Under the pieces are notes generated by a model, which made no database searches, was not told the DNA's origin, and worked only from the letters and a program-made list of their open reading frames with translations. This document shows, in pieces, positions 1-64,000 of a stretch of DNA of 64,000 bases (position 1 is its first letter; every line of letters begins with the position of its first letter). This DNA is from Cognatishimia activa (GTDB lineage Bacteria > Pseudomonadota > Alphaproteobacteria > Rhodobacterales > Rhodobacteraceae). The stretch is from the NCBI RefSeq assembly GCF_026016445.1, contig NZ_CP096147.1, positions 780,501 to 844,500 on the forward strand, in the 5' to 3' direction. The position numbers and the translations under genes were made by a program.

Positions 1-1
1 C

Positions 2-1558
2 GAGGCCGGTCGCAACACGATGATCGCCGGGCTCTGTGAAAGCCCACTGACCTTCCAGGCGATCACAATCTGGCGTGACGAACTTCTGTCTGAAGACATT
101 CTTTTGCGCGATGTCATCGATCTGGAAACCACCTTTGGTGACCAGATGGGCGACGATGACGAGGAAGAAAGCGTGACCAGCACCGCCGGTGCCGCCGCGC
201 CTGAAAAGAAAGAAAAGGCGCAGGAACTCGACGCTGATGGCAACCCAATTGCCAATGATGACGAAGATGATGACGATGATCAGGCAAACCTGTCGCTTGC
301 GGCGATGGAAGCAGCGCTGAAGCCTCGCGTTCTGGAAATGCTGGATCGCATCGCAGAAGACTACGCTGAACTGTCAGAAATGCAGGACAGCCGGATTTCT
401 GCGACTTTGAACGAAGATGATACCTTCTCTTCCAAAGAAGAAGACAAATATCAGAAACTGCGCTCTGAGATCGTGGAACTGGTGAACGAACTTCACCTGC
501 ACAACAACCGTATCGAAGCGCTGATCGACCAGCTCTACGGTATCAACCGTCGTATCATGTCCATCGACAGCTCCATGGTGAAACTGGCTGACCAAGCCCG
601 CATCAACCGCCGTGAATTCATTGACGCTTACCGTGGTCGCGAACTTGATCCAACTTGGCTTGAAGACATGTCCCAAAAGCCGGGTCGTGGCTGGCAGATG
701 TTCATGGAACGCTCTGTCGATAAAGTCGAAGAACTGCGCGGTGATATGGCGCAAGTGGGTCAATACGTCGGCCTTGATATCCCTGAATTCCGCCGCATTG
801 TGCAGCAGGTTCAGAAGGGTGAAAAAGAAGCCCGTCAGGCGAAGAAAGAGATGGTCGAGGCAAACCTGCGTCTCGTGATTTCCATCGCCAAAAAGTACAC
901 GAACCGTGGCCTGCAATTCCTTGATCTTATTCAAGAAGGTAATATTGGCCTGATGAAGGCCGTGGACAAGTTTGAATACCGTCGTGGCTATAAATTCTCC
1001 ACCTATGCAACATGGTGGATCCGTCAGGCAATCACACGTTCGATTGCAGACCAGGCACGTACCATCCGTATCCCAGTGCACATGATCGAGACGATCAACA
1101 AGTTGGTGCGTACCGGTCGCCAGATGCTGCATGAAATCGGTCGCGAGCCGACACCTGAAGAACTGGCTGACAAGCTGCAGATGCCGCTTGAGAAGGTCCG
1201 TAAGGTGATGAAGATCGCCAAAGAGCCGATCTCTCTGGAAACACCAATTGGTGATGAGGAAGATTCACAGCTCGGCGATTTCATCGAGGATAAAAACGCG
1301 GTTCTGCCACTGGATTCCGCAATTCAGGAAAACCTGAAAGAAACCACGACTCGCGTCCTCGCCTCTCTGACGCCACGCGAAGAACGTGTTCTTCGGATGC
1401 GTTTTGGTATTGGTATGAACACCGACCACACTCTGGAAGAGGTTGGTCAGCAATTCAGCGTGACCCGTGAACGGATCCGTCAGATCGAAGCGAAAGCACT
1501 GCGGAAGCTGAAGCACCCAAGCCGCAGCCGCAAGCTGCGCAGCTTCCTAGATCAATAA
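2..1558 (+). CDS. rpoD: RNA polymerase primary sigma factor RpoD (sigma-70), 5' end missing
   Basis: This is the housekeeping sigma factor that directs core RNA polymerase to vegetative promoters. The frame is open from base 2 to the TAA at 1556-1558, giving 518 residues, so the start lies outside the window; the first in-window ATG (base 20) is internal. An acidic, low-complexity stretch rich in D/E (roughly residues 45-95) is the non-conserved spacer of primary sigmas. Region 2 is unmistakable ([43 protein letters not shown]), followed by regions 3 and 4 ([20 protein letters not shown] helix-turn-helix, then KLRSFLD at the end). Regions 1.1 and most of 1.2 are not fully visible. A strong hairpin terminator follows directly, so this is the last gene of its unit. 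Identity is essentially certain. Confidence 0.98.
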
Positions 1559-1565
1559 TTCAGTG

Positions 1566-1593
1566 CGCCTCCGAGGAAACTCGGGGGCGTTTT
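1566..1593 (+). terminator. Rho-independent terminator of rpoD
   Basis: A 10-bp stem (CGCCTCCGAG pairing with CTCGGGGGCG, one G:U pair) is closed by a GAAA tetraloop and followed by TTTTCTTCTTT. It starts 8 bases after the rpoD stop codon. Confidence 0.93.
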
Positions 1594-1614
1594 CTTCTTT
1601 GGAAGGATACCCCT

Positions 1615-1881
1615 ATGTCTTTGCTCAAGAAACTTTTTGGTGGCTCTGGCCCTAAAGCGCCAGAACCTGAATCTCATCAGGGGTTTCTCATCTTTCCGGA
1701 TTCCCAGGCCGAAGGTGGGAATTACCGCCTTGGTGCACGGATTGAAAAGGAAATTGGTGGTGAGCTGAAAACCCACCTTTTGATCCGGGCGGATACCTTC
1801 AATACTGCGGATGCGGCGAATGAAGCTGCAGTTCGAAAGGCAAAGCTGCTAATAGATCAGATGGGCGAGCGTCTGTTCTAA
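1615..1881 (+). CDS. HlyU-family small protein
   Basis: An 88-residue protein matching the short alphaproteobacterial HlyU family (PF10115). Visible hallmarks are a basic N-terminus (MSLLKKLFGG), a Pro/Glu linker, then the core with GFLIFP, GGNYRLGARIEKEIGGELKT, HLLIRADTF and a C-terminal helix ending MGERLF. Family members are annotated as transcriptional regulators by distant similarity to Vibrio HlyU, but the alphaproteobacterial forms have no established target, so a regulatory role here is only inference. The start at 1615 has a GGAAGG ribosome-binding site 8-9 bases upstream. The gene stands alone between the rpoD terminator and an SRPBCC gene. Confidence 0.82.
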   Translation: MSLLKKLFGGSGPKAPEPESHQGFLIFPDSQAEGGNYRLGARIEKEIGGELKTHLLIRADTFNTADAANEAAVRKAKLLIDQMGERLF

Positions 1882-1975
1882 ACAGCTTACTTCAATTGCA
1901 TTGTTGTGAATTTTCATGCGCGTTATTCGGGCATCGTGTTAACGTGCCTTAGTTTCAGTTTATTAGGGTAGTGAT

Positions 1976-2506
1976 ATGAAAATACTCAAATGGATTTTCG
2001 GCATCGTTGTCGTGTTGGCCATCGCGCTCGTTGCGATTGCATATTTGCTTCCGCGTGAGGTCTCTGTCGCACGCTCGATCGAAATCAATGCCCCAGCTTC
2101 AGATATTTTTCCTCATTTCAACAATTTAAGCGCAACCGAAGCTTGGTCGCCTTGGCTAGATCGCGATCCAGATGTGAAACTCGCCTATAATGAAATCGCT
2201 GAGGGGGCTGGTGCCTCGATGACCTGGGCTTCTGATAATCCGCAGGTCGGGAACAGAACTCAAGAAATAACCGAGAGTGTCGAAAACACACGCGTCGTCA
2301 CAGCGCTCGACTTCGGTCCGCAGGGGACTGCGATTGCGACCTTTGAACTGGCTGAGGCGAATGGCGTGACCAATGTCACCTGGGGCTTTGACACCGATTT
2401 GGGCATGAACCCAATGGCGCGATGGTTTGGTCTTGTGATGGATGACATGCTGGGGCCGGACTACGAAAAAGGCCTCTCCAACCTGAAGGCGCTTGTTGAA
2501 AGCTAA
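1976..2506 (+). CDS. SRPBCC (polyketide cyclase/START-like) family protein with N-terminal membrane anchor
   Basis: A 176-residue protein with one N-terminal hydrophobic segment (about residues 4-25) followed by an SRPBCC fold: SVARSIEINAPASDIFPHF at the start of the domain, then WSPWLDRDP and a C-terminal amphipathic helix MLGPDYEKGLSNLKALVE. These proteins form a deep hydrophobic pocket that binds small lipophilic ligands; the ligand is unknown. The membrane segment implies the domain sits at the periplasmic face. The TAA stop overlaps the ATG of the next gene by one base (TAATG), suggesting co-translation with yjbQ, although the two families have no known functional link. Confidence 0.75.
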   Translation: MKILKWIFGIVVVLAIALVAIAYLLPREVSVARSIEINAPASDIFPHFNNLSATEAWSPWLDRDPDVKLAYNEIAEGAGASMTWASDNPQVGNRTQEITESVENTRVVTALDFGPQGTAIATFELAEANGVTNVTWGFDTDLGMNPMARWFGLVMDDMLGPDYEKGLSNLKALVES

Positions 2507-2925
2507 TGTCGCAGCGGGTCTTTCACCTCTCAACATCCGGGCAGGGGCTCTATGAGTTTACCCGCCCGGTGACGCAATGGATTACTGATGGACAGGTAGA
2601 ACAGGGACTTCTAACGCTCTTCTTGCGACATACCTCTTGCTCTCTCCTCATTCAGGAAAACGCTGATCCTGAGGTGCAAACAGACCTTCGAAATTTCTTC
2701 CATAGTTTGGTGCCACCGTCAACGGACCCTTCGATGTCTTACCTAACGCATACTTATGAGGGCCCCGATGATATGCCGGCCCATATCAAAGCCGCGATGA
2801 TGCCGGTCAGCTTGAACATTCCAATTTCAAATGGGCGGCTCGTGCTTGGTACATGGCAGGGTATCTATCTGTTTGAGCACAGAAATGCGCCGCATGACCG
2901 ACAGGTTGTGGCCCATATTAGCTGA
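2506..2925 (+). CDS. yjbQ: YjbQ-family protein (UPF0047; secondary thiamine-phosphate synthase-like)
   Basis: A 139-residue member of the UPF0047/YjbQ family (PF01894). Diagnostic segments are GLLTLFLRHTSCSLLIQENA, the D-rich loop after it, YLTHTYEGPDDMPAHIKA, and near the end GRLVLGTWQGIYLFEHR. Escherichia coli YjbQ has weak thiamine phosphate synthase activity, hence the usual product name; the true physiological role of the family is not settled. The length is normal and the conserved H, N and E positions are present. It is translationally coupled to the upstream SRPBCC gene. Confidence 0.9.
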   Translation: MSQRVFHLSTSGQGLYEFTRPVTQWITDGQVEQGLLTLFLRHTSCSLLIQENADPEVQTDLRNFFHSLVPPSTDPSMSYLTHTYEGPDDMPAHIKAAMMPVSLNIPISNGRLVLGTWQGIYLFEHRNAPHDRQVVAHIS

Positions 2926-2992
2926 ATTCAACGCTTTATCTAGCGGAAGCATTTCCCCTCTACCCAAACTCTAGCGTTCGCCCTATAGTGGC

Positions 2993-3001
2993 TGTGGATA
3001 A
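2993..3001 (-). promoter_or_regulatory. Perfect DnaA-box sequence upstream of nrdR
   Basis: TGTGGATAA on the plus strand is the exact complement of the consensus DnaA box TTATCCACA. It lies 50 bases before the nrdR start in a 125-bp intergenic region. DnaA control of ribonucleotide reductase genes is known in other bacteria; control of nrdR here is inference, and a single 9-mer can occur by chance. Confidence 0.45.
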
Positions 3002-3050
3002 CTTTGGGATCAGCCCAATAACCTAGGCAAAAAGACTGTGGGGGACCGTC

Positions 3051-3518
3051 ATGCGCTGTCCGTTTTGCGGAAATATCGATACTCAGGTGAAAGATTCCCG
3101 CCCGGCGGAGGATCATGTTTCGATCCGGCGTCGTCGGTTCTGCCCATCCTGCGGCGGACGCTTCACAACCTATGAACGCGTTCAGCTGCGTGATCTGGTG
3201 GTGGTGAAATCAACGGGACGCCGAGAGGACTTTGATCGCGACAAGCTGGAGCGGTCTATTCGTATCTCCATGCAGAAACGCCCAGTGGAACCAGAACGCA
3301 TTGATCAGATGATCTCTGGCATTGTGCGGCGCCTGGAAAGCATGGGTGAGACGGATATTCAGTCAAAGCAAATCGGTGAGATCGTGATGGAGGCCTTGGC
3401 CCGCATCGACACCGTTGCCTATGTGCGCTTTGCCAGTGTGTATAAGAATTTCCAAGCCGCAGACGACTTTGACAAGTTCGTCTCTGAGCTAAGGCCGAAC
3501 ATAAAGCCGGAAGAGTGA
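3051..3518 (+). CDS. nrdR: Transcriptional repressor NrdR
   Basis: NrdR represses ribonucleotide reductase genes when dATP is plentiful. The 155-residue length is standard. An N-terminal zinc ribbon is visible (MRCPFCG with the second pair FCPSCGGRF; Cys3, Cys6, Cys31, Cys34), followed by an ATP-cone domain from about residue 47 ([20 protein letters not shown]) to [11 protein letters not shown]. The gene overlaps the next start by four bases (GTGA), forming the nrdR-ribD pair common in Proteobacteria. A perfect DnaA-box 9-mer lies 50 bases upstream. Confidence 0.97.
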
Positions 3519-4612
3519 CCCAGACAGACCAACGATTTATGGCGCTCGCCCTAGGATTAGGGCGGCGTGGGCAAGGGCGAACATGGCCTAACCCTGCGGT
3601 GGGCTGCGTGATCGTGAAAGAGGGTCGGATTGTTGGTCGTGGTTGGACACAACCGGGCGGACGACCGCATGCAGAACCCATCGCTTTGGCGCAGGCCGGA
3701 ATGGCTGCAAAAGGCGCAACCGCTTACGTCACTCTGGAACCCTGTTCCCATCATGGCAAAACACCTCCTTGCGCGGAAGCTCTGATCAATGCGCAAGTGG
3801 CGCGCGTTGTTGTCGCCGTTGAAGACAGTGACGGGCGCGTGTCTGGACGTGGCTTCAAGATGCTGCAGGATGCTGGCATCGAGGTCACGCAGGGCGTCTT
3901 GGCCGATGAAGCTGCGCGTGATCTGCAGGGGTTCTTCCTGAAGACAGAGCAGGGCCGACCCTTTGTAACCCTAAAACTCGCCCTGACGTTGGATGGGCGC
4001 ATCGCCACCGCCACAGGTGAGAGCCAATGGATCACCGGACCAGAAGCGCGGCGTGATGTGCATATGATGCGCGCGCGCCATGATGCTGTGATGGTGGGTG
4101 GTGGCACCGCGCGGGCGGATGATCCGTCTTTGACCGTGCGTGATCTTGGGATTGATGATCAACCTGTACGCGTGGTTGTGTCGCGCCGTCTTGATCTGCC
4201 GTTGATGAGCAACCTTGCCCGAACAGCCAAAGATATCCCGGTTTGGCTCGCACATGGTGCTGATGCCGATCATGAGCTGGTTCGCACGTGGGAAGGCATT
4301 GGCGCAGAGCTGATGCCCTGTGATCTTGAAGGCGCGCATCTGTCGCCGAACTCCATCCTGCAATCGCTGGGAAGCAGGGGGCTGACTCGCGTGTTTTGTG
4401 AAGGTGGCGGCGCCTTGGCGGCCTCTTTGCTGACCGCTGATCTTGTGGATGAGTTGGTGGTGTTCAGCGCTGGCAAAGTGATTGGCGCGGAAGGCTATCC
4501 AGGTGTTGGTGCCATGGGCGTAGAGCGTCTGGGCGCGGCACCGCAGTTCGATTTGGTGGAACAGAGGGCTGTCGGAGCCGACGTCAAAATGGTTTGGCGT
4601 CGTCCTACCTAG
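3515..4612 (+). CDS. ribD: Bifunctional pyrimidine deaminase/reductase RibD
   Basis: RibD performs the second and third steps of riboflavin synthesis, deaminating and then reducing the pyrimidine intermediate with NADPH. The N-terminal deaminase (about residues 1-145) has the zinc motif HAEP and [11 protein letters not shown]; the reductase domain begins near [20 protein letters not shown] and includes ESQWITG and the glycine-rich [13 protein letters not shown]. The start is a GTG overlapping the nrdR stop (GTGA). Its TAG stop shares the palindrome CTAG with the TAG stop of the convergent kpsC, with no terminator between them. The remaining riboflavin genes resume beyond the capsule block at 9300. 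Confidence 0.96.
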
Positions 4613-6609
4613 CGCCAGAGCCCACTTTGGCTGGCCAACAAGCCTTGTGCCTTTGACAGCAGACGATTGCTCAGTCCTGGACGCGGTAAGCGTCCTTTCG
4701 ACAGACGTTCCATCGCTACTTCCACCGAGCAGGGCAAACCTGTTACAGGGTCAAAGTAACGTGGCGCATCAATGAGAGCAGCATGCACAAGTCCATTGAG
4801 CGTGAGACGCGCTTGTCGGCGCACTGGCGTCTTTCCAAGATCGGTCGTAAGCCCCCAACCAGCATAGAAGGGTGCACCAAAAGTTGTGACCTTACAGCCT
4901 CGAATGAGAGCTTCAAATCCAGTCAGTGACGTCATTGTCCAAACTTCCGATACCTGACCCAATAGCCAAGCCATATCAACGTCTTGCAGGACCATGTCCG
5001 CTATCAGGTCAGCATCTTCAACAACACCTTCACGTAGGCCTGCGACCACGTCAGGGTGGGGCTTATAGATAATTGTCGCTTCGGGGTTTGAGGCACGAAC
5101 CGCCTGCACAAGCGCGCGATTGGTTGCGATATCATCCGTTCCGCGGAGAATAGATGCGTCGTCTTCAACCTGTCCCGGGACAAGGATCAGTGGGCCATCC
5201 GGCAGGTCAGGGTGTCCTCCACCTAGATTATATTTGCTGAGGCCAAGCGTATTGAGCTTTTCGATGAGCTTTTGTGCCCGCAGATCTTGGTCAGGCCGAA
5301 GCTCAGACCGTTTCACGATCCAGTTTTCGACGTCGCTTGCGCGAGCAGGATCGTAATAAATCCCAGTGGCATCGCAGATCAGTGAAAGCGGGGGGACTAG
5401 TTCCGCCCCCAAACCACGTGATCGAAGAAACCCGTCTTCCACGCGCGTCGTTTCAGACGGCCCATCTTTTATGCCCCATGTCAGGGCAGGGGCGTCAGAA
5501 GCGCTGTCAAATGTCATTCGCTTATGCTGGCCAAAGAACTTTTGGAAATGCTTGCGTTTCCAGAGCCGAATGCCGTGGCCGTTCCAGCCCCGGTGATCTT
5601 CTCGCCAAGACCGGGCCTGTGCTTCAAGCTGGCCAATCACGTCTTCCAACTCGCACAACGCATCTCGATAGGGGTCATACCAGCGCGTATAAAGCATCAT
5701 GGTTGCTGCGAAGAGCTGAGAGCGTGTCAGCTGCCGATGGCGACGCGGCACTGGGCGCTCATCATTAGTGAGCCCCCAGCCAGTGTAGAATGGCTGACCA
5801 AATATGCGCGGTTTGTGACCAGCATAGATTGCCTCAAAGCCTAATTGAGAAGAGATTGTGTAGACGCCGACAGCGCCCTCAAACAGGACCCAAGGGCTGA
5901 TTGGAGTATCCCAGAGTGAAATCCGCTCGTTGCAGTCTTTTTCTGAAAAGTACCCAGGGCGAATGCCTTCTAGCGTTTCTGGGTGGGTTTTGATCAAAAC
6001 CCGCGCGCCGGGATGTTCTTCCTGCGCCATCACAAGCATTTCTTGAAAATGCGCATCGCCTGCGCCACTGGCCGTGACAGAGGCATCCCCCCGTAGCTGA
6101 TCCACAACCAGCACATAGCCTGGATCCGGGGCAGGGACGTCAACTGGCACCGCTGCGTATTTGGTGAGATGCGCGTCTTTGATACGGGCAATACAGCCGC
6201 GCGCGCGATTTAGCAGCGCCGCGTCATCAAGAGGGTGCGTTGCAAGGAGTGTTTCGAGTTCAGACGGGGTGCTTGGATCAAAATGCACCCCATTGCGATC
6301 TAAGAACAACCCAACCGGCGGTTCTCCCTTTGCACCGGGAAAGAGGCTGCGCAGAAAGGCATCTTCGACCCGAAGAATATCGACCTCTTTTTGGGCAGCG
6401 ATTTTCTCACCACGGTGAGCGGTTGGGCTTTGTCCCCAGATACCAACCAAATCCTCCGATCCGGGCAACCCAAGACTGATTTGATATCCCGACAGGGACA
6501 GAATACGACGCAGGCGCTTTTGCGTCAGAAAGCCACCACTATAAACAAAAAGCCGCCGGGGAGAGGTCTCCCCGGCGGTATCTTGGTTCATCTCAGGATA
6601 GGCGAGCAT
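4609..6609 (-). CDS. kpsC: Capsule polysaccharide protein KpsC/LipA family (dual beta-Kdo transferase)
   Basis: KpsC extends the poly-Kdo linker that joins group 2 capsules to phosphatidylglycerol. The 666-residue length fits the family (E. coli KpsC is about 675) and two copies of the Capsule_synth (PF05159) module are visible: the first has VEDAFLRSLFPGA, LIKTHPE and FYTGWGLTNDERP, the second VEDGFLRSRGLGAELVPPLS, IIYKPHPDV and FYAGWGLTTDLGKTPV. The open frame extends upstream to 6684, but ATG at 6609 (MLAYPEMNQD) overlaps the upstream stop as TAATG and gives the expected length; MNQD at 6591 is a second possibility. It acts at the cytoplasmic face of the inner membrane, with KpsS. Confidence 0.92.
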   Translation of the reverse strand: MLAYPEMNQDTAGETSPRRLFVYSGGFLTQKRLRRILSLSGYQISLGLPGSEDLVGIWGQSPTAHRGEKIAAQKEVDILRVEDAFLRSLFPGAKGEPPVGLFLDRNGVHFDPSTPSELETLLATHPLDDAALLNRARGCIARIKDAHLTKYAAVPVDVPAPDPGYVLVVDQLRGDASVTASGAGDAHFQEMLVMAQEEHPGARVLIKTHPETLEGIRPGYFSEKDCNERISLWDTPISPWVLFEGAVGVYTISSQLGFEAIYAGHKPRIFGQPFYTGWGLTNDERPVPRRHRQLTRSQLFAATMMLYTRWYDPYRDALCELEDVIGQLEAQARSWREDHRGWNGHGIRLWKRKHFQKFFGQHKRMTFDSASDAPALTWGIKDGPSETTRVEDGFLRSRGLGAELVPPLSLICDATGIYYDPARASDVENWIVKRSELRPDQDLRAQKLIEKLNTLGLSKYNLGGGHPDLPDGPLILVPGQVEDDASILRGTDDIATNRALVQAVRASNPEATIIYKPHPDVVAGLREGVVEDADLIADMVLQDVDMAWLLGQVSEVWTMTSLTGFEALIRGCKVTTFGAPFYAGWGLTTDLGKTPVRRQARLTLNGLVHAALIDAPRYFDPVTGLPCSVEVAMERLSKGRLPRPGLSNRLLSKAQGLLASQSGLWR

Positions 6610-7742
6610 TAGCCGCCTGCGAGTGTCTGAAGCGAACTTACAGATGTCGCAGAGCCAGTGATTGACGAAATGGTTTTGTCCCAAGTGGTGAACGGAGCCT
6701 CGGTAACATAAAGTGTATCACCGTCGCGAACCACAAAGTCGCGCGCCATGAACATGCCATTTGGTTCTGTCAAATCAAGCACATAGACCATGCGCTGCGC
6801 ACCGATCAGGTCATCACGACCCAGAACTTGGTTTGCGATTTCACCCGGTTCGTTGCGGAAGATAAAGACGCCTTTCGGGTCTGCCGCAGCAGAGTTCAAC
6901 CCGCCGACCTGCGCAATCGCTTCGATGGCAGATAAGTTTTGAGAGTCAAAGGTCACACGGCTTTGAGTGCCGGTTGCACCCAGGGCTGTAAAGGCACGTG
7001 TGTCGGCCTCAACCAGAATGCGGTCTCCTCCACGCAGGGCAATATCGAGATGCGGATTGTCATAGAGATCTTGGAACCAGATCTTGCCCGTATGGCCTTT
7101 ACGCAGAACAGTCACCTGCGCGATTTCAGGTTCGATGGTCACGCCGCCGGATTGCGCCAGCATTGCCGCCAAGGTGCGGGTCGGACGTTCGATTGGGTAG
7201 ACACCCTGCGCGCCAACAACACCTACGATTGAAACTGTTGCACCGTCACCTGAGGCGCGGCGGACTTCAACCTGTGGATCAGGGGTTTGGTCTTCCAGTT
7301 TGCTGACGATCACGCGTCGGATGGCTTCTGGTGTATTGCCTGCTGCACGGATGCGGCCTGCATAGGGCACAAAGATAAAGCCCGAACCGTCAACCTGAAC
7401 CTCTTCCAAAACTGCGGCGACCTGACCTTCTGGGCCAAGCAATGGTTTATCAACGTTTTCCCAAATGGTCAGGGAAAGCACATCGCCCGGACGGATGGTG
7501 TCCGACCCCAGAGTTCCAGCGTTCTTAAAGGCGTTGGAGAAGCCAAGTGCTGAAGTCACAGCGGTTGCTCGTGTTACGCGGTCGTTCACTGAAACGACAA
7601 AAGCATCGCCCTGTTTCTGAACAGAGCCAGCAAAGATCTCACGTTTGTTCGGGCCCGGACGTGGCAAGCCACATGACGATACAACGGCCAAAGCCGCAAT
7701 AAGGGCAATACCCTTCGCCCAGCGGGAAGTTTGGGGTTTCAC
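6609..7742 (-). CDS. Outer-membrane polysaccharide export lipoprotein (Wza/KpsD-like)
   Basis: This 377-residue lipoprotein forms the outer-membrane channel for capsule. The N-terminus is a lipoprotein signal ending in a lipobox (VVSSC, Cys about residue 24). A Poly_export/SLBB architecture follows: IRPGDVLSLTIWENV, the segment GFIFVPYAGRIRAAG, two SLBB-like repeats (VSIVGVVGAQGVYPI with LAQSGGV, later SAIEAIAQVGGLN) and FVVRDGDTLYVTEAPF near the end. The start is GTG, with AGGAGA upstream. Domain layout and length are closer to Wza than to the larger E. coli KpsD, so no symbol is given. The inner-membrane exporter genes (kpsM, kpsT, kpsE types) are not in the window. Confidence 0.9.
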   Translation of the reverse strand: MKPQTSRWAKGIALIAALAVVSSCGLPRPGPNKREIFAGSVQKQGDAFVVSVNDRVTRATAVTSALGFSNAFKNAGTLGSDTIRPGDVLSLTIWENVDKPLLGPEGQVAAVLEEVQVDGSGFIFVPYAGRIRAAGNTPEAIRRVIVSKLEDQTPDPQVEVRRASGDGATVSIVGVVGAQGVYPIERPTRTLAAMLAQSGGVTIEPEIAQVTVLRKGHTGKIWFQDLYDNPHLDIALRGGDRILVEADTRAFTALGATGTQSRVTFDSQNLSAIEAIAQVGGLNSAAADPKGVFIFRNEPGEIANQVLGRDDLIGAQRMVYVLDLTEPNGMFMARDFVVRDGDTLYVTEAPFTTWDKTISSITGSATSVSSLQTLAGG

Positions 7743-7838
7743 TGCACGGTCTCCTCGACCTATTTCTGCCTCAATTTATATTTTGACGCTAACTTACCTG
7801 AATCTGTGAATAAAATCCAGCACTAGACCTTGTGGTTC

Positions 7839-9143
7839 TTACGTCACCGCCCGCAACTGTTGCCTTGGGGCCGCTGTGCCGGAAGCCAGCGCTTCGTAAG
7901 GGTCTTCGGAAGACAGCATCATATCCACCACCTGGCGTAGGAGCTGCCGGCGTCCACGACGCGAGTAAAATCCGCCGGGCACTTGGCTCGTTTCCAGAAG
8001 GAAGCGGCGATATTCGCGATAGGCCATCATGTCAGGGCGAATGGCACCGGCAAAGAAGCGACGCAGAGATTGATTTGCGATGAATTCAGGCTGGTCATAA
8101 ACCGCCTTACCAAAAATCTTCAGCGGAATACCGCGCCACAGGACCTGCTGGCCAGCAGTTGAATTGACCGTCACTGCAGAGCGCGCGTCTTTGAGAAGCT
8201 GGGCGAGCTTACCGCCGCGCACAAAATGCACGCGATCAACAACTCCATGCTCTTTCGCGAGCTTTGCAATGGTTCGGCGCACCGGAACACGGCCGTCCTC
8301 AAGAGGGTGGGCTTTGATCACCAGATGATGGTGCTGCGGCGCACCTTCGGCAAAGTTTTCTATAACCAATTCAAGGAATTCTGCCATTGTGTTAAACGGA
8401 GAATGCATCTGAAAACTACTGTCGTGTTCAAGCTGAAGCAGCGCCAAATGATAAGGAAAGCCGCCGAAGCGCACGCGATGTGTTGCAATGCGTCGCTCTA
8501 GAGCATGTAAAGGCATGCGCAGCAACCTGCGCAAATAAAGTCGGAATTCCTGACGAACGTTTAACGCGCGGTGTGGTTTGAAATTTGCAAATCGTGCATT
8601 TCTGAACATGACAAACCAATGATAGAGCGCGCCATAAAAGACATGCTGTCGCATATCGCCCCAGTGGCTCGGCGGCATTGGGGGATCAAGATCAGAGCCT
8701 TCCAGGGCTTTCTGCATTTCAGGAATGGTCATATCCATTAAACGGGAATTGCCATTTGATCCGCCCCGCTCATAGGTCACCCAGAAGGGGCGCAGATATC
8801 CTTCTTCAAAGATATGGACTGTGATCCCGCGTGCTTTTGCGACTTCAACGGCTTTTTGGTGAATCCCACGCGTATCGCCATAGAGCACAATATCCGTAAT
8901 GTTTTTTTCTTCCAGTACGGCTTCATAGAAGTCAGGCCAAGCTGATTGCTTATCCTTGAAAGGCAGAAACGTTGATTTGTCTTTCCAGAAAAACGCATCA
9001 CCAGCGTTAAATCCCACACGCCAGCACTGTGCACCGGACCGCGCCAACATATTGGCCAGTCCTTGGAAAAAGGGACCATGCGGTCCCTGCAAAAAGAGAA
9101 AGACGCGATCCGCGCCGCCTGCCTGCAACATTCTTGTGCCCAT
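7839..9143 (-). CDS. kpsS: Capsule polysaccharide protein KpsS/LipB family (beta-Kdo transferase)
   Basis: KpsS adds the first Kdo of the capsule linker to the phosphatidylglycerol acceptor. The 434-residue protein has the family N-terminus (FLFLQGPHGPFFQGLANML, then VGFNAGDAFFWKD), a central FEEGYLRPFWVTYE segment, and the second half of a Capsule_synth domain with HHLVIKAHPLEDGR and TVNSTAGQQVLWRGIPLKIF. Start is ATG at 9143; a second ATG four codons in is possible. It is separated by 96 bases from the export lipoprotein gene and probably leads the three-gene capsule unit, transcribed away from ribE. A 16-bp perfect palindrome lies 56 bases upstream. Confidence 0.93.
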   Translation of the reverse strand: MGTRMLQAGGADRVFLFLQGPHGPFFQGLANMLARSGAQCWRVGFNAGDAFFWKDKSTFLPFKDKQSAWPDFYEAVLEEKNITDIVLYGDTRGIHQKAVEVAKARGITVHIFEEGYLRPFWVTYERGGSNGNSRLMDMTIPEMQKALEGSDLDPPMPPSHWGDMRQHVFYGALYHWFVMFRNARFANFKPHRALNVRQEFRLYLRRLLRMPLHALERRIATHRVRFGGFPYHLALLQLEHDSSFQMHSPFNTMAEFLELVIENFAEGAPQHHHLVIKAHPLEDGRVPVRRTIAKLAKEHGVVDRVHFVRGGKLAQLLKDARSAVTVNSTAGQQVLWRGIPLKIFGKAVYDQPEFIANQSLRRFFAGAIRPDMMAYREYRRFLLETSQVPGGFYSRRGRRQLLRQVVDMMLSSEDPYEALASGTAAPRQQLRAVT

Positions 9144-9198
9144 GCCGTTTTTGGCCGTCTGCCTTGTTTTGGCAGCTTATCATGCCGCCTTTTGAAGT

Positions 9199-9214
9199 GA
9201 GGTTAATTAACCTC
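9199..9214. promoter_or_regulatory. 16-bp perfect palindrome between kpsS and ribE (candidate operator)
   Basis: GAGGTTAATTAACCTC is fully self-complementary. It lies 56 bases upstream of the kpsS start and 86 bases upstream of ribE, the divergent promoter interval of the capsule and riboflavin units. A dyad of this length and position fits a dimeric repressor or activator site; the binding protein is unknown. Confidence 0.5.
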
Positions 9215-9299
9215 TGGGGCAAAAGTAAGGCGACTTGTCTATTTAAAGCCGGGGCGTTACCTGTGGAGCACGATTTAGATTTGGGCAACGAGGCCAGCT

Positions 9300-9896
9300 A
9301 TGTTCACTGGGATCATCACCGATATTGGCATCATTCGCGAGCTTGAGCAGCGCGGCGACCTGCGCGCGCGGATCGAGACTGCTTATGATACGGCAACCAT
9401 CGACATGGGCGCCTCAATTGCGTCTGATGGCGTTTGCCTTACTGTGATTGCATTGGGTGATAATTGGTACGATGTTGAAATTTCAGCGGAAACCGTATCC
9501 AAAACAAATCTCGCGTCATGGAAAGAAGGCAAACGAGTGAATCTGGAACGTGCGCTTAAAGTTGGAGACGAGCTGGGTGGCCATATCGTATCTGGACACG
9601 TGGATGGCGTTGCAGAGATCATCGAGATGAAAGATGAGGGCGACAGCACCCGGATTTCATTCCGTGCGCCAGAGGAACTCGCGAAGTTCATCGCAGAGAA
9701 GGGGTCCGTCACATTGAACGGTACGTCCCTGACGGTGAACGAAGTAAACGGCACTGAGTTTGGCATCAACGTGATCCCGCACACTCAGCAGGTCACCACT
9801 TGGGGTGACGCGAAAACCGGTGACCGTGTGAACCTCGAGATCGACACGCTTGCGCGCTACGTCGCACGTTTGGCGGAAATGACAGCCACGCCTTAA
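9300..9896 (+). CDS. ribE: Riboflavin synthase alpha subunit
   Basis: Riboflavin synthase dismutates two 6,7-dimethyl-8-ribityllumazine molecules into riboflavin and the pyrimidine substrate of lumazine synthase. The 198-residue protein shows the family's two tandem barrels: MFTGIITDIG, GASIASDGVCLTV and then GGHIVSGHVDGVAEI opening the second repeat with GSVTLNGTSLTVNEV. The start has GAGG five bases upstream. No FMN riboswitch signature is visible in the 156-bp upstream region. The riboflavin set here is ribD, ribE, ribB and ribH; a classical GTP cyclohydrolase II is not in the window. Confidence 0.96.
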   Translation: MFTGIITDIGIIRELEQRGDLRARIETAYDTATIDMGASIASDGVCLTVIALGDNWYDVEISAETVSKTNLASWKEGKRVNLERALKVGDELGGHIVSGHVDGVAEIIEMKDEGDSTRISFRAPEELAKFIAEKGSVTLNGTSLTVNEVNGTEFGINVIPHTQQVTTWGDAKTGDRVNLEIDTLARYVARLAEMTATP

Positions 9897-10000
9897 AGCC
9901 GAAAGGCGCCAGATACCGCAGCGTTTCGCAAATTGATCCACTAGTCATCCCCATGGGGATAGGCTATGGCCTGTGCAAATTCTGCTGCGAAAGACACGTC

Positions 10001-11119
10001 ATGAGCTTTGAAACTCCCGGTCCCGTTGAAGCCGCGTTGCGCGACGCGATTAGCCCGATTGAAGAGATCATTGAAGAGGCCCGTCAGGGGCGTATGTATA
10101 TTCTCGTTGATCACGAAGACCGCGAGAATGAAGGCGATCTGGTGATCCCAGCTGGGTTTGCCGATGACAAAGCCATCAACTTCATGGCGACCCATGGTCG
10201 GGGGCTGATCTGCCTGACGCTTCCAGCAGAACGGATCGAAGAGCTGGGTTTGCCCATGATGGCGATGCACAATTCCTCGCGTCATGAAACCGCCTTCACC
10301 GTGTCTATCGAGGCGCGCGAGGGTGTAACTACCGGGATTTCTGCAGCGGACCGCGCCCTGACCGTGGCAACTGCAATCAACCCGCAATGCACCGCAGCTG
10401 ACATTGCCACACCAGGCCACGTCTTCCCATTGCGCGCGCGTCGCGGCGGCGTGCTGATGCGCGCTGGCCATACCGAAGCAGGCTGTGATGTCTCGCGCCT
10501 CGCAGGCCATTACCCATCGTCCGTGATCTGCGAGATCATGAAAGAAGACGGCACCATGGCGCGTCTGCCGGATTTGGTGGAATTCGCAAAGAAACACGGC
10601 CTGAAAATCGGTACGATTTCTGATCTGATTACCTATCGTTCCCGTAACGACAACCTCGTGGTCGAAACCTCTTCAGAGACTGTTCAATCTGAGTTTGGAG
10701 GTGAGTGGGAGATGCGTATCTTCACCGACCAGACCCACGGTGTGGAACATGTGGTGATGATCAAGGGCGACGTCACAACGGATGAACCGGTATTAGTGCG
10801 CACCCACGCGCTGCACGAAGCAAGTGACTTGCTGGGTCTTGGTCCAAAGCCTGCCAATGAGCTCAACGTGGCGATGGAACTCGTTGCCAAAGAGGGCCGG
10901 GGCGTTGTTTGCCTCTTCCGCTCTCCGCATAACGCGCTTTATGCCAACGAAGAACAGGGGCCACGCACCGTGAAACAAATTGGCCTGGGTGCGCAGATCC
11001 TGTCTAAGATGGGTCTGGAGAAACTGGTACTGCTGACCAACTCCCCAAGCACCAAATATGTGGGCCTTGATGCCTTTGGTCTGGAAATTGTCGGCACCCG
11101 TCCGATTGAAAAGGAATAA
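10001..11119 (+). CDS. ribB: 3,4-dihydroxy-2-butanone-4-phosphate synthase with degenerate RibA-like C-terminus (RibBX type)
   Basis: The N-terminal domain (about residues 25-225) makes the four-carbon unit of riboflavin from ribulose 5-phosphate: [37 protein letters not shown] and [16 protein letters not shown] are all present. The C-terminal part (about 235-372) is homologous to GTP cyclohydrolase II ([35 protein letters not shown]), but the zinc cysteines (the GDxFxSxRCDCG segment) are absent, the equivalent stretch reading [20 protein letters not shown]. Such RibB-RibX proteins lacking cyclohydrolase activity are known in Proteobacteria. ATG at 10001 gives the conserved N-terminus; the frame is open from an ATG at 9953 that lacks a ribosome-binding site. 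Length from 10001 is 372 residues. Confidence 0.93.
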
Positions 11120-11122
11120 GTC

Positions 11123-11674
11123 ATGGCTGGCGCAGAACAACATTACATCATGCCGCGTGCGGAATTCGACAAGCCGGTCAAAATCCTGATCGTAGTCTCT
11201 CCGTATTACAAAGACATCGCCGACAATATGGTGGCAGGCGCCGTGGCTGAAATCGAAGCCAGCGGCGGCACCTATGAGATCGTCGAAATGCCGGGCGCGT
11301 TGGAAATCCCTACCGCGATTGGCATTTCAGAACGCATGTCCAACTTTGATGGTTACGTGGCCTTGGGTTGCGTCATTCGCGGTGAAACCACACACTATGA
11401 CACCGTCTGCAACGACAGTTCTCGCGCGATCCAACTGCTGGGTCTGCAGGGGCTTTGCATTGGCAATGGCATCCTGACGGTTGAAAACCGCAAGCAGGCC
11501 GAAGTGCGCGCCGATCCAAAAGATCAAAATAAAGGCGGCGGAGCAGCCGCTGCGGCCTTGCATCTCGTGGCGCTTTCGCGCAAATGGGGCGGCCCGCGTA
11601 AGGGAGTCGGTTTTCTGCCCACTTCTGACGAGTTGAAGATCGCGGGTGACAGCAAGGGTAACCCGACCGCATGA
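11123..11674 (+). CDS. ribH: 6,7-dimethyl-8-ribityllumazine synthase
   Basis: RibH condenses the pyrimidine and the four-carbon phosphate to make lumazine. The 183-residue protein has the expected core: VVSPYYKDIADNMVAGA, MPGALEIPTAI, GYVALGCVIRGETTHYD, the loop NGILTVENRKQAEVRAD and the basic end with GGGAAAAALHL. It starts three bases after the ribB stop and overlaps nusB by four bases (ATGA), so ribB, ribH and nusB are probably translated from one message. Confidence 0.96.
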   Translation: MAGAEQHYIMPRAEFDKPVKILIVVSPYYKDIADNMVAGAVAEIEASGGTYEIVEMPGALEIPTAIGISERMSNFDGYVALGCVIRGETTHYDTVCNDSSRAIQLLGLQGLCIGNGILTVENRKQAEVRADPKDQNKGGGAAAAALHLVALSRKWGGPRKGVGFLPTSDELKIAGDSKGNPTA

Positions 11675-12156
11675 CTTCTGACGCCAAAGCTGGCCTGTCC
11701 GGCAACCAGAAACGCAAGATGAAATCCGCCGCTCGCTTTTTCGCGACGCAGGCGCTTTATCAGATGGAGCATTCCGGCCAGACCTATGATCAGGTCCGTC
11801 TGCAGTTCCTGGACCACCGCTTTGGCGAGGAATTTGACGGCTATGCGATGCTGGAAGGGGACGCTGATCTCTTTACGCTTTTGCTGAAAGAAGCGGTGAA
11901 CCATCAGGCATTGGTTGACCAGATGACTGACCGTGCACTGGTCGCGAAATGGCCATTGGGCCGTATCGACAGCACACTGCGCGCCTTGTTCCGCGCCGCA
12001 GGTGCCGAGCTGACGCAAAGCGATACACCAGCGAAAGTTGTTATTGTCGAGTTCGTTCAGGTCGCGCAGGCCTTCTTCCCGGAAGGGAAGGAAGGCAAGT
12101 TCGTGAACGCGGTGCTCGACCACATGGCCCGCGAAGCCAAACCAGAAGAGTTCTGA
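11671..12156 (+). CDS. nusB: Transcription antitermination protein NusB
   Basis: NusB binds boxA RNA with NusE (S10) and supports rRNA antitermination. The 161-residue all-helical protein has KSAARFFATQALYQMEHS near the N-terminus and a C-terminal FVQVAQAFFPEGKEGKFVNAVLD segment. A ribH-nusB pair is widespread in bacteria. The start overlaps the ribH stop as ATGA and the gene is followed at once by a strong terminator, closing the operon. Confidence 0.95.
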   Translation: MTSDAKAGLSGNQKRKMKSAARFFATQALYQMEHSGQTYDQVRLQFLDHRFGEEFDGYAMLEGDADLFTLLLKEAVNHQALVDQMTDRALVAKWPLGRIDSTLRALFRAAGAELTQSDTPAKVVIVEFVQVAQAFFPEGKEGKFVNAVLDHMAREAKPEEF

Positions 12157-12159
12157 GTA

Positions 12160-12184
12160 GGCCGGGCTTCAGCCCGGCTTTTTT
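12160..12184 (+). terminator. Rho-independent terminator after nusB
   Basis: GCCGGGCT pairs with AGCCCGGC around a very short TC turn (the top pair likely opens to widen the loop), followed by six T residues. It begins four bases after the nusB stop. Confidence 0.92.
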
Positions 12185-12388
12185 ATTCGCATCGTATGGC
12201 GGGGTTTGCCCACACCTTGATTTCAACGTCCGATGGTGGAGTGAAACCCCGCTCTTCAAGACTGATGTCCGCTTTGCGGACAAAGTTGACTTTCGCTGCG
12301 GCTGTTCCGATGGCCGCTTGCGGAATCGAGAAATACCAGAAGCGTACGTTCTTGGACCAGAGAGGGTAAACCGCCTGAGAGGGCAAAT
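12185..12388. repeat. Non-coding interval with repeat-like sequence and a GTCCGC/GCGGAC inverted repeat
   Basis: This 204-bp interval between the nusB terminator and the convergent orphan gene has no convincing gene. It contains the perfect inverted repeat GTCCGC-TTT-GCGGAC at 12267-12281, followed by AAAGTTGACTTTCGCTGCGG. From memory, fragments of this kind (tcgctgcgg, gtccgctttgcggac) recur as degenerate intergenic debris in Roseobacter-group genomes; that cannot be tested here. The 80-residue minus-strand frame at 12041-12283 overlaps nusB and is treated as spurious. Confidence 0.4.
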
Positions 12389-13126
12389 TTAACCGAACAG
12401 CTTTGCCAGAGCTGCGGTCGCTCCAGCGATTTTCGCTACACTCGGAAGTACATCAACTAGCCCATCCCAAGTGCGTTTAAGAAGCGACTTCCTTGGTTCG
12501 TCACGGTCCAGCTCTTCATTTAGCTGATCCAGAAGCTCACCTGCTTCCTTGTCCCCTGATCGTTCCACAACAACTGACAGTTCTTCTATAAATGAAGCCA
12601 GATCGTTATCAGATCTTTCCTTGAACTGGTTTACAACCTTCTTCGCCATGGACTTATTAAGAACGACGGAATTGCTGATATTTGAGAAGTGATCGCCCAT
12701 ATATGTGTTCCCATATTGATTTATTACTGATGCCGTTTCATGAGTGCTCAACATATCTTGAAACTGGCGAGCACTTTCTCCAAAGCGTAAACTCGTTTTC
12801 TCAAGGGCGAGCTCAAGATTCCGGATAGTCCGATGACGTGTAGGCGTGTCGGCATTTGCATCCTCGTCCGAGGCAGCGGCAGCACGCAATATGCCAATCA
12901 TGTTGTTCAAATCGTCTTGCAGCTCAGAAAAAGCTGTGTCGATTATTGTCCTTTGGGCTTCGTCAAGGAGATGATTGTTCGTGTGCACAATACGCCATGC
13001 CTCAACGACCGGAGCCCAACCAACTTGAGGTTCAAATGTTTGCACACCGTCAAACGCCTCGAACACGCCTTTGGTAAGAAAGGTCCTTACACTCACGATT
13101 GCTTTTTCGATGTCTTCAATTGGCAT
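12389..13126 (-). CDS. Orphan protein of unknown function, probably acquired
   Basis: A 245-residue protein I cannot assign to a family. It begins MPIEDIEKAIVSVRTFLTKG and looks mainly alpha-helical. At about residues 130-155 lies a polar patch, QYGNTYMGDHFSNISNS, that breaks the helical pattern. A charged helix-rich part follows (QFKERSDNDLASFIEELSVV, then LDQLNEELDRDEPRKS) and a hydrophobic tail, VLPSVAKIAGATAALAKLFG, that could insert in or rest on a membrane. No catalytic motif is visible. Base composition is unlike the neighbours: 47 of 120 bases are G+C at 12601-12720, against 38 of 60 in nadC at 13801-13860. It stands alone between nusB and nadC, flanked by repeat-like DNA. Start ATG at 13126. 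Function unknown. Confidence 0.65.
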   Translation of the reverse strand: MPIEDIEKAIVSVRTFLTKGVFEAFDGVQTFEPQVGWAPVVEAWRIVHTNNHLLDEAQRTIIDTAFSELQDDLNNMIGILRAAAASDEDANADTPTRHRTIRNLELALEKTSLRFGESARQFQDMLSTHETASVINQYGNTYMGDHFSNISNSVVLNKSMAKKVVNQFKERSDNDLASFIEELSVVVERSGDKEAGELLDQLNEELDRDEPRKSLLKRTWDGLVDVLPSVAKIAGATAALAKLFG

Positions 13127-13423
13127 AAAGTATCTCGACTACAAAAAATTCAATTGAGGTATCGTACCTGCAGCCGGGATTCGATGCTAGCCTGGAAGCA
13201 ATTGTCTATCTCCTTATGGAGATAGCCATGCGCGTCAAATCCGGTGGCCTTTACTCGCTTGATCGCCAGTGTAGACAAAAGCGTAATGCATCCAAAAGCC
13301 CAATCAAAAACTAGAGGACGACTTGGGTGGTTTCCTCTAGAGCCAATAAAGCAGACGTCGGCGATTGATGCAGCATCCGTCACTTTGGGCTCTAAGCAGA
13401 CGTCGGGCAGTTTTGAAACCGCC
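13127..13423. repeat. Non-coding interval with a 13-bp direct repeat
   Basis: This 297-bp stretch upstream of the orphan gene and downstream of nadC holds no supported gene; the 77-residue minus-strand frame at 13150-13383 has no ribosome-binding site or recognisable sequence. AAGCAGACGTCGG occurs at 13349-13361 and again at 13394-13406, 45 bases apart, with similar flanks (an AGAGCC / GGGCTC element before each). It may belong to the same class of degenerate intergenic repeat as the other flank of the orphan gene. Confidence 0.4.
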
Positions 13424-14272
13424 TTAAAAATCCAACCCCAAATCCACAGTCCGCGCTGAGTGGGTAAGAGCGCCAGACGAAATGTAATCCACCCCAGTCG
13501 CGGAAATCGATGCGATCCGGTCCAGCTTCACATTGCCCGACGCTTCAGTCACCATCCGCCCATCCACCATCTGCACCGCTTCGCGCAGCGTGTCGTTGTC
13601 CATATTGTCCAAGAGCACCACAGACGCTCCACCAACCTCAAGCACCTCTTTGAGCTGCTCCAAGGTATCGACTTCGATCTCAACCGTCATCATATGGCTC
13701 GCGGCGGCCTTTGTGGCCTCCAGCACCTGACGCACACCTCCGGCGGCGGCGATGTGGTTGTCCTTGATCAGGATCGCATCAGACAGCGAATAGCGGTGAT
13801 TGTGCCCGCCGCCATGCAGCACGGCGAGTTTCTCGACGAGGCGCATGTTTGGTGTCGTCTTGCGGGTACAGGTCACGCGGGTTTTGGTGCCTTCGGTTTC
13901 AGCCACAAAACCTGCAGTTTTGGTTGCGATGCCGGTCAGGCGGCCTGCGTAGTTCAGGGCCACGCGTTCGCCAGACAGGATCGAGGAGGCCTTGCCGCTG
14001 ATCTCCATCAGCGTGTCGCCCTTTTTGCAGGGCTGCCCGTCTGCGATCAGAGTTGTCACCTTCAGCTCCGGGTCAACCAGACGGAAGGCCAATGCCGCGA
14101 CCTGCATGCCGGACACAACCGCGTCTTCGCGTGCGTTGATGCGTGCGTTGTAAGTGGTGTCTGCTGGGATCACGGCGCGGGTGGTCACGTCGCCATAGCT
14201 GCCGAGGTCTTCCATCAGCGCGTTGCGCACCATCGGTTCCAGGATCAGGTCGGGGACGGTCGCAAAGCTCAT
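13424..14272 (-). CDS. nadC: Nicotinate-nucleotide pyrophosphorylase (quinolinate phosphoribosyltransferase)
   Basis: NadC converts quinolinate and PRPP to nicotinate mononucleotide, the last pathway-specific step of de novo NAD synthesis. The 282-residue protein shows EDLGSYGDVTTRAVIP, GERVALNYAGRLTGIATKT, TCTRKTTPNMRLVEKLAVLHGGGHNHR, DAILIKDNHI and ASGNVKLDRI, covering the substrate-binding Arg/Lys/His positions. Its ATG overlaps the nadB stop (ATGA). It is the last gene of nadA-nadB-nadC. Confidence 0.97.
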   Translation of the reverse strand: MSFATVPDLILEPMVRNALMEDLGSYGDVTTRAVIPADTTYNARINAREDAVVSGMQVAALAFRLVDPELKVTTLIADGQPCKKGDTLMEISGKASSILSGERVALNYAGRLTGIATKTAGFVAETEGTKTRVTCTRKTTPNMRLVEKLAVLHGGGHNHRYSLSDAILIKDNHIAAAGGVRQVLEATKAAASHMMTVEIEVDTLEQLKEVLEVGGASVVLLDNMDNDTLREAVQMVDGRMVTEASGNVKLDRIASISATGVDYISSGALTHSARTVDLGLDF

Positions 14273-15831
14273 GTCAGGTCCTCAGCAAGGGAGTCTCGAA
14301 GCGCGCGGGCCTCGGCAAATGTCATCATGGAGCGGGTGGCTTGCCCCGGCAAGGTCTCTGGGAAATCAGAGCGTTCATGCGCGCCGCGGCTTTCTTCACG
14401 CAGGAGGGCAGTGGCGGCAATCAAAGTCGCTGTTGCGCACATATTCTGGAAGCTTGGCGACGGATCGCGGGCTTCCAGTGAAGCAATGTTGAAAAGCGCC
14501 TGTTTCAGACCATCCGCATTGCGGACAACGCCAACTTTGTCGGTCATGGTCTGCCGTAGCGCCGCGATGCCTTGAGCATCCGGCGGGAAACCGGTGCCAT
14601 CAAAGGTCAGATCAACCTCTGGCGCGTCGTGCAGGTTGGTTTTCGCGGCGATGCCATCGGCACAAATACGTGCATAAACAAGGGCTTCGAGCAGGCCGTT
14701 CGACGCCAGCCGGTTTGCACCATGCAGACCTGTTGATGAGGCTTCACCGCAAACCCAGAGGTTCTCTAGAGACGCGCGGCCTTCCTTGTCGGTCGCTATA
14801 CCGCCCATATGGTAATGCGCGGCAGGGGCCACCGGGATCGTCTCTTTTGCTGGATCAATGCCGTTGCGGTCGCAATATTCTGCAACCGACGGGAAGTTCG
14901 TTTTGATCTCTTCGCCAAGTGCTTCTCGGGTGTCGAGCATGGGGCGCTTGCCTGCCTGATGCTGGGCAAAGATCGCACGGGCAACCACGTCGCGTGGCGC
15001 AAGTTCGGCATCGGGATGAACGGATTGCATAAAGCGCTCGCCGTCCTTGTTGATCAGAACAGCCCCTTCACCGCGCAGGGCTTCGGTGGCCAGCGGGGCA
15101 GGGTCTTCGCCCACGTCCATGGCCGTTGGGTGGAACTGCACAAACTCCGCATCAGCAATCTTGGCACCGGCGCGTGCGGCCATGCCAATCACCTGACCGC
15201 GAATGCGCGGCGGGTTGGTCGTGATCGCATAGAGACCGCCAGAGCCGCCACCAGCCAGCAAATAGGCAGAGCCGCGCAGCATGATGGGTTCAGAGCGGCT
15301 CTCGTCGCTTTCCTGAATGGCAACACCTGTGACGGCACCGTCGGTGACGTCCAGCTCAACTGCCATTGTTCCTTCCAGCACTTGGATCGAAGGCGTCTGA
15401 CGGGCCTGGTCGATAAGAGCGGCCATGATTTCGGCCCCGGCCTGATCGCCTTTCACCCGCACGACGCGTGCAAAACTATGGGCGGCCTCGCGGCTGAGGA
15501 CGTATTTGCCGTCTTCAGTCCGGTCAAAGGGCGTGCCGAGCTTTGTCAGATCAAGAATATGCTCGCGCGCTTCCTGTGTGACCAGGTTGGCAACGTCAGC
15601 GTCCACGGTGCCAGCTCCTGCGTTCAGCGTGTCATCCGCGTGGTTTTCGGGGCTGTCGCTTTCGTCCATCGCAGCAGCCACACCGCCTTGCGCCCAAGCA
15701 GAACTCGCGCCTTTCCCAAGCGGTTCAGGAGAGATCACCACAACCGGCCGCGGTGCAAGTTTCAGGGCCGCATAAAGCGCGCCCATCCCTGCGCCGACAA
15801 TGACGATCCGGTCGGTTGTGATCTCTTGCAT
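14269..15831 (-). CDS. nadB: L-aspartate oxidase
   Basis: NadB oxidises L-aspartate to iminoaspartate with FAD, feeding quinolinate synthase. The 520-residue flavoprotein has an N-terminal dinucleotide-binding motif (IVIVGAGMGALYAAL), the succinate dehydrogenase-like GASSAWAQGGVAAAM, GGGSGGLYAITTNP, and the substrate segment APAAHYHMGGIATD with LWVCGEASSTGLHGANRLAS. The C-terminal helical domain is complete. It starts six bases after the nadA stop and overlaps nadC by four bases, so the three genes are co-expressed. Confidence 0.97.
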   Translation of the reverse strand: MQEITTDRIVIVGAGMGALYAALKLAPRPVVVISPEPLGKGASSAWAQGGVAAAMDESDSPENHADDTLNAGAGTVDADVANLVTQEAREHILDLTKLGTPFDRTEDGKYVLSREAAHSFARVVRVKGDQAGAEIMAALIDQARQTPSIQVLEGTMAVELDVTDGAVTGVAIQESDESRSEPIMLRGSAYLLAGGGSGGLYAITTNPPRIRGQVIGMAARAGAKIADAEFVQFHPTAMDVGEDPAPLATEALRGEGAVLINKDGERFMQSVHPDAELAPRDVVARAIFAQHQAGKRPMLDTREALGEEIKTNFPSVAEYCDRNGIDPAKETIPVAPAAHYHMGGIATDKEGRASLENLWVCGEASSTGLHGANRLASNGLLEALVYARICADGIAAKTNLHDAPEVDLTFDGTGFPPDAQGIAALRQTMTDKVGVVRNADGLKQALFNIASLEARDPSPSFQNMCATATLIAATALLREESRGAHERSDFPETLPGQATRSMMTFAEARALRDSLAEDLT

Positions 15832-15837
15832 GGCTGC

Positions 15838-16887
15838 TTAGAGGCCCAGCTTTTTCGACAGGTCAATCATGGCCTGTACAGACTGGCGCGCCTTTTCGGC
15901 GACCGCTTCGTCCACTTCGACCTGATTTTCCATGGTGTGCAGCACATAGAGGATTTTCTCGAGCGAGATTTTCTTCATGTAGGGGCACATGTTGCAGGGC
16001 TTCGCGAAGTCCACTTCTGGCAGCTCATCTGCAATATTAGCGGCCATGGAGCATTCGGTGATCAACATCGCCTTCTTAGGCTTGTTGTCATGCACCCATT
16101 TGATGATGCCGCTTGTGGAGCCGGTGAAGTCAGATTCAGCCACAACCGCCGGGGTGCATTCCGGGTGGGCGATGATTTTGACCTCTGGGTCGAGCTCGCG
16201 ATAGGCGCGCATGTCTTCTGCAGTGTAAAGCTCGTGCACGATGCAGGAACCTTCCCAGAAGACGACTTTTTTCTTGGATTGGTTCGCGACGTTCTGCGCC
16301 AGATATTGGTCCGGCGTCATGATCACAGTGTCGCTTTCCATCGCGTCTACGATCTGAACCGCATTGGAAGATGTACAGCAGATATCCGAGGCAGCTTTCA
16401 CCTCCGCTGTTGTGTTCACATAGGACACAACCGGCGCACCCGGGTATTTGGCGCGCATCTCTTCGATACCCTCCGCAGTGATCGATTCCGCCAGGGAACA
16501 ACCCGCATCCATATCTGGCATCAGAACGGTTTTCTGTGGGCTCAGGATTTTGGAGGTTTCAGCCATAAAGTGAACGCCAGCCTGAACGATCACATCCGCG
16601 TCCACTTTGCCCGCTTGCATCGCCAGCTGCAGGCTGTCGCCCACAAAGTCGCTCACACCGTGGAAAATCTCTGGCGTCATGTAGTTGTGACCCAGGATCA
16701 CAGCATTGCGTTTGGCTTTCAGTTCTTCGATGGCTTTCACATAGGGCGCATAGATCGCCCAGTCAGCAGGGGACACAACGCGGTCCATCTTGCTATAAAC
16801 ATCCTGCATCGAAGCCGCCAAGTCGGGGTTCGGGGCAAGGTCATATTGGTCGGAAAGTGTCGAGCGCACATTGGTAAGATCGAGCAA
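15838..16887 (-). CDS. nadA: Quinolinate synthase
   Basis: NadA condenses iminoaspartate with dihydroxyacetone phosphate to quinolinate using a [4Fe-4S] cluster. The 349-residue protein has the triplicated fold with ILGHNYMTPEIFH, DAGCSLAE, VVSYVNTTAEVKA, DICCTSSNAV, HPECTPAVV and KPCNMCPYMKK, supplying the conserved cluster cysteines. The start is TTG (16887) with GGGAA eight bases before it; no earlier in-frame ATG keeps homology. The 190-bp region upstream, towards the AbrB-type gene, must carry the nad promoter; I saw no known NAD-regulator site in it. Confidence 0.96.
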   Translation of the reverse strand: MLDLTNVRSTLSDQYDLAPNPDLAASMQDVYSKMDRVVSPADWAIYAPYVKAIEELKAKRNAVILGHNYMTPEIFHGVSDFVGDSLQLAMQAGKVDADVIVQAGVHFMAETSKILSPQKTVLMPDMDAGCSLAESITAEGIEEMRAKYPGAPVVSYVNTTAEVKAASDICCTSSNAVQIVDAMESDTVIMTPDQYLAQNVANQSKKKVVFWEGSCIVHELYTAEDMRAYRELDPEVKIIAHPECTPAVVAESDFTGSTSGIIKWVHDNKPKKAMLITECSMAANIADELPEVDFAKPCNMCPYMKKISLEKILYVLHTMENQVEVDEAVAEKARQSVQAMIDLSKKLGL

Positions 16888-17078
16888 CGGTCTGTTCCCT
16901 GGTCAGCTGCGTTAGGGCGGATTTACACGCCTGTTACAATATAGGCCAGCAAAATAGGGGGATGAGGGGGAAGATCGGAAGGAATTTCCCGGATTTGGTC
17001 AAGAAAAGTGATCAAAATTTCTGATTGGATACAGATTTTTTTGCCATCGGGTCAAAAAACTCCTGTGTTCAGAGACTG

Positions 17079-18104
17079 TTAGCGCCTGAACCAACGGAAC
17101 AGAATTGGCGCGAAACTCACGATCATGACGATTCTCAGGATATGGTGCAAAACAACATAAGTCAGGTCCGCGCCAGCGATAATCGCGATCACAACCATCT
17201 CTGATTGTCCGCCGGGCAAGAAGGCAAGAAATGCATTCAGCCCCGGTGCGATGCCCAGGATTACGACAAATTCGATGAAGATCGCAGAGACCATCGCGAG
17301 CAAGACACCATTGAGGATGCCAGCCAGAACATAGCGTTTGAACTCCTGCCAAGTGAGGCCAACGTATTTTGACCCAACGCCAATTGCGATGAAGAATTGG
17401 CTGGCCCAGATCATCTCGGCAGGTGGGCGTTGTGTAATAACTCCGCTCAGCGACAGGATTGTTGTCAGGAGCATTGGGCCAATGATCGTGGCGCCTAGCA
17501 GTTTCAGCTTTGCAGCCAGCCACCAACCGCAAAGGCCGGCAAATATCATGAGAGCAATTTGCATCGGTGGTGTATCGGTCGCGGCAGAGCCCGGACGGGC
17601 GAGCAGGTCAACCTCCCAGATATGAGAAATCACCAAAGGAGCGATGCCGATAATCAACAGAACTCGTGTTGCGTGGATCAGGCTAAGAGCGCGCACATTG
17701 CCACCTGCAGCTTCTCCGAAGACCAAAAGGTCTTGCAGGCCACCGGGCATGGCACCGTAATAGGCTGTGACTTTGTCCAGCTTGAACGCGTGCCTCAGCA
17801 ACGGAAAAGTCACCAGCGCCGTGATTGCAATGAAAACTGGGACGAGTGCCAAAGACAATCCCATCCGCGGAATCGAGGCAATCACCTCTGGCGTGATCGA
17901 AGAGCCAATCGCTACACCGAGCACCGTGCGAAATCCAAAGTTAAGCCATTTGTGCATTTGCAGTTCGACACCCAATAGGGCGGTGATCAAACAAAGGACA
18001 AGAGGCCCCATCAAAAAGGGCAGGGGCAGACCAAGATACCAGAACAAAAAGACGCCAAGGGCACCAATCGAATAGGTTTTTAGCTGGATCAACAGGTCCG
18101 ACAT
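17079..18104 (-). CDS. AbrB-family (PF05145) polytopic membrane protein
   Basis: A 341-residue, very hydrophobic protein with about nine to ten predicted membrane segments and the internal duplication typical of PF05145: FLMGPLVLCLITALLG in the first half mirrors IIGPMLLTTILSLSG in the second, and AMPGGLQDLLVFGE mirrors FLPGGQSEMVVIAI. The family is called AbrB or ammonia monooxygenase in databases, both misnomers; it is unrelated to the AbrB DNA-binding protein and its substrate is unknown. ATG at 18104 (MSDLLIQLKT) is chosen; the frame runs open to 18491, but that part lacks family similarity and overlaps the divergent gene. Confidence 0.8.
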   Translation of the reverse strand: MSDLLIQLKTYSIGALGVFLFWYLGLPLPFLMGPLVLCLITALLGVELQMHKWLNFGFRTVLGVAIGSSITPEVIASIPRMGLSLALVPVFIAITALVTFPLLRHAFKLDKVTAYYGAMPGGLQDLLVFGEAAGGNVRALSLIHATRVLLIIGIAPLVISHIWEVDLLARPGSAATDTPPMQIALMIFAGLCGWWLAAKLKLLGATIIGPMLLTTILSLSGVITQRPPAEMIWASQFFIAIGVGSKYVGLTWQEFKRYVLAGILNGVLLAMVSAIFIEFVVILGIAPGLNAFLAFLPGGQSEMVVIAIIAGADLTYVVLHHILRIVMIVSFAPILFRWFRR

Positions 18105-18287
18105 GGGCGTCCTTTCTTCCCTGTCTTCGATCAATTTCCGACACAGGTAAAGTGAAACAGCCCGTATTTGAGGCGTGTTTCGCAGAGGAGAACAGCGGTT
18201 TGATGCAAGGGCTGACCTCAAGCGTAGCGGAGGCTGGACCTTTGGCATCGAATGGGGCATAGAGAAGTGGAATTTGCGGAGGCATCC

Positions 18288-18671
18288 ATGGGCATTCTCA
18301 ACACTCTTTTGCGTGCAGTCACCTGGTGGAACGGGCAAACCCTGAACACTCAAATCTATACATGGCGCAAGGGCGAGAAGGTTGGCGAAGACGACCAGGG
18401 CAATGCCTACTTCCGCAACAAAGACGATAGCAAACGCTGGGTGATTTATAACGGCGAAGCCGAAGCAAGCCGGATCGGCGCTGATTGGCACGGCTGGCTA
18501 CACCGCACCTTTGACGAAGTCCCTACTGATAAACCTTTGAAAAAGAAATCCTGGGAAAAGCCGCATCAGGAAAACTTGACCGGCACAGCCTTGGCCTACG
18601 CACCCGCAGGGTCCATCCGCTCTGGCACTCCAGTAGAGCGGTCTGACTACGAAGCCTGGTCCCCGGAATAA
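18288..18671 (+). CDS. NDUFA12-like NADH:ubiquinone oxidoreductase accessory subunit
   Basis: A 127-residue homologue of mitochondrial complex I subunit NDUFA12 (B17.2; PF05071), found as a supernumerary subunit of alphaproteobacterial complex I. Visible are [39 protein letters not shown] and [23 protein letters not shown] at 18288 ([19 protein letters not shown]) is preferred over 18252 because GCGGAGG sits seven bases before it and homology begins there. Next are mlaD and a DUF2155 gene, the usual alphaproteobacterial neighbourhood. Confidence 0.92.
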
Positions 18672-18685
18672 ACAGCAGAAAACTG

Positions 18686-19132
18686 ATGGCAGCTCAAAAC
18701 ACTGAAATCGCAGTCGGTGGTGTCGTTCTTGCGGCAGCGCTGGGATTTGCAATCTATATGGGTCAGGCGAGCGGCTTTGCTGCTCGGTCTGATGGCTATG
18801 ATCTGACAGCCTCCTTCCGGTCGATTGAAGGCGTGACAGTTGGCACCGATGTACGTCTGGCTGGAGTGAAAATCGGTACCGTCACCGGTATTGATCTGAA
18901 CCCAGAGACCTTCCGGGCGGATGCGCGTTTAACGGTGCAGGATAATATCATACTTCCAGATGACACTGCCGTTGTGATTTCATCCGAAGGCCTTTTGGGA
19001 GGTAATTTCGTGGAAATCCTGCCCGGTGGTTCGCCTTTCAATCTGGAAGAGGGCGATGAGATCGAGGATACGCAGGGTGCTGTCAGTCTGATCTCACTTT
19101 TGCTGAAATTTGTATCGGGTAGCGGCGAATGA
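18686..19132 (+). CDS. mlaD: MlaD-family phospholipid transport protein (MCE domain)
   Basis: MlaD is the inner-membrane-anchored hexameric MCE protein of the Mla system that moves phospholipids between outer and inner membranes. The 148-residue protein has one N-terminal membrane anchor (about residues 9-26) and an MCE domain beginning YDLTASFRSIEGVTVGTDVRLAGVKIG broken across residues 35-60, then LLGGNFVEILPGG. The remaining Mla ABC components are not in the window. It overlaps the next gene by four bases. Confidence 0.9.
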   Translation: MAAQNTEIAVGGVVLAAALGFAIYMGQASGFAARSDGYDLTASFRSIEGVTVGTDVRLAGVKIGTVTGIDLNPETFRADARLTVQDNIILPDDTAVVISSEGLLGGNFVEILPGGSPFNLEEGDEIEDTQGAVSLISLLLKFVSGSGE

Positions 19133-19593
19133 AGTGGCTTGGCGCTATAGCATTTGCGCTCTGTGCCTCTGCTGCTGGCGCCCAGGAGATTGTTATCGAA
19201 GAACTCGATGGGCTCGAAGATGGGATCACATTGCGTCAAACGCCGATCTTTGAGGAAATCGTGGAAGAAGTCCGCGCTGTTCCCGGAACCGGCGCAATCC
19301 TGCGTGGCCTTGATAAGATGAGCGGGCAGGTCGAGGACTTCGAACTGCAAAATGGCTATAGCATTGGCTTTGGCAACCTGCGGGTCGACCTTGCTGAGTG
19401 CCGCCATCCTGATGATAATCCCACCGGCGAAGCCTATGCGTTTCTCACTATTTTTGATGGTCCAGCGGTGGGAGACCCGGCGTTTCAAGGGTGGATGATT
19501 GCATCCTCCCCAGCGCTCAGCGCCATGGATCATGCCCGCTATGACGTCTGGGTTCTGCGCTGCACCACGGACGCCGCAGAAGGCACCGAATAG
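19129..19593 (+). CDS. Secreted DUF2155 protein
   Basis: A 154-residue protein with a Sec signal peptide (cleavage near ASAAGA, about residue 18) and a DUF2155 domain (PF09923): LRGLDKMSGQVEDFELQNG, the Cys of DLAECRHPDDNP, FQGWMIASSPALSAMDHARY and WVLRCTT. The two Cys could form a disulfide. Its function is unknown. The start overlaps the mlaD stop (ATGA). The last 55 bases overlap, tail to tail, the 3' end of aat on the other strand, so both C-termini are encoded by the same DNA. Confidence 0.88.
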   Translation: MKWLGAIAFALCASAAGAQEIVIEELDGLEDGITLRQTPIFEEIVEEVRAVPGTGAILRGLDKMSGQVEDFELQNGYSIGFGNLRVDLAECRHPDDNPTGEAYAFLTIFDGPAVGDPAFQGWMIASSPALSAMDHARYDVWVLRCTTDAAEGTE

Positions 19594-20177
19594 GCCTCGA
19601 TATCTGCTGATTTGATCACCGCCTTCGCCAGGCGGTCGTGATAGTCGTCACGCGACAGTTCTTCCGCGCCAAGAGACTGCAAATGTGGTGTTAAAAATTG
19701 CGTGTCAAAAAGCTTAAAACCACATTGATCAAGATGGGTGGTCAGATAGGCCAAGGCGATCTTGCTGGCATCTCTGGCGTGGGAAAACATGCTTTCACCA
19801 AAGAATGCAGCGCCGAGCGTCACGCCGTATACGCCTCCAATTAGGTTGCCATCTTCTGACCAGACCTCAATTGAATGCGCCTGAGATTTGTTGTGTAAGG
19901 CTATGTAAAGACTTCTGATTTCCGTGTTGATCCAGGTATCATCACGATCAGCGCAACCATCTAAGACCCCTTCAAAATCTTTATTCAGGGTCACTGAAAA
20001 CCCGCCCTGACGAATGCGTTTCGCAAGGCTGCGTGAGATATGAAAATCTTGGATGGGAAGAACGCCGCGACGTTTGGGATCGACCCAGAATATCTCTGGG
20101 TCGTTCCGATGTTCTGACATGGGAAAGACGCCCATGGCATAGGCGCGCATTAACATTTCGGGTGTGATAGTTCCCAT
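19539..20177 (-). CDS. aat: Leucyl/phenylalanyl-tRNA--protein transferase
   Basis: Aat adds Leu or Phe to N-terminal Arg/Lys of proteins, marking them for ClpS-ClpAP degradation. The 212-residue protein has the conserved N-terminus (LLMRAYAMGVFPMSE equivalent, here TPEMLMRAYAMGVFPMSEH), WVDPKRRGVLPI, SRSLAKRIRQGGFSVTLNKD, HSIEVWSEDGNLIGGVYGV and the catalytic-core ESMFSHARDASKIAL, ending with FDTQFLTPHLQSLGA. The C-terminal 18 or so codons overlap the convergent DUF2155 gene. Confidence 0.95.
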   Translation of the reverse strand: MGTITPEMLMRAYAMGVFPMSEHRNDPEIFWVDPKRRGVLPIQDFHISRSLAKRIRQGGFSVTLNKDFEGVLDGCADRDDTWINTEIRSLYIALHNKSQAHSIEVWSEDGNLIGGVYGVTLGAAFFGESMFSHARDASKIALAYLTTHLDQCGFKLFDTQFLTPHLQSLGAEELSRDDYHDRLAKAVIKSADIEAYSVPSAASVVQRRTQTS

Positions 20178-20198
20178 ATTATCGCGCGCCCAAAGGCA

Positions 20199-21545
20199 TC
20201 ACTCGTATGTGGCCTCCAGCCATTTTTCCAACCAGTGAATATTGTATTCGCCAGTATGGATGTCTTCTTCTTCCAGCAATTGGTGGAAGAGAGGTACGGT
20301 GGTGTCGATACCATCGATGATCAGCTCACCCAAAGCACGGTGCAGACGTGCCAAGGCCTCTGTGCGATCACGCCCATGCACAATCAGCTTGCCAATCAAG
20401 CTGTCGTAGTAGGGTGGGATGGAGTAGCCGTCATAAAGCGCGGAATCCATACGCACACCCAGACCGCCAGGCGCGTGGAACTGTGTGATCTTGCCGGGGC
20501 AAGGCGCAAAGTTTGGTAGGCGTTCTGCATTCAGACGGACCTCAATCGAGTGGCCGTTGATTTCCAGATCATCCTGACCAAAGGACATGTCCATGCCAGA
20601 TGCAACACGGATTTGCTCGCGCACGAGGTCCACACCAAAGATCGACTCGGTCACAGGGTGTTCCACTTGCAGACGTGTGTTCATCTCAATGAAGTAGAAC
20701 TCGCCGTTCTCGTAAAGGAACTCGATAGTACCAGCGCCGATGTAGTTGATTTTGGCAACCGCATCCGCACAGATCTTACCAATGCTTGCACGCTCTTCAG
20801 GAGAGATACATGGGCCCGGAGCTTCTTCGAAAACCTTTTGGTGGCGACGCTGCAGAGAGCAATCGCGTTCACCCAGATGCACAGCTTTTCCTTTGCCGTC
20901 ACCGAAGACTTGGATTTCGATATGGCGCGGCGTGGTCAGGTACTTCTCGATATAGACTTCGTCGTTGCCGAAGGCCGCTTTACCCTCTGCACGCGCGGTC
21001 ATGAAGGCCGATTCCATGTCAGCAGCGGTTTGCGCCACTTTCATACCGCGACCACCACCACCAGCTGTGGCTTTGATGATCACCGGATAGCCAATCTCTT
21101 CGCCGATCTTCTTGGCTGCCGCGAGATCCGGCACGCCACCGTCAGAGCCCGGAACGCATGGTACGCCCAGATCTTTCATGGTGTCTTTCGCTGTGATCTT
21201 GTCACCCATGACGCGGATGTGTTCTGCTGTCGGGCCGATGAAGGTCAGGTCGTGATCTTCGACGATCTGAACGAACTTTGCATTCTCAGAAAGGAAGCCA
21301 TAGCCCGGGTGGATCGCCTGCGCGCCGGTGATTTCACAGGCGGCAATGATCGAGGCCATATTCAGGTAGCTGTCTGTGCCCGGTGCGGGACCGATGCAGA
21401 CCGCTTCGTCGGCCATGCGCACGTGCATCGCATCGGCATCTGCAGTGGAGTGCACTGCGACCGATTTAATGCCCATCTCGCGGCAGGCCCGGATCACACG
21501 AAGTGCGATCTCGCCACGGTTGGCAATTAGGATTTTGTCAAACAT
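20199..21545 (-). CDS. accC: Acetyl-CoA carboxylase, biotin carboxylase subunit
   Basis: AccC carboxylates biotin on BCCP with ATP and bicarbonate in the first step of fatty-acid synthesis. The 448-residue length is standard. N-terminus [23 protein letters not shown]-grasp glycine loop [10 protein letters not shown]; metal and bicarbonate site [22 protein letters not shown] split over residues 275-297; C-terminal domain with [11 protein letters not shown]. It follows accB by nine bases on the same strand, the usual accBC operon. Confidence 0.98.
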
Positions 21546-21554
21546 ACGAAGGCC

Positions 21555-22061
21555 TTACTCGATGATGACCAGAGGTGCGCCGTATTCGATGGTGTCACCA
21601 TCTGCGACCAGGATGCGCTTCACAGTGCCGGATTTTGGCGCCGGGATATGGTTCATGGTTTTCATCGCTTCAACGATCAGCAATGTGTCGCCTTCAGAAA
21701 CCGATGCGCCCACAGAGATGAACGACGGCGCGCCCGGCTCTGCCTGAAGGTAAACCGTACCAACCATCGGGGAAGTCACCGCACCCGGATGGCTTGCTGG
21801 GTCATCGTTAGACGCTGCTGGCGCGGCTGCTGGAGCTACTGCAGGCGCTGCTGCCGGTGCAGGTGCTGCGGCAACCGGTGCCGCTACTGGCGCGGCGACG
21901 GCTGCGGCTACAACCTCTTTCTGACGGCTGACACGCACGTTGATGCTGTCGTCTTCGCCGTATTCGCGCATGACTTCGATTTCGGTCAATTCGTTGGACT
22001 GCAACAGCTCTGCCAGAGCCTGGATAAAGGCGACGTCAGAGTCGGTGGTTTTTTTGCTCAT
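21555..22061 (-). CDS. accB: Acetyl-CoA carboxylase biotin carboxyl carrier protein
   Basis: BCCP carries biotin between the two half-reactions. The 168-residue protein has an N-terminal helix, a flexible Ala/Pro-rich linker (about residues 52-84, repeated APVAA and APAAAP units) and a biotinyl domain with [16 protein letters not shown], the biotin-lysine motif [10 protein letters not shown] and the end [14 protein letters not shown] lies before the ATG. First gene of accBC; two tandem copies of a 10-mer lie just upstream. Confidence 0.97.
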
Positions 22062-22071
22062 GTTTGTCCTC

Positions 22072-22091
22072 TGCCGCGCGATGCCGCGCGA
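22072..22091. repeat. Tandem 10-bp duplication upstream of accB
   Basis: TGCCGCGCGA occurs twice head to tail, ending 11 bases before the accB start on the template side. It may be a simple slippage product in the leader; no known operator is recognised. Confidence 0.4.
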
Positions 22092-22211
22092 AATGTGTTT
22101 GTTTCCCCTAATGGACGCTTATAGGCCATATTTTCAGCGAGGAAAAGCAGGGCTTGACCCGTGAAATGACCCGATTTTGACTCGGCTAGGGGGAATTATA
22201 CTGAAGAAGTC

Positions 22212-22754
22212 TCAAAGTGGCATTCCTGAGAGCTTTGCAACCAATTCTGCCAGCTTCCGCGCTCCGAATTTCTTCAGCAATCTCGCGCGATATTCCTCGA
22301 CGGTGCGATAACTGATCTCCAGTTCCAATCCAATTTCTTTGGAAGTCATACCCCTACATGTCAGGATTGCGATTTCACGCTCGCGTTGGGTCAGGGAGAC
22401 GACTGGGCGTTCGTCAGAAAGATCGGCGAAGGTCCAAACCCCACAATGAAACGGATTGTCGGGGCTTAAGGATTTTCCGCGAACACGACACCAAAATAGG
22501 CTGCCATCCTTGCGTTTCATTATGCGTTCATCGTGATAGGAACCTTGCTCTTCCATGGCGGTTTTCACTTTTTCGCCCATGGTTTCAAAGTCTTCGCGTG
22601 AAGCGTAAAATTCTGCGATGCTCTGTCCCCGGCATTCGTCGACCGTTTTCCCAAACATTTCCGCAAACGCGTCATTTGGTGTGCGCACGATGCGGTCTTC
22701 GAGCATGCAAATGCCAATGGGGGCGTGAGTAAAGGCAAGGTCTGAGATCGACAT
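22212..22754 (-). CDS. PAS-domain LuxR-type transcriptional regulator
   Basis: A 180-residue regulator. The N-terminal PAS domain (about residues 5-115) shows FTHAPIGICMLEDRIVRTPN, FAEMFGKTVDECRGQSI and a PAC-like RKDGSLFWCRVRGKSL; the C-terminal LuxR helix-turn-helix (about 118-178) shows SLTQREREIAILTCRGMTSK and SYRTVEEYRARLLKKFGA. There is no receiver domain, so it probably senses a ligand or redox state directly; no cofactor residue is evident. ATG at 22754 (MSISDLAF) is preferred; 22772 (MCILAPM) is possible, while the open frame up to 22922 overlaps the divergent gene. Targets are unknown. Confidence 0.82.
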   Translation of the reverse strand: MSISDLAFTHAPIGICMLEDRIVRTPNDAFAEMFGKTVDECRGQSIAEFYASREDFETMGEKVKTAMEEQGSYHDERIMKRKDGSLFWCRVRGKSLSPDNPFHCGVWTFADLSDERPVVSLTQREREIAILTCRGMTSKEIGLELEISYRTVEEYRARLLKKFGARKLAELVAKLSGMPL

Positions 22755-22888
22755 GGGCGCAAGAATGCACATGAATGAGGCATTGCCAAGAGGTGTTCGA
22801 GATTGAAGCAAATGCAATCGGTCGTTGACGAGGCCAGCTCGCTTACGCAGGGTAAGAAAAACTGTCGATAATGTGGGGATCAGGCGAC

Positions 22889-23497
22889 ATGATGCGCATT
22901 GCAATTTTATTGGCGGGGGCAATGACGGTTACAGGATGTCTTTCCGAGGAAAAAGCCTTCGGAAAGTCTGCGGGATACGGCCGCTCATATCATAGCCCTG
23001 TTCATGTTCACATTCCGCAGAATGCGCCGTCGATAACGCAACAGTTCCGCAAAGTTGAAGACAATGAACACTATGGATTGGATGTTCACGCTCCAATCGG
23101 AACACCCGTGATCGCTGCTGCCGGTGGGGAAGTGATCAAATCTTTCTGGGGACCGGCCTATGGTAACCAAATCGAAATATTGCACCCAGCTGATTCCTCT
23201 GGGAAGACCTCTCGCACTCGATATGTTCATCTTGAAAAGCGGATCGCAGAGGTCGGCGATCAAGTGGCGCGAGGAACCCAGATTGGGACACTTGGCATAA
23301 CCGGTTTTTTGTCGAGTGGCTTCCCGCATCTTCATTTCGAAACGCTCTATCGAGGGACGAGCATTATTCATAGTGCAGAAGACCCGAACCTCTTCTGGGT
23401 CAACGGGGAAGGTAAGGTGACCTGTTTTGATCAAAGGCGCCATGCAGACCTAAGTTCAGAAAATTTCGTCCTGACTTATCCAGTGCCTTGTAAATAG
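22889..23497 (+). CDS. M23-family (LytM) metallopeptidase lipoprotein
   Basis: A 202-residue lipoprotein (signal MMRIAILLAGAMTVTGC with lipobox VTGC) carrying an M23 domain. Zinc ligands are seen in HYGLDVHAPIGTPV (HxGxD) and PHLHFET (HxH), so the peptidase may be active on peptidoglycan cross-links, unlike the degenerate LytM activators. ATG at 22889 has AGG five bases before it; the frame is open from 22871. It is transcribed divergently from the PAS-LuxR regulator and followed by a bidirectional terminator. The substrate is unknown. Confidence 0.87.
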   Translation: MMRIAILLAGAMTVTGCLSEEKAFGKSAGYGRSYHSPVHVHIPQNAPSITQQFRKVEDNEHYGLDVHAPIGTPVIAAAGGEVIKSFWGPAYGNQIEILHPADSSGKTSRTRYVHLEKRIAEVGDQVARGTQIGTLGITGFLSSGFPHLHFETLYRGTSIIHSAEDPNLFWVNGEGKVTCFDQRRHADLSSENFVLTYPVPCK

Positions 23498-23500
23498 ACA

Positions 23501-23529
23501 AAAAAACCCGGCTCTGTGGCCGGGTTTTC
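23501..23529. terminator. Bidirectional terminator between convergent genes
   Basis: AAAACCCGGC and GCCGGGTTTT pair perfectly over 10 bp around a six-base loop (TCTGTG), with T-rich ends on both strands. It separates the M23 peptidase gene from the CoA-transferase genes. Confidence 0.9.
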
Positions 23530-23550
23530 ATTTGATATCAAACGATTGGC

Positions 23551-24177
23551 TTAGTTGACGATGGTCGCCTCGGTTGCGGCGCGCAACTCGTCTTCGGTAA
23601 CGCCTTCAGCCACTTCAACGATCTTCAGACCACCTTCGACTACATCGAGAACGCCGTAGTTTGTGATAATGCGATCCACAACGCCCTTACCGGTCAGCGG
23701 CAGAGTGCACTCTTTCAGCAGTTTGGACTGGCCATGCTTATTGGCGTGGTCCATCACAACAATCACACGGCCAACACCGGCCACTAGGTCCATCGCCCCG
23801 CCCATGCCTTTGACGAGCTTGCCCGGGATCATCCAGTTCGCGAGGTCGCCGTTTTCAGCCACTTCCATCGCGCCCAAAATCGCGGCCGCGATTTTACCGC
23901 CACGGATCATCGCAAAGGATTGCGCACTGTCAAAATAAGCGGTGCGGCGCAGCTCGGTGATAGTTTGCTTACCAGCGTTGATCAGGTCAGGGTCTTCATC
24001 TCCTTCAAACGGGAATGGGCCCATGCCCAGCATGCCGTTTTCAGATTGCAACGTGATGTCTTTGTCGCCCACATAGTTTGCCACCAGCGTCGGAATACCG
24101 ATGCCGAGGTTCACATACATGCCATCTTCAAGTTCCTGAGCGGCACGTTCGGCCATTTGGTTACGATCCCAAGCCAT
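23551..24177 (-). CDS. 3-oxoacid CoA-transferase subunit B
   Basis: The beta subunit of a succinyl-CoA:3-ketoacid (or acetoacetyl) CoA-transferase used in ketone-body and acetoacetate catabolism. The 208-residue protein has LGIGIPTLVANYV, the catalytic glutamate motif SENGMLG, and KLVKGMGGAMDLVAG near the middle. It starts two bases after the alpha-subunit stop, so the two subunits are made together. The exact CoA donor and acceptor cannot be told from sequence alone. Confidence 0.93.
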   Translation of the reverse strand: MAWDRNQMAERAAQELEDGMYVNLGIGIPTLVANYVGDKDITLQSENGMLGMGPFPFEGDEDPDLINAGKQTITELRRTAYFDSAQSFAMIRGGKIAAAILGAMEVAENGDLANWMIPGKLVKGMGGAMDLVAGVGRVIVVMDHANKHGQSKLLKECTLPLTGKGVVDRIITNYGVLDVVEGGLKIVEVAEGVTEDELRAATEATIVN

Positions 24178-24179
24178 GA

Positions 24180-24884
24180 TTATGCCTCCTCACGTGGACG
24201 GGTGGTGCGCTGTTCGATGCGCTTTTCGTGCTCACCTTGAACGATGCGATGCACATAGATGCCCGGCAGGTGGATCGCGTCTGGGTCCAAGGAACCGACC
24301 GGGACGATCTCTTCCACTTCCAGAACGCAGACCTTACCGCAGGTCGCAGCTGGCACGTTGAAGTTTCGGGCAGTTTTGCGGAAGATCGCGTTGCCGGTTT
24401 CGTCCGCCTTCCACGCTTTGACGATGGCGAGGTCTGCAAAGATACCTTCTTCGAGGATGTAGTCTTTGCCGTTCCAAGATTTCACGTCTTTGCCTTCAGC
24501 AATCACGGTACCGACGCCAGTCTGGGTGTAAAAGCCCGGAATGCCCGCACCGCCTGCGCGCATACGCTCTGCCAATGTGCCTTGCGGGTTGAACTCCAGT
24601 TCCAACTCGCCAGACAAATACTGACGCATGAATTCGGCGTTTTCGCCCACATAAGATGACATCATCTTTTTGACCTGTTTGGTCTGCAGCAGAATGCCAA
24701 TCCCAAAATCATCCACGCCCGCGTTATTAGACGCAAAGGTCAGATCCTTGGTGCCGGCCTCTTTGATCGCTTCTAGCAGCAGCTCTGGAATGCCGCATAG
24801 ACCAAAGCCACCGGCGGCGATCAGCATGCCGTCTTCCAGAAGGCCATCCAGCGCTTCTGTCGCGTTTGCATAGACTTTTTGCAT
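24180..24884 (-). CDS. 3-oxoacid CoA-transferase subunit A
   Basis: The alpha subunit partner of the gene downstream. The 234-residue protein has [35 protein letters not shown] and [16 protein letters not shown] at 24884 ([12 protein letters not shown]) has GGGAGAGG before it; the frame is open upstream to 24947 but that part has no family similarity. Promoter must lie in the 172-bp interval shared with the divergent sigma-factor gene. Confidence 0.93.
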
Positions 24885-25056
24885 CGTCCTCTCCCTAAGA
24901 AATTCTCTTGAGCTTGGTATTGTTGAGGGGCAGGGGCAAGTCAACAACTACGGGTGTTTCCAGGTATTTCTACGGTTGCCCAAAAAAAGATGTATGATGG
25001 TGTGAACCTTTTGCCCTTAGGGGCGCACTTCTAAGTGCAAACAAAGGTAAGCGAGC

Positions 25057-25602
25057 ATGGCTACAAAAGAGCGGGCGTTAGAGGAATTCCTGGTAGCAGG
25101 GGCTCGCATGCGTGATCCGGCGGCCATGTCCGATTTGGTGCGCCTGCGTGGGCCAAGGCTCTTGGTGCACGCCACACGCCTCTTAGGTAATCGTGACGAG
25201 GCGCAGGATGCAGTCCAGGACGCGTGGATCGAAATCTTTCGCAACCTCAAAGGGTTGCGCGTGGATGCAGCCTTTCCGGCTTGGGCTACTCGAATTGTCA
25301 CTCGCCGTTGTGCGCGGATCATATCAGGCAATCAAAGAACCCGGAAGATCGCAGAGGAGTTGACCCCGATCACTGAGACGGAGGCCGAAACACCTTCGGA
25401 TGATTTGAAACTCGTGCAAGACGCCATCGCCGAATTGCCACCACAACAGGCGGCGACGGTGGCGCTCTTTTACCTCGAAGATATGAGCCTAGCGGAGGTT
25501 TCCGTGGCTCTGGACGTGCCAATTGGCACTGTGAAATCAAGGCTTTCGCTGGCGCGAGAGCGGTTGAAAGCGCAATTGAAAGGAGCGTTTGATGACCAAT
25601 AG
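25057..25602 (+). CDS. ECF-like RNA polymerase sigma factor
   Basis: A 181-residue sigma-70 family protein with only regions 2 and 4. Region 2 is seen at about residues 28-70 (RGPRLLVHATRLLGNRDEAQ, then DAVQDAWIEIFRNL) and region 4 at about 125-175 (LPPQQAATVALFYLEDMSLA and GTVKSRLSLARERLKAQLKG). It would direct RNA polymerase to a stress-type regulon. The next gene overlaps its 3' end by 11 bases and encodes a small membrane protein, the usual position of an anti-sigma factor. Confidence 0.88.
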   Translation: MATKERALEEFLVAGARMRDPAAMSDLVRLRGPRLLVHATRLLGNRDEAQDAVQDAWIEIFRNLKGLRVDAAFPAWATRIVTRRCARIISGNQRTRKIAEELTPITETEAETPSDDLKLVQDAIAELPPQQAATVALFYLEDMSLAEVSVALDVPIGTVKSRLSLARERLKAQLKGAFDDQ

Positions 25603-25969
25603 AAATGACTTAGACAAGATGATTAAAGCGGCTCTGACGGGCCATGATCGTGAGATCCTGGACGGTACCGAAGAGCTCGGCTGGTTCGCACTGGGGTTGA
25701 AACAATTCACCGGGAAACTGGGCTGGGTGACATGGGTTCTGATGGTCGTACAGACCGCAATGTTCATCGCTGGAGCCTATTTGGGGATCAAGTTTCTCAA
25801 CGCGACTGAACTGCTGCCCGCGGTGAAAAATGGGATCGGCTCTGCAGTTCTATTGTTGATGGCGACCCAGCTTAAGCTCAGCCTGATGCCGCAGATGCAG
25901 GCAGATCGGGTGATCCGTGAGGTCAAGCGCTTGCAGTTGATCATGGCCTCCCATCAAGACGGCCAATAG
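25592..25969 (+). CDS. Small membrane protein, candidate anti-sigma factor (DUF6768-like)
   Basis: A 125-residue protein with a soluble N-terminal half (MTNRNDLDKMIKAALTG, then DGTEELGWFALG), two hydrophobic segments (about residues 50-70 and 82-102) and a charged C-terminal helix (QADRVIREVKRLQLIMASHQ). It resembles DUF6768 proteins that commonly follow ECF sigma genes; this family match is from memory. ATG at 25592 has AGGAG six bases upstream; a TTG one codon earlier is less likely. Overlap with the sigma gene suggests coupled translation and an inhibitory partner role, which is inference: no zinc anti-sigma motif is visible. Confidence 0.72.
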   Translation: MTNRNDLDKMIKAALTGHDREILDGTEELGWFALGLKQFTGKLGWVTWVLMVVQTAMFIAGAYLGIKFLNATELLPAVKNGIGSAVLLLMATQLKLSLMPQMQADRVIREVKRLQLIMASHQDGQ

Positions 25970-26070
25970 CGATGATGAAGGCTGCACAAATGCCCTTGCA
26001 ATCGACCATATACTCATGGATCAATCGAGCCGGGCGGTACAATGCGCTCGGATTTTGAGGAGCATTCACA

Positions 26071-26355
26071 TTGGTTCGCGTAGTTTCGATTTCAATGTTA
26101 GCGGTTTTGGCTGCGGCCTGCGTTCCACAGGAAGGTTATTCAGGTATCAACGATCGCGACACAGCCTATACTTGTGATGAAATCATCAAGCTTGATCTCA
26201 TGGGGATGAACGCCGCTGATATTGATCCGGATCTACTGCCCGAGAAAACGCGGATCGTGAAACCCGGGATGATGGTGACGATGGATCACATCCCGACGCG
26301 GTTTAATCTGATTGTCGATGATGATGGCGCGATAACGCGCTGGTATTGCGGATAA
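26071..26355 (+). CDS. I78-family peptidase inhibitor lipoprotein
   Basis: A 94-residue protein with a lipoprotein signal (lipobox AAAC, Cys 17) and an I78 inhibitor domain (PF11720): the Cys of YTCDEI, the segment TRIVKPGMMVTMDHIPTRFN, LIVDDDGAITRWYCG at the C-terminus. The two Cys probably form the family's disulfide. Members inhibit serine proteases such as elastase. TTG at 26071 is chosen because AGGAG lies eight bases upstream and it supplies the basic n-region; ATG at 26095 would shorten the signal peptide. A terminator shared with topA follows at once. Confidence 0.85.
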   Translation: MVRVVSISMLAVLAAACVPQEGYSGINDRDTAYTCDEIIKLDLMGMNAADIDPDLLPEKTRIVKPGMMVTMDHIPTRFNLIVDDDGAITRWYCG

Positions 26356-26356
26356 A

Positions 26357-26381
26357 AAAGCCGGGCTAGAGGCCCGGCTTT
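26357..26381. terminator. Bidirectional terminator between the I78 gene and topA
   Basis: AAAGCCGGGC and GCCCGGCTTT form a perfect 10-bp stem around TAGAG, with A-tract upstream and TTTGTTTATTTT downstream, so it can stop transcription from both sides. It ends two bases before the topA stop codon. Confidence 0.9.
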
Positions 26382-26383
26382 GT

Positions 26384-29056
26384 TTATTTTGCAGCGGTTT
26401 TTTTCTTCGCGGCAGCCTTTTTCTTGGCTGGCGCTTTCTTTTTCTTCGCACCTTTAGCCGCAGCCTTCTCGTTGACCAGCTCTATGGCCTTTTCAACGGT
26501 CAGGTCTTTGGGGTCGATCTCTTTCGGCAGGGTCGCATTGACCTTTTCCCACTTAATATAGGGTCCATACCGGCCTTCCATCACGCTCATGGTGCCGCCA
26601 TCCGGGTGATCGCCCATTTCGCGCAAGGCCTTTGCGGCAGCACCGCGACCACGGCCTGGGTTTGCGCGCTTTTCAGCGAGCAACTCCACCGCGTGGTTCA
26701 TGCCAATATCAAAGAGGTCTTCAAAGTTCTTGATGCTGACATAGACCATTTTCTCTTCGTTTGGAGACTTATGAGAAATGTAGGGTCCAAAGCGGCCGAG
26801 GTTTGCGGAAACCTGATTGCCTTCCGGGTGATCGCCAACTTTGCGCGGTAAGGTAAGCAGTTGGACTGCTTTCGCTAGATCCACGTCTTCCGGGGACCAG
26901 CCAGGCAGATATTCTTTGCCTTTTTTGGGCAGGGATGTTCGGCGGGGCTTCTTGTTTTCAGGCGTTGGCTCTCCGCGCTGAACATAGGGGCCAAATCGCC
27001 CATCTTTCAGCCAGATTTCATCTTCGCCATCGGTGCCAAGCAGCTTGTCGTCACCTTCCGAGCCCGCGATGGTGCGCGTGTAGTTACACTCAGGATAATT
27101 GCCGCAACCAACAAAACCGCCGGTGCGAGAGGTTTTCAGGTGCAGCTGACCTGTGCCGCATTTCGGGCAAATCCGTGGGTCAGAGCCGTCTTCACGTGGC
27201 GGGTAAAGTTGTGGTGCCAGCGCCGTGTCCAGAATGGTTAAAACCTCAGCCACACGCAGATCGCTGGTTTCTGCAATAGCTGCAGAGAAATCGCGCCAGA
27301 AATCGTTCAGGACCTGTTTGTAGTCCATATCGCCCGCGGAGACGTCATCGAGGCTGGTTTCTAAGTTCGCGGTGAATTCATAGCCGACATACTTACGGAA
27401 GAAATTCATCAGGAAGATCGTGACGATCCGTCCTTTTTCTTCGGGGAACAGACGGTTCTGTTCCTTGCGCACATATTCGCGATCCTGGATCGTTGTGATC
27501 ACCGACGCGTAGGTGGACGGGCGGCCAATGCCCAGCTCTTCCATACGCTTCACCAATGTCGCCTCAGTGTAACGCGGCGGGGGTTGCGTATGGTGCTGCA
27601 GCGCCAGAACGCCAGCGTTTTCGGACAAGATCGCTTTCGCGTCGCGCAGCATGCCGCTGTCGATGACCGAATCCTGTCCTGTCGCCTTGGCGAATTGATC
27701 CATCAGGCCTTTGCCACCGAATACGATCGCATCGCCCTGTGTGATTTGCGGCAGGCGCTTATCGTCGTCATCCTCACGCGCCACATCATCGCGGCCTTCT
27801 TCGTAGACGCGCATGAAGCCGTCAAACAGAACCACCTGACCATTCGCGCGCAACACTACCTGACCATCGTCAGAAGCGATATCAACTGTAGTGCGCTCCA
27901 GTCGCGCGCCTTCCATTTGGCAGGCGAGGGTCCGTTTCCAGATCAGATCGTAAAGCTTACGCTGATCGTCTTCGGTTACTTTCAACTGAGAGGCATCACG
28001 GGTCATTTCCGTCGGGCGAATACACTCGTGCGCTTCCTGAGCGTTCTTGGCTTTGTTTTTATAAATACGTGGTTGTGATGGGACGTATTCGGCACCATAG
28101 CGTTCAGCAATCGCGTCGCGCGCGGCAGACACAGCCTCTGGGGCCATATCGATACCATCGGTACGCATATAGGTGATATAGCCCGCCTCGTAGAGACGCT
28201 GAGCTGCGTTCATACATTGTCGCGCGCCCATGCCGAATTTTCGGCTGGCTTCCTGCTGCAAAGTAGATGTCATGAAGGGTGCTGAAGGATTGCGGTTGGC
28301 TGGTTTGGCCTCAACCGATTTCACCGAAAGATTACGGGAGGTTACAGCCTGAACCGCAAGTTCCGCAGCGGTGCTGTCCTTCAGGGACATCTTGTCAAGC
28401 TTGTCACCACCAAGAACCGTCAGGCGTGCTTCGAATTCCTTGCCGCGCGGGGTTTCCAGCAGGGCTTTGACAGACCAGTATTCCTGCGGATTGAAGGCTT
28501 CGATTTCTTGCTCGCGTTCCACAATCAGACGCAGACAAACCGATTGCACGCGACCTGCGGAACGGGCACCAGGCAGTTTGCGCCACAAAACCGGCGATAG
28601 TTTGAAACCCACAAGATAGTCCAGCGCGCGGCGGGCCAGATAGGCTTCCACCAATGGCTCGTCCACCTGACGTGGGTTTTGCATGGCCTCGGTGACCGCT
28701 GCCTTCGTGATCGCGTTGAACACGACACGAGAGACAGGTGTGTCTTTTTTAATCGCACGACGTTTGCGCAGGGCTTCTTCGAGGTGCCAAGAAATCGCTT
28801 CTCCTTCGCGATCGGGGTCGGTCGCGAGGATCAGTGCGTTGTCTTCTTTCAAAGCGTCGGCAATGGCTTTGACATGGGGGCGGGACTTTGTGTCGACTTC
28901 CCATGTCATCGCAAAATCATTTTCCGTATCGACCGATCCATCTTTGGAAGGAAGGTCACGGATATGGCCGTATGAGGCCAGAACTGTGTAATCAGAGCCC
29001 AAGTATTTATTGATGGTTTTGGCTTTCGCCGGGGACTCTACTACGACAACTGGCAT
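26384..29056 (-). CDS. topA: DNA topoisomerase I
   Basis: TopA relaxes negative supercoils. The 890-residue protein has a Toprim domain at the N-terminus (VVVESPAKAKTINKYLGSDY; acidic DPDREGEAISWHLEEAL), the catalytic tyrosine in GYITYMRTDG (about residue 295), a zinc-finger segment (CPKCGTGQLHLKTSRTGG then CGNYPECNYT) and repeated Topo-C units (FGPYVQRGE, LGRFGPYISH, GRYGPYIKWE). The tail is a Lys/Ala-rich run (KKKKAPAKKKAAAKKK), common in this group and probably a DNA-binding extension. dprA lies 130 bp upstream on the same strand. Confidence 0.98.
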   Translation of the reverse strand: MPVVVVESPAKAKTINKYLGSDYTVLASYGHIRDLPSKDGSVDTENDFAMTWEVDTKSRPHVKAIADALKEDNALILATDPDREGEAISWHLEEALRKRRAIKKDTPVSRVVFNAITKAAVTEAMQNPRQVDEPLVEAYLARRALDYLVGFKLSPVLWRKLPGARSAGRVQSVCLRLIVEREQEIEAFNPQEYWSVKALLETPRGKEFEARLTVLGGDKLDKMSLKDSTAAELAVQAVTSRNLSVKSVEAKPANRNPSAPFMTSTLQQEASRKFGMGARQCMNAAQRLYEAGYITYMRTDGIDMAPEAVSAARDAIAERYGAEYVPSQPRIYKNKAKNAQEAHECIRPTEMTRDASQLKVTEDDQRKLYDLIWKRTLACQMEGARLERTTVDIASDDGQVVLRANGQVVLFDGFMRVYEEGRDDVAREDDDDKRLPQITQGDAIVFGGKGLMDQFAKATGQDSVIDSGMLRDAKAILSENAGVLALQHHTQPPPRYTEATLVKRMEELGIGRPSTYASVITTIQDREYVRKEQNRLFPEEKGRIVTIFLMNFFRKYVGYEFTANLETSLDDVSAGDMDYKQVLNDFWRDFSAAIAETSDLRVAEVLTILDTALAPQLYPPREDGSDPRICPKCGTGQLHLKTSRTGGFVGCGNYPECNYTRTIAGSEGDDKLLGTDGEDEIWLKDGRFGPYVQRGEPTPENKKPRRTSLPKKGKEYLPGWSPEDVDLAKAVQLLTLPRKVGDHPEGNQVSANLGRFGPYISHKSPNEEKMVYVSIKNFEDLFDIGMNHAVELLAEKRANPGRGRGAAAKALREMGDHPDGGTMSVMEGRYGPYIKWEKVNATLPKEIDPKDLTVEKAIELVNEKAAAKGAKKKKAPAKKKAAAKKKTAAK

Positions 29057-29186
29057 TCAATTTCCTCTCGACTCAATTCGGTCGGCTTATGGCGGCCAAA
29101 AATGTGGGGCGAAAGAGGGGAATGTCAATGATTAGGAAAAACTGTCTGAAAAGAGCGTGTATTGTGCAGCACTTTTGGCCTTATGT

Positions 29187-30329
29187 TCAGTTGCGGCGCA
29201 AAAGCCCACTTTCTGTGCGAGCAATTTGTCCGGCGAGTTCTAAATCAACGACGGCAGAAGTGGCGATATGAGTGGGTGAATTCAGGTCTCTTATCAACCG
29301 ATCTTCCGCGACGGGCGCCTGTGAGACACGATCGATGATCTGACGATGCAGGTCTGTTGTATCACGAAGCGAGGCGGGTTCGGCTGCTGGCTGAGTGGCC
29401 TCCAGCCTGAATTCAGCTTGTTTCGGGGCAGGGGCGATTGGTGCGAGCGCCTCTATGACATCAGACGCCGACCTCACAAGTGTTGCTCCATCCCGAATCA
29501 AAAGGTTGCAGCCCGAGGCGCGTGTCTCGATGGGGTGACCTGGAACCGCCAGAACATCGCGTCCTTGATCGAGAGCGTTTCTTGCTGTGATGAGCGATCC
29601 TGACTTTGCTGCGGCCTCGACCACGACCACAGCCTGAGACAGGCCAGAAATGATACGGTTGCGGATCGGGAAATGGCGTGCTCTGGGATGAAGGCCCATT
29701 GGCTGTTCCGACAAGATCAGACCCTGTGCTTGGATTTGGCGGGCAAGCTCAGTGTTTTCTACGGGGTAGATCACATCGATACCAGCGGGAAATACGGCTA
29801 TGGTCCCTGTTTTTAGAGCTGCGAGATGGGCGGCTGTGTCAATCCCACGCGCCAGCCCGCTGACAATGACATGATCATTCGAACCTAATTCATCGGCCAG
29901 ACCTCGGGCCATGCGCGTCCCAAGTGAGGATGCATTCCGTGAACCAACCAGGGCAATCTTAGATCGAGTAAGCAATGAGGTATCGCCCTTAGACCAAAGC
30001 AAAGGGGGCGCATCTGGCAAATCGTAAAGGTCTTTAGGGTATGACGGGCCGCCATGAAAAAGTGGCTCAGCCCCGAATTTTTGCGCAGCGATAAACTCTG
30101 CTGCCGCAATCTCTTCTGAACACGGTTCATAGTCTTCCACACCAGCCTGTGCCGCCACTTCCGGAAGGGTTGCAAATGCTTCGGCGATCGAGCCATGTTC
30201 ATTTAGCAGTCGGAAAAAAGTAGTTGGCCCCACGCGGCGGGAACGCAAGAGGCGAAGCCAGAGAAATCTATCTTCTTCCGTGGTCGGTGGGAGTTGGGGG
30301 TGAATGGAAGAATGTGGAACGTCCGTCAT
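29187..30329 (-). CDS. dprA: DNA processing protein DprA
   Basis: DprA loads RecA on incoming single-stranded DNA during transformation. The 380-residue protein has a SAM-like N-terminal part (FLWLRLLRSRRVGPTTFFRLL), the Rossmann-like core with IALVGSRNASSLGTRMARGL, VIVSGLARGIDTAAHLAAL, FPAGIDVIYPVEN and RNRIISGLSQAVVVVEA, and a C-terminal winged helix (HRQIIDRVSQAPVAEDRLIR). The dprA-topA pair is a common bacterial arrangement. Confidence 0.97.
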   Translation of the reverse strand: MTDVPHSSIHPQLPPTTEEDRFLWLRLLRSRRVGPTTFFRLLNEHGSIAEAFATLPEVAAQAGVEDYEPCSEEIAAAEFIAAQKFGAEPLFHGGPSYPKDLYDLPDAPPLLWSKGDTSLLTRSKIALVGSRNASSLGTRMARGLADELGSNDHVIVSGLARGIDTAAHLAALKTGTIAVFPAGIDVIYPVENTELARQIQAQGLILSEQPMGLHPRARHFPIRNRIISGLSQAVVVVEAAAKSGSLITARNALDQGRDVLAVPGHPIETRASGCNLLIRDGATLVRSASDVIEALAPIAPAPKQAEFRLEATQPAAEPASLRDTTDLHRQIIDRVSQAPVAEDRLIRDLNSPTHIATSAVVDLELAGQIARTESGLLRRN

Positions 30330-30375
30330 CCGTGCCTCCGCCTGCTTGCGGAATCACTATGGGGTCATCCTGGTT

Positions 30376-30410
30376 AATGAGGGGTAAAGGTGCTCAGAGC
30401 CACCCTCATT
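30376..30410. other. Stem-loop in the dprA upstream region
   Basis: AATGAGGG at 30376-30383 pairs with CCCTCATT at 30403-30410, and the enclosed sequence GGTGCTC-AGA-GAGCCACC can form an inner stem with one bulge. It lies 47 bases upstream of dprA in a 193-bp divergent interval with no gene. No T-tract follows, so it is not a terminator; it could be an operator or leader structure. Confidence 0.4.
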
Positions 30411-30522
30411 CGGTTGACGATTGACGAACTAAAGTTTGATTTGAACTGAATTTTACTGATGGCGAGATCAAATGAAGCACGCTAACTTGCCCGCATTTGA
30501 GCACTTCTTTCAGGACTTTGTA

Positions 30523-30981
30523 ATGATAAAGCCTTTTATAACCACTCTCGTATTTTTGCTATCCCTCGTTGGCTGCGTGAAGGAGGTTGGGCTGCTTCAA
30601 AGCCCCAATGCAGAACCGGGGTCAAACCTAATACCTCCGAGTTTTGCGGGTAACTTTTTTACTGAGATATGTTTGACCACAGCACCCAGTTTCGAAAACG
30701 TTCCTCAAGCAATTTCTGGCGAGCCTTTTGTTCAGCATCAGGAAACTGGAACCTACTTCCATAAGTTCGCGGATTTATCGATTAAGGTTCATGATTATGG
30801 GTGCTCTCTGGTGTTTAAGTCAGAGATGAGCGTTGGTGAAACCATTTCTGAACTCGCGAAGGGCGTTGCTAAAAATGCCGAGAATTGGGGCGTCGAGATT
30901 CCAAGAAACATGGACATAACTTCCAAAAAATCGCCAGATGGAAATGGCCGGTATTTCCGCATTGGTCTTCCTAGACCCTGA
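30523..30981 (+). CDS. Putative lipoprotein of unknown function
   Basis: A 152-residue protein not assigned to a family. ATG at 30523 opens a clear lipoprotein signal (MIKPFITTLVFLLSLVGC, lipobox LVGC) with AGGA upstream; the frame is open from an ATG at 30472, whose extra 17 residues would spoil the signal. The mature part has a Cys in FTEICLTTAPSF and another in YGCSLVFKS that may pair, and DLSIKVHDYG between them. The DNA is visibly richer in A+T than the neighbouring dprA and tldD, hinting at a separate origin or weak selection. A double hairpin follows. Confidence 0.62.
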   Translation: MIKPFITTLVFLLSLVGCVKEVGLLQSPNAEPGSNLIPPSFAGNFFTEICLTTAPSFENVPQAISGEPFVQHQETGTYFHKFADLSIKVHDYGCSLVFKSEMSVGETISELAKGVAKNAENWGVEIPRNMDITSKKSPDGNGRYFRIGLPRP

Positions 30982-31003
30982 TATTTAGTGAGTATGTTAA
31001 GTT

Positions 31004-31049
31004 GCTTTGCCTTGCAAAGCTCAACTAGGCGCAACAGCTTTGCGCCTAG
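31004..31049. terminator. Two adjacent hairpins between convergent genes
   Basis: GCTTTGC-CTT-GCAAAGC (31004-31020) is followed by the perfect 10-bp stem CTAGGCGCAA / TTGCGCCTAG (31025-31034 with 31040-31049). They lie between the lipoprotein gene and the convergent tldD. Neither strand has a strong T-tract, so termination efficiency is uncertain. Confidence 0.55.
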
Positions 31050-31076
31050 AAATATACGAGTGATGAACAGCGAGAC

Positions 31077-32495
31077 TTAAGTCGCTGAGCCACCAACAGT
31101 CAGACCACCCATCAAAACAGTGGGCTGACCAACCCCGACGGGCACCCATTGGCCTGCCTTGCCACAATTGCCCATGCCGGGGTCAAGCGCCATGTCGTTG
31201 CCGAGTGCTTTAATTTGCATCATCGCGGTGGCACCATCACCGATCAGCGTTGCACCTTTCACCGGCGCGCCGACCTTGCCGTCTTTCACGTGATAGGCTT
31301 CCGTGCAGGAGAAGACGAACTTGCCGTTGGTGATGTCGACCTGACCACCACCGAAACCAACCGCGTAGATTCCATCCTTCAGAGACTCGACCAGATCAGC
31401 CGGATCATTGTCGCCCCCAGCCATATATGTATTCGTCATCCGAGGCATCGGTGCATGGGCGTAGCTCTGGCGGCGCCCGTTGCCGGTTGGGGTCACACCC
31501 ATAAGACGCGCGTTTTGGCGGTCTTGCATATAGCCCTTCAAAATACCGTCTTCGATCAGAACGTTTTTGCCAGATGGTGTACCTTCGTCATCGACCGTCA
31601 AAGATCCGCGGCGATCTGGGATCGTGCCATCATCGATGACTGTCACACCTTTGGAGGCAACTTGCTCGCCGACACGGCCAGAGAAGTTTGAGCTGCCTTT
31701 GCGGTTGAAGTCACCTTCCAATCCGTGTCCAACCGCTTCGTGCAGCAGAATACCGGGCCAGCCTGGGCCAAGCACCACTTCCATTTGACCGGCTGGGGCA
31801 GGGACGGCCTCAAGGTTCACAGCGGCCACGCGCAGCGCCTCGCGCGCCTTTGCTTGCCAGTCACTCGGATCAATCAATCCATCAAGCCCCAAACGACCAC
31901 CGCCACCGGCGCTGCCGCTCTCGCGGCGGCCGTCTTTCTCGACAATCACCGACACGTTCAAACGAGTCATGGGGCGGGTATCCATAATCCGAGTGCCGTC
32001 TGGGCGTAGGATCACAATTTCCTGGATGGATGCAGCCATAGAGGCGCTTACCTGAACCACGCGCGAATCCAAATCTCGGACGAAGGCGTCGATCTCGCGC
32101 AGGGTTTCGATCTTTACTGGAAACGAAGCGCCTGCGATTGGGTCTTCATCTGTATAAAGCTTGCGGTTTGTTGGCAGGGGCCCATCTGCGTAGCTGCCGC
32201 CGCCATCACCCACTGCCAGACGCGCGGTGGCGACAGCACGTTTTAAGGCCGCTTCAGAAATCTCACTGGAATGAGCGTAACCCGCAACCTCGCCATTGAC
32301 GGCCCGCAGACCGAATCCTTCGGAAGCATCATAGCTCGCGGTCTTGATGCGACCATCGTCAAATACCAGCCCTTCAGCGCGGCGACGTTCCAGAAACAAC
32401 TCGCCATCTTCTGCTCCAGCAGTGGCTTCGCGCAGCATTTTAAGGGCGCTGCCTTCATCGAGCGTGGTCTCAAATGGGTCGAATTTGCTCTGCAT
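31077..32495 (-). CDS. tldD: Metalloprotease TldD
   Basis: TldD and TldE form a heterodimeric zinc protease that processes unfolded peptides and some peptide natural products. The 472-residue protein has the zinc motif HEAVGHGLEGD (HExxxH) at about residue 255, LLHEAVGHG preceded by GPGWPGI, the segment FSCTEAYHVKDGKVGAPVKG, and DPGMGNCGKAGQWVPVGVGQ at the end. ATG at 32495 (MQSKFDPFE) with an AGGAG site is chosen; the frame is open to 32591 without similarity. No tldE is in the window. A perfect FNR-type box lies 56 bases upstream, shared with the divergent ctaC. Confidence 0.94.
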   Translation of the reverse strand: MQSKFDPFETTLDEGSALKMLREATAGAEDGELFLERRRAEGLVFDDGRIKTASYDASEGFGLRAVNGEVAGYAHSSEISEAALKRAVATARLAVGDGGGSYADGPLPTNRKLYTDEDPIAGASFPVKIETLREIDAFVRDLDSRVVQVSASMAASIQEIVILRPDGTRIMDTRPMTRLNVSVIVEKDGRRESGSAGGGGRLGLDGLIDPSDWQAKAREALRVAAVNLEAVPAPAGQMEVVLGPGWPGILLHEAVGHGLEGDFNRKGSSNFSGRVGEQVASKGVTVIDDGTIPDRRGSLTVDDEGTPSGKNVLIEDGILKGYMQDRQNARLMGVTPTGNGRRQSYAHAPMPRMTNTYMAGGDNDPADLVESLKDGIYAVGFGGGQVDITNGKFVFSCTEAYHVKDGKVGAPVKGATLIGDGATAMMQIKALGNDMALDPGMGNCGKAGQWVPVGVGQPTVLMGGLTVGGSAT

Positions 32496-32550
32496 GGGGC
32501 GCTCCTGCCGCTGATTATTTGATCTGACCCCGGCGAAAAACCGGGAGGAA

Positions 32551-32568
32551 TTTTGATATAAATCAAAA
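32551..32568. promoter_or_regulatory. Perfect FNR/FnrL-type binding site
   Basis: TTTTGATATAAATCAAAA contains TTGAT-N4-ATCAA, an exact match to the FNR/FnrL consensus, extended to a symmetric 18-mer. It lies in the 215-bp divergent interval, 56 bases from the tldD start and 143 bases from the ctaC start, so either promoter could be oxygen-controlled. A GC stem (CCCGG/CCGGG, 32528-32544) lies beside it. Confidence 0.75.
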
Positions 32569-32710
32569 AAGCGTCTGTTTGACGCAAGCATATTCCTTTA
32601 TCTGCGCCTCAGAATATGGTTCATAGCACCGACAAAACAACGGGATTCCGTCCATTGGGTTGGAATCTCCCCGAAGATACGACCAAATACGCAACCGATC
32701 AGGGTGACAC

Positions 32711-33622
32711 ATGCGAATTCTTTCGACCCTCATGGGCCTCTGGGCAGCTTTCCTAGCGCTTCCAGCACTTGCTCAAGACGCCGAACATCTCGGCAAGCCA
32801 ATTGAAAAAGGACTGGGCTTTCAACCAGCCGTCACCGAACTGTCTCGTGACATTCAGTCTCTGGACAACATGATCAACTACATCATCTTCGCCATTGTGA
32901 TCTTTGTGGCGGTGTTGTTGGTGATCTGCATGGTGCGCTTTAATCAGCGCGCGAACCCGAACCCAGCGAAGTTCACACACCACACACCAATCGAGATCGC
33001 TTGGACCATCATTCCAATTCTGGTTCTGGTCTTCATCGGTGCCTTCTCTTTGCCAGTGCTTTTCAAGCAGCAAGAGATCCCAGAAGGTGAGCTTTACATC
33101 AAAGTGACCGGCCACCAGTGGTACTGGACATATGAATACCCAGAGCAAGAGCTTGAGTTCGACAGCTACATGCTCGGTCACCCAGCAACTTTGGGTGAAG
33201 GCGACGAAGGCATTGAGCCGTTCGTTCTGAACGACGCAATGCGCGCCAAGCTGGTGGAAACTGGCTACCAAGAAGACGAATTCCTGCTGGCAACCGACAC
33301 ACGTGTGATTGTTCCAGTGGACACTGTTGTTGTGATGGGCGTGACCGCGGATGACGTGATCCACTCCTGGACCATCCCATCCTTCGGCGTAAAGCAAGAC
33401 GCAGTTCCTGGCCGTCTGGCGCAGCTGTGGTTTGAAGCAGAGCAAGAAGGTGTCTACTTCGGTCAGTGCTCTGAGCTTTGCGGTAAAGACCACGCCTACA
33501 TGCCAATCACAGTTGAAGTTGTGAGCAAAGAAGCCTTCGCTGAGTGGGTTAAGAAAGCTCAGGACGAACTGGCGTCTAACGGCACTGTTGCAACAACTTT
33601 CCAAGTTGCTTCTGCAAACTAA
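32711..33622 (+). CDS. ctaC: Cytochrome c oxidase subunit II
   Basis: Subunit II of the aa3-type oxidase carries the CuA centre that accepts electrons from cytochrome c. The 303-residue protein has a signal peptide (ending LPALAQ), two membrane helices (about residues 45-70 and 90-112), and the periplasmic cupredoxin domain with the aromatic GHQWYWTYEYPE, HSWTIPSFGVKQDAVPGR and CuA ligands in YFGQCSELCGKDHAYMPI. Subunit I (ctaD) is not in the window, as is usual for this order. First gene of the ctaC-ctaB-ctaG-ctaE cluster. Confidence 0.97.
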   Translation: MRILSTLMGLWAAFLALPALAQDAEHLGKPIEKGLGFQPAVTELSRDIQSLDNMINYIIFAIVIFVAVLLVICMVRFNQRANPNPAKFTHHTPIEIAWTIIPILVLVFIGAFSLPVLFKQQEIPEGELYIKVTGHQWYWTYEYPEQELEFDSYMLGHPATLGEGDEGIEPFVLNDAMRAKLVETGYQEDEFLLATDTRVIVPVDTVVVMGVTADDVIHSWTIPSFGVKQDAVPGRLAQLWFEAEQEGVYFGQCSELCGKDHAYMPITVEVVSKEAFAEWVKKAQDELASNGTVATTFQVASAN

Positions 33623-33630
33623 GTAAAGTC

Positions 33631-33681
33631 TGGGCGCGCCCGTCGCGCCCATTCCAAGATGCGGGAAGGCCAGGCCTTCCC
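33631..33681 (+). other. Two strong hairpins in the ctaC-ctaB gap
   Basis: TGGGCGCG-CCCGT-CGCGCCCA (33631-33651) and GGGAAGGC-CAG-GCCTTCCC (33663-33681) fill most of the 77-base gap between ctaC and ctaB. Neither is followed by a T-tract, so they look like mRNA processing or stabilising structures that could set ctaC expression apart from the assembly genes. Confidence 0.65.
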
Positions 33682-33699
33682 ACCTGAACAGGATACATC

Positions 33700-34638
33700 A
33701 TGAGCGACGCCAGCATTCATTCGCAAGCGCACGAGAACGAGGCCTCCTTCGGAGACTATTTCGCTCTTTTGAAGCCACGCGTGATGTCCCTGGTGGTGTT
33801 CACCGCCATGGTGGGTCTGCTCGCCGCACCTGGCGGGGTTCATCCGTTCATCGCATTTTGCGCGATCTTGTTCATTGCGATTGGTGGCGGTGCCTCTGGC
33901 GCGCTGAATATGTGGTATGATTCTGACATCGATCAGGTCATGTCCCGCACCAAATCCCGCCCGATCCCATCAGGTAAAGTGACCCGCGAAGAGGCCTTTG
34001 CAATTGGTATTACCCTTTCTGTGATGTCTGTTGTCATGCTGGGCCTTGCGACCAACTGGTTCGCCGCTGGTTTCCTTGCCTTCACAATCTTCTTCTACGT
34101 GGTGATCTACACCATGTGGCTTAAGCGCTGGACCCCGCAGAACATCGTTATTGGTGGTGCGGCAGGTGCTTTCCCTCCGATGATCGGTTGGGCGGCTGTG
34201 ACCGGTGGTGTCTCGATTGAGAGCATCCTGATGTTCACGCTGATCTTCATGTGGACCCCTCCACATTTCTGGGCGCTTTGCCTGTTTATGAAATCTGACT
34301 ACAAGGATGCGGGCGTGCCGATGCTGCACGTCACTCATGGCCGTGCCGTGACCCGTAACCACATCCTTGTCTACACTCTGCTTCTGGCAGCGATTGCCAT
34401 CGGTATGGGTTTCACCTCTGTGGGTGGCTGGATCTACCTGACCGTCGCTTTCGTAATGAACGCGATTTTCGTCGTGGGGGCTGTCTCGATCTGGCGCCGT
34501 TCTGACGCTCAGTGCGAGGCAGACAATCACAAGCGAGAAAAGAGCTTCTTCGCCTTCTCGCTACTGTACCTATTCCTGCACTTCGGCGCGATCCTGGCTG
34601 AAGTTGCACTGGCGCCTTATGGCTTGGGGGGCTGGTAA
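33700..34638 (+). CDS. ctaB: Protoheme IX farnesyltransferase (heme O synthase)
   Basis: CtaB farnesylates protoheme to heme O, the precursor of heme A for the oxidase. The 312-residue UbiA-family protein has about nine membrane helices, the first Asp-rich motif in [19 protein letters not shown] and the second loop region with [20 protein letters not shown] and [13 protein letters not shown]. It follows ctaC by 77 bases with two hairpins between. Confidence 0.97.
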
Positions 34639-34639
34639 A

Positions 34640-34810
34640 ATGAGCTTTCCTGAACAGCACGAAATTCACAAACGCCGCTTTGGCCGCAACCTTGGTGTTG
34701 CGCTTGTGCTGGCCGCATTTGTCGCGTTGCTTATGGGCCTGACCGTTGTCAAAGTCACCAGAGGTGACTTTGAGCCTGCATCGATCCAGCAGGGGGCGGA
34801 CAATGGATAA
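34640..34810 (+). CDS. Small single-pass membrane protein of the oxidase cluster (CoxF-like)
   Basis: A 56-residue protein: basic N-terminus ([19 protein letters not shown]), one membrane helix (about residues 20-38) and a short polar tail. A small protein of this type sits between ctaB and ctaG in many alphaproteobacteria and is sometimes labelled CoxF; its role in oxidase assembly is presumed from position only. ATG at 34640 comes one base after the ctaB stop; the open frame before it overlaps ctaB. Its stop overlaps the ctaG start by eight bases. Confidence 0.8.
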
Positions 34811-35399
34811 GAACGCAAAAACCGTGCTGAAGCTGGCTGGCGTCGGAGCGACGATGCTGGGGTTGGCTTTTGCTTCCGTTCCTTTCTACGACTGGTTCTG
34901 TCGCGTGACTGGGTTTGGCGGCATCACGCAGCAGACTGATGCCGGTTCTGAGATGATTTTGGACCAGACCATCAAAGTTAAATTTGATGCCTCCAAAGAT
35001 CGTAATTTCGATTGGGAGTTCAAACCTCAGCAATTAGAGGTCGAACTGAAAATCGGTGAAACCGGTCTGGCGTTTTATGAAGCTTACAATCCGACAGATC
35101 GCCCGATTGCAGGTCAGGCGAGCTTCAACGTCGCACCCTATGAAGCCGGCGCCTTCTTTTCCAAGATCGAATGCTTTTGCTTCACAGAGCAGGTCTTGAT
35201 GCCGGGCGAGCGCATTGACATGCCGGTGACCTTCTTTGTGGATCCGGAAATCACCGAAGATCGCGACGCGAAATACGTTAAAGAGATCATTCTGAGCTAT
35301 ACGTTCCATGAAATCGATCTCCCCGAAGAAATGGCGGCCTTGACCCATGATGGTCTGGCTGTAGAAACAGAAACTAAAGAAACCTCCAACGAGGGATAA
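34803..35399 (+). CDS. ctaG: Cytochrome c oxidase assembly protein CtaG/Cox11
   Basis: CtaG delivers copper to the CuB site of subunit I. The 198-residue protein has one N-terminal membrane helix (about residues 12-30), the family segment [16 protein letters not shown], and the copper-binding CFCF motif ([16 protein letters not shown]), followed by [11 protein letters not shown] and LSYTFHE. ATG at 34803 is used; the upstream open frame from 34746 overlaps the small gene. Coupled to the preceding gene by overlap. Confidence 0.95.
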
Positions 35400-35405
35400 C
35401 TCCAC

Positions 35406-36206
35406 ATGGCGCACGCTAAAAACCACGATTATCACATTTTGCCGCCGTCGATCCTGCCATTCCTAGGCGCGGTTTTCGGCTTCTTTATGCTGTTTGGCGC
35501 AGTTCTGATGTTCAAGGACATGGGGTCCTGGATGTTCTTGGCTGGCCTGGCTGGCGTTCTGTACGTCATGTTTGCCTGGTGGTCTGAAGTCACCAAAGAA
35601 GGTCAGACCGGCGACCACACTAAGGTTGTTCAAATCGGCCTGCGCTACGGCTTCATACTGTTCGTGATGTCCGAAGTCATGTTCTTCGCAGCATGGTTCT
35701 GGAGCTTCTTCAAACACGCAATCTACCCAATGGGCCCAGACAGCCCTCTGGTTGACGGTGTGTTCCCTCCAGCGGGCATCGAAACATTTGACCCATGGCA
35801 CCTGCCGCTGATCAATACTCTGATCCTGCTGTGCTCTGGCTGTGCAGCAACTTGGGCGCACCACGCTCTGGCGCATGAAGACAACCGCAAAGACATGCGT
35901 AACGGTCTGATCGTTGCCATCGTTCTGGGTGTTTTCTTCACCATCCTGCAGGCCTACGAATACAGCCACGCAGCCTTTGGCTTCTCTGGTTCCATCTACG
36001 CTGCGAACTTCTTCATGGCGACTGGCTTTCACGGTGCACACGTTCTGATCGGCACGATCTTCCTGTTCGTCTGCCTGCTGCGCCTGCAGCGTGGTCACTT
36101 CACAAAAACCCAGCACGTTGGTTTCGAAGCAGCAGCTTGGTACTGGCACTTCGTTGACGTGGTATGGCTGTTCCTCTTTGCAGCTGTCTACATCTGGGGT
36201 CAGTAA
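35406..36206 (+). CDS. ctaE: Cytochrome c oxidase subunit III
   Basis: Subunit III stabilises the oxidase and binds lipid. The 266-residue protein has seven membrane helices and the conserved [71 protein letters not shown] and [18 protein letters not shown]. It follows ctaG by six bases and ends before a terminator-like pair of hairpins. Confidence 0.97.
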
Positions 36207-36213
36207 GACCACT

Positions 36214-36288
36214 CAAAAGGTTGCACCTTTTGCTGAGATAAGATTATAGCAAGTCGCGGCGAATATCATTCGCCGCGATTTCGTCTTT
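36214..36288 (+). terminator. Two hairpins after ctaE, the second terminator-like
   Basis: CAAAAGGT-TGC-ACCTTTTG (36214-36232) is followed by the perfect 11-bp stem TCGCGGCGAAT / ATTCGCCGCGA (36254-36278, loop ATC) and TTTCGTCTTT. This may end or attenuate the ctaC-ctaE message before the SURF1 gene. Confidence 0.7.
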
Positions 36289-36304
36289 CAGGGGCCAGCG
36301 CATC

Positions 36305-36982
36305 GTGCGTCGTTTATTCCTTCCATTGTTCTTTGGCATCGTCGGCACAGCAATTCTGCTGAAGCTGGGCTTTTGGCAGGTGGATAGACTGGCGTGGAAA
36401 GAGGCGGAACTTGCGCGCATTGACGCAAAGATCGCTGACGCACCCATTGCCGTTCCTAAAGCACCCACCGAGGCACAGGACGAGTACCTGCCGGTAACTG
36501 CGACTGGCCAAACCGGAGCAGAAGAGCTCCATGTTCTTGCATCCAGCAAACAGACGGGCGCGATCTATCGTGTGGTTACGGCCTTTGAAACAACGGATGG
36601 ACGCCGCCTGCTACTGGACCGAGGGTGGGTCAAACCCTTCGCTAAGGACGACGTGCGCGGGACTGTTTCGGCAACCATTGTCGGCAATCTACTTTGGCCT
36701 GACGAGCGCAGCAAACACACGCCTGAAAACGATGTCGCCGGCAACACTTGGTTTGCTCGGGATATTGCCGAAATGGCCGCCATATTGAACACAGAACCTC
36801 TGCTTGTCGTCCAGCGCGATATCGTAGAAGGCTCACCCGAAATTACTCCCATGCCGGTGACATCCACCGGTATTCCAAACGATCACCTGCAATACGCCGT
36901 GACATGGTTCGGACTGGCTCTGGTCTGGATCGTCATGACGCTGTATTACCTGCGCCGCATGCGCACACGAGAAAAGGTCTAA
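36305..36982 (+). CDS. SURF1 family cytochrome oxidase assembly protein
   Basis: SURF1 proteins help insert heme A into subunit I. The 225-residue protein has the two expected membrane helices, one at the N-terminus (LFLPLFFGIVGTAILLKLGF) and one near the C-terminus (YAVTWFGLALVWIVMTLYYL), with FWQVDRLAWKEAEL after the first helix and LLLDRGWVKPF in the periplasmic part. The start is GTG at 36305; it is 16 bases beyond the terminator-like hairpin, so the gene may be read through from ctaE or have its own promoter. Confidence 0.93.
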   Translation: MRRLFLPLFFGIVGTAILLKLGFWQVDRLAWKEAELARIDAKIADAPIAVPKAPTEAQDEYLPVTATGQTGAEELHVLASSKQTGAIYRVVTAFETTDGRRLLLDRGWVKPFAKDDVRGTVSATIVGNLLWPDERSKHTPENDVAGNTWFARDIAEMAAILNTEPLLVVQRDIVEGSPEITPMPVTSTGIPNDHLQYAVTWFGLALVWIVMTLYYLRRMRTREKV

Positions 36983-36987
36983 ACGCC

Positions 36988-38376
36988 GTGAAATACATCT
37001 CTACCCGGGGGAATGCCCCAGAACTGAGCTTTGCCGAGGCGATGCTAACCGGTCTTGCACGGGATGGTGGCCTCTATGTGCCAAAGAAGATTCCGACTCT
37101 GAACCAAGAAGACATCGCTGCGATGGCAGGTCTTTCCTATGAAGAGATCGCGTTTCGTGTGATGAAGCCTTTCATTGGCGAGAGTTTCACCGACGACGAA
37201 TTCCAAGGCATCATTGCCCGCGCTTATGAAGGTTTCCGTCACGATGCACGCGCGCCATTGGTGCAGATGGGGCCAAACCACTATCTGTTGGAGCTGTTCC
37301 ACGGCCCAACGCTGGCCTTCAAAGATTTCGCTATGCAGCTCATTGGTCAGCTATTCCAGTTTGAGCTGGAACGCCGCAAAGAGCGCGTGACTATCGTAGG
37401 TGCCACCTCTGGTGACACCGGCTCGGCGGCGATTGAAGCCTTCCGTGGTCTGGACAATGTAGATGTCTTCATTCTCTTCCCGCATGGCCGTGTGTCTGAC
37501 ATCCAGCGCAAGCAGATGACCACGCCTGATGATGCCAACGTGCATGCACTGGCGCTGGAAGGGGACTTCGATGACTGTCAGGCCCGCTTGAAGGACATGT
37601 TCAACGACTTTGACTTCCGTGATGGCGTGAAGCTTGCAGGCGTGAACTCCATCAACTGGGCGCGGGTTCTGGCGCAGGTGGTTTATTACTTCTCTTCCGC
37701 TGTGTCTCTGGGTGCTCCGCATCGCAAGGTCAGCTTCACCGTGCCAACCGGCAACTTCGGTGACATCTTTGCAGGCTTCATCGCCAAAGAAATGGGTCTG
37801 CCGATTGAAAAGCTGGTCATCGCGACCAACCAGAACGACATCCTGCACCGCACTATGGAAACCGGCGCTTGCACAAAGGCTGGCGTGACCCCGTCCATCA
37901 GCCCATCCATGGACATCCAGGTCAGCTCCAATTTCGAGCGCGCCTTGTTCTTTGCCTATGACAAAGATGGCGATGCAGTGTCTCAGCTGATGGAAGAATT
38001 CAAAGACGGTTCCTTCACCATCAGTCAGGGCGCCATGGAATGGCTACGCGAGCAATTCGCGAGCGGTCGGGCGTCTGAAGAAGAAACCAAAGCCACCATC
38101 AAAGCAGAATTCGCAAACACCGGCGAAGTCCTTTGCCCGCACAGCGCGGTTGGCGTAAAAGTTGCAAATGAGCAGCTTTCGGAAACACCTATGATCACTC
38201 TGGCAACAGCCCATCCAGCGAAATTCCCGGATGCGGTCGAAGATGCTATGGGCGCACGTCCAGGCCTGCCACCGCATATGGCGGACCTGATGGAGCGTGA
38301 AGAGCGTGTCTGCAAAGTGCCAAACCAGCTGGCGCTGCTTGAAACCATTATCAAAGACCGGATTGCCGCACGTTGA
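36988..38376 (+). CDS. thrC: Threonine synthase
   Basis: ThrC turns O-phosphohomoserine into threonine with PLP. The 462-residue protein begins KYISTRGNAPELSFAEAM and has the PLP lysine in GPTLAFKDFAMQLIGQLF, the phosphate loop GATSGDTGSAAIEAF and FTVPTGNFGDIFAGFIAKEM. The start is GTG at 36988, five bases after the SURF1 stop; an open frame extends to 36748 inside SURF1 and is not used. The stop overlaps the next start by four bases (TTGA). A thrC-M16 peptidase pair downstream of the oxidase cluster is usual in this order. Confidence 0.96.
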   Translation: MKYISTRGNAPELSFAEAMLTGLARDGGLYVPKKIPTLNQEDIAAMAGLSYEEIAFRVMKPFIGESFTDDEFQGIIARAYEGFRHDARAPLVQMGPNHYLLELFHGPTLAFKDFAMQLIGQLFQFELERRKERVTIVGATSGDTGSAAIEAFRGLDNVDVFILFPHGRVSDIQRKQMTTPDDANVHALALEGDFDDCQARLKDMFNDFDFRDGVKLAGVNSINWARVLAQVVYYFSSAVSLGAPHRKVSFTVPTGNFGDIFAGFIAKEMGLPIEKLVIATNQNDILHRTMETGACTKAGVTPSISPSMDIQVSSNFERALFFAYDKDGDAVSQLMEEFKDGSFTISQGAMEWLREQFASGRASEEETKATIKAEFANTGEVLCPHSAVGVKVANEQLSETPMITLATAHPAKFPDAVEDAMGARPGLPPHMADLMEREERVCKVPNQLALLETIIKDRIAAR

Positions 38377-39635
38377 CAGTTAAACTTCACACACTCTCCA
38401 ACGGGTTCCGCATTGTGACCGAGCATATGCCCGGTCTGCAATCTGCGTCGATCGGCATCTGGGTGACCGCAGGTGGGCGTCATGAGACGCCTCAGCAGAA
38501 CGGCATTGCGCACTTTCTGGAGCATATGGCCTTCAAAGGCACAGAACGCCGCAACGCGCTTCAGATCGCTGAGGCCATCGAAGATGTGGGCGGCTATATC
38601 AACGCCTACACTAGCCGCGAAGTCACAGCTTACTACGCGCGTGTTCTGAAGAACGATGTGCCACTGGCACTGGATGTCATTGGTGACATCCTCCTGAACC
38701 CTGTGTTCGACCAACGCGAGATTGAGGTTGAGCGCGGTGTGATCCTGCAAGAGATCGGGCAGGCGCTGGATACACCCGACGACGTAATCTTTGACTGGCT
38801 ACAGGAGCGCGCTTACCCGGATCAGCCGATGGGCCGTACCATTCTGGGCCCAGAAGAGCGCGTGAAAGCTTTCGGTCGCGATGACCTCAGCACCTTTGTA
38901 GGCCAGCATTACGGCCCAGAGCGCATGGTGCTCGCCGCTGCTGGTGGCGTGGATCACGATGAGATCGTGAAGCTGGCTGAGCAGATGTTTGGCGGTATGA
39001 AACCGGGCAATGTCCTTATCGATATGCCAGCACGTTTTGCAGGCGGTGAGTACCGTCAGGAGAAGTCACTGGAGCAGGCGCATTTCGCGCTGGGTCTGGA
39101 AAGCCCGGATTATCGCAGCGACGACATTTACACGGCCCAGATTTACTCCGTTGCGCTGGGTGGCGGCATGTCTTCGCGTCTCTTCCAGGAAGTGCGGGAA
39201 AAACGTGGTCTTTGCTATACGATCTATGCCTCCACTGGCGCCTATGCCGATAGCGGCATGACGACCATCTATGCTGGCACATCAGGCGAGCAAATCGGCG
39301 AACTCGCGGCGATCACCATCGATGAGCTGAAGCGCGCTGCGGATGATATGTCCGAGAAAGAAATCGAACGCGCGCGCGTTCAGATGAAAGCAGGCATGCT
39401 GATGGGTCTTGAAAGCCCATCAAGCCGCGCAGAACGCCTCGCGCGCATGGTTGCGATCTGGGGCAGGGTGCCTGGTCTTGAGGAGACAGTTCAGAAAATC
39501 GACGCCGTGAGCAATGAGGACGTGCGCAAATTTGCCGAGCATATGGCCGTGCAGGCTCCAGCTGCACTGGCTCTTTACGGCCCTGTGTCTTCTGCGCCCG
39601 CTCTGGATCAACTGCAGGAGAGGCGCGCGGCTTGA
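38373..39635 (+). CDS. M16-family zinc peptidase (processing peptidase-like)
   Basis: A 420-residue peptidase related to the beta subunit of mitochondrial processing peptidase. The inverted zinc motif HFLEH (GIAHFLEHMAFKGTERR) is at about residue 48 and the third ligand follows in EVERGVILQEIG. The C-terminal domain has the glycine-rich LGGGMSSRLFQEVREKRGL. There is no clear signal peptide. The start is TTG overlapping the thrC stop. Substrate is unknown; in alphaproteobacteria this gene is of interest as a relative of the mitochondrial enzyme. Confidence 0.92.
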   Translation: MTVKLHTLSNGFRIVTEHMPGLQSASIGIWVTAGGRHETPQQNGIAHFLEHMAFKGTERRNALQIAEAIEDVGGYINAYTSREVTAYYARVLKNDVPLALDVIGDILLNPVFDQREIEVERGVILQEIGQALDTPDDVIFDWLQERAYPDQPMGRTILGPEERVKAFGRDDLSTFVGQHYGPERMVLAAAGGVDHDEIVKLAEQMFGGMKPGNVLIDMPARFAGGEYRQEKSLEQAHFALGLESPDYRSDDIYTAQIYSVALGGGMSSRLFQEVREKRGLCYTIYASTGAYADSGMTTIYAGTSGEQIGELAAITIDELKRAADDMSEKEIERARVQMKAGMLMGLESPSSRAERLARMVAIWGRVPGLEETVQKIDAVSNEDVRKFAEHMAVQAPAALALYGPVSSAPALDQLQERRAA

Positions 39636-40219
39636 TGCTTCTCACCCGGAAGAAAGTCCGCCTAGAAACCGAACGTCTGACGCTTCGGCCACCGGTGCAT
39701 TCTGACTTTCGGGAATGGGCTTGGCTGCGCGAAAGCAGTGCGCAGTTTCTGGTGCCATGGGAGCCCGTTTGGGCGCATGATCACCTGAGCCGCAAAAACT
39801 TCACCAACCGGGTCTATTGGGCACAGCGCTCGATCAACAGTGGCTCCGCCGTGCCTCTATTCATCGTGGATCGCGCGCAGGACACTTTGCTTGGAGCCAT
39901 TACGCTGGACAATATTCGTCGCGGCCCTGCACAGTCCGGCACGCTTGGCTATTGGGTGGGCGAGAAATACGCCCGCAATGGATTCATGCGCGAGGCCATC
40001 GAGGCTGTGGCGCATTATGCCTTTCACCAGCTTGATCTCAGCCGTCTTGAAGCCGCTTGTCTGCCAGAGAATGCGGCCAGCCGTGGCTTACTTGAAAAGT
40101 CCGGGTTCAAATACGAAGGCGTCGCGCAAAGTTACCTTCAGATCAATGGGCGCTGGCGCACCCATGTACTTTATGCCTGCCTGCGCAACGACCGGCGTGG
40201 GCGGACAAGCGCTGGCTGA
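39635..40219 (+). CDS. GNAT acetyltransferase (RimJ/RimL-like)
   Basis: A 194-residue GNAT protein of the RimJ/RimL type, which acetylate N-termini of ribosomal or other proteins. Seen: RLETERLTLRPPVHSDFREW, LLGAITLDNIRRGPAQSGTL, GYWVGEKYARNGFMREAIEA (acetyl-CoA loop), AACLPENAASRGLLEKSGF. ATG at 39635 overlaps the M16 stop by one base (TGATG) and has AGGAGAGG upstream. The substrate is not known. Confidence 0.9.
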   Translation: MLLTRKKVRLETERLTLRPPVHSDFREWAWLRESSAQFLVPWEPVWAHDHLSRKNFTNRVYWAQRSINSGSAVPLFIVDRAQDTLLGAITLDNIRRGPAQSGTLGYWVGEKYARNGFMREAIEAVAHYAFHQLDLSRLEAACLPENAASRGLLEKSGFKYEGVAQSYLQINGRWRTHVLYACLRNDRRGRTSAG

Positions 40220-40243
40220 TCTCGCAATTCGCTGATTTGTGAT

Positions 40244-40262
40244 ATCCTCCTGCGAGGAGGAT
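40244..40262 (+). promoter_or_regulatory. Hairpin that encloses the Shine-Dalgarno of the next gene
   Basis: ATCCTCCT-GCG-AGGAGGAT forms a perfect 8-bp stem. The 3' arm AGGAGG is an ideal ribosome-binding site five to six bases before the ATG at 40268, so in the folded state it is fully paired. This would repress translation unless opened by temperature, a protein or ribosomes arriving from the upstream gene. Confidence 0.6.
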
Positions 40263-40267
40263 CGATT

Positions 40268-41086
40268 ATGCGCGCGTTTACTGTCTTTCTACTGTCCCTC
40301 TTTTGGGCCCTTCAGGTCTCTGCTCAGGAGCGGCAACCCAGCCACTGCATCGCCATTGCCGATGCCATGCCTGAGGCGAGATATATTCACCGGGCGGCCT
40401 TTGATGACCCGGTGGCGCAGGACAGTATCCGCGTTCGATATATCAACCACGCGGCTTTCCTGTTGCTCACCGAGGGCGGTGTGTCGGCGGTGACGGACTT
40501 CACTGGCTTTATCGGGACCGCACCTTTTCTGCCTGATATCGTCACCATGAACCATGCGCATGAAAGCCATTGGACACCTTTTCCTGACCCCGCCATCACG
40601 CATGCCTTGAAGGGCTGGGGAAATGGCACTGAAGGTGCAGATCATCATTTGACGGTCGGCGATCTTCTGGTGCGCAATGTCCCAACAGATATCCGACGTG
40701 GCACCGGCGTTGAGATCAAGGGCAATTCTATCTTCGTCTTTGAAGCTGCGGGGCTTTGTGTTGGCCATTTGGGGCATTTGCATCATGAACCTGACGATGC
40801 TCAATACGCTGCGCTGGGGCGCTTGGATGTGGTCATGGCGGCGGTGGATGGCGGACGCACTCTGGACCTGCCTTCGATGAAACGCGTGCTCACGCGACTA
40901 AAGGCTTCGGTTGTGATCCCGATGCACTGGTTTGCGACAGGTACGCTCAATCAGTTTCTGGACGATATGTCAGATACCTATGTGATTGAAAACAAAGGGG
41001 CACATGCGCTGGAAATCTCGATAGCATCACTACCCGATCGGCCTACCATTGTTGTTTTGCAGCCAAAATACCTGACCGCACCATAA
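40268..41086 (+). CDS. Secreted metallo-beta-lactamase-fold protein (UlaG-like)
   Basis: A 272-residue protein with a Sec signal peptide (cleaved near VSAQ, about residue 18) and an MBL-like fold: INHAAFLLLTEGGVSAVTDF at the first strands, then TMNHAHESHW in place of the canonical HxHxDH, LGHLHHEPDD and VVIPMHWF. The metal-site Asp is replaced by Ser, so metal binding may be altered, though other His positions remain. The role is unknown. The ribosome-binding site is AGGAGG, locked in a perfect hairpin. Confidence 0.82.
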   Translation: MRAFTVFLLSLFWALQVSAQERQPSHCIAIADAMPEARYIHRAAFDDPVAQDSIRVRYINHAAFLLLTEGGVSAVTDFTGFIGTAPFLPDIVTMNHAHESHWTPFPDPAITHALKGWGNGTEGADHHLTVGDLLVRNVPTDIRRGTGVEIKGNSIFVFEAAGLCVGHLGHLHHEPDDAQYAALGRLDVVMAAVDGGRTLDLPSMKRVLTRLKASVVIPMHWFATGTLNQFLDDMSDTYVIENKGAHALEISIASLPDRPTIVVLQPKYLTAP

Positions 41087-41125
41087 ACCACTCGACCTAC
41101 GCGATGGGCGTGGTAGGCCTTAGCC

Positions 41126-41662
41126 ATGTCTGATCACACTTACATCCTCCTTTTGCGCGGCGTGAACGTGAGTGGTGCGGGAAAACTGCCCATGGCTGAG
41201 CTACGCAGTCACCTTGCGAAGGCGGGCTATGAGGGTGCCAAAACCTATATCCAATCTGGCAATATCATTCTGAAAAGTCAGCAAGACCGGGACGAAGTTG
41301 GGACGCGTGTTCAAACGCTCATCGACAATGAGTTTGGGTTTAGACCGCCTGTCATTGTGTTGAGCATGAGAGACCTGGAATGCGCCATTCAAAACAATCC
41401 ATTTGAGGTTGCTGAAAAGAGATTTCTGCACCTGATATTTCTCAGTGAAAATGCGGCTTTGGATGCGGAGGGGCTAACGTCGTTTTGTACAGCAGGCGAA
41501 GAGTTCCACCTCGACGGTTCGGTGTTTTATCTTGCGACGCCCAATGGTCATGGTCGATCCAAAGCCGCTGAAAAGCTGGACAAATTCCTGACTGCAGACG
41601 TAAAAACAGCGCGCAATCTGAATTCTATTGAGAAGATATTGGCCTTAGCCAAGTCCCTCTAG
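41126..41662 (+). CDS. DUF1697 family protein
   Basis: A 178-residue DUF1697 protein (PF08002). The family signature is seen at the N-terminus (YILLLRGVNVSGAGKLPMAE, then YIQSGNIILKS) and in the middle (FLHLIFLSENAALDAEGL). Its biochemical function is not established. No operon partner is evident: it stands between the MBL-fold protein and an FAD oxidoreductase, with gaps of 39 and 20 bases. Confidence 0.9.
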   Translation: MSDHTYILLLRGVNVSGAGKLPMAELRSHLAKAGYEGAKTYIQSGNIILKSQQDRDEVGTRVQTLIDNEFGFRPPVIVLSMRDLECAIQNNPFEVAEKRFLHLIFLSENAALDAEGLTSFCTAGEEFHLDGSVFYLATPNGHGRSKAAEKLDKFLTADVKTARNLNSIEKILALAKSL

Positions 41663-41682
41663 CGACGCCTACAAGGACAAAC

Positions 41683-43098
41683 ATGACGTTGAAACCGGCC
41701 GATCAAAGCTTTCTCACTGCGCTTGAGGCTCAATTGCCCGCAGGTTCTTTGAAGGCACCAGAGCCACGCTATCTGGAGGAGCCGAGAGGGCGCGCCAGAG
41801 GGCAGGCGGGTGCGGTGGCCCTGCCGAGGTCCGTCGAAGAGGTCAGCACGATCCTGAAGGCCTGCCACGCCGCCAGTGTTGCAGTGGTGCCCTATGGCGG
41901 CGGAACCGGGCTTGTGGGGGGGCAGCTCAGTGAAGAGCTGCGGGCCCCTCTAGTAATTTCGCTAGAACGCATGAAGCGGGTCCGGTCGGTCGACGCGCAA
42001 TCCAACGTCATCGAAGTTGATGCGGGCTGTATCCTTGCGGATATTCATACCGCAGCCGAAGAAGTGGACCGCTTGTTCCCGCTCTCCCTTGCGGCCAAAG
42101 GCTCAGCGCAGATTGGGGGCAACCTTGCGACCAATGCAGGGGGCGTGAATGTGCTGCGTTATGGCAACGCGCGTGATTTGTGTCTGGGGCTAGAAGCGGT
42201 TCTGCCAAACGGTGACATCTGGCATGGGCTTTCGCCATTGCGGAAAGACAACACGGGCTATGACCTGCGCAATCTATTGATTGGCTCTGAAGGAACGCTT
42301 GGCATCATCACGGGTGCTTCGCTCAAGCTTTCCCCGCAGCCTTCCGCGCATGAAACCGCGTTGATGGTGGTGCCAAGCCCAGCGGCTGCTTTGGACCTTT
42401 TAGCACTTGCACGTGATATGGTCGGAGAAGCGGTCAGTGCCTTTGAGCTGATGTCAAAACAAGCGCTGGAGTTTCTGGCTGAAAAGATGCCAGAGGTGCG
42501 CCAGCCTTTTGCGGAGTTCCCCGAATGGTTCGTGTTGATCGATTTCGGCCTAAGCCGCGCGCAGGCGGGGCAAGCGGCGATGGAAAGTCTTTTCGAAGCG
42601 GCTCTGGAACAAGAGCTTGTCAGTGATGGCTTCATTGCATCGTCAGACAAACAGCGCGATGAATTCTGGGAACTGAGGGAAACCATTCCTTTGGCCAATC
42701 GCGCCGTCGGTTCGATCAGCAGCCATGATGTGTCATTGCCTTTAGATAGGCTGCCTGAATTCATCGACGCGGGTCAGACGTTGATTTCCAGCTTTGAAGG
42801 CCTGCGCCTGAATTGTTTTGGCCACCTCGGAGACGGCAATCTGCATTTCAATGTTTTCCCACCCAAGGGCATAGATAAGAAAGAATTCAGCCACTTACAG
42901 TCTGAAGTTAAATCTTCTGTCCACGATCTTGTTGCCCAGTTTGGCGGCTCGTTCAGTGCAGAGCACGGTGTTGGAAGATTGAAGACCGACGATCTGCTGA
43001 AATACGGTGATCCAACAAAAATCGCCGCCATGAAAGCCATTAAGGCGGCGTTGGATCCGAAGGGGATTATGAACCCCGGTGCAGTGCTGAAGGCCTAG
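41683..43098 (+). CDS. FAD-linked oxidoreductase (GlcD / D-2-hydroxyacid dehydrogenase type)
   Basis: A 471-residue flavoprotein of the FAD_binding_4 plus FAD-oxidase_C type. FAD loops are [16 protein letters not shown] and [21 protein letters not shown]; the C-terminal domain has [14 protein letters not shown] and [14 protein letters not shown], with [12 protein letters not shown] at the end. Substrates in this family are D-lactate, glycolate or D-2-hydroxyglutarate; the HGDGNLH-type motif agrees but does not choose between them. The TAG stop is shared, as CTAG, with the convergent apt gene and lies in the loop of a perfect hairpin. Confidence 0.9.
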
Positions 43099-43107
43099 AG
43101 GCCTTCA
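43088..43107. terminator. Perfect hairpin with the two convergent stop codons in its loop
   Basis: TGAAGGCC (43088-43095) pairs with GGCCTTCA (43100-43107); the four-base loop TAGA holds most of the overlapping stop codons of the FAD oxidoreductase and apt. No T-tract follows on either strand, so it may act as a 3'-end stabiliser rather than a classical terminator. Confidence 0.6.
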
Positions 43108-43634
43108 AACTCGCAAAGCACATTCACGTCCATACCCATCTCTTCGAGCCGCTTGCGACCTCCAAGATCGGGCAGGTCGATGATAAAGCTACAGGCGACA
43201 ATCTCACCGCCCAGGCGCTCGACCAGCTTGATGCCCGCTTCTGCGGTACCACCAGTCGCAAGCAGGTCATCGACGACAAGGATTTTCTCGCCCGGAGAGA
43301 TAGCGTCGTCATGCACTTCGACAATCGCTTCGCCGTACTCCAGTTTATAATCCTGTGAAATCGTGGTGCCCGGGAGCTTGCCCTTCTTGCGGATTGGCAC
43401 AAAGCCCACGCTCAGCTGGTGTGCAATGGCGCCGCCAAGGATGAAGCCACGTGCTTCTAGGCCAACAACTTTGTCGATCCGCTCCCCAGCATAGGGGTGC
43501 AGCATCTGATCAATGGCCATCCTAAAACCACGTGGGTCAGCGAATAGGGTGGTCACGTCACGAAACAGAATACCCTCGTGCGGAAAGTCCACAATGGTGC
43601 GAATGTAGTCTTTTACGTCGTTGGATTTACGCAT
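43095..43634 (-). CDS. apt: Adenine phosphoribosyltransferase
   Basis: Apt salvages adenine to AMP with PRPP. The 179-residue protein has the N-terminal [55 protein letters not shown] and the PRPP-binding motif [19 protein letters not shown]. It recycles adenine released, for instance, by MTA phosphorylase (mtnP), encoded about 0.8 kb away on the same strand, which is a sensible functional neighbour. Confidence 0.97.
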
Positions 43635-43734
43635 CTTTATCCCCGAGATAAGTTTCCTTCGGTTTGACCTATGGCGTTTCTGAAGGCAAGGGCGAAGCTC
43701 TGCAGAACTTCGCTTCGTGCGACCACTTCACTGT

Positions 43735-44361
43735 TTATGAACTGCGACGCAATGTGGCCGTCAAACCGGCCATGGCGATCAAAGTTGCCCCTCCAGCGCG
43801 TGTCAGCCACATCTGGATATTCGGACGGCTGATCTGTGACCGCATTGCGTTGGCTCCTAACGCAAAGAGCAGCGCGTTCACTCCAGCAATGCCTACAAAA
43901 GTGGCAATCAGAATGGTCGCCTGCGGGGCGAAGGCTGCCTCTGGCTGAATGAACTGCGGGACGAAAGCGATGAAGAAGGTGTTTGATTTCGGGTTCAGCG
44001 CGGTCACCATCGCCAGATCACGAAAGACCCGCGCAGGTGGTTGGTCGGCCGGTTTTTCCGCAAGCATCGGTTTGCTGGCAGGGCTGCGTAGCATTTTGAT
44101 GCCAAGATAAAGCAGATAGAGCGCACCGACCCATTTCAACACCGTGAAGGCGGTGGCTGAAGCGAGAAACAGCGCGCCAAGACCGATCACCGAGCATGTC
44201 ATGGCGATCAAATCGCCAGCGGCTACACCAAGCGCAGATGCCACCGCAACGCTTCGGCCTTGCGTCATCGCGTAGCTTAGCACCAACAGTACTGTAGGGC
44301 CGGGAATAATCAGGAGTGCGGTAGACGCTGCCGCAAAGGCCAGCCAAAGATCAAATGCCAT
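43735..44361 (-). CDS. LysE/RhtB family amino-acid exporter
   Basis: A 208-residue membrane protein with about six helices and the LysE family N-terminus (IIPGPTVLLVLSYAMTQGR, then ALGVAAGDLIAMTCSVIGL) plus the central ALNPKSNTFFIAFVPQFIQP. Such exporters move small neutral or basic amino acids, such as homoserine, threonine or lysine, out of the cell; the substrate cannot be told from sequence. It lies between mtnP and apt on the same strand. Confidence 0.9.
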   Translation of the reverse strand: MAFDLWLAFAAASTALLIIPGPTVLLVLSYAMTQGRSVAVASALGVAAGDLIAMTCSVIGLGALFLASATAFTVLKWVGALYLLYLGIKMLRSPASKPMLAEKPADQPPARVFRDLAMVTALNPKSNTFFIAFVPQFIQPEAAFAPQATILIATFVGIAGVNALLFALGANAMRSQISRPNIQMWLTRAGGATLIAMAGLTATLRRSS

Positions 44362-44424
44362 CTGAACCTCTTAAATAAAGTTACCGAAAGCAAAGACAGC
44401 CGATTGCGGCAGCGTCAAGAGTGG

Positions 44425-45300
44425 TTAGCCAAGAACACGGCCCGCGACCGCATCGAGTTTCGCGACAACTTCCGGATCACGGGCATCTGGAGCTGTCAGG
44501 ATCGCAAACTCCAGAGCCTTGTCACAGCCATGAGGGCAATCTTCGCGCTCGGCGCCCAATAGCTCTGGCAGGCGTTTCACCATATCGCGGGCTTTGTCAG
44601 CATTGCCCATCAACGTTTGGATGATCTGGGTGACGTCGACTTCGCCGTGATCCGGGTGCCAGCTATCATAATCTGTGATCATCGCGACAGAAGCGTAGCA
44701 AAGCTCTGCTTCGCGCGCGAGTTTCGCCTCAGGCATATTGGTCATGCCGATCACGTCACAGCCCCAGCTTTCACGGTACATTTTGCTTTCCGCCAAGGTG
44801 GAGAATTGCGGGCCTTCCATCGCCAGATAGGTGCCGCCGCGGTGCATGTTGATACCTGCTGCCTTTCCGGCGGTTTCGCAGGCATCCGACAGGCGCGGGC
44901 AGGTTGGATGTGCGACACTTACGTGAGCGACGCAGCCCGTACCGAAGAAGGATTTTTCGCGTGCAAAAGTGCGGTCAATGAATTGATCTACAACGACAAA
45001 ATCGCCTGGAGCCATTTCTTCCCGAAACGAGCCGCAGGCGGAAACAGAGATCACATCGGTTACGCCAAGGCGTTTCAAAGCGTCGATATTGGCGCGATAA
45101 GGCACTGTGGTTGGCGAGTGCTTATGACCACGGCCATGGCGCGGCAGGAAAGCCATTTTAACGCCATTCAAAGACCCGGTTAGGATCTCATCAGAGGGGG
45201 CGCCCCAAGGGGTCTCGACCTTGGTCCAAGTCGCGCCTTCAAGTCCGTCGATATCGTAAATGCCCGAGCCGCCGATCACGGCAATCATTGTGTCTGTCAT
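44425..45300 (-). CDS. mtnP: S-methyl-5'-thioadenosine phosphorylase
   Basis: MtnP phosphorolyses methylthioadenosine from polyamine and AdoMet metabolism to adenine and methylthioribose 1-phosphate. The 291-residue protein has IAVIGGSGIYDIDGLEGA, FLPRHGRGHKHSPTTVPYRA, the MTA-type active-site segment YLAMEGPQFSTLAESKMYR and GMTNMPEAKLAREAELCYA. ATG at 45300 (MTDTMIAVIG) is used; the frame is open to 45357. The adenine product is the substrate of nearby Apt. Confidence 0.95.
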   Translation of the reverse strand: MTDTMIAVIGGSGIYDIDGLEGATWTKVETPWGAPSDEILTGSLNGVKMAFLPRHGRGHKHSPTTVPYRANIDALKRLGVTDVISVSACGSFREEMAPGDFVVVDQFIDRTFAREKSFFGTGCVAHVSVAHPTCPRLSDACETAGKAAGINMHRGGTYLAMEGPQFSTLAESKMYRESWGCDVIGMTNMPEAKLAREAELCYASVAMITDYDSWHPDHGEVDVTQIIQTLMGNADKARDMVKRLPELLGAEREDCPHGCDKALEFAILTAPDARDPEVVAKLDAVAGRVLG

Positions 45301-45369
45301 GACAAATCCTGTCCTGTTGGTTGCCTCATTTGTGGCGAGCAATCTGCCCGGATGCAACCTAATCGATCT

Positions 45370-45921
45370 TTAAAGTCCGCGATTTTCGCTTTGTTCTGAA
45401 AAGTCTGCCATAGCGTCGGAAAACCCATCAAGCGGCCAGGTCAAATCCTGTGGGTTGCCGTTGCGATCGCGGAAGGTAAAGCGGAAGTCCGTGCCGTTTT
45501 GCATGGCTTGCAAAAGAACATCGGCGTCATCGCCATCAAAAGTGCAGGACAAACCGGTCAGGCAACCCACACGGCGGGTTCTCCAGATGTCTTCACCTTT
45601 GTCTTCGATGCGAAATCCATTTGGGGAAAACAACGTTCCAGGCTCAAGTCCAAAGTCGACTTCTAATCCGTCATCTCCGTTCACGACAAAGAAAAATTGC
45701 GCGGCAAATTCTGGGCGAGGGGAGAAAACATCAACATAGCGAAGATAGCACCGCTGCTTCAGCCCGTCAGCTTCTTCGCGTTCATCACAAGATGAAAGGT
45801 AAATCCCAAATTGCTCGAAATGCGTCACCTTCCAATTGCTGGCCGTGTCATTGCCCTCTAGGTCCTGAGCTGCCGTAGAGGTCGCCAGGACCATAGTAAG
45901 AGCTGTTATCAGGTGTCGCAT
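45370..45921 (-). CDS. Secreted protein, possibly IalB-like
   Basis: A 183-residue protein with a Sec signal peptide (MRHLITALTMVLATSTAAQ). The mature part has four Cys (SSCDE, QRCYL, VGCLTG, LSCTF) that could make two disulfides, and a C-terminal pattern (LLQAMQNGTDFRFTFRDRNG, then WPLDGFSDAMADF) that weakly resembles invasion-associated locus B (IalB) proteins. This link is tentative and no function is claimed. ATG at 45921 has GGAGA nine bases before; the open frame to 45966 would destroy the signal peptide. Confidence 0.65.
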   Translation of the reverse strand: MRHLITALTMVLATSTAAQDLEGNDTASNWKVTHFEQFGIYLSSCDEREEADGLKQRCYLRYVDVFSPRPEFAAQFFFVVNGDDGLEVDFGLEPGTLFSPNGFRIEDKGEDIWRTRRVGCLTGLSCTFDGDDADVLLQAMQNGTDFRFTFRDRNGNPQDLTWPLDGFSDAMADFSEQSENRGL

Positions 45922-46029
45922 CGCCGTCTCCGAGTTTTTGCCAAATCTTTGGGCGCAGCTGGGCAACAGAGCAAATCACGTTCGCGCGAAAGGGGCGTGA
46001 GGCTTGTGAACTAAGGGGATTTCCGATAC

Positions 46030-47709
46030 GTGGCGGGCAACGAAGCTTCCTCCCGATTGGATTATCCGATGAAACGCGCTGCATTGGCGAATTTCGCCAA
46101 GAATATCTCTCCGCCCAACCTGTCGATCATGCAGGATGAGGGCTGGTCCATCCCTCGTGTCCGTACCGAACTGCTCTCTGGTCTGACAGTGGCTTTGGCG
46201 CTGGTGCCAGAGGCGGTGGCCTTTGCCTTTGTGGCAGGCGTGCACCCGTTGGTGGGCCTTTATGCAGCCTTCCTGATCGGTCTGATCACGGCGATTTTTG
46301 GCGGTCGTCCGGGCATGATCTCTGGCGCGACGGGGGCCTTGGCCGTTGTCATGGTGGCCTTGGTTGCGGAACACGGGGTTGAGTACCTCTTCGCAACCGT
46401 GGTTCTGATGGGTATTTTACAGGTCGTTGCGGGGGTGATGCAGTGGGGCAAGTTCATTCGCCTTGTCCCGCATCCGGTGATGCTTGGCTTTGTGAACGGT
46501 CTGGCAATTGTGATCTTCCTCGCACAGCTTACACAGTTCAAAGATCCAGCGGATACATCACTTTGGCTGCAAGGTACGCAGCTTATCAGCATGTTGGGGC
46601 TTGTAGGTCTGACCATGCTGATCATCTGGGGCCTGCCTAAGATCACCAATGTAATCCCGGCGCCTTTGGCGGGGATCGGTGTCGTTGCACTGCTCGTGAT
46701 TGGTTTTGGTATCGACGTGCCAACCGTGGGTGATATGGCGTCAATCAAAGGCGATCTGCCACAGTTCCATATCCCGTTTGGTGAAGGCCTTGGTATCTAT
46801 GGCACGCCTCTGGCACCATTCAACCTAGAGACGCTTCAGATTATCCTGCCATACGCCATCATTCTGGCGGCGATTGGCCTGATCGAAAGCCTTTTGACCC
46901 TGAACCTAGTGGGTGAAATCACAGGCAAGCGTGGCGGTGCCTCCCAAGAATGTATCGCGCAGGGCGGGGCAAACATCGTGACCGGTTTCTTCGGCGGTAT
47001 GGGTGGTTGCGCCATGATTGGTCAGTCGATGATCAATGTGAAATCTGGCGGTCGTACACGGATCGCTGGCATCGTTGCCGCGCTGTTCCTGCTTCTGTTC
47101 ATCGTGGCCGCGAGCCCGCTGATCGAGCAAATTCCTCTGGCGGCACTCGTCGGTGTGATGTTCATGGTGGTGATCGGTACCTTCGCGTGGAATTCGATCA
47201 AGATCATGACCAAAGTGCCTCTGACTGATGCCTTCGTGATTGTGCTGGTGACCGTTGTGACTGTGGCGACCGACCTTGCGATTGCCGTGGTTGTGGGTGT
47301 GATTGTCTCTGCATTGGCTTACGCGTGGAATAATGCGCGCCGCATCCATGCGATTGAGCGAGAGTCCGTCACTGACAAAGGCGCGAAGGTTTACGAAATC
47401 CAAGGGCCGCTGTTCTTTGGTTCCACAGATGGTTTTGTCGAAATTTTTGACATCGAGAATGACCCTGAGAGCGTCATTGTAGACTTCAAATATAGTCGCG
47501 TGGTGGACCAATCTGCCCTGCAGGCCATTGAAGCTGTCGCGAGCAAATACGAGACCGCAGGCAAGAAATTGACCCTGCGCCACCTTAGCCGCGACTGCCA
47601 TCAGCTGTTGACCAAAGCCGGTCACCTGATGGTCGACAGTCAGGATGACCCGGAATATGGCATTGCCGTGGATTACAGCGTGCGTACAGGTATTTTGGGT
47701 AACCACTAA
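46030..47709 (+). CDS. SulP-family anion transporter with STAS domain
   Basis: A 559-residue SulP/SLC26 transporter: about twelve hydrophobic segments (residues 50-420) containing LSGLTVALALVPEAVAFAFV and GGMGGCAMIGQSMINVKSGG, then a cytoplasmic STAS domain (about 440-550; VYEIQGPLFFGSTDGFVEIF, DFKYSRVVDQSALQAIEAVA). Substrates in the family include sulfate, bicarbonate and dicarboxylates; none can be chosen here. The GTG at 46030 has AAGGGGA ten bases upstream and is preferred; ATG codons at 46069 and 46129 lack a good site. A terminator follows. Confidence 0.9.
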   Translation: MAGNEASSRLDYPMKRAALANFAKNISPPNLSIMQDEGWSIPRVRTELLSGLTVALALVPEAVAFAFVAGVHPLVGLYAAFLIGLITAIFGGRPGMISGATGALAVVMVALVAEHGVEYLFATVVLMGILQVVAGVMQWGKFIRLVPHPVMLGFVNGLAIVIFLAQLTQFKDPADTSLWLQGTQLISMLGLVGLTMLIIWGLPKITNVIPAPLAGIGVVALLVIGFGIDVPTVGDMASIKGDLPQFHIPFGEGLGIYGTPLAPFNLETLQIILPYAIILAAIGLIESLLTLNLVGEITGKRGGASQECIAQGGANIVTGFFGGMGGCAMIGQSMINVKSGGRTRIAGIVAALFLLLFIVAASPLIEQIPLAALVGVMFMVVIGTFAWNSIKIMTKVPLTDAFVIVLVTVVTVATDLAIAVVVGVIVSALAYAWNNARRIHAIERESVTDKGAKVYEIQGPLFFGSTDGFVEIFDIENDPESVIVDFKYSRVVDQSALQAIEAVASKYETAGKKLTLRHLSRDCHQLLTKAGHLMVDSQDDPEYGIAVDYSVRTGILGNH

Positions 47710-47739
47710 ACCCTTCATTATTGATAAATAACAATGGAT

Positions 47740-47768
47740 AAACCGAGGTTATATGACCTCGGTTTTTT
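47740..47768 (+). terminator. Rho-independent terminator after the SulP gene
   Basis: AAACCGAGGT and ACCTCGGTTT pair over 10 bp around TATATG and run into six T residues (47763-47768). It also lies downstream of the convergent flavin reductase gene. Confidence 0.92.
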
Positions 47769-47830
47769 GCTTGCCTAAGTGGTTCCGCTGTCGATCTGGA
47801 CCTTCCTCGCGAATGTGCTGATCTGTCGGC

Positions 47831-48436
47831 TTATTTGGTTGGGCGTTTCAGCGAGAAGACGGTCTCAACCGCGCTGTAGTCCAAGTATCCGAGCCGTGCG
47901 AGGGGCTGATAGCTTGTGACATCAAGCACTCCATCTTTCAGATGCTGATCCTGAATGTGGATACCGGTGACGGAACCAATGATCAGTCGATTGTTAGGAC
48001 CATCAAGAGTGATGATTTGCTGAAGGCGACATTCCAGACTGGCAGGTGCCTCTAGAACGCGTGGGCAGCTTATGGTCTCACAATCTGATTGGGTCAGGTT
48101 CGCCAGCTCGAATTCATCGACATTTTTGCTCGCAGGCGCTGAAGAGGCGTTCATTGCGTCACGCAGATTGCTTGCGACAAGGTTGATGCAGAACTCTCCG
48201 GTTGCGCGGATATTTGAAACCGTGTCTTTGCTGTCCTCTTGGTCTGCTTTGGTACCGGTCGATGCAAAAATCACTTGCGGGGGATCATCTGCGATGGCGT
48301 TGAAGAAAGAATAGGGCGCTAGGTTGGCGACACCTGCGCCGTCGCGCGTGGATATCCAGGCGATTGGGCGCGGGGCCACTATGGCCTTAAACGGATTGTG
48401 TGGCAGGCCATGGCCATTTTCAGGTCTGTAGAACAT
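47831..48436 (-). CDS. Flavin reductase-like (FMN-binding split barrel) protein
   Basis: A 201-residue protein of the flavin reductase domain family (PF01613). The N-terminal NPFKAIVAPRPIAWISTRDG and ANLAPYSFFNAIADDPPQVI are typical, as is GEFCINLVASNLRDAMN. Such proteins bind FMN and either reduce free flavin for a partner monooxygenase or serve other redox roles; no partner is encoded nearby. ATG at 48436 gives the usual family N-terminus (MFYRPENGHG). Confidence 0.88.
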   Translation of the reverse strand: MFYRPENGHGLPHNPFKAIVAPRPIAWISTRDGAGVANLAPYSFFNAIADDPPQVIFASTGTKADQEDSKDTVSNIRATGEFCINLVASNLRDAMNASSAPASKNVDEFELANLTQSDCETISCPRVLEAPASLECRLQQIITLDGPNNRLIIGSVTGIHIQDQHLKDGVLDVTSYQPLARLGYLDYSAVETVFSLKRPTK

Positions 48437-48485
48437 CGATGATTCCCAAGAATTTGCACCTCATGTTTGCTCATGTCGAAGTCAC

Positions 48486-49031
48486 ATGGTAGTGGCGAAT
48501 TTACCGAAATTCGGTGACGGCAGGAAAGGGCGGGCGCAGGTGTTTCACCTAGCACAGGAAGACAAGGATGATTGGTGGGAGGTTGAGGCCCTTTACGACC
48601 TTTGCTTTGCGCCAGGTCGTGAAGCGCTGTCGTCTTATCGTCTAAGAGACGATGTGGATGCCGTTGCCGGATTATCCCTCGTTGCTCGCGATAATGATCA
48701 GATTTTGGCCGGTGCTATTCGGTTTTGGCCAGTCCGCATTGGCGCCCATTTGGCGCTGCTTCTTGGTCCTGTAGCTGTGCACCCTACACGACAGGGTGAG
48801 GGTCTTGGCGGTTTTCTGATCCGCGAGAGTTTGAATAAAGCCAAAGCCATAGGTTGGGATCGCGTGATTCTAGTCGGAGATGCGCCGTATTATTCCAAGT
48901 TTGGTTTTGAGCGGTTGGACAATGTGGTCATGCCACCTCCGACCAACCCAGAGCGTGTGCTGGGTTTCGCACTGTCCGATGGCGCGTGGGATAATGTCAC
49001 AGGACATGTGGAACGGTATGTTAAGGGTTGA
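48486..49031 (+). CDS. GNAT acetyltransferase (YhbS-like)
   Basis: A 181-residue GNAT protein resembling the YhbS group: LLLGPVAVHPTRQGEGLGGF is the acetyl-CoA-binding motif, followed by VILVGDAPYYSKFGFERLDN and VLGFALSDGAWDNVTGHV. Acceptor unknown. The upstream Shine-Dalgarno is weak, so ATG at 48486 is provisional; a GTG two codons later is an alternative. It is followed by a hairpin and the EcsC gene. Confidence 0.86.
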   Translation: MVVANLPKFGDGRKGRAQVFHLAQEDKDDWWEVEALYDLCFAPGREALSSYRLRDDVDAVAGLSLVARDNDQILAGAIRFWPVRIGAHLALLLGPVAVHPTRQGEGLGGFLIRESLNKAKAIGWDRVILVGDAPYYSKFGFERLDNVVMPPPTNPERVLGFALSDGAWDNVTGHVERYVKG

Positions 49032-49039
49032 AACATTGA

Positions 49040-49064
49040 TTTGACTTCCCACTTTGAAGTCAAA
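49040..49064 (+). promoter_or_regulatory. Perfect 9-bp hairpin in the leader of the EcsC-like gene
   Basis: TTTGACTTC (49040-49048) pairs with GAAGTCAAA (49056-49064) around a seven-base loop, ending directly at the GGGGG ribosome-binding site (49065-49069) of the next gene. It could be an operator or translational control element. Confidence 0.5.
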
Positions 49065-49073
49065 GGGGGACCT

Positions 49074-49835
49074 ATGCGCGACCAACCGTTTGTCATTGTG
49101 GATACTGAAGAAGAGCTGACCCGCTTGGTTGTCCGCTACCAAAACGCCGGAAATGTGGGCATTGAATTGCTCAATCTACTAGGTGCTCAGGCTGATGGTC
49201 TGGTTGATGGCTTGCCGCGCCCGGTGCGTGATCGCCTCGAAGGGGCAACTGAAGCCGCACTGAAGCAAGCCATGAAGGCAGCACATGGCTCGCGTCGTAT
49301 TATCAAACCTGGCCAGCCCAGCTGGTTGCAGAACGCCGTTGCAACGTCCATGGGCGCTGCTGGTGGTATTGGTGGAGTGGGCACAGCTCTGGCGGAGCTT
49401 CCGCTGACAACTACGATTCTGTTGCGCACCATACAGGATGTGGCGGAAGAACTAGAATTCGACCCGCTGTCTGAAAACGTGCAATTTGACTGCATTCAGG
49501 TTTTTGCTGCTGCTGGTCCATTGACACATGACGACAATGCAGACCTTGGATTTCTGGGCGCACGCATGGCCCTATCGAGCGGTGGCATGCAGAAATTGAT
49601 GGCGTGGGTTGCCCCGCGTTTGGCTGCAGTCTTTGGACAGAAACTCGCGGCACAGGCTGTCCCGGTGCTTGGAGCAGCTGCCGGGGCTGCAACGAATTAC
49701 GCGTTTATCAACTACTACAGAGAGATGGCGCATGTGCATTTCGGTCTGCGACGGCTGTCGATTGAAGCGGATCTGGACCACCCTGAGCTGTTAGAACGCT
49801 TCCGTAGTCACACCTTGATCACGCAGCAGGATTAA
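49074..49835 (+). CDS. EcsC family protein
   Basis: A 253-residue protein of the EcsC family (PF12787). Recognisable parts are ATSMGAAGGIGGVGTALAEL with PLTTTILLRTIQDVAEELE, GARMALSSGGMQKLMAWVAP and GAAAGAATNYAFINYYREMA. It has several hydrophobic helices and may associate with the membrane. The name comes from a Bacillus gene next to the Ecs transporter; the function of stand-alone proteobacterial members is unknown. ATG at 49074 has GGGGGA upstream; the open frame starts at 49041 within the hairpin. Its TAA stop overlaps the ptsP stop (TTAA). Confidence 0.85.
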   Translation: MRDQPFVIVDTEEELTRLVVRYQNAGNVGIELLNLLGAQADGLVDGLPRPVRDRLEGATEAALKQAMKAAHGSRRIIKPGQPSWLQNAVATSMGAAGGIGGVGTALAELPLTTTILLRTIQDVAEELEFDPLSENVQFDCIQVFAAAGPLTHDDNADLGFLGARMALSSGGMQKLMAWVAPRLAAVFGQKLAAQAVPVLGAAAGAATNYAFINYYREMAHVHFGLRRLSIEADLDHPELLERFRSHTLITQQD

Positions 49836-52084
49836 GCCCGCGCGTTGGCGTTTCGCATGTATTCTCGGACAGCCCCGCGAACCGATTGATCCCCACGTTC
49901 ACGTGCCTCCACGATGATGTCACGCACGTCAGAGATATTGGTGCGTCGCAGGATGCTTTTGACAGGCCCAATCGATGCTGGCCGCATAGACAGAGTGCGT
50001 AGGCCCATCGCCGCAAAGCAAACGGCCTCAAGCGGACGCCCGGCATCCTCGCCACAAAAGCTGACAGGCGTGTCGGTGCTACGGCAACGGTTCACAATAC
50101 CTTCAAGGAAGGTCAGGAAACTGACGTTTAGCGTGTCGTAACGACGGCGCACGCGCTCGTTTTCACGGTCTGCAGCAAAGAAGAATTGCTTTAGGTCGTT
50201 CCCACCGATTGAGATGAAATCAACCTCCTCAAAGAATTTCTGAGGCGCAAATCCAAGCGATGGTGTTTCCAGCATCGCGCCCACTTTCAGTTCTTCCGGA
50301 AGAGGGTGGCCCAGAATTCTTTCGCGCTCGACCGCTTTGTCCATCTCCGCCTTGGCGGCTTTGTATTCATCATATTGAGCGATAAAGGGAAACATCACCG
50401 TCAGTGGACGGCCCGCGGCAGCACGTAGAAGTGCCTGCAGCTGCATGCGCAACACGCCCGGCTTATCCAGACCCACGCGGATCGCGCGCCAGCCGAGGGC
50501 AGGGTTAGGCTCATCCTGAGGGGCCATATCAGGCAGGACCTTGTCCGACCCGATGTCCAGGGTTCTGAAGACAACCTGCTTGCCCTTTGCGGAATCCATC
50601 ACACGTGCATAAAGCTCTGCGAGTTCCGTGCGTCTGGGCATTTGATTGCGGATCAGAAACTGCAGTTCTGTACGGAACAGGCCAACACCTTCTGCGCCCG
50701 ATCCCTCCAAAGAGGGCAGGTCAGCCATGAGACCCGCATTCATTTTCAGGCTAATTGTGGTGCCATCCAATGTCTCTGCAGGTTTGTCCCGGATGGAGGC
50801 ATAGCGCACCTGAGCATCCGTGCGCATTGCCATTTTGTCTCGGAACGCGGTCACAACCGATTCATCTGGCCGCAGATGAACAACACCTTCATCCCCATCG
50901 ACCATAATCTGATCGCCATTCAGGGCTTCGGTTGTGATGCGTTCGGCATGTACGATCAGCGGGATCGCCAGCGCGCGCGCCACAATGGCGGCATGGGATC
51001 CAACGGAGCCTTCTTCCAAAACCACACCTTTGAGCTTGCGATCATATTCAAGCAGCTCTGCTGGACCGATATTGCGCGCTACGAGGATGGGGTTGTCTGG
51101 CAGTTCTGCGCCTGTGTCTTTGCCTTGACCGGTCAGAATGCGTAGCAGACGGTTTGAAAGGTCATCAAGATCATGCAGCCGATCACGCAAATAGGCATCT
51201 GTCGCCTGGGCCATGCGAGAGCGGGCGGTAGATTGCTCTTTTTCAACAGCCGCTTCAGCAGAAAGGCCTTGGCTGATGTCTTGTTCCATACGGCGCAGCC
51301 AACCTTTGGAGTTGGCAAACATCCGGTAGGCTTCCAAAACCTGTAATTGGTCCTTATCGCCACCAGCCGCACCTTCAAGCATGCGGTCCACACCGACGCG
51401 GAGCTCTTCGATCGCGTTATCAAGCCGTTTCAGCTCGGCTTCAGGATCATCTGCGATTGGGTTTGAGACAACCACACGTGGTTCGTGCAGCCAAACCTGG
51501 CCTTCAGCCGCGCCTTCTTGGGCAGTGCCACCTTTGATCAAAACCGACTGCTGGTGCAGAGGCGACAGGGCTGCGCCCTCGCCAACAAATGCACCAAGTT
51601 CTGTCATCTCGGCGATCACCATTGCCACAACTTCAAGCGCGTAAACTTCGTCTGATGAGAAATCGCGGGACTGACGAGATTGTACGACTAGAACGCCAAG
51701 AGTCTCACCCAGACGCTGAATTGGAATACCGCAGAATGAGCTGTAAATTTCTTCGCCGGTTTCCGGCATAAAGCGGAAACCACGTTCTGATGGCGCATCA
51801 GCTGTGTTGATCACCCGACGACGCTTTGCAACGCGACCAACAAGGCCTTCGCCCACACGAAGCCGTGTCTGGTGCACCGCAGCCGGGTTCAAACCTTCGG
51901 TCGCACAGAGCTCAAGTGTTTCTGGATCGCGAAATAGATAGATGGAACACACTTCCGTGCCCATGGAGGACGCGATCAAACGTGTGATCTTATCCAAACG
52001 GGCCTGACCAGCAGCATCCTCTGCCATTGCTTCACGCAACCGCAAAAGTAGCTTTCGGCTTTCGCTCTCAAAGTTGATCGCCAT
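49832..52084 (-). CDS. ptsP: Phosphoenolpyruvate-protein phosphotransferase PtsP (enzyme I Ntr)
   Basis: PtsP starts the nitrogen-PTS phosphorelay (PtsP-NPr-EIIA Ntr), linking carbon and nitrogen status to regulation. The 750-residue protein has an N-terminal GAF domain (about residues 15-155; IASSMGTEVCSIYLFRDPET, GFRFMPETGEEIYSSFCGIP), then enzyme I: phospho-histidine loop GSVGSHAAIVARALAIPLIV, EGVGLFRTELQFLIRNQMP, FRTLDIGSDKVLPD and the active-site Cys in PVSFCGEDAGRP. ATG at 52084 gives the expected start (MAINFESES); the frame is open to 52099. lysC lies 1.3 kb upstream on the same strand, a frequent alphaproteobacterial arrangement, here interrupted by an acyltransferase gene. Confidence 0.96.
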   Translation of the reverse strand: MAINFESESRKLLLRLREAMAEDAAGQARLDKITRLIASSMGTEVCSIYLFRDPETLELCATEGLNPAAVHQTRLRVGEGLVGRVAKRRRVINTADAPSERGFRFMPETGEEIYSSFCGIPIQRLGETLGVLVVQSRQSRDFSSDEVYALEVVAMVIAEMTELGAFVGEGAALSPLHQQSVLIKGGTAQEGAAEGQVWLHEPRVVVSNPIADDPEAELKRLDNAIEELRVGVDRMLEGAAGGDKDQLQVLEAYRMFANSKGWLRRMEQDISQGLSAEAAVEKEQSTARSRMAQATDAYLRDRLHDLDDLSNRLLRILTGQGKDTGAELPDNPILVARNIGPAELLEYDRKLKGVVLEEGSVGSHAAIVARALAIPLIVHAERITTEALNGDQIMVDGDEGVVHLRPDESVVTAFRDKMAMRTDAQVRYASIRDKPAETLDGTTISLKMNAGLMADLPSLEGSGAEGVGLFRTELQFLIRNQMPRRTELAELYARVMDSAKGKQVVFRTLDIGSDKVLPDMAPQDEPNPALGWRAIRVGLDKPGVLRMQLQALLRAAAGRPLTVMFPFIAQYDEYKAAKAEMDKAVERERILGHPLPEELKVGAMLETPSLGFAPQKFFEEVDFISIGGNDLKQFFFAADRENERVRRRYDTLNVSFLTFLEGIVNRCRSTDTPVSFCGEDAGRPLEAVCFAAMGLRTLSMRPASIGPVKSILRRTNISDVRDIIVEARERGDQSVRGAVREYMRNANARA

Positions 52085-52182
52085 AAAGGTTTTTCCCAAT
52101 GTTCCGGAGATTAGTTATAGGGGACGAACTGAATCGTTGGAATACTTAGTTCCCAGACTTGCGTTATAATCGAGACGCTTGA

Positions 52183-53250
52183 TCAGAATTTCGGCAGTCG
52201 ACCGGTAGGACGCGTTAGATCGCTCGATAATGGCCTCGACTTTAATCTAACTTCCTTGCGACCAAGCGCAATGAAGGGAGCTTCAATCAAACGATGGCAA
52301 ACTGCCGCTGCCCCAAACGTTGCTAAACTGGATATGAACAGCAGACCAAATTCACCGGAGATGGAGGCGACGAGGTGTCTGACCGGTTCGTGTAAGAGGT
52401 ATATTGAATAGCTGTAGGTGCCGATCTGTGCGATGAAACTGGATTGATGCAGTCTCGAATTTCGCAAGAACTTAGATCCGCAAGTTACTGAAAAGATAAC
52501 GTAAGATGTAATCCAGGCGGTTGCATTCGATGCTAGGCTCACCCGTGGATGCTCAAAGAAACCAAATCCAATCATCAATGTCGCAATTGCACATAGAATG
52601 AATACCAGATTTGTAAGGATGAACCCGCGTTCCGAGAGCAGACGGTTCTCAAAACAAAACCGAGCAAAGCCAAGAAGCGCGGCATTTAGCATCAAAAGAC
52701 GCCCGAATGGGAGCCTCTGCTCCAGTCCGACCGAAAGAAGGCTGACCACAATCAGAAAGCCAGAGAAAGCCATACAGGCATAGGCGAGACGTTTTGGTTT
52801 AAAACTCATTAAGAGCAGGCAAATCATCCCATACCAGACAAATTCCAAAGATAGGGACCATGACACGCCCAAAAGACCGGGAGAACCTGCGAATTCAAAC
52901 AGAAGCAGCGCGTTTGTGATGAGATCCCAAAGATGCAACCCATGAACTAACTCTGAATACGGCGTTAGACCAAAGACACCCATCAAAAGCACCACAAGCA
53001 AAGTCACCCAGAACATCGGCAATATGCGGAGCAGGCGTCTTATCCAGAAAACCCGCCAATTGGGCGTATTGGCTAAGCTCATCGGGATGACATAACCGCT
53101 GATCATGAAGAAAAGCACCACTCCGAAGACACCAGCGCCAAGTTCCAGAAATGGTTTTGAAACCTTAGGAAAGAGGCTTTCCAGATAATGCTGGGCAACC
53201 ACAGCCAAAACTGCGATGCAGCGAAGACAGTCGAGATAAGGAAGGCGCAT
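52183..53250 (-). CDS. Acyltransferase family 3 (OafA/YrhL-like) membrane protein
   Basis: A 355-residue polytopic protein (about ten helices) of the acyltransferase-3 family (PF01757). The N-terminus is LPYLDCLRCIAVLAVVAQHY with the family Arg and His, and FFMISGYVIPMSL, FWIRRLLRILPMFWVTLL follow; LHEPVRHLV is near the end. These enzymes O-acetylate surface or secreted glycans. Base composition is lower in G+C than in ptsP and lysC on either side, suggesting insertion between them. It could act on the capsule or on lipopolysaccharide, but no link is shown. Confidence 0.88.
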   Translation of the reverse strand: MRLPYLDCLRCIAVLAVVAQHYLESLFPKVSKPFLELGAGVFGVVLFFMISGYVIPMSLANTPNWRVFWIRRLLRILPMFWVTLLVVLLMGVFGLTPYSELVHGLHLWDLITNALLLFEFAGSPGLLGVSWSLSLEFVWYGMICLLLMSFKPKRLAYACMAFSGFLIVVSLLSVGLEQRLPFGRLLMLNAALLGFARFCFENRLLSERGFILTNLVFILCAIATLMIGFGFFEHPRVSLASNATAWITSYVIFSVTCGSKFLRNSRLHQSSFIAQIGTYSYSIYLLHEPVRHLVASISGEFGLLFISSLATFGAAAVCHRLIEAPFIALGRKEVRLKSRPLSSDLTRPTGRLPKF

Positions 53251-53307
53251 GGGGCACTCTGGCGTTTGTCATGTTCAATGCCGCTATGCTCGAAAGATAT
53301 GGTTAAC

Positions 53308-53340
53308 AAAAAGAAAAGGCCGCTGCGAAGCAACGGCCTT
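53308..53340 (-). terminator. Rho-independent terminator of lysC
   Basis: Read on the minus strand, AAGGCCGTTGC pairs with GCAGCGGCCTT over 11 bp (one G:T) with loop TTC, followed by TTCTTTTTG. It begins 25 bases after the lysC stop. Confidence 0.9.
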
Positions 53341-53365
53341 GATTTGTTGGATAATCTGAGGTGAA

Positions 53366-54601
53366 TCAGGCTGCTTTGTCGAGTTCAAATGCGTCATGCA
53401 GCGCTTGAACCGCCAGTTCCATGTACTTGCGATCCACCAGAACAGAGATCTTGATCTCGGAGGTGGTGATGACTTTGATATTGATGCCTTCGTCAGAAAG
53501 CACTTTGAACATCTTCGCAGCGACACCGGACTGAGAGCGCATGCCAATGCCAACCACAGAAACTTTCGCAACTTCAGTATCTGTAACCAGATCGTCGTAG
53601 TTGATCTCTGTTCCTTTGATCGCGCCCATGGCCTTTTCCGCGCGGCTCACCTGATCGACAGGCAGGCTGAAGGTCATGTTTGTGCGGCCATCTTCAGAGA
53701 TATCCTGAACGATCATATCGACGTTCACGCCCGCATCTGACAGCGTACCAAAGATGATTGCAGCAATACCCGGGCGATCTGCCACGGAGCGTGCAGTCAT
53801 CTGAACTTCGTCGCGGGAATAGGCCACACCGGCCACAACATTGGATTCCATGATTTCATCCTCATCGCAGACGAGCGTACCAGCCTCGTCAGATTGTTCT
53901 TCAAAAGAGCTTAGAACGCGCAGTTTCACTTTATAACGCATCGCCAGTTCAACGGAACGGGTTTGCAGAACTTTCGCTCCCAAAGAGGCCAGTTCAAGCA
54001 TTTCCTCAAATGCGATCCGGTCGAGTTTCTTGGCTTTCGCGCAGATACGTGGGTCAGTGGTGTAGACACCGTCCACGTCGGTATAGATGTCGCAACGTTC
54101 CGCATCAAAGGCCGCCGCAAAGGCAACAGCGGTTGTATCTGAGCCCCCACGTCCCAAAGTCGCAATGCGTCCTTCCGGCGTAAGCCCTTGGAAACCCGCC
54201 ACAACAGCAACTTTCATACCTTCGCCAAACTTTGCGTTGATATTATCGGTAGGGATTTCTTCAATACGCGCTTGGCTGTGCGCAGAGTTTGTCAGCAGCG
54301 GAACCTGCCAGCCTTGCCAGCTGCGGGCCGGAATGTTCATTTCCTGCAAGGTCAATGCCATCAGGCCTGCGGTCACGTTTTCACCAGAGCTAACAACCGC
54401 GTCATATTCACGGGCGTCAAACAGAGGCGAGGTTTCATTCACCCAGCCGACCAGCTCGTTGGTTTTCCCAGACATGGCTGAGACAATGACGATCACGTCA
54501 TAGCCCTTGGCCACTTCCACACCCACGCGTTTGGCTGCGCGGCGAATGCGGTCCAGGTTGGCCACCGAGGTGCCACCAAATTTCATCACCAATGTAGGCA
54601 T
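53366..54601 (-). CDS. lysC: Aspartate kinase
   Basis: LysC phosphorylates aspartate at the entry to Lys, Thr and Met synthesis (threonine is completed by ThrC, also in this window). The 411-residue protein has the kinase N-terminus LVMKFGGTSVANLDRIRRAA, GGSDTTAVAFAAAFDAERC with TDVDGVYTTDPRI, and two C-terminal ACT domains (about residues 265-405; MIVQDISEDGRTNMTFSLPV, VVGIGMRSQSGVAAKMFKVL), the usual site of feedback inhibition. A strong terminator follows. Confidence 0.97.
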   Translation of the reverse strand: MPTLVMKFGGTSVANLDRIRRAAKRVGVEVAKGYDVIVIVSAMSGKTNELVGWVNETSPLFDAREYDAVVSSGENVTAGLMALTLQEMNIPARSWQGWQVPLLTNSAHSQARIEEIPTDNINAKFGEGMKVAVVAGFQGLTPEGRIATLGRGGSDTTAVAFAAAFDAERCDIYTDVDGVYTTDPRICAKAKKLDRIAFEEMLELASLGAKVLQTRSVELAMRYKVKLRVLSSFEEQSDEAGTLVCDEDEIMESNVVAGVAYSRDEVQMTARSVADRPGIAAIIFGTLSDAGVNVDMIVQDISEDGRTNMTFSLPVDQVSRAEKAMGAIKGTEINYDDLVTDTEVAKVSVVGIGMRSQSGVAAKMFKVLSDEGINIKVITTSEIKISVLVDRKYMELAVQALHDAFELDKAA

Positions 54602-54693
54602 GTGTCGTGTCCTGCCTTTTGCATCTATTCAAGTTAGCGGGCGGTTTACGCGCAGTTGCTGTCGGAAACAAGGATGTGGCAGGTGCTATCAGC

Positions 54694-54713
54694 TCTCAGA
54701 TGACGATCTGAGA
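54694..54713. other. Hairpin in the lysC upstream region
   Basis: TCTCAGAT-GACG-ATCTGAGA is a perfect 8-bp stem with a four-base loop, 93 bases upstream of lysC in the 218-bp interval between lysC and the SDR gene. An A-tract follows it on the plus strand, i.e. a T-tract precedes it for minus-strand transcription, so it does not look like a terminator. No lysine riboswitch is recognisable. Confidence 0.4.
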
Positions 54714-54819
54714 CAAAAAAAATCGGTCCGCAAAGGATTTTACCGTCCAGCCAACCAAGGCTTCCAATTTAGCAGAATTTTCATTGGCCCGGGTCCGCTG
54801 AACAGGTCTAGAAAAAGAA

Positions 54820-55464
54820 TCAATAGGCGTGATCTTTACCATCCCACGTACGAAAACAGCCGGTTGTTTCCATTGAAAGCTCGTCAAATCGGGCTATCAA
54901 TCCATCGGCCGCTTCATCCACGCTGATGTCCCCTTCGGAACCGCCCATATCGGTTCTGACCCAACCTGGATGATAAATGCCAACGGCAATACCGTCGTCG
55001 CGCAGGTCCGTTGCTAAATTGCGACCTAGGTTAAGCGCGGCTGCTTTTGAGGCTCGATAGATATAGCTCCCACCCGGAGCACGTGTGTGGCTGGCCATCT
55101 GGCTGGAAATAATAACCACCTTCGCGGCGCCTGCCGCGCGCAGATTTGGTAGCAGCGACTGGATTGTTTGGAATACTCCGGTGACATTTGCCGCAAAGCT
55201 ATCAGCCCAGAGGCCTGCACCATATCCGGTTTCCAGAGTTTCACCTTTGTCGAGGTAAACCCCAGCATTGCAGATCAGGAGATCAATTGGTTTACCATCC
55301 AGCTTTTGCACCAGAGCTTTAAAGCTTTCAGGCGCAGTGACATCCAAGGGAAGATAAGGGGCACCTGCGCGAGACGTTCCGAGGGCTTCGGTCGGCATCG
55401 CCTCGTATCTAGACAGTATCGCTTGCCCAATCCCGCGATTGGCGCCTGTAATGAGTACAGTCAT
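54820..55464 (-). CDS. Short-chain dehydrogenase/reductase family protein
   Basis: A 214-residue SDR: nucleotide-binding TVLITGANRGIGQAILSRYE at the N-terminus, LLICNAGVYLDKGE (NAG motif), catalytic Ser in VVIISSQMASHTRA and YxxxK as IYRASKAAALNLGRNL, then IYHPGWVRTDMGG. The basic residues after the glycine motif are compatible with NADP. ATG at 55464 is chosen; the frame is open upstream to 55548 inside the DUF1178 gene. The substrate is unknown. It follows DUF1178 and may share its message. Confidence 0.92.
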   Translation of the reverse strand: MTVLITGANRGIGQAILSRYEAMPTEALGTSRAGAPYLPLDVTAPESFKALVQKLDGKPIDLLICNAGVYLDKGETLETGYGAGLWADSFAANVTGVFQTIQSLLPNLRAAGAAKVVIISSQMASHTRAPGGSYIYRASKAAALNLGRNLATDLRDDGIAVGIYHPGWVRTDMGGSEGDISVDEAADGLIARFDELSMETTGCFRTWDGKDHAY

Positions 55465-55489
55465 GAATTCCTCGAATTTGTTTTGAAAA

Positions 55490-55948
55490 TCAGTTGGATT
55501 TGCGACCAGGCAAAAATGGCAGAGGCGCAACGGGAACTCCATCCTCAATCAAGCTCTTGGCTTCTTCCGCATTCGCTTCGCCATAGATAGCGCGATCTGG
55601 AGCGTCGCCAGTATGAATCGCACGGGCTTCCTTGGCAAAATTTGTGCCAACATAGTCCGAGTTGGACTCGATCTGTTTCTTCAGCTCAACAAGCGCTTGT
55701 TCTGCAGCACTCGCAGGTTCTGACAGCGGTGTCGGTGATCGTTCTGATGGTGCAGTTTCTGCCGGAGGTGTTGCTGCAGAGCGGGCTGGGCGTACACGTG
55801 GGGCCATAATGGCCTTTTCAACATGGCATGATCCGCAGACCGCGCAAGTCACCATCCCAGTCTGACGCAGCTTGTCGAAAGCTTCGGCATTCTGAAACCA
55901 GCTGTCAAATAGGTGCCCTTCAGAGCATTTCAGCGCATATTGGATCAT
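55490..55948 (-). CDS. DUF1178 family zinc-ribbon-like protein
   Basis: A 152-residue DUF1178 protein (PF06676). The N-terminus MIQYALKCSEGHLFDSWFQN and the CxxC pair in VTCAVCGSCHVEKAIMAPRV suggest a small metal-binding ribbon. A Pro/Ala/Ser-rich linker (about residues 55-80) separates it from a conserved C-terminal segment (NSDYVGTNFAKEARAIHTGD, then YGEANAEEAKSLIEDGVPV). The role is unknown. It is followed on the same strand by the SDR gene at a 25-base gap. Confidence 0.9.
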   Translation of the reverse strand: MIQYALKCSEGHLFDSWFQNAEAFDKLRQTGMVTCAVCGSCHVEKAIMAPRVRPARSAATPPAETAPSERSPTPLSEPASAAEQALVELKKQIESNSDYVGTNFAKEARAIHTGDAPDRAIYGEANAEEAKSLIEDGVPVAPLPFLPGRKSN

Positions 55949-56014
55949 ATTAAGGGGTCCGTGTTCACAAGACCTACATATTCTCGCCGTAGAATGGGAT
56001 CAAGCGGTAGGGCG

Positions 56015-56506
56015 TCATTCGCTTTCAGAATTGCTATCGAGCGGCAGCCCCATAGCCTCTGGATCAAAGGACTTGATCAGCCGCGCCAATTCTGGCTCAC
56101 GCACAAGCTTCGCGGCTTTTTTGGGATTGAACCATTTGCGACGGCGCTGACCCACTTCAGGATAAGTCTTCTTAAGTTTGCGCGTAGCAACGGGATAAAC
56201 GTTTACCAGACAGGGTAGGGTGCCAAATCGAGTGTTCGTCTTATAGTAGGAATAGACGCCAAGGCATTGATCTGAAACTTCGCCTTTAACACCAGCTTCT
56301 TCCCAGGCTTCTTGGCCCGCTGAAACGGCAGGGCGTTTACCAAGCATTGGCCAGCCCTTCGGAATGATCCAACGACCGGTTCGACGACTGGTGATAAGCA
56401 AGATCTGAAGCTCATCGTTTTTGACACGATACACCAGCGCGCCAAATTGGCTGCGCACCTCGCGTTTCTTCGCTTTTGGTAATTTGATCGGAAGTTGCAC
56501 TGTCAT
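56015..56506 (-). CDS. NUDIX hydrolase (diphosphoinositol phosphohydrolase-like)
   Basis: A 163-residue NUDIX protein. The nudix box is PKGWPMLGKRPAVSAGQEAW followed by EEAGV; the first Glu and the Arg of the classical box are replaced by Lys and Gln, but the catalytic EAWEEAG core is intact, a pattern shared with the alphaproteobacterial relatives of DIPP enzymes. Strands with FGALVYRVKNDELQILLITS precede it. Substrate unknown. Last coding gene before the long dcw leader, transcribed away from it. Confidence 0.88.
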   Translation of the reverse strand: MTVQLPIKLPKAKKREVRSQFGALVYRVKNDELQILLITSRRTGRWIIPKGWPMLGKRPAVSAGQEAWEEAGVKGEVSDQCLGVYSYYKTNTRFGTLPCLVNVYPVATRKLKKTYPEVGQRRRKWFNPKKAAKLVREPELARLIKSFDPEAMGLPLDSNSESE

Positions 56507-56718
56507 CCTACCGAATACCGGTCACTGCTCGTTTCTCTTATTTGATGTACCTAAATTATACAATATTCGCAGGTTAGCAAATTGATGATCTATTGCCGTC
56601 TCCAGACATGGTTTGTGTGATTGAAGTTTCTGAATGGTTTCCACGCGCGGCGATGGTGGCGGTGCTGCAACCTCAGCCGAACTCAATACGAGCGCTCCGT
56701 AGCCCTCTTTTATTTTCC

Positions 56719-56755
56719 TGGGAAACTGTGGGGCAGGATATGGGATTTCATGGGT
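56719..56755 (+). promoter_or_regulatory. Repeat array 1: four TGGGN boxes in the dcw leader
   Basis: TGGGA at 56719, TGGGG at 56729, TGGGA at 56741 and TGGGT at 56751 follow each other at spacings of 10, 12 and 10 bp. MraZ of other bacteria binds TGGGN repeats spaced 10 bp apart upstream of its own operon, so this is a candidate operator, about 0.6 kb before mraZ. Confidence 0.5.
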
Positions 56756-56855
56756 GTCGGGCTGAAATTCCGTTCTTATCGGGCTGAAAGGGTCGTGCCT
56801 TTACCCGTTATTTCTCGCTTATTTAGAGAATCCATAGTTGGTAATTGAATTTTTC

Positions 56856-56870
56856 TGGGAATTTTAGGGA
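56856..56870 (+). promoter_or_regulatory. Repeat array 2: two boxes with 10-bp spacing
   Basis: TGGGA at 56856 and AGGGA at 56866, exactly 10 bp apart, with A/T-rich spacers. A possible MraZ half-array; weaker than the other two. Confidence 0.35.
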
Positions 56871-57005
56871 AGTTTTGCACCACTCAGGAAATTGGCTTAT
56901 TTTGTGTAGGTTTTCACCTGTATCACTAAATGAGGTGTCTGTGGGGCGTGGTTATGCGTTTTTCTCAACAAAATAGGGGTGTGATCTTTTGGTTGCGGTC
57001 CAATT

Positions 57006-57051
57006 TTTCCCACGATTTCCCAAAATTCCTGTTGATTTCCATAAATTCCCA
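57006..57051 (-). promoter_or_regulatory. Repeat array 3: inverted-orientation TGGGAA/TGGAA boxes
   Basis: On the minus strand the boxes read TGGGAAT, TGGAAAT, AGGAAT, TGGGAAA, TGGGAAA; TTCC cores on the plus strand are at 57007, 57017, 57026, 57037 and 57046, spacings 10, 9, 11 and 9 bp. The spacing matches one helical turn and the box matches the MraZ consensus. It lies about 280 bp before mraZ and probably close to the transcription start. Confidence 0.6.
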
Positions 57052-57061
57052 TGGCATCCCT

Positions 57062-57288
57062 GTATTCAAGATGAGGACGGGAGTTAAGGGGCGCTAAAGA
57101 CCCCGAATAATAAAAATCCCAAGTCAGGTTTCATACAGGCCCCGCTTTCATCGAATTAAGAGATCCGGCGCGCGGGCGAGCAGACATCCCCCCAGGTGGC
57201 GCGCGCAGCTGGACATACCCCGCAAATGCGGGACGAGGGCGGCGAATTGGGCAGTGGCAGCAGCTCAATTCGCCGTTTCGTTTCTAGC
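57062..57288 (+). ncRNA. Candidate UpsM-like leader sRNA upstream of mraZ
   Basis: In Rhodobacter sphaeroides an abundant sRNA, UpsM, arises from the 5' untranslated region of the dcw message upstream of mraZ by early termination. The same position here is a G+C-rich, structure-prone, gene-free stretch after the box array: GGGG/CCCC at 57087-57103, GCGCGC segments near 57171 and 57200, CCCGC/GCGGG at 57219-57232, and a final 9-bp hairpin followed by GTTTCGTTTCT. Ends are approximate; identity rests on position and structure only, not on sequence alignment. Confidence 0.45.
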
Positions 57289-57300
57289 GGGGCGAATTGA
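57241..57300 (+). promoter_or_regulatory. Mutually exclusive hairpins (attenuator-like) before mraZ
   Basis: GGCGAATTG (57241-57249) pairs with CAATTCGCC (57266-57274), and the extended arm TCAATTCGCC (57265-57274) pairs equally with GGCGAATTGA (57291-57300), over 10 bp. The middle arm can join only one partner. The first fold is followed by GTTTCGTTTCT and resembles a terminator; the second covers that tract and could act as an antiterminator. The element ends 33 bases before the mraZ start. Confidence 0.65.
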
Positions 57301-57333
57301 AGACGGGACGTAACAGAAGGGCGGGTCAGGACA

Positions 57334-57837
57334 GTGGCACGCAGATTCAGAGGTGAAAGCCACCACAAGGTGGATACGAAAGGCAGGGTGTCTATCCCGG
57401 CCTCTTTTCGCCGTGTGCTTGAATCTTCTGATCCCAACTGGAAATCCGGTGAAACGCCTGAACTTGTGATCGTCTACGGTGACCACCGCCGCAATTACCT
57501 AGAATGTTATACTATTGAAGCCATCGAAGAGGTCGATGATAAGATAGACGCGCTTCCACGCGGCTCGATGGAGCGTAAGATGCTGCAACGCCTGTTCCAT
57601 GGTCAGTCTTTCCCGACATCGGTTGATGAGACAGGCCGTTTGGTTCTGCCGGCCAAGCTGCGTCAGAAAATCGATTTGGATAAAGAAGCCTTCTTTATTG
57701 CTGCCGGTGACACCTTCCAGATTTGGAAGCCAGAAACCTATGAGGCAGAGGAGCTTTCCGCCACCGAAGAATGGCTGGATGAGCTGCCCGATGATTTTGA
57801 TCCGCTGATCTTCCTTGATCAGAAGTCGGAGAGCTAG
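57334..57837 (+). CDS. mraZ: Transcriptional regulator MraZ
   Basis: MraZ is the conserved DNA-binding regulator at the head of the dcw cluster. The 167-residue protein contains two SpoVT/AbrB-like repeats: FRGESHHKVDTKGRVSIPAS with FRRVLE in the first, and FPTSVDETGRLVLPAKLRQK in the second. The start is GTG (57334); its ribosome-binding site is poor (AGGA only two bases away, AGAAGG about 13 bases away), so translation may depend on leader structure. It is followed at three bases by rsmH. Confidence 0.96.
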   Translation: MARRFRGESHHKVDTKGRVSIPASFRRVLESSDPNWKSGETPELVIVYGDHRRNYLECYTIEAIEEVDDKIDALPRGSMERKMLQRLFHGQSFPTSVDETGRLVLPAKLRQKIDLDKEAFFIAAGDTFQIWKPETYEAEELSATEEWLDELPDDFDPLIFLDQKSES

Positions 57838-57840
57838 AGC

Positions 57841-58860
57841 ATGGCTGAGAACGCATCAAATAAGTCCGATGCTCCTCACATTCCCGTTTTGTTACGCCCG
57901 CTTTTGTCGGGCGTTTCGCCTGTTTCAGGCACCTGGCTTGATGGCACCTTTGGGGCCGGGGGCTATACCAAGGGTCTGCTGGAGGCAGGAGCAGACAAGG
58001 TCATTGGCGTAGACCGTGACCCGCTTGCCTTCCAAATGGCATCAGATTGGATCGGCGATTACGACGGTCGGATTGAGCTGGTGGCTGGTGTCTTCTCAAA
58101 GATGGACGACTATGCTCACGATCTGGACGGGGTTGTGCTCGATCTTGGTGTTAGCTCGATGCAGCTTGATCTCGCAGAACGCGGCTTTTCCTTCATGAAA
58201 GACGGCCCGCTTGATATGCGTATGAGCCAAGACGGACCTTCTGCGGCTGACATCGTGAACAACGCCGATGAAGCGGAAATTGCGGATATCCTTTTTCATT
58301 ACGGGGAAGAGCGCGCGAGCCGTCGAATTGCGAAGGCCATCGTAAAGGCACGTGCCACGGAGAAGTTTAGCTCCACGCTGCAACTTGCTGACCTGATTGA
58401 GAAAAACCTGCCACGAACCAAGCCGGGCCAGAGTCATGCTGCCACCCGTAGCTTTCAAGGCCTGCGTATCGCAGTGAACGATGAATATGGCGAATTGTTC
58501 CGTGGCTTGATGGCCGCAGAACGCGCTTTGAAACCCGGCGGATTACTCGCGGTGGTGACCTTCCATTCGATCGAAGACCGGATGGTGAAGAAATATCTGC
58601 AAGCCCGCGCTGGTAAGACTGGCGGTGGCTCGCGTTATGCGCCTGAAGTCCAGCAAGAGGCTCCGGCGTTTGAATTGCTTACCCGCAAGGCTGTCGGCCC
58701 GGATGAGCAGGAGCTGTCAGAAAACCCACGGTCGCGGTCTGCCAAACTGCGCATCGCGCGGCGCACCGATGCGCCTGCGGGCTCCGTGGACGGCAAGAAG
58801 ATTGGCATGCCGATTTTGTCGGCAGCAAAACCCGGTTCCGGGTCGAGGGGAAAAAGGTAA
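57841..58860 (+). CDS. rsmH: 16S rRNA (cytosine(1402)-N(4))-methyltransferase
   Basis: RsmH (MraW) methylates C1402 of 16S rRNA. The 339-residue protein has [15 protein letters not shown], the AdoMet-binding [40 protein letters not shown] with GPLDMRM, and [36 protein letters not shown]. The TAA stop overlaps ftsL by one base (TAATG). Confidence 0.97.
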
Positions 58861-59201
58861 TGCGCGGCCTTATGTATGTGCTGACCGTTGTTTCGGTCAT
58901 TGGTCTGGCCTTTTGGGCCTATCGTGAAAACTACACCACGCAGACAGCGCTGGATGACGCGCAAGAGCTGCAGATCCAAATCGGCGAAGCACGCGACCGT
59001 CTGGCGATGCTGCGCGCAGAATGGGCTTACCTGAACCGCCCGGATCGTCTACGTGACCTTGCGGACCTGAACTTTGAACGCCTCCAGCTCCTTCCGCTGC
59101 GCCCCGATCAATTTGGCCGTATCGAGCAGGTGGCCTATCCGCCGATTGATGGGATTGTGATCGATAATATTGTCGAAGTCTCCAATCAGGAGGGCTTCTG
59201 A
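58860..59201 (+). CDS. ftsL: Cell division protein FtsL
   Basis: FtsL is a bitopic division protein that works with FtsB and FtsQ and activates FtsWI. The 113-residue protein has a short cytoplasmic start, one membrane helix (about residues 4-22, MYVLTVVSVIGLAFWAYREN) and a periplasmic coiled-coil stretch (ALDDAQELQIQIGEARDRLA, LRAEWAYLNRPDRLRDLADL). Sequence conservation in this family is low, but position between rsmH and ftsI and topology make the call safe. It overlaps ftsI by one base (TGATG). Confidence 0.92.
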   Translation: MRGLMYVLTVVSVIGLAFWAYRENYTTQTALDDAQELQIQIGEARDRLAMLRAEWAYLNRPDRLRDLADLNFERLQLLPLRPDQFGRIEQVAYPPIDGIVIDNIVEVSNQEGF

Positions 59202-60985
59202 TGATCCGCAAGCCACTTCGGCCCCTCGCAACCATCATCAACGCCCGCGCGCAGGGGGAAAACCCTGACGCGATTGAAAAAGAAAATATCCGCAAACGCC
59301 ACGAAGAGATGCGCGATAAGTCTCGCATTCGTGCTGAGGGCCGCTTGCTGGTCCTGGGTGTCGCCTTCCTTGCTGCCTTCTCAGTAATTGGCGTGCGCAT
59401 GGGCACATTGGCCAGCAGTGAAGCCGCTGAACCACGTGCCAGTGCAAGTGGTGCGCGCATTCTGGCGCAGCGTGCGGATATCGTAGACCGCCAGGGGCGC
59501 ATACTGGCGACGAACTTAGAGACATTCAGCCTCTACGCGCAGCCGCATCAGATGATCGACAAAGAACGCGTCGCTGAACGTCTGGTTGAGATTTTTCCAG
59601 ATCTGAAAAAACAACGCCTTCTGAAAGATTTCACTGGCAAGCGTAAGTTCCTGTGGGTGCGCAAGAAATTGTCCCCAGAGCAAAAGCAACTTGTGCATGA
59701 CATTGGTGATCCGGGGCTGTTGTTTGGTCCGCGTGAAATGCGGCTTTATCCGAACGGCAAACTAGCGGCTCACGTGCTCGGCGGGGCTGGCTTTGGCCGT
59801 GAGGGTGTGAACGCAGCTGAGGTGATCGGTGTCGCCGGTGTTGAAAAGACATTTGATGAAGCGCTGCGTGATCCGGCAAACGGTGGTAAGGCCTTAACAC
59901 TTTCGCTGGACCTTACTGTCCAAACCGCAACAGAGCGCGTGCTTTATGGCGGTATGAAGCTGTTGAATGCCAAAGGTGCTGCCGCTGTTCTGATGGATGT
60001 GCAGACTGGGGAGCTTCTTTCTCTGGTCAGCCTGCCAGACTTTGACCCAAATGATCGCCCGCGCCCATTAACCGAAGGGGATGCCGGCGACAGCCCGCTG
60101 TTTAATCGAGCCCTTCAGGGTGTCTATGAACTGGGTTCGACCTATAAGATTTTCACTTCAGCCCAGGCGATGGAGCTTGGCTTGGTCAATCCCAACACAA
60201 TCATTGATACCAAAGGCCCGATGAAAGTCGGCGGCCACCGGATCGGTGAGTTTCAGAACAAAAACTACGGCAAGCTTTCGGTTACGGATATTATCGTCAA
60301 AAGCTCCAATCGGGGCACTGGTCGTATGGCTTTGGAAATCGGTCCAAAGCGTCAGCAGGAATTCCTGAAATCTCTCGGCCTCTTTGAGCCAACACCGGTC
60401 GAAATGGTCGAGGCCTCAGGTGGTAAGCCTTTGCTTCCTGCAAAATGGACGGACCTCTCAGCGGTGACAGTATCTTACGGCCATGGTCTTTCCAGCACTC
60501 CGATGCATCTTGCTACAGCTTATGCCGCTCTGGCCAATGGTGGACGTATGATCAAGCCAACGATTCTGAAACGCGCGACCCCGCAAGAGGGTGTGCGTGT
60601 GATGAGTGAGCGAGTTGCCGCCGAAAGCGTGCAGATGCTGCGTAAAGTTGTGACCGAAGGCACGGCGAGTTTTGGTGAGGTTGCTGGCTACCATGTGGCA
60701 GGCAAAACCGGTACCGCAGATAAGCCGAAGCCGACCGGTGGGTACTATGAAGATAAGGTTATCAATACCTTCGCCTCCGTCTTTCCAGCCCATGACCCGA
60801 AATACGTCTTGGTTGTGACTTTGGATGAACCGGTTGAGACTTCTGGAGATAAGCCGCGCCGAACCGCAGGTTGGACAGCTGTGCCAGTCGCGGCAGAGAT
60901 TATCGAGCGTGTCGCACCCCTGTTGGGGCTGCGTCCGCAAGTTGAACCTATCGCGCTGACTGATATAACGCTCGCATCACACTAA
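59201..60985 (+). CDS. ftsI: Peptidoglycan D,D-transpeptidase FtsI (PBP3)
   Basis: FtsI makes septal cross-links. The 594-residue protein has a long basic cytoplasmic tail, one membrane helix (about residues 48-68), a pedestal domain (QRADIVDRQGRILATNLETF) and the transpeptidase domain with SxxK as ELGSTYKIFT, SxN as VKSSNRGTGRMAL and KTG as VAGKTGTADKPKP. It starts on the ftsL stop and precedes murE by 20 bases. Confidence 0.97.
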   Translation: MIRKPLRPLATIINARAQGENPDAIEKENIRKRHEEMRDKSRIRAEGRLLVLGVAFLAAFSVIGVRMGTLASSEAAEPRASASGARILAQRADIVDRQGRILATNLETFSLYAQPHQMIDKERVAERLVEIFPDLKKQRLLKDFTGKRKFLWVRKKLSPEQKQLVHDIGDPGLLFGPREMRLYPNGKLAAHVLGGAGFGREGVNAAEVIGVAGVEKTFDEALRDPANGGKALTLSLDLTVQTATERVLYGGMKLLNAKGAAAVLMDVQTGELLSLVSLPDFDPNDRPRPLTEGDAGDSPLFNRALQGVYELGSTYKIFTSAQAMELGLVNPNTIIDTKGPMKVGGHRIGEFQNKNYGKLSVTDIIVKSSNRGTGRMALEIGPKRQQEFLKSLGLFEPTPVEMVEASGGKPLLPAKWTDLSAVTVSYGHGLSSTPMHLATAYAALANGGRMIKPTILKRATPQEGVRVMSERVAAESVQMLRKVVTEGTASFGEVAGYHVAGKTGTADKPKPTGGYYEDKVINTFASVFPAHDPKYVLVVTLDEPVETSGDKPRRTAGWTAVPVAAEIIERVAPLLGLRPQVEPIALTDITLASH

Positions 60986-61005
60986 AGCCGAAAAAAGGGC
61001 ACCGA

Positions 61006-62487
61006 ATGGCAGCGCAGGCAAAGGCACTTTCTGATTTGGGTCTGACCGCTGCGGCGGGACGCAATCCAACCATCACTGGCATTGCGGTGGACAGCCGTGA
61101 AATCAAAGAGGGCTTCCTGTTCGCCGCTCTGCCCGGCACACGCGTACATGGCGCGACCTTCATTCAATTTGCTATCCGCATGGGCGCCACCGCGATCCTG
61201 ACAGATGCCGAGGGCGCGCGCATTGCTTCCAATGAACTGGAGGCATCTGACGCCGCACTTGTGATCTGCGAGGACCCGCGCCAAGCACTGGCCTACACAG
61301 CGGCTCTTTGGTTTGGCAAACAACCACCAGTCGTGGCTGCGGTCACCGGAACAAATGGCAAAACGTCGGTCTCCACATTTCTGCGGATGATCTGGCAGGA
61401 GATTGGCCTGCCTTCCGTCAATTTGGGAACAACAGGTGTGGAAGGGGACTTCGAAGCGCCGCTCAATCACACTACCCCTGAACCGATCACTCTGCATCGC
61501 ACCCTACGGGATGCGGCTGAAGAAGACATTGAGTGTGTTGCCATGGAAGCGAGTTCTCATGGGCTAGAACAGCGTCGCTTGGACGGGGTTCAATTGACAG
61601 CTGCTGGGTTCACAAACTTCACGCAGGATCACCTCGACTACCACGATACATTCGATGACTACTTTGATGCCAAGGCTGGCCTCTTTGCGCGTGTTTTGCC
61701 GGAAGACGGCACCGCGGTCATAAACATTGATGACATGCGTGGCGCAGACATGGCAGCCATCGCCAAAGGGCGAGGGCAGCAAGTCATCACAGTTGGTCGG
61801 CATGCGGCTGATCTGGAACTGCTCGCGCAGCGGTTTGACCCAACGGGGCAAGACATCCGCTTTTCTTTTGCCAACGAAATCTATCAGACCCGCCTCAATC
61901 TGATTGGCGGCTTCCAAGCTGAAAACGTGCTTCTTGCAGCGGGCTTGGCCATTGCCTGCGGTGCTGATCCGCGCCGAGTTTTTGAAGTCATCCATGAGCT
62001 CAAAACTGTGCGGGGCCGCATGCAACTGGCTGCCACTCGTGAAAACGGCGCGGCGGTTTTTGTGGACTACGCCCATACGCCGGATGCTGTTGCAACCGCT
62101 CTTAAGGCCATGCGCCCACATGTGATGGGACGCCTGATTGCCATCGTTGGTGCGGGCGGGGATCGCGATGCCGGCAAACGCCCTTTGATGGGGGCAGCGG
62201 CTGCGCAAAACGCTGATATCGTATTCGTGACCGATGACAATCCGCGCTCTGAAGAGCCTTCCGACATTCGGGCCATGGTTCTGGAAGGTGCGCCTCAGGC
62301 GATTGAAGTTGGCGATCGCGCAGAAGCTATACTGCGCGGCGTGGATGCGCTCGGCCCGGGAGATGCGCTTTTGATTGCGGGTAAAGGTCATGAAACGGGC
62401 CAGATCGTGGGGGACGACGTACTTCCTTTTGATGATGCGGAACAGGCGAGTGTTGCCGTGATGGCGCTTGACGGAGGTCTGGCATGA
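61006..62487 (+). CDS. murE: UDP-MurNAc-L-Ala-D-Glu:meso-diaminopimelate ligase
   Basis: MurE adds the third residue of the peptidoglycan stem. The 493-residue protein has the ATP loop AVTGTNGKTSVSTFLRMIWQ, EASSHGLEQRRLDGV, VFVDYAHTPDAVATAL, and the motif DDNPRSEEP, whose DNPR signals meso-diaminopimelate rather than lysine. AAAGGG precedes the ATG. The stop overlaps murF by four bases (ATGA). Confidence 0.97.
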   Translation: MAAQAKALSDLGLTAAAGRNPTITGIAVDSREIKEGFLFAALPGTRVHGATFIQFAIRMGATAILTDAEGARIASNELEASDAALVICEDPRQALAYTAALWFGKQPPVVAAVTGTNGKTSVSTFLRMIWQEIGLPSVNLGTTGVEGDFEAPLNHTTPEPITLHRTLRDAAEEDIECVAMEASSHGLEQRRLDGVQLTAAGFTNFTQDHLDYHDTFDDYFDAKAGLFARVLPEDGTAVINIDDMRGADMAAIAKGRGQQVITVGRHAADLELLAQRFDPTGQDIRFSFANEIYQTRLNLIGGFQAENVLLAAGLAIACGADPRRVFEVIHELKTVRGRMQLAATRENGAAVFVDYAHTPDAVATALKAMRPHVMGRLIAIVGAGGDRDAGKRPLMGAAAAQNADIVFVTDDNPRSEEPSDIRAMVLEGAPQAIEVGDRAEAILRGVDALGPGDALLIAGKGHETGQIVGDDVLPFDDAEQASVAVMALDGGLA

Positions 62488-63929
62488 CGCTTTGGACTTC
62501 TCAAGACGCCGCAACTGCAACCTCCGGCACATCGACAGCAGACTGGGCTTGCAACGGTGTCTCTATCGACACGCGCACCATTAAGAAGGGGGACTTGTTT
62601 GTCGCCCTCAAAGCCGCGCGTGATGGGCATGATTTCGTTGCACAATCCTTAGAAAAGGGCGCAGCAGCGGCCTTGGTGACACATCGACCCGAAGGTATTG
62701 CAGAAGATGCGCCGCTTCTGATCGTAAAAGACGTGCTGGTCGCACTCGAAGACCTGGGCAAAGCCGCGCGGGCGCGGATGTCAGGCAAAGTCGTTGCCGT
62801 CACCGGGTCTGTTGGCAAAACCTCGACCAAAGAGATGCTGCGCACGGTTCTTAGCGGACAGGGCAAAACCCATGCCTCCGTCGCGAGTTACAACAACCAT
62901 TGGGGCGTGCCGCTAACTCTGGCCCGCATGCCAAGCGATACGGAATTTGCCATCATCGAGATCGGTATGAACCATCCAGGTGAAATCGCGCCGCTGGTAA
63001 AATTTGCCCGACCTCATGTGGCCATCGTGACGACCGTTGCACCTGCGCACCTCGCGGCTTTTGAAAGCCTTGAGGGGATCGCACATGAAAAGGCCTCGAT
63101 CTTTTCGGGATTGGAATCTGGCGGCACTGCGATTTTTAACGGCGACTTGGACGTCTCTGATATTCTGCGGAAAACAGGAAGTGATCACGCCGAGTCCCTG
63201 TTGTCTTTCGGAGAAAAAACCGGCGCTGATTTGCAGCTTTCAAACGTCTCCATCAACGACACGACCACAGTTGGATCAGCTGCGATCAAAGGCGATCAGC
63301 TTCTCTTCAAAGTGGCAGTACCTGGCCGTCATTACGCCATGAACGCCATGAGCGTCTTGGCAGCTGTTCACGCTCTAAAGCTCGACATGGCAATCGCGAT
63401 TGCGGACCTCGGTCAGTGGGCTCCCGGGGCAGGGCGTGGATTGCGTCAGGTGATCGCGCTCGATCCAGCGGACCCGCGCCCAACCATAGAATTGATCGAT
63501 GATGCTTATAACGCCAATCCTGCTTCTATGGCAGCATCGCTAGAAGTGCTGGCCGCTGCGGAGGTCAAACACGATATCGGCAGGATAAGCAAAGGTCGCC
63601 GCATCGCCTACCTCGGCGATATGGGCGAACTTGGCACGTCTGAGGTCGAAATCCACCAGTCTGTGGCTGCTTTGGACGCCATTGATAAAATCGACCGAGT
63701 GCACTGCATCGGGCCGTTGATGCGCCATCTATACGACGCGCTTCCTCCTCAGAAACGAGGGCGCTGGTCTGAGGATACAGCGGGCATGATCGACGGTCTG
63801 GCAAAGGATCTGGACGCAGGTGATGTGGTGATGGCCAAAGGCTCACTTTACATGGGAATTGGTCGTTTGGTTGACGCCATCAAGAAATTGGGTCATCCCG
63901 CTCCGAACGCGAACGAGGGGACATCGTAA
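62484..63929 (+). CDS. murF: UDP-MurNAc-tripeptide:D-alanyl-D-alanine ligase
   Basis: MurF adds D-Ala-D-Ala, completing the UDP-MurNAc-pentapeptide. The 481-residue protein has GVSIDTRTIKKGDLFVALKA, ATP loop AVTGSVGKTSTKEMLRTVL, SYNNHWGVPLTLARMP, IIEIGMNHPGEIAPLVKFAR and LIDDAYNANPASMAASLEVL. Start overlaps murE (ATGA); mraY begins at the next base after its stop. Confidence 0.97.
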   Translation: MTLWTSQDAATATSGTSTADWACNGVSIDTRTIKKGDLFVALKAARDGHDFVAQSLEKGAAAALVTHRPEGIAEDAPLLIVKDVLVALEDLGKAARARMSGKVVAVTGSVGKTSTKEMLRTVLSGQGKTHASVASYNNHWGVPLTLARMPSDTEFAIIEIGMNHPGEIAPLVKFARPHVAIVTTVAPAHLAAFESLEGIAHEKASIFSGLESGGTAIFNGDLDVSDILRKTGSDHAESLLSFGEKTGADLQLSNVSINDTTTVGSAAIKGDQLLFKVAVPGRHYAMNAMSVLAAVHALKLDMAIAIADLGQWAPGAGRGLRQVIALDPADPRPTIELIDDAYNANPASMAASLEVLAAAEVKHDIGRISKGRRIAYLGDMGELGTSEVEIHQSVAALDAIDKIDRVHCIGPLMRHLYDALPPQKRGRWSEDTAGMIDGLAKDLDAGDVVMAKGSLYMGIGRLVDAIKKLGHPAPNANEGTS

Positions 63930-64000
63930 ATGTTATACTGGCTGACAGCTCTGTCGGATGGCGGAGATCTATTCAACCTGTTCCGCTATATTACTTTCCG
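63930..64000 (+). CDS. mraY: Phospho-MurNAc-pentapeptide translocase MraY, 5' end only
   Basis: The first 23 codons read MLYWLTALSDGGDLFNLFRY, then ITF, the typical MraY N-terminus, and the frame stays open to the window edge. MraY makes lipid I at the inner membrane from the MurF product. The ATG directly follows the murF TAA and has GAGGGG upstream. Confidence 0.92.
   Translation, partial: MLYWLTALSDGGDLFNLFRYITF

Follow-up and report, generated by a model that had tools for sequence, protein, structure and literature searches.

The window, by which we mean the whole stretch of 64,000 nucleotides analysed here, carries the gene mraZ on its forward strand (57334..57837). This open reading frame has a GTG start and is identified by its relatives and by operon order as the first gene of the dcw operon. 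Its best MraZ relatives are those of Cognatishimia activa (96%) and C. maritima (97%), the genus is Cognatishimia, and the window MraZ is 89-97% identical to the best-ranked loci of the genus. The interval under study, 57241 to 57300, begins 93 bases and ends 34 bases before the start codon of mraZ at 57334.

Just upstream of the expected leader start, on the reverse strand at 57009..57061, repeats with a 10-base spacing are seen in the sequence: CCCA at 57009, 57019 and 57048, and CCCT at 57058. We take these to resemble the operator repeats of MraZ (TGGGN). Shuffle comparison shows them to be strongly enriched: 74 leaders contain 62 CCC[AT] pairs at the 10-base period, with at least one pair in 45 leaders, and 100 sets of mononucleotide shuffles contain 0.55 on average and never more than 3. 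This enrichment suggests autoregulation by MraZ on top of control by RNA.

The leader itself runs on the forward strand. Its putative promoter -10 and start region are placed at 57063..57075; our folds assume a start near 57072, and a start at 57066 would follow from the 268-nt length of the Rhodobacter sphaeroides leader (PMC5089854). The conserved element CAGGTTTCATACAGGC at 57125..57140 is the predicted pairing site of a partner RNA, as indicated by a profile of 70 genera, by its complement elsewhere in the genome and by co-folding. An A/U-rich stretch at 57155..57160 is, by analogy, the expected place of RNase E cleavage; counting the 130-nt 3' fragment of R. sphaeroides back from 57285 would put the cut at 57156 (PMC5089854, PMC6238624). 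Three hairpins follow: R2 at 57164..57213 with the C-rich loop ACATCCCCCCAGGTG, defined by alignment pairing and two-sided changes; the short hairpin R3, CCCGC/GCGGG, at 57219..57232, seen in the sequence and in the single-sequence fold; and the terminator-type hairpin R4 at 57240..57275 with the loop CAGTGGCAGCAG at 57252-57263, defined by conservation and two-sided changes. A short interrupted U-tract at 57276..57285, assessed from T-run lengths over 74 genera, is the expected 3' end of a small RNA of the UpsM type. The last element, a downstream copy GGCGAATTGA of the upstream arm of R4 (57291..57300), is judged incidental, being present in one of 84 leaders and not above shuffles over 74 genera.

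Several sets of sequences were compared. The set of 84 leaders comprises the best 80 of 402 named relatives, three further genomes of the genus and the window; six loci of the genus, namely the window's own genome and five duplicates of named records, stand outside it. Alignment A2 contains 77 of these 84 leaders, seven with terminator regions identical to others having been removed. The genus set takes one place per genus among the leader-model matches listed and omits L098, L104 and L118, at which the script found no mraZ; in 14 of the remaining 73 no start codon was located, and there a fixed rule set where the sequence following the terminator was cut. The leader profile is based on 70 genera after exclusion of four divergent ones, and the comparison of RNA pairs on 68 genera, since six of the 74 partner sequences had no leader in the set. 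The leader covariance model was built on 57162-57285. Searches covered 196 genomes of the order sample, all belonging to the single family Rhodobacteraceae, and an even sample of 289 genomes of the class.

The upstream copy GGCGAATTG occupies 57241-57249, the arm TCAATTCGCC 57265-57274 and the downstream copy 57291-57300, and GTTTCGTTTCT is read directly from the window at 57275-57285. An earlier note on this DNA held that the arm pairs perfectly with either copy. This is correct for the downstream copy, with which the arm forms 10 Watson-Crick pairs, and not strictly so for the upstream one at 57241-57250, with which it forms 9 Watson-Crick pairs plus G57250-U57265. The upstream stem extends to G57251-C57264 and C57240-G57275, giving 12 pairs around the loop at 57252-57263. 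That this upstream pairing forms a terminator-type hairpin, as the same note had proposed, is borne out by its presence in all 84 leaders and by compensatory changes. In this set of the best 80 of 402 relatives plus four, 81 of the hairpins were recognized by script, three of them with only 5 pairs before a bulge; the three missed by the script have a variant loop, yet are paired in alignment A2. Among the 77 distinct sequences, 96.5% of alignment cells of R4 are paired and 7 of its 15 pairs show two-sided changes, and the corresponding values for R2 are 99.1% and 3 of 13 pairs. Together the R2 and terminator helices show 10 pairs with two-sided changes; shuffles average 5.1, and none of 500 reaches 10. 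In further genera the stem of R4 is made of different letters and has the same form. The hairpin is thus conserved by computation. A simple scan of the leader for promoters and terminators gave no excess over shuffles and did not report the R4 terminator. The longest T-run after the stem averages 3.6 over 74 genera; at the partner RNA's own terminator it averages 7.9 (74 loci). A tract as short and interrupted as that of the leader would fit read-through at a leaky terminator.

The loops of both hairpins are conserved as well. The 12-nt terminator loop CAGTGGCAGCAG recurs unchanged in 77 of 81 leaders and is better conserved than its own stem. An exact search for its 12-nt complement in 9 genomes of the genus found no conserved partner: the complement occurs at the leader in all 9, and otherwise in four scattered matches in three genomes. 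Pairing of this loop with the downstream stretch was set aside, showing no excess over shuffles in the genus set. The R2 loop ATCCCCCCAGGTG (57186-57198) is exact in 58 of 73 genera. Its match with G-runs after the terminator at first exceeded shuffles (mean run 5.67 against 5.20 in dinucleotide shuffles of 82 leaders); the excess disappeared when each genus contributed a single leader (5.08 against 5.16, the observed mean being reached by 79 of 100 shuffle sets), and the candidate was dropped. In the locus L156 (G000:C1:2717500-2720500), whose reading frame is presumably petA-like, an early conserved stretch is, apart from 3 mismatches, a complement of the R2 loop, and such a complement recurs in five genomes of the genus among the matches listed, with at most 3 mismatches. 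As it lies inside this frame, it was set aside as an RNA partner, and the stretch is probably kept for the protein.

The downstream stem has a very different distribution. Its 10-nt complement occurs in the window only; the other 83 leaders contain matches of 3-6 nt, as in shuffles, and the nearest relatives checked for the second stem are without it. The longest Watson-Crick match between arm and downstream stretch averages 4.35 over the 84 leaders against 4.33 in shuffles, and with one leader for each of 74 genera it averages 4.42, dinucleotide shuffles giving 4.57; the observed mean is reached by 90 of 100 shuffle sets. When forced in the read-through leader, the second stem is 17 kcal/mol worse and has a predicted probability below 1e-10, with the start assumed at 57072. 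The downstream arm is, moreover, made only once the polymerase has passed the U-tract, and this timing argues against a switch. We therefore regard a genuine attenuation switch between the two hairpins, in which downstream pairing would hide the U-tract and favour read-through or mark the read-through mRNA, as highly improbable even when restricted to the window species, although ten Watson-Crick pairs are possible there and the match is reached by 0 of 60 mononucleotide shuffles of the window's downstream stretch (1 of 60 with G-U pairs allowed), a match that was chosen by eye from 64 kb. Neither the 84 leaders nor the 74 genera show a conserved alternative pairing that excludes the terminator, and an antiterminator formed by the downstream copy was rejected on the conservation, shuffle and folding results. 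The earlier note's switch of competing hairpins is accordingly not supported, and of the two stems in which it advised looking for compensatory changes, the first is conserved and the second is lost. Given its lack of conservation, its shuffle-level match, its folding cost and its timing, the second copy most likely arose by chance in sequence that changes quickly.

The suggestion that this position equals the UpsM locus of Rhodobacter agrees with both anatomy and distribution. In R. sphaeroides, the 268-nt dcw leader contains a Rho-independent terminator that gives rise to the 206-nt sRNA UpsM (Weber et al. 2016, PMC5089854), and read-through of this terminator is estimated at about one in 100 (PMC5089854). 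RNase E cleavage of UpsM leaves a fragment of 130 nt (PMC5089854, PMC6238624), and R2-R4 are conserved among the Rhodobacteraceae compared by Weber et al. (PMC5089854). The leader described here lies directly upstream of mraZ in the window and in the 84 leaders, contains the R2 and R4 hairpins in 77 distinct sequences, and follows the anatomy of UpsM given in that paper (PMC5089854). Its distribution is family-wide, as the covariance model finds a match in 193 of 196 Rhodobacteraceae genomes, the other three remaining without one even under laxer filters. In the class sample 4 of 289 genomes match; all four are Rhodobacteraceae, which agrees with restriction of UpsM to this family, with the families of the 265 unlisted genomes not shown. 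No Rfam family matches the window at gathering score, the leader matches being below threshold.

Two further ways of setting read-through have been considered for such leaders. Weber et al. weighed a riboswitch-like refolding of R2 with R4, for which they saw no conservation (PMC5089854). Translation of a short leader peptide from a GTG in the terminator loop (57254) might also govern read-through; in the window a frame of 19 codons is open from this GTG, and a leader-ORF fusion in R. sphaeroides is reported to have weak activity (Weber et al., PMC5089854). The loop GTG, however, is found in only 57 of 74 genera and its frame varies from 4 to at least 100 codons, so neither the length nor the reading of the peptide is kept. 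A peptide from this codon was rejected as not conserved, and we consider this explanation extremely improbable.

A strongly conserved feature further upstream leads to a second RNA. Within the variable 5' region, the leader profile of 70 genera shows strong conservation at 57125-57140, and TTCATACAGGC is present in 67 of 73 genera. The genome contains a perfect 16-nt complement of 57125-57140 twice, once at the leader itself and once at G000:C1:1079027-1079042, and since the partner was found through its complementarity to the leader, this match in the window genome alone is not independent evidence. The first 14 nt have exactly two exact matches in each of nine genomes of the genus, one at the leader and one at a partner-type locus. 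The second place lies in a predicted RNA gene of about 75 nt with its own terminator (G000:C1:1079004-1079082). Upstream of this gene a promoter-like sequence is conserved; the gene itself comprises a hairpin, whose loop and 3' arm contain the complement, and a strong terminator, and the flanks differ. The locus precedes a reading frame of 274 codons; an overlapping frame of 81 codons on the opposite strand is a mechanical ORF only. The promoter-like pair consists of a TTGG-like element in 66 of 74 loci and a TATA-like element in 72 of 74, with a spacing of 19 in 61. The 40-nt core is identical in all 74 loci read, and the terminator part occurs in 43 distinct forms in the same loci.

This partner RNA is likewise family-wide. 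Its model, with 79 positions from the conserved start region to the U-run (mean 7.9 in 74 loci), describes a small RNA with its own terminator, comparable to one of about 72 nt, and finds a match in all 196 family genomes (E 0.01 or better). Six of these genomes have two matches, the second one in G354 being weak (E 0.0032). Six of the 289 genomes in the class sample match, four within the family and two outside it, the latter weakly (E about 4e-4). No Rfam family was found at gathering score. Like the partner, RyhB (RF00057; 22.4 bits against a gathering score of 55) and mmgR (suhB, RF00519; 22.2 bits against 41) are small RNAs with a 3' terminator; their weak full-length alignments lie below gathering score and agree mainly in the terminator, and we rejected the assignment to these or other Rfam families.

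Complementarity between the two RNAs is conserved across the genera. The longest complementary run averages 15.7 nt over 68 genera, against 6.2 nt with shuffled RNA (largest control 12), and is at least 10 nt in 65 of the 68. The exceptions are G301 and G457, in which a change in the site leaves a G-U pair, and G391, in which the site is shortened; the longest run of G457 is situated within R2, outside the site. For the window pair the predicted interaction is -23.5 kcal/mol, compared with -7.0 on average and -17.6 at the lowest in 60 shuffles. The predicted duplex covers 57125-57154 with gaps and ends beside 57156, the cleavage place expected by analogy; five further pairs are predicted at the assumed 5' end. 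In addition, CGAGCAG in R2 (57177-57183; 70 of 73 genera) finds its complement CTGCTCG in the partner's invariant 5' part; the order of the two motifs fits a second pairing block, which the co-fold did not use.

These sequences could instead be kept for other targets or for Hfq binding, the complementarity not serving to pair with UpsM. The two RNAs do not covary, because the partner core stays constant where the leader site varies, and this invariance, independent of the leader site, must have further causes; the rpoE mRNA is a published target of StsR (PMC8307010), the R. sphaeroides RNA considered below. Such an account leaves aside that the matched element is among the best-conserved parts of an otherwise variable 5' region, that runs of at least 10 nt persist in 65 genera, and that pairing of StsR with UpsM has been reported in R. 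sphaeroides (PMC8625941), and we find it improbable. Control of the leader in trans by this RNA is likely, as judged from the sequences. The earlier note's trans-acting partner RNA is thus supported as to the existence of a conserved complementary RNA, and its place has to be moved, as the match is at 57125-57154 and not at the pair of hairpins.

According to papers that build on the StsR work, StsR is a 72-nt RNA of R. sphaeroides under RpoHI/RpoHII that pairs with UpsM and with the dcw leader (PMC8307010, PMC8625941, PMC11354728). Its pairing is reported there to give access to RNase E and to affect read-through, and dcw mRNA and growth to decrease (PMC8307010, PMC8625941, PMC11354728). Going by this published description of StsR, the partner RNA is probably its orthologue.

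Taken together, the interval is probably the 3' end of an UpsM-type dcw leader, in which a leaky terminator is combined with a StsR-like partner that opens the leader to RNase E under stress. Start, termination, read-through, cleavage and stress control are modelled here on the work in R. sphaeroides. Transcription would start at about 57072, and R2, R3 and the hairpin at 57240-57275 would fold. Most polymerases would then halt at the U-tract, which is short and interrupted, and set UpsM free, and a minority would continue into mraZ and the other genes of division. The RNA of about 75 nt, probably the StsR orthologue, would pair with 57125-57154 beside the A/U-rich site and expose both UpsM and the dcw leader to RNase E, lowering division-gene expression under stress; its expression, its binding to the leader and its effect on division are likewise expected by analogy. 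The second copy of GGCGAATTGA would have no necessary part in these steps.

UpsM, its terminator and its partner are already known from R. sphaeroides, and what is new is this member and the data on wider distribution. The titles and abstract openings found in literature searches on UpsM, StsR and Rhodobacteraceae, which do not cover the content of the primary StsR paper, announce no family-wide survey of the partner RNA. The frozen 40-nt body of the partner, its complement in nearly all dcw leaders and the leaky terminator make it rather probable that the two-RNA circuit is fixed across Rhodobacteraceae, stress control of division being ancestral to the family and not a Rhodobacter trait. If so, a body frozen to this degree would point to more numerous further targets. 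The distribution suggests that a leaky terminator and a partner RNA controlling the division operon, two RNAs that Rfam does not recognize at gathering score, are common to the whole family, and such control can therefore be tested in many cultured relatives.

Compared with known systems, the leader shares with terminator/antiterminator attenuators and riboswitches a terminator that is partly read through, read-through in the window being predicted. Unlike these, it has no conserved antiterminator, and the one alternative arm found is situated past the stop site. The partner RNA resembles StsR in size, in having its own terminator, and in being complementary to the UpsM leader immediately before the place where RNase E is expected to cut (PMC8307010, PMC8625941). 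From R. sphaeroides UpsM the leader differs in belonging to another genus, and the window species has an extra arm copy that its relatives lack. Both share the place before mraZ, the long leader, the R2-R4 layout and an occurrence across Rhodobacteraceae (PMC5089854), as well as a terminator with read-through into mraZ, which in Cognatishimia is expected by analogy (PMC5089854).
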